Under the pieces are notes generated by a model. It made no database searches. It was not told the origin of the DNA and saw nothing but the letters and a program-made list of their open reading frames with translations. This document shows positions 1-40,478 of a stretch of DNA of 40,478 bases, one piece after another. The DNA is taken from NCBI GenBank assembly GCA_030691505.1, contig JAUYEG010000122.1:1-40478 (forward strand). The letters are read 5' to 3'. The number at the start of each line of letters is the position of its first letter. Within the stretch, counting starts at the first letter, position 1. The position numbers and the translations under genes are program-made. Source of the DNA: Bacillota bacterium. Lineage in GTDB: Bacteria; Bacillota; Sulfobacillia; JAUYEG01.

Positions 1-1242
1 AAACAGTCTGGCGTAATCAGGGTCGCTGAGGGAGGTGAGGTTGACGGCGGGGGAGCGAAAATCCACGGACGCGGGCATGGCCCTGCCCGACACCATCTCC
101 CACAGCCTTGTCCCGGGCAGCGGCGTCACGGAAAACAGAAAAACCGCGTCCAGTCCAATCGAGCAGGCGAAATCCGCCGTCTGCTGGATTCGCGCGGCGT
201 CGTCCCAGGGCCACCCGATCATGAAAAACCCGGTGGAGCGGATGCCGGCCCGCCGGATCTGCTTCGCAACCTCGGGAGTCCGCGTCAGCCTGCCGGGCTT
301 GCCGATCCGCCGGAGGGTCTCCTCATCGCCGGACTCGATTCCGAGCATGATGTGGCGGCACCCGCCTTCCGCCATGACCGGCAGCAGCTCCGGGTCCAGG
401 CAGTCCACTCTGGTCTGGCAGTCAAACGTGATCTCCACGTCCCGGGCCAGCGCCGTACATAGGTCCAACGTGCGTGCGCGGTTTCCGGTGAAAACGCTGT
501 CCTGGAAGAATGCATGGCTGACCCCGTATTCGGAACGGAGGGCGGCGATCTCGTCGAGGACACCAGCGACTGAGCGGAGCCTCAGTCCTCTGCCCATCAG
601 TCCGGACGCGCAGTACAGGCACGAGGAGTTGCAGCCCCGGCTGGACAGCATCGCCTGGTAAAACGGAGGCTCGATGTCCTCCGGCCAGACCAGCCTGTCT
701 CTCATGGGCCGGGCCAACCGGTCCAGGTCGGCTATGGGCGGCCGCCGCGGATTGGCGTGCGCCAGGCCATCCGGCGCCCGCCAGGCCAGGCCGCGAATGC
801 CCGCGAGACTCGCGGCAGGCCCGCCTGACAGGGCCCTGAGCAGCTCATTGATGGCGTCCTCGCCCTCGCCGATGACCGCGAAGTCGGCCCCGGTGGCATT
901 GAGCGCCCCGAGGGGATCGGCTGTCGGGTGAGCCCCGCCGAGTACGACACGAACGTCACGATCCAGACCCCTGACCAGCTCCACCAGCCGGGCGGCAGCC
1001 GGCAGGGCCGCGGTGACCACCGTTATCCCGACAACATCCGGGGCCTCGCCGGCGACGGCGGACGCAATCTCCGCCCACGGGTCCGGGCCGGTGTATGACC
1101 GGGTGTCCGGCAGGAGCAGGCGCACGTCGTGCTCGGCTGCCAGGGCCGAGGCCACATACGCCAGTCCCAGCGGCTCGACCTGCCTTGTCAGTCCGGATGC
1201 GTCGAGCATCATCGCGGGGGGGTCCGCCAGCAGTACTCTCAT
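1..1242 (-). CDS. B12-binding-domain radical SAM protein, cut by the left edge
   Basis: The reverse strand reads open from an ATG at 1242 to the window edge (414 codons, C-terminus missing). The N-terminal 150 residues look like a cobalamin-binding Rossmann domain (start MRVLLADPP, then VVLGGAHPT near residue 100). I see no clear DxHxxG cobalt-ligand motif. The radical SAM core follows: C204, C208 and C211 form the CX3CX2C motif that binds a [4Fe-4S] cluster and SAM. The stretches LGIESGDEETL and FFMIGWP are typical of the Elp3/BchE-like superfamily. Members methylate or rearrange lipids, tetrapyrroles and natural products; the substrate here cannot be told. It is divergent from the SEC-C gene (gap 1243-1334). 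The ribosome binding site is weak. Family assignment is firm, function is not. Confidence 0.85.
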   Translation of the reverse strand, partial: MRVLLADPPAMMLDASGLTRQVEPLGLAYVASALAAEHDVRLLLPDTRSYTGPDPWAEIASAVAGEAPDVVGITVVTAALPAAARLVELVRGLDRDVRVVLGGAHPTADPLGALNATGADFAVIGEGEDAINELLRALSGGPAASLAGIRGLAWRAPDGLAHANPRRPPIADLDRLARPMRDRLVWPEDIEPPFYQAMLSSRGCNSSCLYCASGLMGRGLRLRSVAGVLDEIAALRSEYGVSHAFFQDSVFTGNRARTLDLCTALARDVEITFDCQTRVDCLDPELLPVMAEGGCRHIMLGIESGDEETLRRIGKPGRLTRTPEVAKQIRRAGIRSTGFFMIGWPWDDAARIQQTADFACSIGLDAVFLFSVTPLPGTRLWEMVSGRAMPASVDFRSPAVNLTSLSDPDYARLF

Positions 1243-1334
1243 CACCCAGGTCTTCTACCAAGGCGCTCGCTTCCCTGTCCCGGGGTCGACGAGGTGGTGG
1301 TAGACTGGTGTCAGACACGAAAGGTGAGGTCTCT

Positions 1335-2342
1335 GTGACCGAGGATTGCCTCTGCGGCAGCGGCAGGCCCATGCAGGACTGCTGTTACACCAAATATCCG
1401 AGCATCGCCTACGACCGCGAATCGGCGGCGTCGGTGGATTTCTACACCAGGTGGGCGGTGAACCGCCACATGCTGTGGCGCGCCATCTCCGAGTGCATCG
1501 GGCCCACGGCGCGGCCGCCCATGGGGAGCCTTGTGGTGTTGGGCGCCGGCTCCTGCCGGGACCTCCCGATGGACTTCCTATGCGCCAGTTTCCGCGAGGT
1601 GGTGCTGGTCGACAAGAACCCGGACGCGCTGGAGGGCGCGGGCGCGTTCATACCGCCTGACCTGGCATCCCGGGTGGTCCGGGTCTGCTGGGACGTGAAC
1701 GGGCCGTTCGGTCAGGGGGTTGATGCTCTGATCGGCGAGATGAGAGCGTCGGGGCTGACATTGGAACAGGCAGCGGATAGGACGGAGCTGTCCCTTGGGG
1801 ATTGGCAGCGATCGTCCCTTCCCTGTGAGCTGTCCTCCAGGATGCCGTTCGGCCTCGTGATATCCGACCTGATCCTGACCCAGATCTCCCTCAACTACGC
1901 CTTTCAGTGTGCGCTGGCCCTGGACAAGCCGCTGCGCGAGATATACGACCGGCAGAGGAACGTGATATTCAGGATATCCCGTGCCGCCGGGCGCAATCAC
2001 CACAGCCTGCTGCGGCTCCTTTCCGGCCGGAAGTCCAAGATCATGATCCTCAATGACACCTTCATGCTGGGCAGGGAGTACGATGGGAGCGCATCTCTGT
2101 TCAACCTGGCGGCCGAGGCGAGGGGCAAGGATGCCTCGGATGCCTCATGGATTAGTGCGAGCGACATCGATGCGTGGCTTCCGGAGTACTCGTTGCTGGG
2201 GAGCGACCTCGGCGGATTGACCGAAGAGACGCCGCGGGGCGGATCATCCGGAATGAAACTGCTGGGCCGCACTTGGTGGTGGTGGCCGCACTGCGCGATG
2301 CGGTCGTATCTCATCGTCTGCTACATCCTGGAGCCGTTGTGA
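1335..2342 (+). CDS. SEC-C motif protein with a SAM-methyltransferase-like domain
   Basis: Encodes 335 residues from GTG 1335, preceded by AAGGTGAGGT at 1321-1330; the frame is open further upstream, but that would overlap the divergent radical SAM gene. The N-terminus is a SEC-C zinc motif (C5, C7, C16, C17 in CxCGSGx5CC), as found at the C-terminus of SecA and in many small adaptor-like proteins. Residues near 55-90 show a nucleotide-fold signature (VVLGAGSCRDLP, then a VDKN acidic loop) typical of class I SAM-dependent methyltransferases. The remainder is not recognised. Putting a zinc adaptor in front of a methyltransferase fold suggests a protein- or ribosome-bound substrate, but that is inference. 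The neighbouring radical SAM gene is transcribed away from it. Confidence 0.75.
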   Translation: MTEDCLCGSGRPMQDCCYTKYPSIAYDRESAASVDFYTRWAVNRHMLWRAISECIGPTARPPMGSLVVLGAGSCRDLPMDFLCASFREVVLVDKNPDALEGAGAFIPPDLASRVVRVCWDVNGPFGQGVDALIGEMRASGLTLEQAADRTELSLGDWQRSSLPCELSSRMPFGLVISDLILTQISLNYAFQCALALDKPLREIYDRQRNVIFRISRAAGRNHHSLLRLLSGRKSKIMILNDTFMLGREYDGSASLFNLAAEARGKDASDASWISASDIDAWLPEYSLLGSDLGGLTEETPRGGSSGMKLLGRTWWWWPHCAMRSYLIVCYILEPL

Positions 2343-2528
2343 CGGTTCCCGGCCGCGGGCGCCGCCTCATGTGTATGATGGAACGATCGCCGCCCGGGAG
2401 GAGAAGCCTGCGCGGCCTGTCGGCAGCTTTCACCCTGGGCGTCAACTGACGCACCAGCCCACGCATCAGGCGGTCAGTCCAAACACATCATACTCCCAGA
2501 GAGACCAGATTCTTAGGGAGGTGCCAAA

Positions 2529-2732
2529 GTGGGGCTAGCTTACCACGAAGCCCTTGATCTGCACGAGATCCTGGGCTTTATGACCACGTGCGCAGCGCGT
2601 TCCGCAACGATGGCTCAGATGGTATCCGATCAGGGTCTCAGGCGGCTGCTCAACACGGACGTCCAGTCCGCCACAAAGCACGCCCGCGAGATACAGGGGC
2701 TGCTGCAGGGCACCAAGGTAGGGGGACGGTAG
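2529..2732 (+). CDS. small CotF-like spore coat protein (short form)
   Basis: A 67-residue, mostly helical protein starting at GTG 2529 behind AGGGAGG at 2515-2521. It resembles the N-terminal helical part of coat F (CotF/YraF-type) proteins: a LHEILGF opening, then a conserved-looking KHAREIQGLL helix. It lies 2 bases upstream of a second CotF-like gene, so the two are surely co-transcribed and may form a complex in the spore coat. The short length fits the small partner seen in other spore-formers. The 187-base gap upstream has no convincing sigma-A promoter; a mother-cell sigma factor is expected but I cannot prove a site. Confidence 0.7.
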   Translation: MGLAYHEALDLHEILGFMTTCAARSATMAQMVSDQGLRRLLNTDVQSATKHAREIQGLLQGTKVGGR

Positions 2733-2734
2733 AC

Positions 2735-3028
2735 ATGGCGACGCAGCAGCATAACATCATGGATGACCAGACTGTCGCGGCGGATCTGCTGTCCTCGGCC
2801 AAGGCAGCGGTCAAGCAGTTGGCGTCCGCCCTGACCGAGGCGGCCACTCCGGAAGTTCGCCAGACCTTCCAGAGCCAACTCAACGAGGCCGTTTCCTTTC
2901 AGCACAAAGTTGCGGATTTCGTGGTTGAAAAGGGCTGGTATAAGCCCTACGACATCGAAACGCAGATCCAGATGGACGTGCAGAGCTCCCAGCAGAAGCT
3001 GCAGAACCTCCAGCGGACCGTCCAGTAG
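2735..3028 (+). CDS. CotF-like spore coat protein
   Basis: Encodes 97 residues from ATG 2735, with GGTAGGGGGAC at 2717-2727 as ribosome binding site inside the end of the preceding gene. The protein is helical, begins DDQTVAADLL and ends with the signature GWYKPYD followed by QIQMD, typical of the coat F family (ferritin-like helical coat proteins). It is expected in the coat of the mature endospore. It forms a two-gene unit with the 67-residue gene just upstream. The reading frame is open farther upstream, but that part overlaps the first gene and lacks a start with a ribosome binding site. A GC-rich hairpin follows at 3042-3074. Confidence 0.82.
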   Translation: MATQQHNIMDDQTVAADLLSSAKAAVKQLASALTEAATPEVRQTFQSQLNEAVSFQHKVADFVVEKGWYKPYDIETQIQMDVQSSQQKLQNLQRTVQ

Positions 3029-3041
3029 TCCAGCAGGCGCA

Positions 3042-3074
3042 GAAGCGGGCCTCCGGCCTGCGGCGGCCCGCTTC
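3042..3074. terminator. hairpin between convergent genes
   Basis: Ten-base perfect arms, GAAGCGGGCC at 3042-3051 and GGCCCGCTTC at 3065-3074, enclose a 13-base loop between the coat operon (plus) and the ABC exporter operon (minus). No T-run follows in either direction, so intrinsic termination is only likely, not shown. Confidence 0.45.
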
Positions 3075-3084
3075 GCTTGCGCTC

Positions 3085-4077
3085 CTACGCCGCGTATATC
3101 CTCCGCACGATCTCGTCAATGTTGGGCTCGCTGATCTCGATGTCCCTGATCTCGCCCCGGTCCTGGAAGGCGGCGATGATCCGCGCCGCCGAGGTCTGAG
3201 CCCGGTCAAAGGTGACCGTAACGCGCTTACCGTCACCCGCCACCTTGATGCCCGTGTTGAGGTCAGGAAGCGGGCTGGCAGGGGTTTCAACGAAGTCGAT
3301 GTGCATGGTCGTCGGCACGCCGACCCGTTGGCGCAGCTCGGGGACCGACCCGTCAAAGACCAACCGGCCGTGGTTGATGACGATGAGGCGGGAGCAGAGC
3401 TGTTCGACGTCGTCCATGTCGTGCGTCGTGAGCAAGATGGTGGCGCCGTCGGTGTTGATCTCCCGCAGGAAGTCGCGGATCGCGGCCTTGGCCACGACGT
3501 CGAGCCCGATGGTCGGTTCATCGAGAAACAGCACCTCCGGCGCGTGCAACAGGGCCGCCGCGAGGTCGGCGCGCATCCGCTGGCCGAGCGAGAGCTTGCG
3601 CACCTGCACGTCCATGAACTCGCCGATCCCGAGTATATCGTCGAAACGCTTCACCCGCCGGGCAGCGTCGGCCGGAGGCACGCCGTACATCGCCGCCAGC
3701 AGCTCGTACGAGTCGGCCAGGGGCAGATCCCACCAGAGCTGCGTCCGCTGGCCAAACACGACCCCGATCCGCCTCGCGACGGCCTGCCGGTGCGTCTGCG
3801 GCGACATCCCCAGGACCTCGATCCGTCCCGCGGTCGGGTGCAGGATGCCGGAGAGCATCTTCACCGTCGTGGACTTGCCCGCGCCGTTGGGGCCGATGTA
3901 GCCGACAAAGCTGCCGGCCGGGATCTCGAAGTTGATGTCGTCCACGGCCCGGATCAGCCGCCCGCGCCGGCTAAAGAGCGAGCGCACCGCACCGACGACG
4001 CCGCGGCCGGTTTCGGCGATATGAAAGTGGCGGCTTACACCTACTGCGCTCACCACCGAGCTGATCCCATCTTCCAT
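3085..4077 (-). CDS. ABC-2 type exporter, ATP-binding subunit
   Basis: 330 residues from ATG 4077, with AGGAGGAGG six bases upstream. Walker A is GPNGAGKST (residues 62-70), the Q-loop lies in VVFGQRTQLWWDLP, the signature is LSLGQ, Walker B is VLFLDEPT, and the H-loop is TTHD. The WWDLP segment and the long N-terminal extension before Walker A are typical of the ATPases that pair with two unlike six-helix ABC-2 permeases (the DUF990 type, COG4586-like). The last roughly 80 residues form a regulatory-type tail. It is the last gene of a three-gene minus-strand operon, 30 bases after its permease partner. The transported compound is unknown; relatives are annotated as drug exporters, which is not evidence of the substrate. 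Confidence 0.93.
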   Translation of the reverse strand: MEDGISSVVSAVGVSRHFHIAETGRGVVGAVRSLFSRRGRLIRAVDDINFEIPAGSFVGYIGPNGAGKSTTVKMLSGILHPTAGRIEVLGMSPQTHRQAVARRIGVVFGQRTQLWWDLPLADSYELLAAMYGVPPADAARRVKRFDDILGIGEFMDVQVRKLSLGQRMRADLAAALLHAPEVLFLDEPTIGLDVVAKAAIRDFLREINTDGATILLTTHDMDDVEQLCSRLIVINHGRLVFDGSVPELRQRVGVPTTMHIDFVETPASPLPDLNTGIKVAGDGKRVTVTFDRAQTSAARIIAAFQDRGEIRDIEISEPNIDEIVRRIYAA

Positions 4078-4107
4078 GTCGCTCCTCCTCCTATGCTCCC
4101 GGCGCCG

Positions 4108-4938
4108 CTAGCTGCCAGTGCTCTGGTAGTGTCTTTCCGCGAACAGCCAGAACCGGTACGCAAGGGCGCAAGCCACCGCCGCGACAGCCGGCGAGGCCGC
4201 CAGCGCCCATACCCCTCCGCCCTTGCCGAGCAGGTAGAGCACCGGAACGTAGTTGATGAAGGCCATCGGAATCACCGTAAAGAGCAGCCCGCGCAGCCAC
4301 CCCGGGTAGATCGAGAGCGGGTAATAGGAGGCGGTCAGCGGTGCGTAGAGCGTAAACACCTGCAGCTCGTCGATCCGGATCAGCCAGAAACCGAGCGCCG
4401 CGGTGAACGTCGAGACTGCCAGGAGCACAAGCGCGCCGAAAAGAGGCAGCAGAGCGATGTACAGGAGATCCCACGCCTGCAGTTGCCCGCGCGCCACGAG
4501 TTTTGCAGCCCCGAGGGCGCAGACGACCAGCCCCTGTGCGGTGATGCCCAGGCGGTTGAAATCCATTCTCCTGGCGAGCAGGGTGAACAGCGTCGGCCAG
4601 GGGCGGATGAGGATGGAGTCAAAGGTGCCGTTGATGAGGTAGTTTTCGAATCCCTCGATCTCGTAGCCGACCATCCGGAACAGCCCTTGCGCCGCGCTGG
4701 CCGGCCCGTAGAGCAGCGCGACCTCAAAGACGTCCCACCCGTCCACAAATCGGAACCGGTACAGGATCACCGCCACCAGCGCAAAGTCGACGGCGATGGA
4801 CGCCCCGCGGATCAGCGCGGAGGCCAGGAAGCTAAACTTGTACTGCATCCTCTCCCGCAGCCCGGCCCGCGCGAGCAGCCAGAGCACCGGCCACAGATTG
4901 GTAGAGGGACTCCTACCGGGGCTCGTAGTGCGGCTCAT
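4108..4938 (-). CDS. ABC-2 type exporter, permease subunit (second)
   Basis: 276 residues, about six hydrophobic segments (for example near residues 40-60, 105-125, 150-185, 225-260), starting at ATG 4938 with GGAGGTGG seven bases upstream. The sequence pattern (GFENYLINGTFD, then LIRPWPTLF) matches the ABC-2 permeases in which a short cytoplasmic loop docks on the ATPase. Its ATG overlaps the stop of the upstream permease (ATGA, 4935-4938), implying translational coupling and a 1:1 heterodimer. Part of the exporter encoded by this operon, in the cytoplasmic membrane. Confidence 0.88.
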   Translation of the reverse strand: MSRTTSPGRSPSTNLWPVLWLLARAGLRERMQYKFSFLASALIRGASIAVDFALVAVILYRFRFVDGWDVFEVALLYGPASAAQGLFRMVGYEIEGFENYLINGTFDSILIRPWPTLFTLLARRMDFNRLGITAQGLVVCALGAAKLVARGQLQAWDLLYIALLPLFGALVLLAVSTFTAALGFWLIRIDELQVFTLYAPLTASYYPLSIYPGWLRGLLFTVIPMAFINYVPVLYLLGKGGGVWALAASPAVAAVACALAYRFWLFAERHYQSTGS

Positions 4939-5750
4939 CCTCCGACCACCTCCGCCCGCCTGCGTGCCTGCTTCGTGAGGGCCGCGGCCAGAAGCGGCAG
5001 GACGAGCGACCAGAACGCCATCGGGATCAGCGCCTCCGCGCCCGCCCACCCCAGCCAGACTGACGTCGGCAGGTACCCGACGCAGGCAAACGGCGTAAGT
5101 TTGGCGAACGCCGCGAGCCCGGACGGCATGTAGTGCAGCGGGATGCTGGCCCCGCCCAGGAACATGTTGAGCATCTGGAGCGAGAGGTACATCCACCCCA
5201 CATCCGTGGTCCAGAAGCCGGCCAGCCCAATGAAGTAGGTCAGCATCGTGCCGACGTGCGCGGCCATCACCCAGGCCAGGGCGGTCAGCCCGAGGCGCGC
5301 CGGGCCCTCCGGCAGCCTCAGGCCGACCGCGAGCCAGAACACCGCGGCCAGCACCAGGCTGCGAAACACGAAGTTGTAGGCCCGGATGCCGTAGATCCGC
5401 GCCGCCTGCATCCAGAAAAAGCTGACCGGCCGCATCAGCTCCGTGCCGATTGTTCCGTCGCGGACCTTGGCCGCCAGCTCGAGCCCGCTGCGGTCAAAGG
5501 TCGTTACCCACAGCAGGCACTGGTTGACCGCGATGTAGTGGGCCAGGACGGCCGCGCCAACCTGCCCGGGGGCCGCGGCCGGGCTCCCCGCCACGCTCTG
5601 CCAGAGCGCTATGTAGATGAAACCGAAGACCGCGCTGGCCGCATTGTTGATCATGTGCTGGCCCCGGTACTGCAGGTTGCGGCGCAGGCTCATCCGGGCT
5701 ACGGTCAAGTAGAACCGCAGTCCTCCCCCGGCGACGCCGGTTTTGGGCAA
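4935..5750 (-). CDS. ABC-2 type exporter, permease subunit (first)
   Basis: First gene of the exporter operon: about 271 residues with six hydrophobic segments and the loop VRDGTIGTELMRPV, which resembles the GTFD/LIRP loop of its partner, so the two permeases are distant paralogues. I chose TTG 5750 because GGAGGTGG (5757-5764) lies exactly six bases before it. ATG 5804 in the same frame (289 residues) has no ribosome binding site; a more upstream open frame is not coding-like. Expected to form the membrane channel with the next gene product and the ATPase. Confidence 0.87.
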   Translation of the reverse strand: MPKTGVAGGGLRFYLTVARMSLRRNLQYRGQHMINNAASAVFGFIYIALWQSVAGSPAAAPGQVGAAVLAHYIAVNQCLLWVTTFDRSGLELAAKVRDGTIGTELMRPVSFFWMQAARIYGIRAYNFVFRSLVLAAVFWLAVGLRLPEGPARLGLTALAWVMAAHVGTMLTYFIGLAGFWTTDVGWMYLSLQMLNMFLGGASIPLHYMPSGLAAFAKLTPFACVGYLPTSVWLGWAGAEALIPMAFWSLVLPLLAAALTKQARRRAEVVGG

Positions 5751-5922
5751 GTCCTGCCACCTCCAGTGCGATTCCGGTGCTTCATGCTCGTTTGGGCTTG
5801 TCATGCAAGAACCATGCCACTGAGCGCGACGGGGCGCCCGTGCGCGGGCAGGAGCTAGCGCAACCCGCAGCAAATGGTGGAAACCGATGCACCTCTGTCC
5901 GTCCGCATCTTGGCCGGACGGG

Positions 5923-5951
5923 TTGAGTACGGAGCACAGGCAAACAATAAC
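5923..5951 (+). promoter_or_regulatory. possible sigma-A promoter of the ferredoxin gene
   Basis: TTGAGT at 5923-5928 and AATAAC at 5946-5951 are 17 bases apart, each matching four of six consensus bases, 20 bases before the ferredoxin start. A 7-bp hairpin (5899-5921) lies just upstream in the divergent intergenic region. Confidence 0.4.
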
Positions 5952-5971
5952 ACCCACGGAGGGATGATCGC

Positions 5972-6157
5972 GTGAAAGTAAAGGTGACTGAGGAATGCAT
6001 CGCGTGCGGGGCTTGCGTTGACATCTGCCCTGAGGTCTTCTTTCTCGGGGACGACGGTTTCGCGCATGTCAAGGAAGGCTCGGTGAAGGAGTCTCTGGCA
6101 GATAAGATCAAGGAAGCGGCGGAGTCCTGCCCGACAGAGGCGATCGTGATCGAGTAG
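5972..6157 (+). CDS. [4Fe-4S] ferredoxin
   Basis: 61 residues from GTG 5972, behind ACGGAGGGA at 5957-5965. C9, C12 and C15 (CIACGAC) plus C53 (CPTEAI) are the expected ligands of one [4Fe-4S] cluster; C19 is an extra cysteine, as in other monocluster ferredoxins. The second half of the sequence lacks the second CxxCxxC motif, so this is a single-cluster type, acidic and cytoplasmic, carrying low-potential electrons to unknown partners. It stands alone: divergent from the ABC operon and separated from the next gene by that gene's own promoter. Confidence 0.92.
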   Translation: MKVKVTEECIACGACVDICPEVFFLGDDGFAHVKEGSVKESLADKIKEAAESCPTEAIVIE

Positions 6158-6208
6158 GAGTCCCCAAGCCAAAGAGCGGTTTTCGGCGAGTCATCAACCG
6201 GCTGCCTG

Positions 6209-6238
6209 TTGCATACTCTTGCAGTATCGCGTTATAAT
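6209..6238 (+). promoter_or_regulatory. sigma-A promoter for the CarA-like gene
   Basis: TTGCAT at 6209-6214 and a perfect TATAAT at 6233-6238 with an 18-base spacer. Transcription would start near 6245, about 28 bases before the ATG at 6273. One of the best promoters in the window. Confidence 0.7.
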
Positions 6239-6272
6239 TATGCCCAACAGGTCAGCCGGTGAGGTGGCTAAG

Positions 6273-7313
6273 ATGCGTGGTGCGCTCGTGCTTGAGGACG
6301 GCTCGGTTTTCCCCGGGGATGTCTTCGGGCGCGGCCGTCCTGAGGCTGATGGACGGGAGGTCGTCTGCGCCAGCGGTTTGAGCTGGCAGAGCCTCGTTTC
6401 GTGGCCATCGTTCGCCGGCCAGATCGTGGTAGGCGTCGGCTCGCCGGCCTCGACTCCGCAGACCGCCGCGGAGCGCTGCTATCCGTCCGGGCTCGTGCTC
6501 AACGGGGTGGATGTCCAACCGTTGCATGAACATGCCTGGCAGGCCAGTGTCGCCGGTCTGACCGGGGTGGATACCGAAGCTCTCGCCGAGCACCTCCGCC
6601 GCACCGGACCGCTCGCCGGCGCCATTGTTCCCGCCGGGACCGAGCCCGGGCTGCCGGCCCGGCGCCTCGCCGCCATGTCCAGCCATCCCGCGCCGCCCGA
6701 CGTCGGCCCAGAGCAGGTAAGCACCGAGCGCCCGTATCGTATCTACGGAGGGGGTCCGCGCGTCGTCGTTTACGACTACGGGCTGGGACCGGATATCCTC
6801 GGCGGACTGGTTGCGCTTGACTGCAAGATAACCGTGGTACCGTGGGATCACCCCGCCGAGGCGGTGCTGGAGATGCTGCCCGACGCGGTTGTCCTCTCAG
6901 GAGGTCCTGGCAATCCGGCCGGCGGCGATGACGTAATCTCGGTTTTCCGTCCACTGCTCGGCGAACTGCCCATGCTGGGCGTCGGCCTCGGCCACCAGTT
7001 GCTGGCCCGGGCGATGGGGGCGCGCACTAGCCTGATGTGGTGCGGACACCGGGGACGCGGTTTCGGCGTACGCGACCTTGAGACCGGCGAGGTGTTCAGG
7101 ACTACTCAGAGCCACGGTTACTGTGTGCTGGGTCCTCCGCCCGGCGCGCGCGTCACCCATACCGCCCTCAACGACGCAACGATCGAGGGGCTCGAGTATC
7201 CAGGCATCGGTGCCTTCTCGGTGCAGTTCCACCCGGGGAACCCGGGAACCCCCGCGACGGCGGTGTGGGACCGGTTGTTGAGCCCGAGCCGGGCTGCGAT
7301 GCGGACCGCCTGA
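6273..7313 (+). CDS. CarA-like protein with a degraded glutaminase site
   Basis: 346 residues from ATG 6273 (GGTGAGGTGG just upstream). The whole length follows the small subunit of carbamoyl-phosphate synthase: N-terminal domain opening LVLEDGSVFPG, a LRRTGPLAGAI segment near 109-118, then a class I glutamine amidotransferase domain (VVVYDYG, LSGGPGNP, LGHQLL). The nucleophile position reads GVGLGHQ, with G238 where the family has cysteine; H320 is kept, but the following glutamate is G322 (HPG instead of HPE). Glutamine-binding motifs are altered too (SHGYCV for NHGFAV). No carB or pyrimidine gene is nearby. It is therefore unlikely to hydrolyse glutamine; a structural or regulatory pseudoenzyme is my inference. 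The frame is intact and has its own promoter, so it is not a decaying pseudogene. Confidence 0.8.
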   Translation: MRGALVLEDGSVFPGDVFGRGRPEADGREVVCASGLSWQSLVSWPSFAGQIVVGVGSPASTPQTAAERCYPSGLVLNGVDVQPLHEHAWQASVAGLTGVDTEALAEHLRRTGPLAGAIVPAGTEPGLPARRLAAMSSHPAPPDVGPEQVSTERPYRIYGGGPRVVVYDYGLGPDILGGLVALDCKITVVPWDHPAEAVLEMLPDAVVLSGGPGNPAGGDDVISVFRPLLGELPMLGVGLGHQLLARAMGARTSLMWCGHRGRGFGVRDLETGEVFRTTQSHGYCVLGPPPGARVTHTALNDATIEGLEYPGIGAFSVQFHPGNPGTPATAVWDRLLSPSRAAMRTA

Positions 7314-7456
7314 TTTCGAGGCGGCTCGATTCCCGCAAGCTCCACGATAAGAGTTCCTCGAAGATCGGCCTTGCCCCGTTTGCTTCCTTTTGTCCAACGG
7401 CTGCGCAAACTCGGACGAAACGGGCTTGATATGGTATCTTATTGACTGGTATGTTG

Positions 7457-7816
7457 ATGGGGGTGTTACGGCTGTCAGGATGCATTTTCTGCGCCATCGC
7501 GGCCGGCGAGATCAAGAGCCAGTTGCTGTACGAGGACGATCAGGTGTTGGCCTTCCGGGATATCAACCCGGCCGCGCCGGTGCATTTTCTGGTCATTCCC
7601 AGGCGGCATATAGCCAGCGTCTTGGATCTCGACCCGGGCGACGCCGACCTTGTGGCGCAGATCCATGTCGTTATCGGCAAGTTGGCAGCGGATCTGGGGC
7701 TTGCGGACATGGGTTTCCGGGTTGTCGTAAACACCGGTGAGGTCGCCGGCCAAACGGTTGGTCATCTCCACTACCATGTACTGGGCGGCCGGGAGCTGGG
7801 CTGGCCACCGGGCTAG
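7457..7816 (+). CDS. HIT family nucleotide-binding protein (Hint type)
   Basis: About 119 residues. It carries the CIFC zinc-type pair at its N-terminus and the histidine triad HLHYHVLGG near the C-terminus, ending GWPPG as in Hint/PKCI-type purine nucleoside phosphoramidases. These hydrolyse AMP-lysine or AMP-amine bonds in the cytoplasm. The start is unsure: ATG 7451 and 7457 are in frame, but the best-placed ribosome binding site (GGGGGTG, 7459-7465) lies six bases before a CTG at 7472, which would give the usual short MSGCIFC opening. It precedes rpsU by 44 bases and yqeY, a common Bacillota arrangement. Confidence 0.92.
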
Positions 7817-7860
7817 AAAGGCTTCCCCGCGCCAGGCGGTGGAGGGAGGGATTGTACGGG

Positions 7861-8040
7861 GTGTCTGAGGTCAAAATCGGAAAAGATGAAAACCTGGAGA
7901 GCGCATTAAGACGCTTTAAGCGCCAGTGCCAGAGGTCCGGCGTTCTAAAGGAAGTGCGCAAGCGCGAGCATTATGAAAAGCCCAGTGTCAAGCGCAAGAA
8001 GAAATCCATCGCAGCTCAGCGGCGCAAAAGCCGCCGCTAA
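7861..8040 (+). CDS. rpsU: 30S ribosomal protein S21
   Basis: 59 residues, starting SEVKIGK and containing [13 protein letters not shown], the hallmark of bS21, followed by a highly basic tail ending RRKSRR. GTG 7861 gives the family N-terminus; the purine-rich GGAGGGAGGG at 7841-7850 is the ribosome binding site. A TTG at 7852 would add three residues and sits too close to it. bS21 binds the 30S platform near the anti-Shine-Dalgarno end of 16S rRNA. It is followed five bases later by yqeY, the usual partner in Bacillota. Confidence 0.96.
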
Positions 8041-8045
8041 GAGCC

Positions 8046-8501
8046 ATGCTCGCTGATCGGCTGCAACAAGACATGAACGAGGCGCTTAAGGCCCGTGAGG
8101 CGGGTCGTAAGCGCCTCGCTGCTATTCGTCTCCTCCGTGCCGCGCTGGCCAACACGGCGATCGACAAACGCTCCCCGCTCACCGAGGACGAGGCTCTGGG
8201 CGTATTGGCCCGCGAGGCGTCCCGGCTCGAGGGCGACATCGCCGAATACAGGCGGCTCGGGCGCGTGGAACGCGCGGACGAGCTTCAAGAAGAGCTGCTG
8301 CTGGTGCGGTCCTACCTCCCCGCCCAGCTCACCGCCGAGGAAATCCTTCAGGCGGTCCGTGATGCCGTGGCCGCGACAGGCGCCGCCGGGCCGGCGGACA
8401 TGGGCAAGGTTATGAAGGTCCTGATGCCGGAGATGCGCGGCCGCGCCGACGGCAAGACCGTCAGCGAACTAGTCAAGAAGGCACTGGCCGGGGGCGGATA
8501 G
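8046..8501 (+). CDS. yqeY: GatB/YqeY domain protein
   Basis: 151 residues with a helical YqeY fold: an N-terminal helical domain (MNEALKAREAGRK, IRLLRAAL) and a C-terminal tail-domain that resembles the GatB tRNA-binding tail (MGKVMKVLMPEMRGRADGK). The family is cytoplasmic and thought to act in tRNA-linked processes, but its true role is unsettled. Starts at ATG 8046, five bases after rpsU, surely in the same transcript. A GC-rich hairpin (arms 8501-8507 and about 8512-8518) overlaps the stop, without a T-run. Confidence 0.93.
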   Translation: MLADRLQQDMNEALKAREAGRKRLAAIRLLRAALANTAIDKRSPLTEDEALGVLAREASRLEGDIAEYRRLGRVERADELQEELLLVRSYLPAQLTAEEILQAVRDAVAATGAAGPADMGKVMKVLMPEMRGRADGKTVSELVKKALAGGG

Positions 8502-8730
8502 AGCGGGCCGGCCCCCCGCTCCAAGCCGGCGATCGCTCCGGACCGGCAGTCGCGGGAGGGTGCTGCCGAGGTCAGGGCCCCGCAGGGGATAGACATTCCC
8601 GCGGCGATGGATAGGTTTCTGCGGGATATTGGGGCGAGGCCGGCGGGGGAAGCCGCTGCGGTGGGGTAGCGCGACCCCGCCACGGCAACGCCACCGACCC
8701 GAGGACGTGAGACCCTGAGCCGGCAAGCGG

Positions 8731-8956
8731 TTGCTGCTTCCTGGCGAGCAGCAAGGCCCGCCACCTGCTCCGCAGAAAGCACATGTGCGGCCGCACCTGC
8801 TCTCCTCCGAGCAGTAACCGGCTTGTTGCTTGCGTGGGAGCAACAAACTTTGGGACCTGCTCGCTGGCGATCAGGTCCCGTGAGCTTCCTGCTCGCCACC
8901 GAGCATCAGTCCCGATCAGCGTCCCCCGCCGCGAGACCCCTTACCCGAGGCGGGGG
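8731..8956. repeat. array of perfect small hairpins in the yqeY-nfeD gap
   Basis: The 625 bases at 8502-9126 hold no convincing gene. Within them I see consecutive perfect inverted repeats: 8731-8738/8747-8754 (8 bp, loop 8), the palindrome 8785-8796, 8797-8802/8809-8814 (6 bp, loop 6), 8823-8830/8839-8846 (8 bp, loop 8), 8852-8859/8872-8879 (8 bp, loop 12), 8890-8894/8901-8905 (5 bp, loop 6) and 8923-8930/8949-8956 (8 bp, loop 18). Two stems, TTGCTGCT/AGCAGCAA and TTGTTGCT/AGCAACAA, differ at one base pair that changes on both arms. A further stem with one wobble lies at 8660-8681. The CTGCTC/GAGCAG core recurs. Could be a structured RNA or a REP-like cluster. Confidence 0.6.
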
Positions 8957-9032
8957 CCAGCGGCGGGGCGCCACCGTGGTCCCCCTCCCCACCAAATGGA
9001 ACTTCGGAGTAGTGCTCCGGCAATCCCCGTTG

Positions 9033-9038
9033 TATACT
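9033..9038 (+). promoter_or_regulatory. possible -10 box ahead of nfeD
   Basis: TATACT at 9033-9038 in an otherwise GC-rich gap, about 90 bases before nfeD. I cannot find a matching -35 box at the right distance, and no sigma-W-type TGAAAC/CGTA pair, so only the -10 is offered. Confidence 0.3.
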
Positions 9039-9126
9039 AGCAATAGCAACTGGCCGGCCGGACGCACATCACGCACTCACGATCGATCCCTTGGGGCAGA
9101 GGGCAGAGGGGAGAGGGGAGATCAGT

Positions 9127-10515
9127 ATGGGGCTTTGTCCTGGCCTTTTTGCCGCTGGCGGACGGCGCAGCGCAAGGCTGTGGATGCACCGCGGGTTGCC
9201 GGCGTTGATCCTGGTAGTGGCACTGAGCTCTTTTACGCAAGCGTCACCGCTGGCGAGCGCCGCACCGCCTGTCACGGTTTACACCTCCCGCCTCTCCGGC
9301 ACGGTCGACCTTGGGGTGGCCCGCTATGTCACCCGTGTGCTCCAGGCGGCTGCGGCTGACGGGGCGGCCTTGTTGCTTGAGATCGACAGCACCGGGGGCC
9401 GCGTCGATGCGGCGCTGGCCATTCGCGATGCCATGCTCAGGTCGCCGGTGCCCGTTGTCACGCATGTCGTCGGGCGTGCCTGGAGCGCCGCCGCCCTGAT
9501 CGCCATGGCCGGCAACACGCTGGTCATGGCGCCGGGGGCCAGCATCGGCGCGGCCGAGCCGGCGCCCCTCACCGCCAAGACGCTCGCCGCGCTGCGCGGC
9601 GACTTTGAAGCGACCGCTGAGGCCCGGGGACGTGGTCCGGCCCTCGCCGGGGCCATGGTTGACGCGTCTGTCAACCTGCCCGGCATCGTGGGCCCCGGGC
9701 AGTTGCTCGTGCTCACCGCGAGCCAGGCTGAGGCGCATAACTTCAGCAACGGTATCGGGGCCACCACCGCCGAGGCCCTCGCCCTTGCCGGTCTTACCGG
9801 GGCCCAGGTGCGGCCGCTGCCCATAGGTGCTGCCGAGCAGGCCTCGCGCTTGATCACCCATCCGGCGGTCGCGCCGGTCCTGCTAACCGTGGGCCTGGTT
9901 GCCTTGGCCGTTGAGGTGTTCACGGCCGGGTTCGGGGCAGCCGGGATTGTCGGGCTGATTTCGCTGGGGTTGTTCTTCGGCGGCCATTTGGTGGCGGGGT
10001 TCGGTGGGTGGGAGGTAGCCGCCCTTTTCGTTTTGGGTATCGTACTGCTGGTGGTAGAAGCTATAATCCCAGGGTTTGGCGTTTTCGGTGTCGCCGGCGC
10101 CGGGTCGATCATCGGGAGCATCTACCTGGCTTCACGCGGTAGCGCGGACGCCCTGCGGTCCCTGGCAGTGGCCGTGGTCATGAGCCTGCTGCTCGTCGCC
10201 CTGGCCCTGCGTGTTGGGGTGTCGCGCGGCTGGTTCGCCAGGCTGGCCTTGCGCCAGGCGACGACGACCGAGGAGGGCTTTGTGGCCGGCCCGGCGCTTT
10301 CCGGCCTGCTTGGGCAGACGGGAGTCGCCGCGACGATGCTCCGTCCCGCCGGCGTGGCCCGGATCGAGAGCGCCAACGTGGACGTGGTTACCGAGGGCAT
10401 CTACGTGCCGGCCGGTACGCGGGTCAAGGTTGTCAAGGTGGAGGGGCCGCGCGTGGTGGTTGCTCCTATCGTCGCGCGCCGGACCGCCAAGCACAACGAA
10501 TCACAGGGGGAATGA
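9127..10515 (+). CDS. nfeD: long-form NfeD membrane serine protease/scaffold
   Basis: 462 residues from ATG 9127, with GGGGAG ahead of it. Order: signal peptide or anchor (to about residue 48), a ClpP-class protease domain (IDSTGGRVDAALAI, GRAWSAAALIAMAG with the likely nucleophile serine, PGASIGAA), about five membrane helices, and a C-terminal OB-fold NfeD domain (LLGQTGVA, GIYVPAGTRVKV). Long NfeD proteins cleave membrane substrates and work with flotillin/stomatin partners; floA follows four bases after the stop, which supports that pairing. I could not identify the catalytic lysine with certainty, so protease activity is inferred from the family. Confidence 0.9.
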   Translation: MGLCPGLFAAGGRRSARLWMHRGLPALILVVALSSFTQASPLASAAPPVTVYTSRLSGTVDLGVARYVTRVLQAAAADGAALLLEIDSTGGRVDAALAIRDAMLRSPVPVVTHVVGRAWSAAALIAMAGNTLVMAPGASIGAAEPAPLTAKTLAALRGDFEATAEARGRGPALAGAMVDASVNLPGIVGPGQLLVLTASQAEAHNFSNGIGATTAEALALAGLTGAQVRPLPIGAAEQASRLITHPAVAPVLLTVGLVALAVEVFTAGFGAAGIVGLISLGLFFGGHLVAGFGGWEVAALFVLGIVLLVVEAIIPGFGVFGVAGAGSIIGSIYLASRGSADALRSLAVAVVMSLLLVALALRVGVSRGWFARLALRQATTTEEGFVAGPALSGLLGQTGVAATMLRPAGVARIESANVDVVTEGIYVPAGTRVKVVKVEGPRVVVAPIVARRTAKHNESQGE

Positions 10516-10518
10516 GTA

Positions 10519-11529
10519 ATGGACATGGGCCAGCTCGTGAGCATTCTGGTGATCGCCGGCCTGGTGGTCATCGGCGCCTCAATACTGCTCAGCCTGATTC
10601 CTGTCGGGCTCTACATCGCCGCTCTGGCGGCCGGGGTACGCCTGCCTTTTATCTCGCTGATCGGCATGCGGCTGCGCCGGGTGCCGCCGCACACGATCAT
10701 CAACTCGCTGATCAAGGCGACCAAGGCCGGGATTGCCGTCAACATCAACCAGCTTGAGGCCCATTACCTGGCAGGCGGCAACGTCGACCGCGTTGTCAAC
10801 GCGCTTATCGCGGCGCAGCGCGCGGCCATCCCCTTGGAGTTCGAGAGGGCCGCGGCCATCGACCTGGCCGGCCGCGACGTGCTGCAGGCCGTGCAGATGA
10901 GCGTCAACCCCAAGGTTATTGAAACACCCATCGTCGCCGCCGTCGCCAAGGACGGCATCGAGCTCAAGGCCAAAGCCCGGGTGACGGTGCGCGCCAACAT
11001 CGAGCGCCTGGTCGGCGGCGCCGGCGAGGAGACGATCATCGCCCGCGTCGGCGAGGGCATCGTGACGACCATCGGCTCCGCCGAGTCCCACAAGGCAGTG
11101 CTCGAAAACCCGGACACGATCTCGCGGACCGTGCTGGCCAAGGGCCTTGACGCCGGGACGGCGTTCGAGATCCTTTCGATTGACATCGCCGACGTGGACG
11201 TCGGCAAGAACATCGGCGCCCAGCTGGAGACCGACCGCGCCGAGGCCGACAAGCGCATCGCGCAGGCCAAGGCGGAGGAGCGCCGCGCTATGGCCGTGGC
11301 GCACGAACAGGAGATGCGCGCCGTCGTCCAGGAGATGCGCGCCAAGGTGGTCGCGGCCGAGGCCGAGGTGCCCAAGGCCATGGCCGAGGCCCTGCGTGCC
11401 GGCAAGCTAGGCGTATTTGACTACTACAACCTGCAAAACGTGCTTGCGGACACGGCCATGCGCGAGCAGATCTCACGTGGCGGCGGCCAGTCGGGTCCCC
11501 CGGCGGCTCCCGGCGGAGAGCGCAAGTAG
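10519..11529 (+). CDS. floA: flotillin-like membrane scaffold FloA
   Basis: 336 residues, the usual FloA length. An N-terminal hydrophobic hairpin (residues about 8-42) anchors the protein on the inner face of the membrane, followed by a PHB/SPFH-like domain ([11 protein letters not shown]-like stretch near 130, [15 protein letters not shown]) and a long Ala/Glu/Lys-rich coiled coil (about 230-290) that mediates oligomerisation. It organises functional membrane microdomains. ATG 10519 follows nfeD by three bases with AGGGGGA at 10504-10510. NfeD and FloA are a conserved pair. Confidence 0.96.
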
Positions 11530-11562
11530 GCATAAGCCGGCCTGAGGCGAGGTGAGGCCTGG

Positions 11563-12165
11563 ATGCCAGGCATAGCGTTGATCATCCTGATATTCGTCTT
11601 CTTAGTTGAATTGTCGGCCCGCGCCGGTCGCCCCGGGCAGGCCGGCCGTTCCGGGCGGCCCGGACAATCCCGCCCCGTGCGGCGCGCCAGGGACGGTGAC
11701 AACTGGGGCATACGCGTTCTCGAACAACTATCCCAGGGGCAGCGCGCACCCTGGGAGCTGCCCGGCGGCCAGCAATGGCGGCCGCTCCGTCCCGGGCAAC
11801 AGGTGCAGCAGGCGCGGCAGGGGCAACTGACGCAAAGTGAACACGCCGCCCCGGCGGACGAAGTAACAGTGGAAACCGGCGACTACCTCGGCAGCATGGG
11901 TTACGCCTCCGCTGAAGGGCTGACCATGCACGACACCGAGACGGTCCTGGGATCCCTCAGCCTGATGTTAGACGACGAGGCGGAGGCCGGCGGAGGGCCG
12001 GGGGATCCTGCAACCGGCCCGATCGCGACAGCCCTGGCGGCCCTGCGCTCAACACGTGACCCGTCCGAAGGGGCGGGCGCGGCGATCGTCTTGGCAGAGA
12101 TCCTCGGTCCACCCCGGGCCCTGCGCCGCACGGGCCCGGGCGGCGCGCGCTCCCACCGGCAGTAG
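11563..12165 (+). CDS. unknown single-pass membrane protein between floA and yqfC
   Basis: 200 residues from ATG 11563 behind a purine-rich GAGGCGAGGTGAGG. One hydrophobic helix at residues 4-16, then a long low-complexity Gly/Arg/Gln-rich part, and a more ordered C-terminus with LSLMLDD and AAIVLAEILGPPRALR. The final segment looks conserved-like (a MAEILGPPRA-type end occurs in related spore-formers as far as I recall), so a sporulation or envelope role next to floA and yqfC is possible. The gene follows floA by 33 bases, in the position of B. subtilis yqfB. I do not recognise a family. Confidence 0.7.
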   Translation: MPGIALIILIFVFLVELSARAGRPGQAGRSGRPGQSRPVRRARDGDNWGIRVLEQLSQGQRAPWELPGGQQWRPLRPGQQVQQARQGQLTQSEHAAPADEVTVETGDYLGSMGYASAEGLTMHDTETVLGSLSLMLDDEAEAGGGPGDPATGPIATALAALRSTRDPSEGAGAAIVLAEILGPPRALRRTGPGGARSHRQ

Positions 12166-12253
12166 GCGGGAGCGCCGCTCTCCCTCTCCCTCCGCAGGGC
12201 ATTTTTCTCCCGCAGTCGGCCATAGATTGTCTGGAGGCGGCATTGCCCCGCGG

Positions 12254-12314
12254 GCTTGCGCGGGAACGCGCAGATTTGCGCGGGCGAGTCCGCCCGCCCG
12301 GCCGCTTGCGCGGG
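12254..12314 (+). repeat. short GC-rich repeats ahead of yqfC
   Basis: GCTTGCGCGGG occurs at 12254-12264 and again, exactly 50 bases on, at 12304-12314; a near copy (TTTGCGCGGGC) is at 12275-12285. Between them is a perfect 7-bp hairpin (12280-12286/12291-12297, loop AGTC). This fills most of the 165-base gap before yqfC. Confidence 0.5.
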
Positions 12315-12330
12315 GGAGGAGGGAGACCGT

Positions 12331-12654
12331 GTGGCCGCAAAGGCTAGAGGGCTGAGCGGTGCGGCCCACCGGCTGGCGGAAGGGCTGGAGCTGCCCAAGG
12401 ACGTCTTCTTCGATCTGCCGAGAGTTGTCCTGATCGGCAACCTTCAGGTCAGTGTGGAAAACCACCGTGGGTTGCTCTCCTATGACGGCCAGACTCTTAC
12501 GCTTGGGCTGCAGTCGGGGCGGCTGATCGTGTGCGGTCAGGACCTTGTCGTGGGCTTTATCGGCTCGAGCGAGCTGACGGTGACCGGCAGGGTTCAAACC
12601 CTCCGGTTTGAACTGGCAGACGGCGCCGCCGGGCCCAAGCTCGCGCCGGACTAG
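12331..12654 (+). CDS. yqfC: sporulation protein YqfC
   Basis: 107 residues of the YabP/YqfC family: LPKDVFFDLPRVVLIGN near the N-terminus, followed by ENHRGLLSYDGQTLTL and a hydrophobic strand-rich end. These beta-rich proteins are made early in sporulation under sigma-E and act together with YqfD. I start at GTG 12331, seven bases after GGGGGAGGAGGGAG (12312-12325); the upstream open frame at 12256 runs through repeats and has no site. yqfD follows after 23 bases. Confidence 0.93.
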   Translation: MAAKARGLSGAAHRLAEGLELPKDVFFDLPRVVLIGNLQVSVENHRGLLSYDGQTLTLGLQSGRLIVCGQDLVVGFIGSSELTVTGRVQTLRFELADGAAGPKLAPD

Positions 12655-12677
12655 GGCGAAATGCAAATGGGACGGCC

Positions 12678-13901
12678 GTGAGCATGTCCGGAGCATTGAG
12701 ATACACGCTGGGGTACCTGCGCATTGAGCTCCGCGGGACTGCCGTGGCCAGGTTTGTCCAGGCCGCCGCGCACGAAGGCATAGAGTTCTGGGACCTCCGC
12801 TACCGGGGGCAGGCCTATGAGGCCTCCCTGCTGGCGCGCGATTTCCGCCGCGTGCGGCCGCTGGCCAGGCGGACGCACACCAGGGTCAGGATAGTCGGGC
12901 GTTCGGGACTGCCGTTCCGTTTGCGCGGGCCGGCGCGGCAGGCGACCCTGCTTGGCCTGGTCCTGTTCATCGGCCTCATATACCTGCTGGGATCATTCGT
13001 CTGGCGCATCGAGATCACGGGCATCGTCGGCGTCTCTGAGGACGTCGTGCTGTGCGCTCTGGACCAATCCGGGCTACGCGTGGGCCAGCCCAGGCGGTGG
13101 GTTGACACCCGGGCCGTCGAGACAGAACTGCTGACTCGAATGCCAGGTCTGTCGTGGGTCGGCATCGAGCTGCACGGGATGGTGGCCATAGTCACGGTCG
13201 TTGAAAAGAGCGCCCGCGAAGACCTCGCCGCCGAAATGCTCCCGGCGGACGTGGTAGCGGCCAAGGACGGGGTCATCGAAATGCTGGTCGTGCTGCACGG
13301 CCAGGCCCGCGTTGACGAGGGCCAGCGGGTACAGGCCGGCCAGGTGCTCATCGCCGGAGAGGGCGGCGGTGTGAGCAGCGGGGGTGCCCGGGGGCCCACC
13401 CCTGGGGCTGCGGCGGCGGGAGCAGGTCTGCGCGCACGGGGTATCGTCAAGGCGCGCGTGACGTACGAGCTTGAGGCGGAGGCGCCGCTGCTGCGGGTCA
13501 TCGTGCGCCGCACAGGTGAGCAACAGCAGCGGGCGGTGTTGCGGGTTGGTGTGCGGGACATAATACTGAGCGGCCCGCGGGAGGTCCCTTTCGAGCTATA
13601 CGAGGAGAGCCCTGACTCGCTTGCCTGGAGGGGAGGGACGGGCGAGGTGCTTGCAGAACTAGTTTCCATTACCTATCATGAGTTGGAGCGCATCGAGGAG
13701 TATCTCGGTCCTGACGGAGCGCGCCTCGAGGCCGAGGCTGCGGCGCGGGAAGAGCTCGGCAGGCATCTTGTCCCTGGGGCGATCCTGCTGGGGCAGCAGG
13801 TTAGTGAACGCGTCGCAAACGATTCGATGGTCGTGCGGTTGATCGTCGAAGCGATTGAGGACATCGGACTGACGAGGATCCGCGGTTCCCCGGCCCCCTG
13901 A
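12678..13901 (+). CDS. yqfD: sporulation protein YqfD
   Basis: 407 residues. A cytoplasmic N-terminal part is followed by one membrane helix (LLGLVLFIGLIYLLGSFVW, about residues 90-110) and a large extracytoplasmic domain with VSEDVVLCALDQSGLRVG and a C-terminus YHELERIEEYLG typical of YqfD. YqfD is needed for efficient sporulation after engulfment and is related in fold to SpoIIIAG/FtsQ-like POTRA domains. A Gly/Ala-rich insert (about 235-252) interrupts the outer domain. GTG 12678 and ATG 12684 are both possible starts; the binding site is weak. Pairs with YqfC; a terminator follows at 13905. Confidence 0.93.
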   Translation: MSMSGALRYTLGYLRIELRGTAVARFVQAAAHEGIEFWDLRYRGQAYEASLLARDFRRVRPLARRTHTRVRIVGRSGLPFRLRGPARQATLLGLVLFIGLIYLLGSFVWRIEITGIVGVSEDVVLCALDQSGLRVGQPRRWVDTRAVETELLTRMPGLSWVGIELHGMVAIVTVVEKSAREDLAAEMLPADVVAAKDGVIEMLVVLHGQARVDEGQRVQAGQVLIAGEGGGVSSGGARGPTPGAAAAGAGLRARGIVKARVTYELEAEAPLLRVIVRRTGEQQQRAVLRVGVRDIILSGPREVPFELYEESPDSLAWRGGTGEVLAELVSITYHELERIEEYLGPDGARLEAEAAAREELGRHLVPGAILLGQQVSERVANDSMVVRLIVEAIEDIGLTRIRGSPAP

Positions 13902-13904
13902 CCA

Positions 13905-13934
13905 GAAAGCCGGCGGGCCGGCCGGTTCTTTTTT
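13905..13934 (+). terminator. intrinsic terminator between yqfD and phoH
   Basis: Arms 13905-13914 (GAA, bulged AG, CCGGC) and 13921-13928 (GCCGGTTC) close a GGGCCG loop and are followed by six T at 13929-13934. It splits the sporulation pair from phoH, although genes on both sides are otherwise closely packed; read-through or an internal promoter is needed downstream. Confidence 0.65.
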
Positions 13935-13968
13935 GTCGTCCGGACCGCTGAGGGGATGTGGGCCAACG

Positions 13969-15021
13969 TTGAACCGGGATCCCGGCGCCGGTGAACGCCG
14001 AGAAGAGTCTCTCGAGGTCGCCACGGTCGGCGAGGCCATAGAGCTATTCGGCCGCAACGATCAGAACCTCAAGCTGATAGAGCGCAGCTTCGGGGTGCGG
14101 TTGGTGGCGCGCGGGAGCGTTGTCAGCATTGAGGGCTTGGACGCCGACGTAGGTCAGGTTACCGAGCTTCTGAGGCGCCTGATCGAGCTTCACCGCTCTG
14201 GACATTATGTAACCGGCCAGGAACTGCGGTACGCGATTACGCAGGCAAGAACGGGCAACGCAGAGATACTCACCGATCTCTACGCCGACGTGCTCGTCAG
14301 CACCAACCGCGGCAAGCAGATTCGCCCCAAGACCTTGGGGCAAAAGCAATACGTCGAGGCCATGCGCCGCAGCGGGCTGGTTGTCGGAATCGGGCCCGCG
14401 GGCACGGGCAAGACCTATCTCGCCATGGCGATGGCCATCGCCGCTTTCAAGCAAAAGCAGGTGGCCAGGATCGTTCTGACCAGGCCCGCCGTTGAGGCCG
14501 GTGAGAAGCTCGGGTTTCTACCCGGCGACCTGCAGGACAAAGTTGACCCCTACCTGCGCCCGCTTTACGACGCGTTGCACGAGATCATGGGAGTGGACGC
14601 ATTCAGGCGCAACCTGGAACGGGGTGATATTGAGGTCGCTCCCCTGGCCTACATGCGCGGCCGCACCCTCGACGACTCGTTCGTGATCCTGGACGAGGCC
14701 CAGAACACCACGCACGAGCAGATGAAGATGTTCCTCACCCGCTTGGGCTTCGGCTCCCGCGCGGTCGTCACAGGCGATGTGACGCAGATCGACCTGCCGC
14801 GCGGCACGGAATCGGGCCTGCTCGAGGCGAGGCGCGTGCTCCACGGCGTGCAGGGCATTGAGATTGTGGATCTCACGGACCAGGATGTTGTCCGCCACGA
14901 GCTGGTCCAGAAGATCATCCGGGCTTACGAGCGGTACGAGCAGCAGCAAGCGGCCAACGGTGCGGCAACCGTCGCCCAAACCCCGTCCGAGGCATCCAGG
15001 GCCACCCAGGAGCTCGACTGA
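13969..15021 (+). CDS. phoH: PhoH-like P-loop ATPase
   Basis: About 350 residues. N-terminal KH-like region ([17 protein letters not shown]), then Walker A GPAGTGKT (about 143-150), Walker B VILDEAQN and the sensor [11 protein letters not shown], all standard for PhoH/YlaK family ATPases with predicted RNA helicase-like function, often paired with YbeY. The frame is open back to 13933, but that lies in the terminator; TTG 13969 is the first plausible start and has only a weak purine run (GAGGGGATG) upstream. Followed two bases later by yqfF. Confidence 0.92.
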
Positions 15022-15022
15022 C

Positions 15023-17230
15023 ATGTCCGCAGCGACTTCGCCGGGGGCCCCCACCCGCACGCCGGGGCCGTGGACAGGCCTGGTGACCCAGCTGCCGCGC
15101 CTGATCATCGGCGTACTCTTCGCTGCCCTTGTTGCCGCGGTAGTTCTCTACAACTACCAGCCAGAGGGAGTGGACCTGCGGGTCGGGTCCATCGCCCCGC
15201 AGGACTACGCCGCTCCCCGCACGTCATACGACAAGTACATGACCGCCCGGCTCAAGGAGCAGGCATCCGCATCGGTGGCCGAAGTCCACCGTTTTGACCC
15301 CAACCTCTCCAAGACTGCCGCCAGTCTTTTTGACGCTCTCAACTCCGGGGTGCTGTCGCTGATCGAGGACGCCAACCTGTCCCGTGAGGCGCGGATGACC
15401 GCGATGGCATCCCTGCTTCCGGGGAGTCCCGGGCCCGAGGTTACCGGTGCGCTGGCCGATCTGAGTCCGGAGGAGTGGGCCGGCATGATCGAACGGCTCC
15501 GGGCCGGCGTCCTCGGCGTGATCAGCGGGGCGTTGACGTCTGCTGAGTCGGAGCGGGCGCGAAGCGCGCTCGCCCAGGAGCTGCAGGCGCTGAAACTCAA
15601 GGCAGCGCTCACCACGTACCTGGTCCGCCTCGGTCAGGAGAAGATCGTGCCCACAATGGTGCTCGATACCGAGGAAACGGAACGGCTGAGAACCGCCGCC
15701 GCGGCCGCCGTGCCGCAGGTGACGATCCTCAAGGGGCAAACCATCGCGCGCCGGGGCGACGTTCTCACGGAGCACCAGATTGCGCTGATGGGCGAATTCG
15801 GCATGCTCCTGACCCATTTCGACGCGAGCACGCTTGCGGGGAGCCTGCTGCTGACGGTGATACTGATCGGTGTGGCGACCCTGTACCTCCGGTTTTACGA
15901 GGGGGACGTGTACAAGAACCACTTTCACCTGCTGCTGCTGGCCGTGGCGGTCGGCCTGGTGCTGATCATCACCCAGCTGACGCGCGGCATATCCCCCTAT
16001 CTGGCCCCCGTCGCCTTCTGCACGATGGTGGTTGCCTCACTGCTTAATCCCAGGCTGGCCCTTTTCACCGGGTTTGTGGTCGCCGTGGCGGTCGGCCTCA
16101 TATCCGGAACCAACCTGCCCCTGGCCATCGTCGGTCTCGTGGGCGGGACCGTCGGCGTGTACAGCCTCATCTGGGTGGGGCAGCGATCCGACTTCACGCG
16201 GGCCGGGTTCGCGGTCGGCGTCGCCAACGTGCTGACGATCCTGGCGTTTCTGCTCCTGGGCGGCGTCCCGCTGACCGGCTTTGAGGCGTGGGGGCAACTA
16301 GGCCTTGGGTTTCTAAACGGCATCCTCTCCGCCGTGCTGGCCATCGGCACGCTCCCATTCTTCGAGTCGGCTTTCGGCATCCTGACCGCGGTGCGCCTGC
16401 TCGAGCTGGCCAACCCCAACCGCCCGCTCTTGCGGCGCATGCTCGTGGAGGCGCCCGGGACGTATCACCACAGCGTGGTCGTCGGCAACCTGGCCGAGGC
16501 GGCGGCCGACACGATCGGCGGCAACCCCCTGCTGGCGAGGGTGGGGGCCTACTATCACGACATAGGCAAGGTCGTGCGGCCGTACTTCTTCATCGAAAAC
16601 CAGATAGGTCAGGACAACCCGCACGACAAGATATCCCCCAGCCTGAGCGCGTTGATCATCACCTCGCACGTCAAGGACGGGGTCGCCCTGGCGCAGGAGG
16701 CCAAGCTTCCGGCCAAGGTGACCTCTTTTATCCGCAGCCACCACGGCAAGTCGCTGGTCTCCTACTTCTACAGCCGGGCGGCGGAGAACGGCCAGTCGGA
16801 ACGGATTGCTGAAGAGGATTTCCGCTACGACGGCCCGCTGCCCGAGACGCGCGAGGAGGCAATCGTCATGCTTGCCGACAGCATCGAGGCCGCGGTCCGG
16901 GCCATGTCCGATCCCGACCCGGGACGAATCGAAGCCCTCGTGCGCCGGATTATCCGCGAGCGGCTGGTGTCCGGGCAGCTTGAGAAGTGTGACCTGACGC
17001 TGCGCGACCTAGACCGCATCGGGGAGACGTTCGTTCGCGTCCTGCTTGGCATCTTCCACGCCAGGATAGAGTACCCGCGTGACAGCGAGGGGCTGATCAA
17101 GCAGATCAGGGCCAGCGGGCTGGCCGGGGCGCCCGGAGTCGATACCGGCGAAAAGGCCTATGCTGATACCGGCGGCGAACGGCCGCCGGGAAGTGACGAA
17201 CCGGCGCCGGGAAGTGAGCAGCGTGCTTGA
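15023..17230 (+). CDS. yqfF: c-di-AMP phosphodiesterase, 7TM-HD (PgpH/YqfF) family
   Basis: 735 residues from ATG 15023, AGGAG at 15008-15012. Order: N-terminal membrane helix (about 25-50), an extracytoplasmic helical 7TMR-HDED domain (about 60-280), seven membrane helices (about 280-470) and a cytoplasmic HD domain. HD-domain motifs are HHSVVVGNLAEAA, YYHDIGK (about residue 511) and HHGKSLVSYFY. The family degrades c-di-AMP to pApA and so tunes potassium and wall homeostasis. Its last eight bases overlap the start of ybeY, the conserved neighbour. Confidence 0.95.
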   Translation: MSAATSPGAPTRTPGPWTGLVTQLPRLIIGVLFAALVAAVVLYNYQPEGVDLRVGSIAPQDYAAPRTSYDKYMTARLKEQASASVAEVHRFDPNLSKTAASLFDALNSGVLSLIEDANLSREARMTAMASLLPGSPGPEVTGALADLSPEEWAGMIERLRAGVLGVISGALTSAESERARSALAQELQALKLKAALTTYLVRLGQEKIVPTMVLDTEETERLRTAAAAAVPQVTILKGQTIARRGDVLTEHQIALMGEFGMLLTHFDASTLAGSLLLTVILIGVATLYLRFYEGDVYKNHFHLLLLAVAVGLVLIITQLTRGISPYLAPVAFCTMVVASLLNPRLALFTGFVVAVAVGLISGTNLPLAIVGLVGGTVGVYSLIWVGQRSDFTRAGFAVGVANVLTILAFLLLGGVPLTGFEAWGQLGLGFLNGILSAVLAIGTLPFFESAFGILTAVRLLELANPNRPLLRRMLVEAPGTYHHSVVVGNLAEAAADTIGGNPLLARVGAYYHDIGKVVRPYFFIENQIGQDNPHDKISPSLSALIITSHVKDGVALAQEAKLPAKVTSFIRSHHGKSLVSYFYSRAAENGQSERIAEEDFRYDGPLPETREEAIVMLADSIEAAVRAMSDPDPGRIEALVRRIIRERLVSGQLEKCDLTLRDLDRIGETFVRVLLGIFHARIEYPRDSEGLIKQIRASGLAGAPGVDTGEKAYADTGGERPPGSDEPAPGSEQRA

Positions 17231-17702
17231 GATCGACAACGAGACAGACCTCGAACTGACGCAGGAGCTCGTGGCAAGGCTGGAGCGCGCCGCGGCTGCC
17301 GCGCTCGCCGCCGGTGACGGTCCCGCCGCGGCCGACGCCCAGGTCGACCTGACTCTGGTGGGGGACGACCGCATCCGCGAGCTCAACCGCACCTACCTGG
17401 ATGTGGACGACGTTACGGATGTACTTTCGTTTTCGCTGTACGAAGGCGGCCCGGAAGAGCATATCGTGGGGCAGCCGTTGCCTCTGCTCCTCGGTGACGT
17501 CGTGATCTCGGTGGGCCAGGCCGCCGAGCAGGCCGTCGAGTACGGGCATGATCTTGCGACGGAGATTGCGCTGCTCGTGGTCCACGGTGTGCTCCACTTG
17601 CTCGGGCACGGCGACGAGACGCCCCCCGAGCAGGAGGCCATGCGCCGCATGGAAGCAGAGGCGATGGCCAGTGCCGGCTTTACACCCGGCGGGAACGGAT
17701 AG
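17223..17702 (+). CDS. ybeY: endoribonuclease YbeY, with an altered metal site
   Basis: About 159 residues from GTG 17223, with GGGAAG at 17209-17214; overlaps yqfF by eight bases. GTG 17214 and an ATG at 17160 are also in frame. The family pattern is clear: RIRELNRTYLDVDDVTDVLSF (seen as RELN then TDVLSF near 52-70), LLGDVVIS near 89-96, then H121 and H125 in HGVLHLLG. In the usual HGxLHLxGYDH motif the third zinc-binding histidine is eleven residues after the start of the motif; here that site is D131 and a histidine appears at 129 instead. YbeY acts in 16S rRNA 3' end maturation and ribosome quality control. Whether metal binding is kept is unknown. Confidence 0.92.
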   Translation: MLEIDNETDLELTQELVARLERAAAAALAAGDGPAAADAQVDLTLVGDDRIRELNRTYLDVDDVTDVLSFSLYEGGPEEHIVGQPLPLLLGDVVISVGQAAEQAVEYGHDLATEIALLVVHGVLHLLGHGDETPPEQEAMRRMEAEAMASAGFTPGGNG

Positions 17703-17712
17703 GGGGACGCTT

Positions 17713-18333
17713 TTGGTCAAGAGGCTGCGCAACTACCTGATAACCGGCGCGATCGTGCTCGTGCCCGTTGTTCTGACCTGGTACGTGCTGCTATCGCTTT
17801 TCCGGTTCCTCGACGGACTTACCGCGCAATGGGTGGCGCAGGTGCTGGGCCACGCGATTCCCGGGCTAGGCCTGCTGGTCACAGTGTTCATCGTGCTGAC
17901 GACGGGCATCCTGACGCGCAGTTTCCTCGGCCGGGAACTGATCAACATGGGCCAGTCGATCCTTTCCGGCACGCCGATCGTGCGGGGCGTGTATGTCACG
18001 ATGAAACAGATCGTGGACGCGTTCACGGTCACCGATCAAACGGCGTTTAAGCGCGTGGCGCTGGTCGAATACCCGCGGCGCGAGCTTTGGGCGATCGCGT
18101 TCGTCACCGCCGACGGCCCTCAGGAGGCCTGTGCAATAAGCGGCGAGGAGCTCGTCTCCGTTTTTCTGCCGACGACGCCCAACCCGACCTCGGGCTACCT
18201 GATCATGTTGCCCAAGCGCGACGTCAAGCTGCTCGAGATGTCGGTCGAAGACGGCCTCAAGCTCGTGGTTTCGGGCGGCGTCTTCGCGCCTGTGCCTGGC
18301 GGAGCGCCGCGTGACAACAGAAGGTCCGGCTAG
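17713..18333 (+). CDS. DUF502 family membrane protein
   Basis: 206 residues from TTG 17713, with AGGGGGA at 17701-17707. Two membrane helices (about 8-30 and 52-75) and a soluble C-terminal domain. The motifs GTPIVRGVYVTMKQ and FLPTTPNPTSGYLIMLPK are diagnostic of DUF502. Function is unknown; homologues are anion-transport-unrelated inner-membrane proteins, and plant homologues are reported as endomembrane proteins. It takes the place where many Bacillota carry dgkA between ybeY and cdd. Confidence 0.9.
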   Translation: MVKRLRNYLITGAIVLVPVVLTWYVLLSLFRFLDGLTAQWVAQVLGHAIPGLGLLVTVFIVLTTGILTRSFLGRELINMGQSILSGTPIVRGVYVTMKQIVDAFTVTDQTAFKRVALVEYPRRELWAIAFVTADGPQEACAISGEELVSVFLPTTPNPTSGYLIMLPKRDVKLLEMSVEDGLKLVVSGGVFAPVPGGAPRDNRRSG

Positions 18334-18357
18334 CTGTGGCCAGGAATACCCTCCTTT

Positions 18358-19452
18358 ATGGAGGCGATTTTCCTGTCTGCCCGTGTCCGGCGCCACCCTG
18401 ACCGTCACGTTTTTCTGGTTCTGGTTGTGCTCATGTCCGTCGCGGCGGTCGCCTGCCGGCCCCAGCCGGTCGTGACCCCGGTCGATCCCGAGCCTGAACC
18501 ACCCGTGCCCCCGCCACCTGTGCTCTGCGGGCTGTGCGGTGCCGTCGTGCCGCCGGAGACGGCGCTTTATCGGCGGCCGCTTTTGGTCCTGCTCGACAAC
18601 CATTCGGCGGCCAGGCCGCAGGCTGGGATTCCCGCGGCTTGCCTGGTGTTCGAGACCCTTGCCGAGGGTGGCATTACCCGCCTCGCGCCGGTCTTCGCCC
18701 ACGCGGCGCCGGAGCGCATCGGTCCGGTGCGAAGCGCGCGGCCGTACTTTCTGGACCTGGCGCTCGGGCTCGATGCGTTTATCGCGCACGCCGGCCAGAG
18801 CCCGGAGGCTGCCGCGGACATCGAGAACCTCAAGGTTGCGAGCCTAAACGCGTTCGGTTTCGACGACCACTACTGGCGTGAATCCGCCCGCAAGGCTCCG
18901 CACAACCTGTACACAAGCGACGAGCGGCTGCGCGCCGCGGCCGTCAAGGCCCGGCTGACGCTTACGCGCGATGCCGCCGCGGTCCGCTGGCCCGTTGACG
19001 TAGGCGCGGCGCCGGCGGCAGAGCTTCCGGCGGCCCCGGGATTGCGTGTCGTGTGGCCTTTCAGCAGCACGGGGCACGTAACCGTCTTCCGCTGGCGTGC
19101 GGCTGCGGAGGGCGAGGAATACGGACGCTACGAGCGCAGCGTCAACGATAAGCCGCACCTTGACGAGGAGTCCGGCGAGATCCTGGGCGGGCGCAACGTC
19201 GCGGTGCTTTTCGCCAAGATGTGGCGGATCGCGGGTGACCCCGAGGGCAGGCTCGATGCGAATTTCACCGGAGCGGGAAGGGCGATCGTGGCGAGCGACG
19301 GCCGGCTGATTGAGGCCAAATGGCGCAAGAGCACGCGAGCATCAGCCCTTGAGCTGGTTGATCAGAACGGCGAAAGGCTCGAGCTGCCGCCCGGACAGAC
19401 GTGGATCCTGATTGTGCCCGAGCAGACGGTGGTGGAGGTGCTGGCACCCTGA
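18358..19452 (+). CDS. DUF3048 (YerB-like) lipoprotein
   Basis: 364 residues. A signal peptide with lipobox-like AAVAC puts the lipidated cysteine at residue 33. A Pro-rich spacer and a CGLC pair follow, then the DUF3048 core: LLVLLDNHSAARPQAG, VFETLAEGGITR, IGPVRSARPYF, and a C-terminal domain with WRKSTRASALEL. YerB-like proteins are cell-surface lipoproteins of unknown function. ATG 18358 is 24 bases after the DUF502 gene. An in-frame start further into the hydrophobic stretch is possible. Confidence 0.88.
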   Translation: MEAIFLSARVRRHPDRHVFLVLVVLMSVAAVACRPQPVVTPVDPEPEPPVPPPPVLCGLCGAVVPPETALYRRPLLVLLDNHSAARPQAGIPAACLVFETLAEGGITRLAPVFAHAAPERIGPVRSARPYFLDLALGLDAFIAHAGQSPEAAADIENLKVASLNAFGFDDHYWRESARKAPHNLYTSDERLRAAAVKARLTLTRDAAAVRWPVDVGAAPAAELPAAPGLRVVWPFSSTGHVTVFRWRAAAEGEEYGRYERSVNDKPHLDEESGEILGGRNVAVLFAKMWRIAGDPEGRLDANFTGAGRAIVASDGRLIEAKWRKSTRASALELVDQNGERLELPPGQTWILIVPEQTVVEVLAP

Positions 19453-19859
19453 GCACAGGCGAGTGCCCCGGGCTGGTCCGGGCCGCGGCCGAGGCGCGCA
19501 GGCTGGCGTACTGCCCCTATAGCGAGTTTGCGGTCGGGGCGGCGCTGCTGACCACCGGTGGGCGGGTTTACTGCGGCTGCAATATCGAGAACGCCTCCTA
19601 CTCTGTTACCGTCTGCGCCGAGCGCGTGGCCCTGTTTGCCGCCGTCAGCGCCGGCGAGCGTGACCTGGAGGCCATGGCCGTCGTGGCGGACGGGGCGGGT
19701 GCGCCGCGCCCGTGCGGTCCATGCCTGCAGGCCCTGGCCGAGTTTGCCCCGCGCCTCCGGCTGTATTTGGCCACGGCCGATGGCGCCGTCACAGAGGAAA
19801 AGACGTTGGACGAGCTGTTGCCGCAGCCCTTTGGCCTGCGGAGCGGGGCTGCGCGATGA
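19449..19859 (+). CDS. cdd: cytidine deaminase
   Basis: Homotetrameric-type cytidine deaminase, which turns cytidine and deoxycytidine into uridine and deoxyuridine in pyrimidine salvage. The zinc site is C-A-E in VCAERVALF plus PCGPC; the N-terminal YCPYSEFAVGAAL is the family signature. Length from CTG 19449 is 136 residues, normal for the family. That CTG has GGAGGTG (19434-19440) eight bases upstream and overlaps the stop of the lipoprotein gene (CTGA). The alternative GTG 19401 gives 152 residues but lies inside the previous gene without a site. Its stop overlaps era (ATGA). Confidence 0.93.
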   Translation: MSTGECPGLVRAAAEARRLAYCPYSEFAVGAALLTTGGRVYCGCNIENASYSVTVCAERVALFAAVSAGERDLEAMAVVADGAGAPRPCGPCLQALAEFAPRLRLYLATADGAVTEEKTLDELLPQPFGLRSGAAR

Positions 19860-20809
19860 CCAATACCGGCGGGCCGGGGCACCCGGACGGGCGGGCGGCG
19901 GAGCAGGGTGAGCCGCCGGAGCGCCCGCAGTTCCGCAGCGGCTTTGGCGCTCTGATCGGCCGGCCCAATGTGGGCAAGTCGACGATCCTCAACCGGATGG
20001 TGGGACGGAAGATTGCCATCACGGCGGACAAGCCCCAGACGACCCGCAACCGTATCCTCGGCGTCGTCGCCGGCTCGGGCTATCAATTGGTGCTGATCGA
20101 CACCCCGGGTATCCACAAGCCGCACCACATGCTGGGCGAACACATGGTGCGGACCGCCCGGGCGGCCATGGAAGAAGTCGAGGCCGTCCTGATGGTCGTC
20201 GAAGCCAACGAGCCGCCCGGCCCGGGCGACCGTTACGTTGCCAACTACGTCCGCGAGGCCAGGACGCCCGCCTTTTGTGTGCTCAATAAGATCGACCTGG
20301 TCGGCCCGGCGGAGCGTGAGCCGGCTATACGTAGCTATGCCGGGCTTGCCGGCTTCGCGGCGGTCTATCCGGTCTCCGCGCTCACCGGTGAAGGGATGGA
20401 CGAGCTGCTGCGGGCGGTGCTCGACGTGCTGCCGCCCGGGCCTGAGTACTTCCCCGAGGGCGTCACGACCGACCAGCCGGAGCAGTTCATAGTCGGCGAA
20501 GTCGTGCGCGAGAAGATCATCGGCCTGACCGAGGAGGAAATCCCGCACTCGGTCGCCGTCGAGGTTCAGGAAATGACGCCCCGCCCCAACGGCACGATCT
20601 ACGTCCGGTGCCTGATCTACGTCGAGCGCCGCAGCCAGCGCGGGATCATCATCGGGGCGGGGGGAGCGATGCTGCGGCAGGTCGGCACGGCAGCCCGCAA
20701 AGAGTTGGAATCCCTGCTTGGCAGCAGCATCTACCTCGACCTGTGGGTTAAGGTCAACGCTGATTGGCGAAACCGCGACCGGGCGCTGCGCGAGCTAGGA
20801 TATCGCTGA
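19856..20809 (+). CDS. era: ribosome-assembly GTPase Era
   Basis: 317 residues from ATG 19856, coupled to cdd by ATGA. About 25 extra Gly/Pro/Glu-rich residues precede the G domain. G1 is GRPNVGKST, G2 TTRN, G3 DTPG, G4 NKID. The C-terminal KH domain carries GIIIGAGGAMLRQVG. Era binds the 3' end of 16S rRNA during 30S maturation, in line with YbeY and PhoH upstream. The mgtE promoter's -35 region overlaps the stop. Confidence 0.97.
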   Translation: MTNTGGPGHPDGRAAEQGEPPERPQFRSGFGALIGRPNVGKSTILNRMVGRKIAITADKPQTTRNRILGVVAGSGYQLVLIDTPGIHKPHHMLGEHMVRTARAAMEEVEAVLMVVEANEPPGPGDRYVANYVREARTPAFCVLNKIDLVGPAEREPAIRSYAGLAGFAAVYPVSALTGEGMDELLRAVLDVLPPGPEYFPEGVTTDQPEQFIVGEVVREKIIGLTEEEIPHSVAVEVQEMTPRPNGTIYVRCLIYVERRSQRGIIIGAGGAMLRQVGTAARKELESLLGSSIYLDLWVKVNADWRNRDRALRELGYR

Positions 20810-20834
20810 CCGCCCAGCCCACAGGTGGTATAAT
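20806..20834 (+). promoter_or_regulatory. sigma-A promoter of the mgtE leader
   Basis: CTGACC at 20806-20811 and a perfect TATAAT at 20829-20834 with a 17-base spacer. Transcription would begin near 20841, giving a leader of about 288 bases before mgtE. Confidence 0.7.
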
Positions 20835-20840
20835 TCATCC

Positions 20841-21128
20841 GTTAGAGCAACATTCCAGGCGATTCATACGTAAGATGCGTGTGGCGCAGGACAGTCCCAA
20901 TCAGGCATCCAGCCTGCTCTAAGCCCGCACCGGGATCATGCTCGGGAGGTGAGGCGCACGTGGAACCCCATAGTAGCGACGTCCCCTTAGGTCGCTTGGG
21001 CACTTCAGGCCCAAGCCAGGAAATCGGAGCACAACTACATAGGCGGGGTTCCTGTGCCATGACCTCACGCGGATTGCGCTGAGCCGGCGCACGGGACCTT
21101 CGCCGTCAAGCAAGGGGGGGCGAGGTCC
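20841..21128 (+). ncRNA. structured leader RNA of mgtE, riboswitch-like, class not recognised
   Basis: The leader has two domains. Domain 1 is closed by TTAGAGCA 20842-20849 and TGCTCTAA 20915-20922. Domain 2 is a nested stem: 20949-20954/21063-21068 (6 bp), 20956-20959/21054-21057 (4), 20962-20969/21045-21052 (8), 20973-20976/21035-21038 (4), enclosing hairpins 20977-20980/20991-20994 and 20995-21001/21009-21015 and a purine-rich joint 21016-21034. A third hairpin, 21094-21104/21119-21128 (10 bp, one bulge), pairs the mgtE ribosome binding site. GACCTC (21061-21066) could also pair with GAGGTC (21122-21127), which offers a switch. Mg2+-sensing M-box RNAs often precede mgtE; I see the shared GGTGAGGC but not the rest of that motif. 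A 40-codon frame (20960-21082) is inside. Confidence 0.6.
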
Positions 21129-22496
21129 ATGGATCGCGATATCCTCAAGCTGGTCTCGGAGATCAAAGAACTCCTGGGGCCGGATAAAACCCACCAACTG
21201 CGCACCTATCTGGCCAGGCTGCACCCTTCCGACCTCGCCGAGGTCGTCGAGGAATTCGAGCCCGACATCGGCGCGCGCCTCCTGGCACTCATTGACGAGG
21301 AAAACGCCGCCGACGTCCTTGACGAGATGGACCTTGAGTCCCAGCGCGATGTTATCGCCTCGCTGAGCACGCCGCAGATCGCCGGCATCCTCGAGGAAAT
21401 GCCGGACGACGATCTGGCGGACCTGTTCGGCGACCTCAGCAGGGAAGAGGCCCAGCGCCTGCTCGGCCTGATGGACCGCGAGGACGCCCACGATGTGCGG
21501 CAACTGCTGCGCTACCCCGAGGACACCGCGGGCGGGCGCATGACGGCCGATTTCGTCTGGGTGAGCGAGAACTCCACCGCCGCCCAGGCCATCGACCGGA
21601 TCCGCCGCTTGGCTCCCGAGGCCGAGACGATCAACTATATCTATGTGTTGGACGGCGGGCGCAGGCTCAAAGGCGTGCTGAGCCTGCGCGAAATCATCGT
21701 GGCCAATCCCGACAGCCCCGTCAGGTCGTTTATGGAGCGGGATGTCGTGACCGTCAACGTGACCGACGACCAGGAAGAGGTCGCTCGCACGGCCATGCAC
21801 TACGACCTCCTAGCCGTGCCGGTTGTGGACGCGGAGGGCCGGATGCTCGGCATTTCGACCATTGACGACCTCGTCGACGTCCTCGACGAGGAGGCGACCG
21901 AGGACCTGCACGGAGTGCTGGGCGGGGGCCACGGCCCCGGGGTCCAGCCCGGCGTGGCCGCCGGGGCCTGGGCACGGGTCCGTCTGCGGCTTCCCTGGCT
22001 CGTGATCCTCATGTTTGGCGATTTCCTCGCCGCCAACGTCATTCGGGGGTTCGCGCACGTGCTGGAGGCGATCGTTGCGCTCGCGTTTTTCATCCCCGTG
22101 CTGATGGACATGGGCGGCAACGTGGGCACGCAGTCGCTCGCGATGACCGTGCGCGGGCTGGCCACGGGCGAGATCGAGCACTCCGACCTGCCGAGGATCC
22201 TCTGGCGTGAGACCAAGATCGGGGTAATGCTCGGGCTCTTTTGCGGGCTGCTGATCGCGGGCGTGGCCACACTGTGGCAGGGAAACCCGACGCTGGGCCT
22301 GGTCATCGGGATCTCTATGGTCGCCACGATGACGATCGCGGCGGTGCTGGGGACGATGGTGCCGATAGTCTTCGACCGCATGGGCGTCGACTCAGCCGTC
22401 GCGTCGAGCCCGTTTATCACCTCCGCCGTTGATGTCTCCGGGCTGCTGATCTACTTTGCCACGGCGCGGTGGCTGCTCTCCGCGCTGAAGACCTAG
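21129..22496 (+). CDS. mgtE: magnesium transporter MgtE
   Basis: 455 residues, normal length. Order: N-terminal superhelical MgtE domain (about 20-130), paired CBS domains (about 135-260) and five membrane helices (about 285-450) with GGNVGTQSLA, the ion-pore signature. A dimeric Mg2+ channel closed by Mg2+ binding in the cytosolic domains. ATG 21129 follows GGGGGGGCGAGG, which is locked in a leader hairpin, so translation is probably regulated. Inserted between era and recO with its own promoter. Confidence 0.97.
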   Translation: MDRDILKLVSEIKELLGPDKTHQLRTYLARLHPSDLAEVVEEFEPDIGARLLALIDEENAADVLDEMDLESQRDVIASLSTPQIAGILEEMPDDDLADLFGDLSREEAQRLLGLMDREDAHDVRQLLRYPEDTAGGRMTADFVWVSENSTAAQAIDRIRRLAPEAETINYIYVLDGGRRLKGVLSLREIIVANPDSPVRSFMERDVVTVNVTDDQEEVARTAMHYDLLAVPVVDAEGRMLGISTIDDLVDVLDEEATEDLHGVLGGGHGPGVQPGVAAGAWARVRLRLPWLVILMFGDFLAANVIRGFAHVLEAIVALAFFIPVLMDMGGNVGTQSLAMTVRGLATGEIEHSDLPRILWRETKIGVMLGLFCGLLIAGVATLWQGNPTLGLVIGISMVATMTIAAVLGTMVPIVFDRMGVDSAVASSPFITSAVDVSGLLIYFATARWLLSALKT

Positions 22497-22554
22497 GACG
22501 CACGGCGCGCGGCCGGCGGCAGGGGCGGGCAAGAGAAAGAAAGGGGAAACCCGG

Positions 22555-23382
22555 GTGGCGGCATACACGACCGAGGCCCTGATTCTCCGGGCCAGGGACT
22601 TCGGCGAGGCCGACCGGCTGCTGACGCTGTACACCCTCGCCGAGGGCAAGGTGTCGGCCAAAGTGCGCGGGGCGCGCAAGCCCAAAAGCCGGCTCTCCGG
22701 TGCGACGCTGCCGCTGACGCAAGCCGAGGTGATGCTCTGGCGCGGCCGTTCGAGCATCGAGACGCTGACCCAGGCGGTTTCCAAAGAGGGGTTTGGCCCA
22801 CTCCGTGAGGATCTTTGGCGCCTGGCTCAGGGTAACCTCGTCGCCGAGCTGGTCGACCTGACCACCGAGGAACGCGTGCCGTCGCCCGAAACCTACGTCG
22901 CGCTGCTGCAGACGATGACACTGGTAGCCTACGGGGAGGCGCCGGAGGTCGCCGCCTACTCGTTTGGCCTGCGCCTGCTGCGTGACGCCGGTTTGCTGTC
23001 CCAGCTCGGCCGCTGCGCATCCTGCGGCCGGGAGCTTCCGGAAGAGCGGGCGACGGAGGGGGAAGCCGCTGTCTGGCCAAGAGCCGCCGAGGGGCCCCTC
23101 TGCAGGGCGTGCGCCGCCGCTGCCGGCGTCGCCGGGCTGAGTCTCGGGCCCGATGTGCTGCGCGTGCTGTCCCGGCTGCTTGACGCCGGCCCGCGGGCGC
23201 TGGCCGCGCTGCGGCTCAGCGCGCAGCTCGAAGCGCAGATTCGGGCCGTGCTGTGGGATGCCCTGACCGGCCACCTCGAGCGGCGGCCGCGGAGCTTGGA
23301 GTTTGTGGACATCGTGGCGGCTACCCGCGCCGCGCGCGCCGTCGGCGGCGGCGGCCAGGACGGGACGGTCCGCGCGCCTTGA
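22555..23382 (+). CDS. recO: DNA repair protein RecO
   Basis: 275 residues from GTG 22555 (AAAGGGGAAA upstream). N-terminal OB fold (TTEALILRARDFGEADRL, VRGARKPKS), a helical middle, and a four-cysteine zinc site in the C-terminal part (CASC and CRAC). RecO loads RecA onto SSB-coated single-stranded DNA in the RecFOR pathway and anneals strands. Usually follows era in Bacillota; here mgtE comes between. The tail is Gly/Arg-rich. Confidence 0.95.
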   Translation: MAAYTTEALILRARDFGEADRLLTLYTLAEGKVSAKVRGARKPKSRLSGATLPLTQAEVMLWRGRSSIETLTQAVSKEGFGPLREDLWRLAQGNLVAELVDLTTEERVPSPETYVALLQTMTLVAYGEAPEVAAYSFGLRLLRDAGLLSQLGRCASCGRELPEERATEGEAAVWPRAAEGPLCRACAAAAGVAGLSLGPDVLRVLSRLLDAGPRALAALRLSAQLEAQIRAVLWDALTGHLERRPRSLEFVDIVAATRAARAVGGGGQDGTVRAP

Positions 23383-23466
23383 CACGGGAGGCCCTGGTTG
23401 GTAGATTTGGCCTAGCCGGAAGGCTCCCTAGCCACATGAGGTTAAACATCAAAATCGCATAGCGCT

Positions 23467-23667
23467 CCGCTGACGGAGAGTAGTAACCCTCAGGCGCGTG
23501 ACCAGAGAGACGGCGGCAGGTGCGAGCCGGACTCGCGCGAGGGCCAAGGCGCTCCCGAGGAGCAGCAATGAAGCGGGCCTGCCGCCTGAAGCGTTGGCGA
23601 CGGGCCAAGCAGGGTGGAACCGCGGGTGAGACCCGTCCCTGCCCAGTCGGGCGGCGACGGGTTTTTC
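23467..23667 (+). promoter_or_regulatory. glycine T-box leader of glyQS
   Basis: Classic T-box order: stem I with GGAGAGTAGTAA (23475 on), the AGAGAG bulge near 23504-23509, the AGGTGCGAGCC distal motif near 23518-23527, and a GGC specifier at 23548-23550 followed by GCTCCCGAG. The T-box AGGGTGGAACCGCGGG is at 23611-23626; its TGGA bulge fits a tRNA ending UCCA, as tRNA-Gly. The terminator follows: ACCCGTC 23631-23637 with GACGGGT 23656-23662 and a T-run to 23666. Uncharged tRNA-Gly should favour the antiterminator and glyQS expression. No clear promoter is visible just upstream (23383-23466). Confidence 0.93.
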
Positions 23668-23737
23668 GTTTCTCTTTTCGCCGGGCGAGGTGGTCCGGCG
23701 GGTCATTCTAGCAGCAGCGGGGCAGGAGGCGGCGGAC

Positions 23738-24637
23738 GTGTACCTACAAGATCTGCTGATGAAGCTGGAGCGCTTCTGGGCGGCGCGGGGATGTCTGATC
23801 TGGTTTCCCTATGATTTAGAGAAAGGCGCGGGAACGATGAACCCGGCCACCTTCTTCCGGGCGATCGGGCCCGAGCCGTGGCGGGCGGCCTACATCGAGC
23901 CTTCGCGCCGTCCGGCCGACGGGCGCTACGGCGAGAACCCCAATCGCCTGTACCAGCACCTTCAGTACCAGGTGGTGTTGAAACCGTCGCCGGCCGACGT
24001 GCAGGACATCTACCTGGCCAGCCTGGTTGAGCTCGGGATCGACCCGCTCGCCCACGATATCCGCTTTGTCGAGGACAACTGGGAAACCCCGGTCCTGGGC
24101 GCGTGGGGCACGGGCTGGGAGGTCTGGCTCGACGGGCAGGAGATCACCCAGTTCACGTACTTCCAGCAGATCGGGGGCATGGACGTGCGGCCGGTCGCGG
24201 CGGAAATCACCTACGGGCTCGAACGGCTTGCCGCGTATGTGCAGGGGTGCGACACAGTCTACGAGATCGAGTGGGCGCCGGGGGTAACGTACGGCGAGCT
24301 GTTTCATCGCGCGGAGTACGAGCACTCCGCGTACGGCTTCGACCTCGCCGACACGGAGATGCTGGCGAGGGTGTTTGACCTGAACGAGGCCGAGGCCCGC
24401 CGCGCGCTCGAGGCCGGCCTGTTGCGCCCGGCGTACGACTGCCTGCTGAAATGCTCGCACGCCTTTAACCTGCTCGACGCCAGGGGTACTGTCAGTGTGG
24501 CCCAGCGCACGGCCCTTCTGGGGCGCTGCCGGGTCATGTCGCGGGCGTGTGCGCGCGCGTATCTGGCCCAGCGCGAGGCGCTGGGGTTCCCCCTGCTGGG
24601 GGCCAGTCAGGGCAGGGAGGGGGGTGACTGCCGGTGA
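23738..24637 (+). CDS. glyQ: glycyl-tRNA synthetase alpha subunit
   Basis: 299 residues from GTG 23738, with AGGAGG at 23724-23729. The catalytic subunit of the alpha2beta2 enzyme: class II motifs in [26 protein letters not shown] and YFQQIGGMD. The more upstream open frame at 23690 starts within the leader. Its stop overlaps the glyS start (GTGA, 24634-24637), so the subunits are translationally coupled. Controlled by the T-box leader. Confidence 0.97.
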
Positions 24638-26847
24638 GTAAGCGGGACCTGCTGCTCGAGATCGGGATGGAGGAAGTGCCGGCGCGGTTTCTGCCCGGCT
24701 TCGTCGCCGGTCTTCGTGAGGCCCTGACGGGCGCGCTGCGGGCGGCGCGGCTCGAACACGGTCCGGTCAAGGGCTACGGCGCGCCGCGCCGCGTGGCCGT
24801 GCTGGCCCAAGGTGTCGACGAGCGCCAGGCGGACCGGGAGGTGGAGACCAGGGGCCCGTCGGCCGCGGCCGCATATGACGCGGAGGGCCGGCCGACCAGG
24901 GCGGCGGGAGGCTTCGCGCGCGGACAGGGGGTCCCGGTCGAGGAGCTCGCGCGCCGGGGCACGCCGGCAGGCGAATATGTCTTTGCGCGGCGCACCGAGC
25001 ACGGGCGCCTGACCGCCGAGCTGCTGCCCGCCATGGTCTCGGACATGCTCTATGGCCTGCAGTTCCCGCGCCAGATGCGCTGGGGCGACTGCGACTTCCT
25101 GTTTGTGCGCCCGATCCGGTGGCTGCTGTGCATGCTGGGCTCGGAGCCGGTGCGCGTCGCCCTCTCCGGCCTGCCCGCGGACCTGGATGATCCACCGGGG
25201 CACAGCCGCGGGCACAGGTTCCTGGCTCCCGGCCTGGTGCGGGTGACGGATGCCCGCGGCTACAGCGAGGCGCTGCGCAAGGCAAGCGTCATCGTCGACC
25301 CCGCCGAGCGCGAGAAGCTCATCAGCGACGGGGCCGCCGCGCTGGCGGCCGGGGCAAAGGGCACGATAGACTTGCTGCCGGACCTGCTCGAGGAGCTCGT
25401 CTGGCTTGCCGAACACCCGTACCCGGTGCTGGGGTCCTTTGCCGAAAGCCATTTGGAGCTCCCCGAGGCGATCCTGACGACGTCGATGAGGTACCACCAG
25501 AGGTTCTTTCCGGTGCGACGCGGCGCCGGCGGCGAGCTCGCCGCTGCCTTCGTCGCCGTGCGCGATGGAGGCGGGGAGCATCTTGACGTGGTGCGGCGCG
25601 GGTACGAGCGCGTGCTGGCGGCCAGGCTGGCCGACGCGGAGTTTTTCTTCAGGGAGGACCGCAAGCGGTCACTCGCGGCGGGCGCCGCCGAACTCGCGGG
25701 CGTAACCTACCACGAGCGCCTCGGATCCATGGCCGACAAGACACGTCGCCTGCGGCACCTCGGTGTATGGCTAGCGGTCCAGCTTGGGCTTTCCGCCGAC
25801 CAGGCCGGGCAGGTGGACCGTGCGGCCGAGCTGGCCAAGTGCGATCTGGTCACGCGCGTCGTCCGGGAGTTCCCGGTGCTGCAGGGGATCATCGGGGGCG
25901 AGTACGCGCGGCTGGACCGCGAGGACGAGGCGGTGGCCGCCGCCATCGCCTCGCAGTATCTTCCGGCGGATGAGGCCGCGGGCCATGCGGGCGGCGCGGG
26001 CCGCACGGGCGGGGCGCGGGGCGCGGGCGGCCGGAACGGCGCCGGCAGCGCGAAGGTCGCCCTGGCCCTGGCTGTGGCGGACCGGGCCGACTCCCTGGTG
26101 GGACACGCTTTCGCGGGCGTGCGGCCCACCGGGTCGGAGGACCCGTATGGGATGCGCCGGGCAGCCTCCGGCGTTGTGGCATGGCTTCGCGCTAACGGCT
26201 GCCACGTGCGGCTCGACGAGCTCGCGGACGCGGCGGGGCGGGCGTACCGCGAGGTAAACGGTTTCGACGGCGAGGCCCTGCAGACCGCGGCGGGCGAGGT
26301 GCTGCAGCTGCTTACGTTTCGCCTTGAAGCGCTGCTCGGCGAGGAAGGATGCGCGTACGACGAGATCGCCGCGACGGCTGCCTCGACGGGACTGGCCCTG
26401 GTTCCCGGGCTGTGGTCCAGCGCCTGCGGCGCGCTCGGGCAGGCCAGACGACAGGCCTGGTTTGCCGACGTGGTCGCAGGCGGCGTGCGGGCCGCCGGGC
26501 TGGGGGCCGGTGCCCTGGCGGGTTTGACCGGCCCGGCACGCCCGGAGGGGTTTGTAGCGCCCGAGGAGGGCGAGTTGCACCGCGCCTGCCAGGCGGCGGC
26601 CCCAGAGCTGACGCAACACCTGGAGTCGGGCAGGTTCATAGACTACTGGCGGCGTCTGCTGGAGCTCAAGGAGCCGCTGGACCGCTTCCTGGACCGGGTG
26701 CTGGTCATGGCGCCCGAAGAAGACCTGCGCCGCAACCGTCTGGCTCTCTGTGGCACAGCCCACGACCTGTACGCGCGCGCCGGCGACCTGAGCAAGCTGG
26801 TCACGGCGCCCGCCGGTACGGCAGAGGAGACGCGGGGGGCGAGGTGA
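24634..26847 (+). CDS. glyS: glycyl-tRNA synthetase beta subunit
   Basis: 737 residues from GTG 24634, longer than the usual roughly 690. N-terminal B-domain ([28 protein letters not shown]), a RYHQRFFPV segment, an HD-like region ([27 protein letters not shown]) and a C-terminal anticodon-binding domain (FFDRVLVM-like, here [12 protein letters not shown]). It binds tRNA-Gly. A Gly/Arg/Ala-rich insert (about 447-470) accounts for part of the extra length. Its gene is followed by ppsR after 28 bases, with no ccpN in between as in Bacillus. Confidence 0.96.
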
Positions 26848-26875
26848 AACACCTCACAGGTCAGAGGGGGATCGG

Positions 26876-27739
26876 ATGAGACGCAGCCGCAGGAAGAAAG
26901 GCGCCGCCGGGCCGGACTTGTTCTCCGACCGGCCGGTTGTCTATGTCGTGTCGGACTCCATCGGCGAAACGGCCGAGCTGGTGACCAGGGCGGCCCTGAG
27001 TCAGTTTAACGGCGGGCGGGTCGAGATCTTCCGCATCCCCTACGTTGAAAACGAGGAAGCCGTCCACGACGTCATCGCCCAGGCCGAGGGCCAGCAGTGC
27101 ATCATCGTCTATACGCTTGTGTACCCCGCATTGCGGGCGCTGATGAGGGCACGCACCGAGGAAGCGGGCATCCCCAGCGTGGATATCATGGGCCCGATGA
27201 TGGACGCCCTGGCGAGCATCGTCACCGGCGAGCCGCGCCTGCAGCCGGGCCTGGTGCACCAGCTCGACGAGGAGTACTTCAAGCGCGTCGAGGCCATCGA
27301 GTTTGCCGTCAAATATGACGACGGGCGCGACCCGCGCGGCCTCCTCAAGGCCGACGCCGTGCTCATCGGGGTCTCGCGCACATCCAAGACTCCGGTGAGC
27401 CTGTATCTGGCCAACCGGGGGATCAAGGTCGCCAACGTCCCGCTTGTACCGGAAATCCCCGAGCCCGAGGAGCTCTCGCTGCTGCCCAAGGGCCGGGTTA
27501 TCGGCATGCAGATCGACCCCATCGCGCTCCGGCAGATCCGTGAGGAGAGGCTGCGAACCCTGGGACTCGCCATGGGCGCCGACTATGCGGACCCGGGTCG
27601 CATCGAGCGCGAGGTGGAGCACGCCGGCGCTGTGTTCCGCAAGCTGGGATGTCCAGTCGTTGACGTAACGAGCCGTGCGGTTGAGGAAACCGCCAGCCGG
27701 GTTCTGGAGATCGTGCAACGCCACAACGCGGAGCTGTAG
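26876..27739 (+). CDS. PPDK regulatory kinase/phosphorylase (DUF299)
   Basis: 287 residues from ATG 26876 (AGGGGGATCGG upstream). YVVSDSIGETAELV opens the family domain; GVSRTSKTPVSLYLA carries the P-loop-like GxSRTSKT used for nucleotide binding; IPYVENEE and GITPQ-region equivalents are also present. The enzyme inactivates pyruvate phosphate dikinase by ADP-dependent phosphorylation of the threonine two residues before the catalytic histidine, and reverses it with phosphate. The target, ppdK, is the next gene. Confidence 0.95.
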   Translation: MRRSRRKKGAAGPDLFSDRPVVYVVSDSIGETAELVTRAALSQFNGGRVEIFRIPYVENEEAVHDVIAQAEGQQCIIVYTLVYPALRALMRARTEEAGIPSVDIMGPMMDALASIVTGEPRLQPGLVHQLDEEYFKRVEAIEFAVKYDDGRDPRGLLKADAVLIGVSRTSKTPVSLYLANRGIKVANVPLVPEIPEPEELSLLPKGRVIGMQIDPIALRQIREERLRTLGLAMGADYADPGRIEREVEHAGAVFRKLGCPVVDVTSRAVEETASRVLEIVQRHNAEL

Positions 27740-27773
27740 CCAAGCCGCGACACGTCTGGAGGCCTTTGCGAAG

Positions 27774-30491
27774 ATGACGGGCGACAGGTTTGTGTTCAAG
27801 TTTACCGAGGGCGACGCCTCGATGCGGGCCCTGCTGGGCGGCAAGGGCGCAGGCCTGGCGGAGATGACCCGGATCGGCCTGCCGGTGCCGCCCGGGTTCA
27901 CCATCGTGTCGCGCGCCTGCATCGCCTACCACGAGTCGGGCCGGGAGTTGCCGCCGGGCCTGGAAGAGCAGGTGGGCTCGGCGCTGGCCGAGCTAGAGGC
28001 CGCAATGGGCAAGCAGCTGGGAGACGCCGCGAACCCGCTCCTCGTGTCCGTGAGGTCGGGCGCGGCCGTGTCGATGCCCGGCATGATGGACACGATCCTC
28101 AACCTCGGCCTCAACGACCAGGCAGCGGAGGGGCTGGCACAGGTCACGGGCGACCGGCGCTTCGCGCTGGACTGCTACCGGCGCCTGCTGCAGATGTTCG
28201 GCGAAGTCGTGCTCAAGGTCTCCGCCCGCACGTTCGAGGATCTGCTGACAGCCGCGCGCGACCGCGCTGGCGCGCGGCACGACCACGAACTGGGCCCCGC
28301 GGAGCTTGGCCGGGTTGTTGACCGGTTTAAATCGGCCATCCAGCGCGGCGCGGGGGTCTCCTTTCCGCAGGAGCCGCGCCAGCAGTTGATTCTTGCCGTG
28401 CGGGCCGTGTTCGAGTCCTGGCAAAACGAGCGCGCCCGCGTCTACCGGCGCCTCAACTCCATCCCCGACGACCTCGGCACTGCGGTCAACGTGCAGGCCA
28501 TGGCGTTCGGAAACTCCGGCCCCACGTCGGGCTCCGGCGTGCTCTTCACCCGCCATCCGGCAACCGGCGAAAGGCGCATCCTCGGCGAGTACCTGCCCAA
28601 CGCGCAGGGCGAGGATGTCGTTGCCGGCATCCGCACCCCGTACCCGGTAGCGCGCCTGCGCGATGAGCTGCCCGAGGTCTACGGCGAGCTGGAACGCGTC
28701 TCGGCGCTGCTTGAGAGGCACTACCGCGAGGTGCAGGACATCGAGTTTACCGTAGAGCACGGGCGGCTCTTTGTGCTGCAGACCAGGAGCGCCAACCTCA
28801 CCGCCGAGGCGTCGGTACGGCGGGCGGTGGATTTCGTCAGCGAGGGGCTGATCGACCGGAGCGAGGCCGTGCGGCGCGTGTCCGCCGAGACGGTCGAGCG
28901 GCTGCTGCACAGGCGGATCGACCCGCGGTCGCGGGTCGAGGTCCTGTCGCGCGGCCTGCCCGCCTCGCCCGGCGCGGCGACCGGCAGCGTCGTTTTCGAC
29001 GCCGACCGGGCCGAGAAGATGGCCGCCAAGGGTCAGCGTGTGCTGCTGGTCAGGCCGGAGACGACCCCCGACGACATCCACGGCATGGTCGCGTCCGAGG
29101 GCGTGCTGACAAGCCGCGGCGGCATGACCTGCCACGCCGCGATCGTCGCCCGGCACATGGGCAAGCCGTGTGTGGTCGGGTGCGATGAGCTGCGCATCGA
29201 CCTGGGGGCGGCGGTGTTCGCTGTCCGCGGGCGGTCTTTCGCCGAGGGGGATGTCATCTCGATCGACGGTGCCAGCGGCGAGGTCATCGAAGGCGAGGTG
29301 CGCCTGATCGATCCCGACCTCTCGCCGGCCCTGCTGACGGTGCTGGATTGGGCCGACGAGATCCGCCGCCTCGGGGTGCGGGCCAACGCCGACACGCCCG
29401 GTGATGCGGCGCGCGCCCGGTCGTTCGGGGCGCAGGGCATCGGGCTTTGCCGGACCGAGCACATGTTCATGGCCCAGGACCGGCTGCCGGTCGTGCAGGA
29501 GATGATCATGGCCGAAACCGTCGAGGAGCGCCAGGCCGCCCTGGTCAGGCTGCTGCCGATGCAGCAGGGCGACTTCCGCGGCATTCTCGAGGCCATGGAC
29601 GGCCTTCCGGTGACCATCAGGCTGCTCGACCCGCCGCTTCACGAGTTTCTGCCCAACATCGAGGAACTGGAGGCCAGGATGCGGCGCCTGCGGGAGCGCG
29701 TGCGCCGGCTGGCCAGGGGGTCCGACCTCGGCAGGTCGCGGGGCAAGGCCGAAGAGGCGCTTGAGGAGCTTGACCGGACCCGGCGGATGGTCCGGCGGGC
29801 GCGGGCCCTGCAGGAGGTCAACCCGATGCTCGGGTTGCGCGGCTGCCGCCTCGGCATCGTCTACCCGGAGATCTACGAGATGCAGGCCCGGGCTATCTTC
29901 CAGGCCGCAGCCGAGCTCATCGCCGCGGGCCGCAATCCGCTCCCCGAGGTGATGATCCCGCTGGTCGGGCACGTGCGGGAGCTTGAGATCACGCGGCAGA
30001 TGGTCGAGCGCGTCGCCGTCCAGGTCCGGGGCGCGACGGGCTGCGATTTCCCGGTCGTGATCGGGACCATGATCGAGATACCGCGCGCCGCGCTCACGGC
30101 CGGGGAGATCGCCGGACAGGCGGAGTTTTTCTCCTTTGGCACCAACGACCTGACCCAGACGACGTTCGGTTTCTCGCGCGACGATGCGGAGGGCAAGTTC
30201 CTGCACCACTACAGCCAGGCCAAAGTGCTCAAGGACAACCCTTTCGCGGTCCTCGACCGGGACGGCGTGGGGAGGCTGATCGAGATCGGGGTCTCGGCCG
30301 GGCGCCGGGCCAAGCCTCACCTCAAGGTCGGCATCTGCGGCGAGCACGGCGGCGAGCCCCGCTCGATCGCGTTTTGCCATGAGGTCGGGCTCGACTACGT
30401 CAGCTGCTCGCCGTACCGTGTGCCGGTGGCACGCCTGGCTGCGGCGCACGCCGCGCTCGCGGCCGGCGCAAACGCTCACCGGGACGGCTGA
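27774..30491 (+). CDS. ppdK: pyruvate, phosphate dikinase
   Basis: 905 residues from ATG 27774 (CTGGAGG upstream). Order: ATP-grasp nucleotide-binding domain (GGKGAGLAEM near 25, VSVRSGAAVSMPGMMDT near 90), central swivelling domain with catalytic H454 in SRGGMTCHAAIVARH, and a C-terminal PEP/pyruvate TIM barrel (GLCRTEHMF, GTNDLTQ, CGEHGG). Interconverts pyruvate, ATP and phosphate with PEP, AMP and pyrophosphate, for gluconeogenesis or pyrophosphate-linked glycolysis. T452 is the expected regulatory site of the preceding gene product. Frame is intact. Confidence 0.97.
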   Translation: MTGDRFVFKFTEGDASMRALLGGKGAGLAEMTRIGLPVPPGFTIVSRACIAYHESGRELPPGLEEQVGSALAELEAAMGKQLGDAANPLLVSVRSGAAVSMPGMMDTILNLGLNDQAAEGLAQVTGDRRFALDCYRRLLQMFGEVVLKVSARTFEDLLTAARDRAGARHDHELGPAELGRVVDRFKSAIQRGAGVSFPQEPRQQLILAVRAVFESWQNERARVYRRLNSIPDDLGTAVNVQAMAFGNSGPTSGSGVLFTRHPATGERRILGEYLPNAQGEDVVAGIRTPYPVARLRDELPEVYGELERVSALLERHYREVQDIEFTVEHGRLFVLQTRSANLTAEASVRRAVDFVSEGLIDRSEAVRRVSAETVERLLHRRIDPRSRVEVLSRGLPASPGAATGSVVFDADRAEKMAAKGQRVLLVRPETTPDDIHGMVASEGVLTSRGGMTCHAAIVARHMGKPCVVGCDELRIDLGAAVFAVRGRSFAEGDVISIDGASGEVIEGEVRLIDPDLSPALLTVLDWADEIRRLGVRANADTPGDAARARSFGAQGIGLCRTEHMFMAQDRLPVVQEMIMAETVEERQAALVRLLPMQQGDFRGILEAMDGLPVTIRLLDPPLHEFLPNIEELEARMRRLRERVRRLARGSDLGRSRGKAEEALEELDRTRRMVRRARALQEVNPMLGLRGCRLGIVYPEIYEMQARAIFQAAAELIAAGRNPLPEVMIPLVGHVRELEITRQMVERVAVQVRGATGCDFPVVIGTMIEIPRAALTAGEIAGQAEFFSFGTNDLTQTTFGFSRDDAEGKFLHHYSQAKVLKDNPFAVLDRDGVGRLIEIGVSAGRRAKPHLKVGICGEHGGEPRSIAFCHEVGLDYVSCSPYRVPVARLAAAHAALAAGANAHRDG

Positions 30492-30583
30492 CGGCTTAGC
30501 CCCTCAACCCTCGCTGGGGCACAGGCATTAGGCCCCGCGGCGCCGAACCTCCCGGAAGTACTAACCCGGAGGGGAGAGCGCCG

Positions 30584-31756
30584 TTGGGACATGATCGCGA
30601 CGCCTCAGTCCGCCTGCGCATGGAGGATCGGGAGGAGGACTACCTCTCCCCGCATGCAGTCAAGAGCCGGTCCTCGCGGGGCCGGGCGCGTTCCGAGGAG
30701 CCATGCCCGGTGCGCACCGTATTCCAACGCGACCGCGACCGGATCGTCCACAGCAAGGCCTTCCGGCGTCTCAAACACAAGACCCAGGTTTTCATCGCCC
30801 CGGGCGGCGACCACTACCGCACCCGTCTGACGCACACGCTTGAGGTCGCGCAGGTCGCCCGGACCATCGCCCGAGGGATGCGGCTCAACGAGGACCTGAC
30901 CGAGGCCGCCGCGCTCGGTCATGATTTGGGGCACACGCCGTTTGGCCATCTGGGCGAGGACGTATTGGATGAAAGGCTGCAGGCCCTCGTCAGGGCCGGG
31001 CTGTGGACGCCGGCGGGGAGCGCGGGGAGCGCGGGCGGCGCGGGCGGCGCGGATGGCGCGGATTTGGGCGTGGGCGTGGATTCGGCCCGGTTTCGCCACA
31101 GCGCGCAGAGCTTGAGGGTCGTCGACATCCTGGAGGGCGACGGCGGTCTCAACCTGACCTGGGAGGTACGCGACGGCATCCGCGAGCACTCGTCCGAGGG
31201 GCGGCCCGGGACTCGCGAGGGGCAGATAGTGCAGCTCGCCGACCGCATCGCCTATCTCAACCACGACATCGACGACGCGGTGCGGGCTGGGGTGCTCTCC
31301 CCCGCGTGCATCCCCGCGGCAGTGACGGAAGTGCTTGGCGAGCGGCATTCCCAGCGTATCAACACCATGGTGGTCGACGTGATCAATAGCGGCCCTGACG
31401 GCGCCGTTGTCGCCTTTAGCCCGGAGGTCGCGGACGCGGCCGACGCGCTGGAGGATTTCATGTTTGAGCATGTCTACCTCGGGTCGGGCACGGTCAAGGA
31501 GCGCGAGCGTGCGGCGCGCCTGCTGGAGATGCTGTTTGGTTTCTACATGGAGCATCCGGAGGAGCTGCGCGAGCCGCCCTATGGAGGGGCTGTCTCGCCG
31601 GCGGTCGAGCTCCCGCGCGCCGTCGCCGACTACGTCGCGGGGATGACCGACCGTTTTGCGATAGAGCAGTTCCAGTACCACTTCATACCGTCCCCGATCG
31701 GGGCGGGCGGGCGCGGCGAGGGTGGGGCGGCGGGCGGCGGCGGAGCGGGCGGCTAG
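30584..31756 (+). CDS. dgt: dGTPase-like HD deoxynucleotide triphosphohydrolase
   Basis: 390 residues from TTG 30584 with GGAGGGGAGAG upstream. HD motifs: KHKTQVF, RTRLTHTLEVAQVARTIAR and GHDLGHTPFGHLGED, then DRIAYLNHDIDDA. Hydrolyses dGTP or other dNTPs to the nucleoside and triphosphate, balancing DNA precursor pools. It lies 23 bases before dnaG, a common association. A Gly/Ala/Ser insert (about 144-165) and a Gly-rich C-terminal tail are unusual and made from short GC-rich repeats. Confidence 0.93.
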   Translation: MGHDRDASVRLRMEDREEDYLSPHAVKSRSSRGRARSEEPCPVRTVFQRDRDRIVHSKAFRRLKHKTQVFIAPGGDHYRTRLTHTLEVAQVARTIARGMRLNEDLTEAAALGHDLGHTPFGHLGEDVLDERLQALVRAGLWTPAGSAGSAGGAGGADGADLGVGVDSARFRHSAQSLRVVDILEGDGGLNLTWEVRDGIREHSSEGRPGTREGQIVQLADRIAYLNHDIDDAVRAGVLSPACIPAAVTEVLGERHSQRINTMVVDVINSGPDGAVVAFSPEVADAADALEDFMFEHVYLGSGTVKERERAARLLEMLFGFYMEHPEELREPPYGGAVSPAVELPRAVADYVAGMTDRFAIEQFQYHFIPSPIGAGGRGEGGAAGGGGAGG

Positions 31757-31779
31757 GGAGCAAGAACGCGGAAGGAAAC

Positions 31780-33729
31780 ATGCCGGACGTGGCGAACACA
31801 GGCAGGTCCTTTTTCGATAACCGGTTTGTGGACGAGGTTCGAAGCAGCACCGACATCGTTGAGCTGATCGGCGAGTCCGTGGCGCTCAGGCGGCGGGGCC
31901 GCAACCACCTTGGTCTCTGCCCTTTCCACAACGAGAAAACCGCATCGTTTACCGTTTCCGCTGAGAAGCAGATCTTTTACTGCTTCGGATGCGGCGCCGG
32001 CGGGGATGTCTTCAGCTACGTCCAGAAAAAGCAGGGGCTCACCTTTCCCGAAAGCGTGCGGCTGCTGGCCGAAAGGGCCGGCCTGCGCCCTCCGGAGCAG
32101 GACCTCAGTCCTGCGGAGGCCGCCCGGGCGGCGGAACTGGCCCGGCTGCGGGAACTGCACGAGATGGCCTGCGTCCAATACGAGCGCTGGCTGTGGGGCG
32201 ACCCGGGGAAGCCGGCGCTGGAATACCTGCGCAGGCGCGGCCTGTCGGACCAGACGATCAAGGACTTTCGCCTCGGCTGGGCCCTGCCGGGGTGGGACGG
32301 GCTGGTGCAGGGCCTCGGGCAGCGCGGCGTGCAGGGTGCGGCGCTGGTACGGGCCGGGCTGGCCGGGGAAGCTGAGGGCGGAAAGCGGGTATACGACCGG
32401 TTTCGCGGCCGGGTGATGTTCCCGATCTGCGACGGCCGTGGGCAGGTCATCGCCTTCGGGGGGCGTGTGCTCCCCGGCAACGAGGATCCGCAGTCGCCGA
32501 AGTACCTCAACTCCCCGGAGACCGACCTTTTCGTTAAAGGGAGGCAGCTCTACGGCCTGCACCTGGCGCGGCCGGCGATTCGGGAACGCGGCGGGGCGGT
32601 AATCGTAGAGGGGTACATGGACGCCCTGGCTTGCCACCAGGCCGGCTTCAAGCACGCAGTGGCGTCGCTGGGGACTGCGCTGACCGTCGTCCAGGGGCGC
32701 ATGCTGCTGACGATGGCCAGGGACATCAGCGTGGCCTACGATGCCGACGCCGCCGGGCAGGCGGCGACGCTGCGCGGCCTGGAGGTCCTGGCGATGGTGG
32801 GCGCGGAAATCAGGGTCGTCAACCTCCCAGAGGGCAAGGACCCGGACGAATGCATCCAGCGCGGCGGTGCGTCGGCCTTTGCGGACGCTCTCGACCAGGC
32901 TGAAGACTACCTGCTATACCGCTTCCGGCTTGCGCGGGCGGCGGCGGAAGCCAAATACGGGCGGGGCACGGCGCGGGCGGCTGCCGCGACCGCAGCCGCG
33001 GTGGCCCCGGGGCTGGTCCTGGTCGCCAGCGCGGTGGCCCGCGAGTCGTACGTGCAACGTTTTGCGCGCGAGTTGGGCGTGAGCGAGGCCAGTGTGCTGG
33101 CCGAGGTGCGCCGGGCGGCGCGGCCTGCCGCGCAGGCGGGCGGCGGTGGCGCTCCAGCGTCTGACGCAGGGCATATAGCCGCTCCTAACAGGGATAATAA
33201 AGGAAATATTGGCTCAGGGTTGCTTGCGGGCCCGGCATACCGGCAAGCTGAGGAGCAACTCATCGCCGCCCTGCTGATGCACCCGGAGCTTGTCAACGAA
33301 GTAGCTGGAGGGATAGAGCCGGCGGATTTCCCGGATGAGGCCTGCCGGCACGTGGTTGAGATGCTGCTTGCGGCGGCGCCCGCGCGGGCGGACGGCGCGG
33401 CGGCGGGGGCTGATAGAGCGGCAGTGGACCCTGCCCAGCAGGATCTGGCTCACGGTCTGATTCGCGCTCTTGAGCAACAAGGCCAGCTGGAAGCGGCGTC
33501 ATTGATCGGAAGGCTTGCGGTGACGGACGAGGTTGGCAAGGAACATTGCGTACGCGTCGTGCAGGACTGTGTGCGGTTTCTGCAGGAACATAGCCTGGGC
33601 AATAGAATTATCGAGGTTCGTCAGGAAGTGCAGCGGCTGGAGCGGGCCGGTGAGCCCGTGCCAAGCCACCTGCTTGAGGAGTATACCAGGTTGGTGCGTT
33701 CGGTCAAGGGCCGGCCACCGGAGGCGTAG
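31780..33729 (+). CDS. dnaG: DNA primase
   Basis: 649 residues from ATG 31780 (GGAAGGAAAC). CHC2 zinc domain with C47, H50, C68 and C71; the RNA polymerase core with TOPRIM motif VIVEGYMDALA and YDADAAGQ; C-terminal helicase-binding domain (EEQLIAALLMHPEL). Makes RNA primers for replication. The linker between core and C-terminal domains is Gly/Ala-rich and is followed by an abruptly AT-rich stretch at about 33185-33212. sigA follows 108 bases later, the standard dnaG-sigA pair. Confidence 0.96.
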   Translation: MPDVANTGRSFFDNRFVDEVRSSTDIVELIGESVALRRRGRNHLGLCPFHNEKTASFTVSAEKQIFYCFGCGAGGDVFSYVQKKQGLTFPESVRLLAERAGLRPPEQDLSPAEAARAAELARLRELHEMACVQYERWLWGDPGKPALEYLRRRGLSDQTIKDFRLGWALPGWDGLVQGLGQRGVQGAALVRAGLAGEAEGGKRVYDRFRGRVMFPICDGRGQVIAFGGRVLPGNEDPQSPKYLNSPETDLFVKGRQLYGLHLARPAIRERGGAVIVEGYMDALACHQAGFKHAVASLGTALTVVQGRMLLTMARDISVAYDADAAGQAATLRGLEVLAMVGAEIRVVNLPEGKDPDECIQRGGASAFADALDQAEDYLLYRFRLARAAAEAKYGRGTARAAAATAAAVAPGLVLVASAVARESYVQRFARELGVSEASVLAEVRRAARPAAQAGGGGAPASDAGHIAAPNRDNKGNIGSGLLAGPAYRQAEEQLIAALLMHPELVNEVAGGIEPADFPDEACRHVVEMLLAAAPARADGAAAGADRAAVDPAQQDLAHGLIRALEQQGQLEAASLIGRLAVTDEVGKEHCVRVVQDCVRFLQEHSLGNRIIEVRQEVQRLERAGEPVPSHLLEEYTRLVRSVKGRPPEA

Positions 33730-33837
33730 CGGGGGCGTAGGCCGCGAACGTGACGTGGCGGACACCGGACTGGCCGGGGCCGGCGGATGGATGCGGCCGC
33801 GGCCGGTCATCTCGGTAGCAGCGGGGGACTCGTGATA

Positions 33838-34971
33838 ATGGACTTGAAAGTGGTCAACGCGGAAGGGGTCAAGGAACTGCTGCTGCGCGGCAAACAGCGC
33901 GGCGTTTTGACCTATCAAGAAATAGTGGACGTCCTGCAGGCCGAGGACCTCTCCACGGATCAGATTGAGGAGGTCTACGACCGGCTCGCCGAGATCAACG
34001 TCGAGGTGGTCAACGACCTGTCCGAGTCGGTCACGCTGGCCAAGGCGACCACGACCGGCGGCGACGGCGAGGCCGAGGCCGAGACCACCGAGGAGCGCGA
34101 GGAGCCCGAGGGGGCGGAGGTTACCGCCGTTCCCGAGGGCGTCTCGATGGACGACCCCGTACGCATGTACCTCAAAGAAATCGGCCGCGTACCCCTGCTC
34201 ACGGCCGAGGAGGAAGTTGCGCTCGCCAAGGGCATCGAGGCCGGCGACGACGAGGCCAAGCGCCGGCTGACCGAGGCCAACCTGAGGCTCGTCGTCAGCA
34301 TCGCCAAGCGCTACGTCGGGCGCGGCATGCTGTTTCTGGATCTGATCCAGGAGGGCAACTTGGGCCTGCTCAAAGCGGTCGAGAAGTTTGACTACCGCAA
34401 GGGGTACAAGTTTAGCACCTACGCCACGTGGTGGATCCGCCAGGCGATCACGCGGGCGATCGCCGACCAGGCCCGGACGATCCGCATCCCGGTGCACATG
34501 GTCGAAACCATCAACAAGCTCATCCGCATCTCGCGCCAGCTGCTGCAGCGGCTCGGCCGCGAGCCGGGGGCCGACGAGATCGCCAAGGAGATGGGCATCA
34601 CCGAGGAGCGCGTGCGCGAGATCATGAAGATCGCGCAGGAGCCGGTGTCGCTGGAGACCCCGATCGGCGAGGAGGAGGACAGCCACCTCGGCGACTTCAT
34701 CGAGGACCACGACGCCCCGGCGCCGGCCGAGGCGGCCTCGTTCTCGCTGCTCAAGGAGCAGCTCGAGGAGGTCCTGCGGACCCTGTCGGATCGGGAAGAG
34801 CGTGTGCTGAGGCTGCGGTTTGGCCTGGATGACGGGCGCCAGCGGACGCTTGAAGAGGTCGGGTACGTGTTTGGGGTCACGAGGGAACGCATCCGGCAGA
34901 TCGAGGCCAAGGCATTGCGCAAGCTGCGGCACCCGACGCGGAGCAAGAAGCTCAAGGATTATCTGGATTAG
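33838..34971 (+). CDS. sigA: housekeeping RNA polymerase sigma factor SigA (RpoD)
   Basis: 377 residues from ATG 33838; a GTG at 33832 is also in frame, with GGGGG at 33823-33827 between both choices. Region 1.1 (residues about 1-60), an acidic linker, region 1.2 ([11 protein letters not shown]), region 2 ([27 protein letters not shown]), region 3 and region 4.2 ([26 protein letters not shown]). Group 1 primary sigma factor that reads the TTGACA/TATAAT promoters seen in this window. Confidence 0.97.
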
Positions 34972-35016
34972 GTGTTGATGTGATCCGGGCTGTGTGCCTG
35001 AGTCGACGACGATGTC

Positions 35017-35046
35017 TTGCACGCCGCGGCGCGGCTGACATATAAT
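35017..35046 (+). promoter_or_regulatory. promoter of the tRNA-Asn gene
   Basis: A perfect TATAAT at 35041-35046 about 50 bases before the tRNA; TTGCAC at 35017-35022 is 18 bases upstream and matches TTGACA at three positions only. The -10 box is strong, the -35 box weak. Confidence 0.5.
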
Positions 35047-35096
35047 CTTCGCATGTAGCTGCAAGGCAAGGTTACGTTTGCCGCTGCAAACATAAT

Positions 35097-35172
35097 TCCT
35101 CGATAGCTCAATTGGTAGAGCATCCGGCTGTTAACCGGAGGGTTCTTGGTTCGAGTCCAAGTCGAGGAGCCA
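35097..35172 (+). tRNA. tRNA-Asn (anticodon GTT)
   Basis: 76 bases including an encoded CCA. Acceptor TCCTCGA (35097-35103) pairs with TCGAGGA (35162-35168), discriminator G at 35169. Anticodon stem TCCGG (35123-35127)/CCGGA (35135-35139) and loop CTGTTAA give anticodon GTT at 35130-35132. The T-arm has GGTTCGAGTCC. Single tRNA with its own promoter and terminator. Confidence 0.97.
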
Positions 35173-35183
35173 GCATATAGCAG

Positions 35184-35216
35184 GCCCTTTGGGAAGTTGA
35201 CCCAAAGGGCTTTTTT
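35184..35216 (+). terminator. intrinsic terminator of the tRNA-Asn gene
   Basis: Perfect 10-bp stem, GCCCTTTGGG 35184-35193 and CCCAAAGGGC 35201-35210, loop AAGTTGA, then six T (35211-35216). Textbook rho-independent terminator. Confidence 0.95.
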
Positions 35217-35229
35217 CTTGGCATTCTGA

Positions 35230-35252
35230 GTTCGGGTCTTTCGGTCGAGGAG
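35230..35252 (+). repeat. imperfect copy of the tRNA-Asn 3' half
   Basis: GTTCGGGTC (35230-35238) and GTCGAGGAG (35244-35252) match the tRNA's GTTCGAGTC (35149-35157) and GTCGAGGAG (35161-35169), 17 of 18 bases, in the same order and orientation, with a slightly longer spacer. It marks the start of the accessory zone and may be an attachment-site scar or a decayed tRNA copy. Confidence 0.5.
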
Positions 35253-35261
35253 GGAGCCGAC

Positions 35262-35290
35262 TCGACCACAACCGACCAAGTTGGTAGAAT
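35262..35290 (+). promoter_or_regulatory. possible promoter of the MntA-HepT operon
   Basis: TCGACC at 35262-35267 and TAGAAT at 35285-35290, spacer 17 bases, about 42 bases before the antitoxin start. Four and five consensus matches. Confidence 0.45.
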
Positions 35291-35332
35291 CGGGGTAAGG
35301 CGGCTCAAAGAAGAAAGGATGCTTGGCGGCCT

Positions 35333-35647
35333 ATGGCTGTTTCAGGGCTTCGTCTCGATAGCATCAAATTGGCGGATCTCTGCTATCGATACAAGGTCGC
35401 GCGTCTTGAGGTGATGGGCAGCTTTGCGAGGGGCGAAGCCGGGCCCGAGAGCGACATTGACATCCTTGTGACCTTTGAGCCGGACGCCCAAATCGGCTTG
35501 GAGTTCTTTGCGCTTCAGAATGAGCTGGAGGAACTAGCTGGCCGAAGGGTCGATCTGCTTTCTCGCAATGCAGTTGAGTGCTCGCCCAACAAGTACTTCC
35601 GGTGGTACGCCCTGCGTCACACGGAGCCACTCTATGAGTCCACTTGA
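35333..35647 (+). CDS. mntA: MntA-type antitoxin nucleotidyltransferase
   Basis: 104 residues. GS at 29-30 and D41/D43 form the GSX10DXD motif of minimal nucleotidyltransferases, followed by RRVDLL with the third acidic residue near 73. In the HepT-MntA system this protein transfers AMP onto a tyrosine of HepT and so neutralises it. ATG 35333 is taken; the ribosome binding site is modest. Its end overlaps the start of the HepT-like gene by 14 bases, as is usual for this operon. The pairing and both motifs make the assignment firm. Confidence 0.88.
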   Translation: MAVSGLRLDSIKLADLCYRYKVARLEVMGSFARGEAGPESDIDILVTFEPDAQIGLEFFALQNELEELAGRRVDLLSRNAVECSPNKYFRWYALRHTEPLYEST

Positions 35648-36014
35648 TCCCCGCGAACGCGACCTCGTGAAATGCGAGGATATGCGGATCCACGCCGAGA
35701 GGGCGCGGGAGTTCCTCGGAACATGCGCACTGGAGGGATTCCTCAAGGATGACCTGCTGCAAGCGGCCGTTATTCGCTGTGTTGAGGTCGTTGGAGAGGC
35801 TGCAAGGCACGTTTCGGACGAGACACGGAGACGCGATCCGGACATCCCATGGTCTCTGATCATTGGCATGCGTAACGTCCTAATTCACAACTACGGCGTG
35901 GTTGACCCTGAGAGAGTCTATGGAGTGGTTACCGACCATCTGCCTGCCTTGATCTCTCGTATTGGCGACCTGATCGCTGCCCTCGAGGCAGATGTAGGGT
36001 GGCAGAACCGGTAA
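35634..36014 (+). CDS. hepT: HepT-like toxin (HEPN ribonuclease)
   Basis: 126 residues from ATG 35634, all helical. R80, H85 and Y87 in RNVLIHNYG form the RX4HXY motif: R and H are the HEPN RNase catalytic pair and the tyrosine is the AMPylation target of the MntA partner. The N-terminal helix and VVGEAARHVS segment are family-typical. Partner gene upstream overlaps. It lies in the accessory region just after tRNA-Asn; both catalytic residues are intact, so the toxin is probably active. Confidence 0.9.
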   Translation: MSPLDPRERDLVKCEDMRIHAERAREFLGTCALEGFLKDDLLQAAVIRCVEVVGEAARHVSDETRRRDPDIPWSLIIGMRNVLIHNYGVVDPERVYGVVTDHLPALISRIGDLIAALEADVGWQNR

Positions 36015-36183
36015 GCCGTTCATTTGAGTGTCGATTATGTTCCAGGGCAGATCCTTCAGCAGGTGATTCTTTCGAATGCCCTGTTCCCAATGATGTGGTC
36101 TGTCTTGGTCGGCCAAAGGCTACCAGTTAGGGCGTCTCGAAACGAAGATGCTCCCGAGGCAATCGCTCCGAAAGGAGACACCC

Positions 36184-36387
36184 ATGTCATCTTCGATTCT
36201 GGTGGGGTATGCGACAAGTTACTCCTCAACGCTGGAGGTTGCCGAGGCCATCGCGGGGACCCTGCGCGAGTGTGGGCTTGCGGTAGATACTCGGCCCGTG
36301 AGGGAAGTGCGCACACTCACAGGGGACACCGTGGTCGTGCTGGGGGCCCCGCTCTTCATGTTCCATTGGCATAAAGATATCAATTAA
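36184..36387 (+). pseudogene. truncated flavodoxin-domain gene
   Basis: 67 residues from ATG 36184 with AAAGGAGA at 36172-36179. The sequence follows the N-terminal half of flavodoxins of the HemG-like type: FMN-phosphate loop in GYATSYSSTLEVAEAI and VVVLGAPLFMFHWHKD. It then stops; the usual second half (about 80-100 residues with the FMN-isoalloxazine loops) is absent and the following sequence to 36520 has no homologous frame that I can see. The SD and start are intact, so this is a recent truncation by deletion. Confidence 0.7.
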
Positions 36388-36521
36388 CGCGAGGATCTCA
36401 TCCCTGCGGCGATACTCGATATCGAGCATAAAGGGTACTTCCCTCTGAGCGAGGGTTTCACCGTTCAAGCCAGGTCCGTAGCTATCATGTGGATAATGAG
36501 TTTCAAGAACTCCTAGCCTCC

Positions 36522-36552
36522 GCGAGGGGGCTGGCGCCGCCAGCCCCCTCGC
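36522..36552. terminator. long perfect hairpin after the flavodoxin remnant
   Basis: Perfect 15-bp inverted repeat, 36522-36536 and 36538-36552, separated by one base. No T-run follows. Acts plausibly as a strong transcription stop before the lipoprotein gene. Confidence 0.5.
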
Positions 36553-36585
36553 CGCCTACCTAATGTACCGCAAGGCGGTGAGACA

Positions 36586-38076
36586 ATGGTCGTCGGTCAT
36601 CGGAAGGCGCAAACAGTTTTGGCCTCTTTCCTCGCACTCATCATCATCACCGTCATGCTGGTCTCTTGCCGCAAAGGGCCTCCCACCGTCCAGAGGCTCC
36701 TGGTTAGTGGAAATGTAGATCGGGCGATTGCAGTCGCCCACGCACTCCCAGCGGAGGAACGAGAGCAGGCTGCCGACATCCTGAGCGCGTACGCTGCTGC
36801 GCAACAGGGGGTGCTCACCGCGAAGGACCTCGCGGCGATCCACCTTGCTGTGATTGAGCTCAGCCCTCTCCGTCCAGAGGCTTATGGGCAGCTAGGCATC
36901 ACCGTGGCTGAGCACGGCGGGCTTATCGAACCGGCGGCTGCGGGCATTGAGCAGTGGCAGAAGGTGCTCGCCGTGTACCCCGAACTGCAAGAAAACGCAG
37001 AATTCATGAGGGCAGGCCCACTGCTCAGGGCAGGCGGTAGTCACGTTCCTCCGGATGGTCTAGCCAGACTAGCGGTGATGAACGAGCTCCCTACCCCCAA
37101 GCCGAGTACCTCTCTTGGTCCGTGGGGGCCTGACCTCTACATCCATCACCTGTTCGGAGCAGCTGGGGGCTTTCTCGTGATGACCGTCGAAGGCCCGACT
37201 TGCGGCCTTACCGGCTGTGTAGTGTCCCTCGCCGATATGTCGGTGAAGTGGTACTTGGAGAACTGCGTATCCGCGGCAGTGTCGGGGGTGGGCACGCACG
37301 TGGCATGGGTTTCGTGCCCAGAGGGCGGAGCGCAGGGCACGGTTCACGTAATCGACACACGCGACGGCCGTTCTAGCTCACTCGGCTCTGTCGCGTTAGT
37401 GGACAGGTCATGCCACATCGCGTGGTCTCCTGATGGGTGTACAGTGGCTATCACCTGCCGCCAAGGCGTTACGCTCTTTGACGTCAACGGACGAAGTGCC
37501 AGGGTCCTAGCCCTTACTCAACAGCTCGGAGACTCCGAGCTCTTCCCAATCCGAGTGCACTGGCTCGACAGTGGCCGTAAGCTCGCCGTCCAGCTGGGCG
37601 GACCCTGGCTCGGCACGCCGGCGTACGCTGAGATGGACCCCATCCGGGTCTTGGAGCCTGGATCAGGCCGTATCGAGCTAGTCAACGTCGACCCCCTTGC
37701 ATGGTCGCTGGGCGAGGCAGTGTGGTCTCCCCGTACGGGCCTGCTTGCGTGTAGCATAGGCCCAAGCTCTGACCGGTGGATTCAGATTGTTAACTACGAG
37801 AAGGCCACCGCCGCGGATATTCTGGCTACCTATGGCGATGTGCGATCACGCCCGCTTGGCTGGTCGCCGGACGGCACAAGACTCCTCCTGGAAATGGACC
37901 CGCTGCAGGACGAGACGGGCTGGTCGTGTTTATGGGTGTGGGATAGCGTAAGCCACGAGCTAACGCTGGTCAGCAACAGGGCGCACGGCGCTATCTGGGG
38001 AGACGACGGGGCCGTTTACTGGAAGGCCGTTGAGCACGATTCGTGGCATGGGCAACTGATGGTCGTACGGTTCTAG
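36586..38076 (+). CDS. lipoprotein with a predicted beta-propeller, unknown family
   Basis: 496 residues from ATG 36586, with a GGCGGTGAG site. N-terminal hydrophobic helix (8-25) and lipobox LVSC put the lipid at C28. Residues about 35-130 are helical and TPR-like (LSAYAAAQQGVL, KDLAAIHLAVIELSPLRPEAYGQLG). From about 190 to the end it is strand-rich with blade-like IAWSPDGCTVAI, VHWLDSGRKLAVQ and LGWSPDGTRLLLE repeats, i.e. a TolB/WD40-like propeller. Three blades carry a WSPDG or WSPR turn. No match to a named family is recalled. Extracellular, membrane-anchored; maybe a sensor or scaffold, which is a guess. Codon use is less GC-biased than in the core genes. Confidence 0.75.
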   Translation: MVVGHRKAQTVLASFLALIIITVMLVSCRKGPPTVQRLLVSGNVDRAIAVAHALPAEEREQAADILSAYAAAQQGVLTAKDLAAIHLAVIELSPLRPEAYGQLGITVAEHGGLIEPAAAGIEQWQKVLAVYPELQENAEFMRAGPLLRAGGSHVPPDGLARLAVMNELPTPKPSTSLGPWGPDLYIHHLFGAAGGFLVMTVEGPTCGLTGCVVSLADMSVKWYLENCVSAAVSGVGTHVAWVSCPEGGAQGTVHVIDTRDGRSSSLGSVALVDRSCHIAWSPDGCTVAITCRQGVTLFDVNGRSARVLALTQQLGDSELFPIRVHWLDSGRKLAVQLGGPWLGTPAYAEMDPIRVLEPGSGRIELVNVDPLAWSLGEAVWSPRTGLLACSIGPSSDRWIQIVNYEKATAADILATYGDVRSRPLGWSPDGTRLLLEMDPLQDETGWSCLWVWDSVSHELTLVSNRAHGAIWGDDGAVYWKAVEHDSWHGQLMVVRF

Positions 38077-38512
38077 CCATCTGCGTTCACCCTATTCCTG
38101 CAGTTACTGGCTACCAGCCTATTACACGTCTCACCGCAGCCGCCACCCGGCCGCGAAGCTGAGGCAGGGCCGTAATCCGGCTCGATTGTCCTGGCAACCT
38201 CGGTAACTGACAGGACGCCACCCAAGGCTTTTCGGCCCCCTGGTCGAACGCGAACCGGCAGGCCAGCTCCATCGTCTTGGCAACCTCTTCCGTCGTGACC
38301 CTGTCCCGGCCCTGGTGGAGCAGGGCGAGCAGGCCCCGGACACGTTCGTGCACACCCCGGCACGACCATGAAGCTACTTTGTGTTTCCTCGGTCCGGGCT
38401 GTTGCGGGTTATCTGTTGCATTGACCTGAATGTGAACGGCATCCCAGCAGCACGAGGCCATTCGCGAATCCGGTTTCCCCCGCCTTGCGATCGATCGCCA
38501 CAATTGAGCAAG
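38077..38512. other. gene-poor gap with a decayed minus-strand frame
   Basis: 436 bases with no convincing gene. A minus-strand frame at 38111-38503 (130 codons) contains RVRGLLALLHQGRDRV and TTEEVAKTMELACRF. A second minus-strand frame (38073-38369) contains VTEVARTIEPDYG. The two phrases are encoded by two similar DNA blocks (about 38180-38215 and 38260-38300), each with a tggcaacctc core, so the stretch looks like a duplicated and frameshifted remnant. No ribosome binding site supports either frame. Confidence 0.4.
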
Positions 38513-39037
38513 TCATTGGGGCGTAATCCTCTTGGTCATCGAAACTCCGACCTCGCGGTACCCTAGCTTCAGATAAAGCGCCCGTGCCGGAGTGTTGTGG
38601 CCGAACACGTTTAATCCGATCTCATCATGCCCTTGTGCCAGGGCAAAGCGCTCCATCGCCGCAAATGCCGCGGCTCCATACCCGCGCCTGCGATGGCTCG
38701 GGTCGATCTGAATGTCCATTACAAAGCCGTATTCCCTGCCGAGCCGCTTCATGGTGGTGAACCATAGGTAGCCAACTTGCTCTCCAGTAGCCGTTGACTG
38801 AATGGAAAAGAAGTACTGGTTTGGTGTGCAAACACCCTGGGGCAGCATCTGCTTCTGCTGGGCCGCGATTATCTCGGCGGCCTGGCTGGACTCCATGAGC
38901 CCAGCCAGGATTTGGTCCTGTACCTGGTCGGCGCAGGAGATCTCCATAAACGCCTGGTATTGATCGTCGGTCATCGGAGTGAGGCGGATGGGAAGGTCCT
39001 CAGTACGGGCGGAGAGTTCGATTTGCTGTGTCGGCAT
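38513..39037 (-). CDS. GNAT family N-acetyltransferase
   Basis: 174 residues from ATG 39037, AAGGAGGG eight bases upstream (a TTG at 39043 is too near). The C-terminal half is a clear GNAT domain: VMDIQIDPSHRRRGYG carries the acetyl-CoA pyrophosphate-binding RxxGxG, and GLNVFGHNTPARALYLKLGY is motif B. Substrate unknown; it may acetylate amino acids, polyamines or antibiotics. The N-terminal 60 residues are of unknown type. It has its own promoter on the minus strand and is isolated among decayed sequence. Confidence 0.9.
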   Translation of the reverse strand: MPTQQIELSARTEDLPIRLTPMTDDQYQAFMEISCADQVQDQILAGLMESSQAAEIIAAQQKQMLPQGVCTPNQYFFSIQSTATGEQVGYLWFTTMKRLGREYGFVMDIQIDPSHRRRGYGAAAFAAMERFALAQGHDEIGLNVFGHNTPARALYLKLGYREVGVSMTKRITPQ

Positions 39038-39110
39038 GAACAAGCCCTCCTTGGTCTCATCTGGGTGTTATCCGAGAGTAGGCACCGGATTTTCCCTTGC
39101 GCCAGGGATG

Positions 39111-39140
39111 ATTTTAGCTTGGTCGTGTGAACTATATCAA
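39111..39140 (-). promoter_or_regulatory. sigma-A promoter of the GNAT gene
   Basis: On the minus strand, TTGATA (39140-39135) and TAAAAT (39116-39111) with an 18-base spacer, each five of six matches. Leader length about 70 bases. Good match. Confidence 0.65.
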
Positions 39141-39618
39141 TAGGCATGATTAGTTTTATCGAAGCTTACGCACAAGACCCGTCGGCCGGGTGTCAGAAAC
39201 GGATCCACTTGATCACCAGGCAGAAACGGACCAATGCTACTTGCGAGTGAGCCCTGGTGCGGAGCTTCCCAGCCATCGCATTGCTGCGGCTCACGGGGGC
39301 CGAATCCCTATGTTGATTGGGCATGAAACCAGAGTCTTCGTCCTCTGCAGGCTGGCGCAGGTATGTTTCGACTTACCGTGTGGTGGACAGGGAGCTTGCT
39401 CTTGATGCCCTTGTGATCCGTGACTGGAAGGCGAACTACCCTCCAATCGGAGGCACCCTCCCCGAATTGGATGATCTCCAGGCGCACTACAGGAACCTGG
39501 ATCAACCCTATCTTCGTCCGCGCTGCCGCTCAAGGGCAGGGTCTGTGATACCCATGCAGAAGGCTAAACCACCAGCCTGATACGGCTGAGCACCCCCCAG
39601 CGCATGGAGGATGATCGC
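39141..39618. other. gap before the DSD1-like gene
   Basis: 478 bases in which I find no supported gene. Two plus-strand frames (39190-39405 and 39317-39580) are open, but have no clear ribosome binding site or recognisable motif; the second contains LPELDDLQAHYRNLDQPY, which could be a protein remnant. The composition is mixed, as in the rest of the accessory zone. Confidence 0.4.
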
Positions 39619-40478
39619 GTGGACTCTCTAGTCATTGGCATGAGGAAAGAAGACCTGGATACCCCGGCTCTGCTCATAGATCTGGACCGGCTGGAGCGCA
39701 ACGTGAAGAGGACGGCGGCGTTTTTCTCGGAGCGGGGAGTAGGCTGGCGTCCCCACTCCAAAGGACACAAGATGCCCGCGATTGCCCACCTCGAACTCGC
39801 CGCCGGCGCGCTGGGGATCATCTGCGCCAAGCTGGGCGAGGCGGAAGTGATGGCGGCTGCTGGGGTCAAAGGCATCATGATTGCCAACGAGATAGTTGGG
39901 TCGATAAAGACCCGCAGGTTGGCGGCCCTTTGCCGGCAGTCTCCGGTGATCGTGGCGGCGGACTCGCCCGACAATGCCCGCGAGCTGGCCGGGGCGGCCC
40001 GCGAGGTTGGCAGCACCATCAGGGTCGTTATCGAGGTTGACCTTGGGAGCAAGAGGGCCGGTGTGCAGCCGGGCCAGATGGGCTTGGAACTCGCCAGAGA
40101 GATAACAGGCCTGGACGGACTCAGGTTCATGGGCGTCATGGGCTGGGAGGGGCATACCAGGAGGGTCAAGGACCCCGTCCTCAGGAAACAGGCCGTCGAG
40201 CAGTCTGTCGGGCTTCTCGTGGAAACGGCCCGGCTGTGCAGGGAGGACGGGCTTGAGGTGGAGATAGTGAGCTGCGGTGGAACCGGCACCGAGGAGTTCA
40301 GCTCGCTCGTCCCCGGGGTGACGGAGATCCAAGCAGGGGGAATTGTGTTCAACGACGTTTTCTACATGGAACTGGGGGTCAAGACCGAGCCGGCCCTGAC
40401 CGTGCTCAGCACCGTTTCCAGCCGGCCCGCTCCCGCCACTGTGACGACCGACGCGGGCAAGAAGACAATGAGCATGGA
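39619..40478 (+). CDS. DSD1/D-threonine aldolase-like PLP enzyme, cut by the right edge
   Basis: The frame is open from GTG 39619 (GGAGG at 39606-39610, eight bases before) to the end, 286 codons; ATG 39604 and ATG 39640 are in frame. DTPALLIDLDRLERN opens the alanine racemase N-terminal barrel; WRPHSKGHKMP contains the expected PLP-binding lysine; KLGEAEVMAAAGVKGIMIANE, VIEVDLGSKRAGV and GGTGTEEF follow, all typical of the D-serine dehydratase/D-threonine aldolase group. The C-terminal metal-binding part lies beyond the window. Substrate (D-serine, D-threonine or other beta-hydroxy amino acid) cannot be told. Confidence 0.9.
   Translation, partial: MDSLVIGMRKEDLDTPALLIDLDRLERNVKRTAAFFSERGVGWRPHSKGHKMPAIAHLELAAGALGIICAKLGEAEVMAAAGVKGIMIANEIVGSIKTRRLAALCRQSPVIVAADSPDNARELAGAAREVGSTIRVVIEVDLGSKRAGVQPGQMGLELAREITGLDGLRFMGVMGWEGHTRRVKDPVLRKQAVEQSVGLLVETARLCREDGLEVEIVSCGGTGTEEFSSLVPGVTEIQAGGIVFNDVFYMELGVKTEPALTVLSTVSSRPAPATVTTDAGKKTMSM

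Follow-up and report, generated by a model that had tools for sequence, protein, structure and literature searches.

The window, as we call the whole 40,478-nucleotide stretch of DNA that was analysed, carries era, a promoter, a 288-nt leader and mgtE, in this order along the strand. The promoter is the only match found and agrees with the expected bases at 10 of 12 positions, whereas shuffled sequences gave a mean of 0.2 matches. The leader folds more stably than all 100 of its shuffled versions (z = −2.70), and a scan for terminators of the intrinsic type found none between positions 20700 and 21200. The features of the region are collected in Table 1.

Table 1 Features of the mgtE leader region in the window. 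OFF and ON denote the predicted states with the mgtE ribosome binding site (RBS) closed and open, respectively
Feature	Position	Strand	Details
Promoter	20806..20834	+	CTGACC, 17 nt spacer, TATAAT, extended -10 TG; expected start at about 20841
Closed 5' domain of the leader RNA	20842..20923	+	Predicted by folding
uORF Shine-Dalgarno (SD) GGGAGGTGAGG	20944..20954	+	From the sequence; includes most of GGTGAGGC (at 20948)
Segment 1, uORF SD and first codons	20946..20969	+	Predicted to pair with segment 2 (OFF)
Leader-peptide uORF, predicted, 40 aa, MEPHSSDVPLGRLGTSGPSQEIGAQLHRRGSCAMTSRGLR	20960..21082	+	GTG start at 20960, TGA end at 21082
Segment 2, 3' portion of the uORF	21042..21066	+	Predicted partner is segment 1 (OFF) or segment 3 (ON)
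Segment 3, anti-RBS	21086..21107	+	Predicted partner is the mgtE SD (OFF) or segment 2 (ON)
Segment 4, mgtE SD region GGGGGGGCGAGG(TCC)	21114..21128	+	Predicted to be masked by 21094-21107
mgtE, Mg2+ channel/transporter	21129..22496	+	Pfam MgtE 2.5e-39, MgtE_N 2.3e-26, CBS 2.5e-17

Within the leader we identified a previously unannotated upstream open reading frame (uORF), whose GTG start codon follows its SD sequence, GGGAGGTGAGG, after 5 bases. One hallmark of mgtL/mgtQ-type control, also seen here, is a uORF that has its own SD and lies ahead of a Mg2+ transporter gene, within the leader; a second is the presence of acidic and proline residues right behind the start, seen as E2, P3 and D7 in the window and as M[DE]x[GDE]P among its relatives. 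The predicted peptide begins MEPHSSDV, encoded by GTG GAA CCC CAT AGT AGC GAC for the first seven residues. The combination of SD, start codon, Asp/Glu and Pro at codons 3-5 occurs in 0.1% of dinucleotide-shuffled window leaders, and in 0.005% if AGT at codons 5-7 is added, figures that are only descriptive because the criteria were chosen after the relatives had been seen.

Orthologues of mgtE were gathered by protein search and their leaders were then read for uORFs. A family of uORFs beginning M-[D/E]-x-[G/D/E]-P-S recurs in the leaders of mgtE genes throughout the class. In its strict form, M[DE]x[GDE]P[SGR], the motif is present in 20 of 148 leaders against none in the shuffles and none on the reverse strand, and the looser combination of an SD with M[DE]x0-2P in 30 of 148, against a shuffle mean of 2.9 (maximum 7) and 5 on the reverse strand; these 148 leaders take in 40 that were fetched after the motif was first noticed, and are not all independent, since some come from close relatives. 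Peptides of the family begin, for example, with MDADPS (locus L041, Thermosediminibacter litoriperuensis), MDPEPSS (L084), MEPAPDGS (L087), MEGPSSD (L088), MDAGPS (L091-L093), MEPGPS (L100, L101), MESGPS (L106), MDPDPGS (L018) and MDPGPSS (L016), and, in the 40 later leaders, with MDPGPSS (L112, L113, L117, L119), MDTGPSS (L120, L121) and MDAGPSS (L123).

When 40 of these uORFs are set in register, the start codon is GTG, ATG or TTG, codon 2 is GAC, GAT or GAA, GGN or GAY predominates at codon 4, and all four CCN forms occur at codon 5. In the codons for Asp, Gly and Pro the first two bases are fixed while the third is variable; residues 2, 4 and 5 were part of how this set was selected, and the choice among synonymous codons was not, save for the members derived from a DNA pattern. 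As judged from the codons, conservation among the relatives attaches to the reading frame and not to an RNA core. Beyond codon 7 there is little conservation. At codon 6 the serine is encoded by AGT in 31 of the 40 uORFs and by AGC in none, and AGT makes up about 10% of the serine codons in the mgtE genes themselves, counted over the 13 rows in which the gene was found; four rows of this tally duplicate the preceding one. This bias suggests a constraint at the nucleotide level, perhaps through slow decoding in the A site, or perhaps through base pairing.

The uORF of the window departs from the strict motif, having its proline at codon 3 and none at codon 5, where nearly all relatives carry one, and its AGT one position early, at codon 5 and not codon 6. 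From its sequence we treat it as a divergent member of the family, with L059 (MEPDSS) and L088 (MEGPSSD) as the nearest forms. A scan of the window's own genome with the strict DNA pattern gave no matches, owing to this divergence of the peptide. The bare pattern, an SD followed by M[DE]P, is not enriched in this genome (9 matches, compared with 15 when the pattern is reversed), and the evidence for the window therefore lies in the position of the uORF, its SD, the pairing of the leader and the relatives.

The link to Mg2+ transport was also observed in scans that were blind to genes, using the pattern GGAGGTN{3,12}DTGGANNNNGRNCCNAG. In 154 genomes of the class it has 11 matches, of which 6 lie before mgtE and 1, in locus L153, before a gene of the Nramp family. 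In the 398 genomes of the phylum scan it has 21 matches, with 12 directly before mgtE or corA, namely 6 before mgtE (one shared with the class set) and 6 before corA (two from one genus). With the serine written as TCN instead of AGN, 14 matches were obtained, none of them before a Mg2+ transporter gene. The uORF of L153 encodes MDGGPSRRRRP, and the Nramp-family gene, at 72-1388 on the reverse strand, encodes a protein that carries DPGG and, later, TTIAPW. The Mg2+-transporting NRMT clade is marked by DxxG-TxxA/T (PMC8806188), and these two stretches fit it, which makes the protein a candidate Nramp-related Mg2+ transporter (NRMT). Taken together, the matches before mgtE, corA and the NRMT candidate indicate that one small frame precedes three unrelated families of Mg2+ transporters.

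In addition, 11 of the loci scanned have a genuine M-box (RF00380) ahead of the uORF (L016, L031 from Tepidanaerobacter, L045, L047, L060 and L156, and further L166, L169, L170, L171 and L179), which suggests that two Mg2+ sensors stand in series on one gene. The other uORF loci, the window among them, have no M-box upstream.

We propose, with a probability of roughly 0.72, that the window leader encodes a Mg2+-sensing leader peptide similar to mgtL and mgtQ, in which the translating ribosome is the sensor. We infer that the uORF is translated, that Mg2+ acts on the ribosome translating it, and that scarcity of the ion raises mgtE expression. The uORF could instead control mgtE in response to another cue, such as the charging of prolyl-tRNA or the state of EF-P or ABCF factors, or it could act as an arrest peptide. 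The motif is indeed short and contains proline, its near-invariant AGT hints at slow decoding, mgtP of Salmonella responds to charged tRNA-Pro (PMC8092293), and EF-P is reported to act on the control of Salmonella mgtA (PMC6460261). However, one or two proline codons make a weak sensor of charging, and the tie of the motif to three unrelated families of Mg2+ transporters and to M-boxes points to Mg2+ as the cue, so we consider a different signal unlikely.

A riboswitch was the interpretation favoured by the earlier note, which had described a leader that precedes a Mg2+ transporter gene, can pair in alternative ways, seems to act on translation and fits the M-box poorly, and had suggested a variant or a new class of ion-binding RNA. 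The description is upheld by our analysis, and the class assignment is not, as the relatives conserve the reading frame M-[DE]-x-[GDE]-P-S and no RNA aptamer. The note had also recognised GGTGAGGC as M-box consensus; as an M-box aptamer core this stretch was rejected, since at 20948 it forms part of the uORF SD, well spaced from the GTG at 20960. The Rfam search that the note had recommended returned neither RF00380 nor any other family, at the curated cut-offs for the window and up to E=10 for the leader. The window leader does not match the M-box covariance model, whereas the same search detects an M-box in 11 relatives. An aptamer that binds the ion and acts through a translational expression platform, the uORF being incidental, would account for the strong fold with its nested stems, the closed 5' domain, the hairpin over the RBS and the site before mgtE. 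Nevertheless, with Rfam empty at so permissive a threshold, with a DNA homology search of 40 relatives giving no homologue of the leader, the 5' domain 20842-20923 included, and with the frame kept in relatives instead of an RNA core, we regard a new Mg2+ riboswitch as very unlikely, and the window leader is most likely not a riboswitch.

We modelled how the fold of the window leader changes with the position of a ribosome on the uORF. In the free leader, segments 1 and 2 are predicted to pair through the helices 20946-20958/21053-21066 and 20962-20969/21045-21052, while the hairpin 21094-21107/21116-21128 masks the mgtE SD. With a 30-nt ribosome footprint on the first uORF codons, segments 2 and 3 form a 17-bp helix, 21042-21058/21086-21104, in the model. 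The predicted cost of opening the mgtE RBS is about 19-20 kcal/mol for the leader alone and falls to about 14 kcal/mol with a ribosome on codons 1-3, a change of −5.3 kcal/mol that was reached by none of 300 controls with shuffled spacers (mean +0.25, sd 1.29). A modelled mid-uORF ribosome has no effect, and one near codon 33 makes the opening worse. The structure is set by the position of the uORF ribosome, as in mgtL/mgtQ-type systems, in a thermodynamic model only, whose folding energies leave kinetics and protein factors aside.

The same behaviour is predicted for the family. In 20 family leaders the early ribosome changes the opening cost by a mean of −2.4 kcal/mol, compared with +0.1 in the controls (Wilcoxon p=0.0005), and lowers it more than a mid-uORF ribosome does (p=0.0002), the early-codon effect being absent in 3 of the 20. 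The corA leaders of L167, L168 and L173, and the M-box-bearing leader of L016, behave alike in the model. Even with a ribosome at the start of the window uORF, the prediction leaves the mgtE SD paired with 20980-20988, so that complete opening would take a second ribosome or additional factors; in terms of the model, a single ribosome at the uORF start may be insufficient. The promoter scan and the folding reproduce the strong promoter, the structured 288-nt leader and the RBS-hiding hairpin of the earlier note, with correct coordinates. The hexamer at 21061-21066 (GACCTC), to which the note had given a switching role, is complementary to the mgtE SD and pairs with the upstream SD of the uORF, but the structures computed have 21094-21107 or 20980-20988 bound to the mgtE SD instead. 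Plain translational coupling, in which translation of the whole uORF would open the mgtE RBS with no sensing involved, would suit a uORF that ends 46 nt before the mgtE ATG at 21129, and that overlaps or almost touches the transporter start in some relatives, but it is the least probable alternative, given that modelled mid-uORF ribosomes leave the RBS shut and that the N-terminal motif is kept while the remaining peptide is not.

Returning to a ribosome that senses Mg2+, the mgtQ-like layout and the mgtL-like acidic and proline-containing start together lead us to propose that ribosomes abort or linger at the first codons when Mg2+ is low. In this mechanism ribosomes would load on the uORF at 20960. 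With plentiful Mg2+ the uORF would be translated through, segments 1 and 2 would re-pair, and segment 3 would keep the mgtE RBS closed. At low Mg2+ the acidic and proline residues (E2 and P3 in the window, M-[DE]-x-[GDE]-P-S in relatives) would destabilise or stall ribosomes at the first codons, and repeated initiation would hold segment 1 occupied, so that segment 2 could take segment 3. Pairing of segments 2 and 3 would then free the mgtE RBS and allow synthesis of the transporter.

Among the closest known systems, mgtQ of Salmonella has this layout: through the action of Asp2 and Glu5 on ribosomes at the first codons, stem 2:3 replaces stems 1:2 and 3:4, and the RBS of mgtB opens (PMC8092293). 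The predicted window leader shares with it the early acidic residue (Asp2 in mgtQ), a strong SD and the alternation of a closed 1:2 and 3:4 state with an open 2:3 state. In contrast, mgtQ has 8 aa and lies between the genes of an operon, whereas the window uORF has 40 aa; the likeness in motif ends at an early acidic residue and a proline, and the mgtQ type is not described in Bacillota in the literature searched. In mgtL, low Mg2+ destabilises the ribosome at an acidic and proline-containing start (PMC11282234). This uORF of enterobacterial mgtA, with EPDP after the start and intrinsic ribosome destabilisation, resembles the window in being short, in its early acidic and proline residues, and in a leader that refolds with the progress of the ribosome, which for the window is a thermodynamic prediction. 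However, mgtL acts on Rho-dependent termination, while the predicted target here is the RBS of the transporter gene, and the window and its family belong to another phylum, precede mgtE, corA and NRMT genes and carry the motif MDxGPS. The uORF corL, of enterobacterial corA, similarly has its translation inverse to the expression of the transporter, but contains fewer acidic and proline residues and acts through Rho (PMC11552253). The M-box (RF00380, ykoK leader) controls the same kinds of genes and, in several relatives, precedes the uORF, but it is itself a Mg2+-binding RNA, an aptamer of about 169 nt, and the window has none.

Beyond the window, we think it rather likely that peptides of the type M-[D/E]-x-[G/D]-P-S, with the serine encoded by AGT, are sensed by ribosomes across the phylum and control translation initiation of MgtE, CorA and NRMT in Bacillota, often with an M-box upstream; two independent sensors of Mg2+, an RNA and a ribosome, would then act in series. 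In the literature we found, Mg2+ sensing through the stability of ribosomes on acidic and proline-containing nascent peptides is confined to enterobacteria; if our proposal is true, the conserved and readily recognised uORFs that precede mgtE, corA and NRMT in Bacillota would make it a widespread, possibly convergent strategy, which would account for the control of those mgtE and corA genes that have no M-box. The family would also be a ready set for testing the action of MDxGPS on the ribosome. We did not find it reported in the literature searched, which mostly omits subscription journals, and its novelty is therefore uncertain.

The family uORF may also serve as a marker of Mg2+ transporters among the relatives of Nramp, and would, on the same condition, aid the recognition of the genuine ones. 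As a separate observation, a 6S RNA (RF00013) lies directly upstream of mgtE at L009:2714-2890 and L013:2738-2918 (uncultured Firmicutes, Syntrophomonadaceae).
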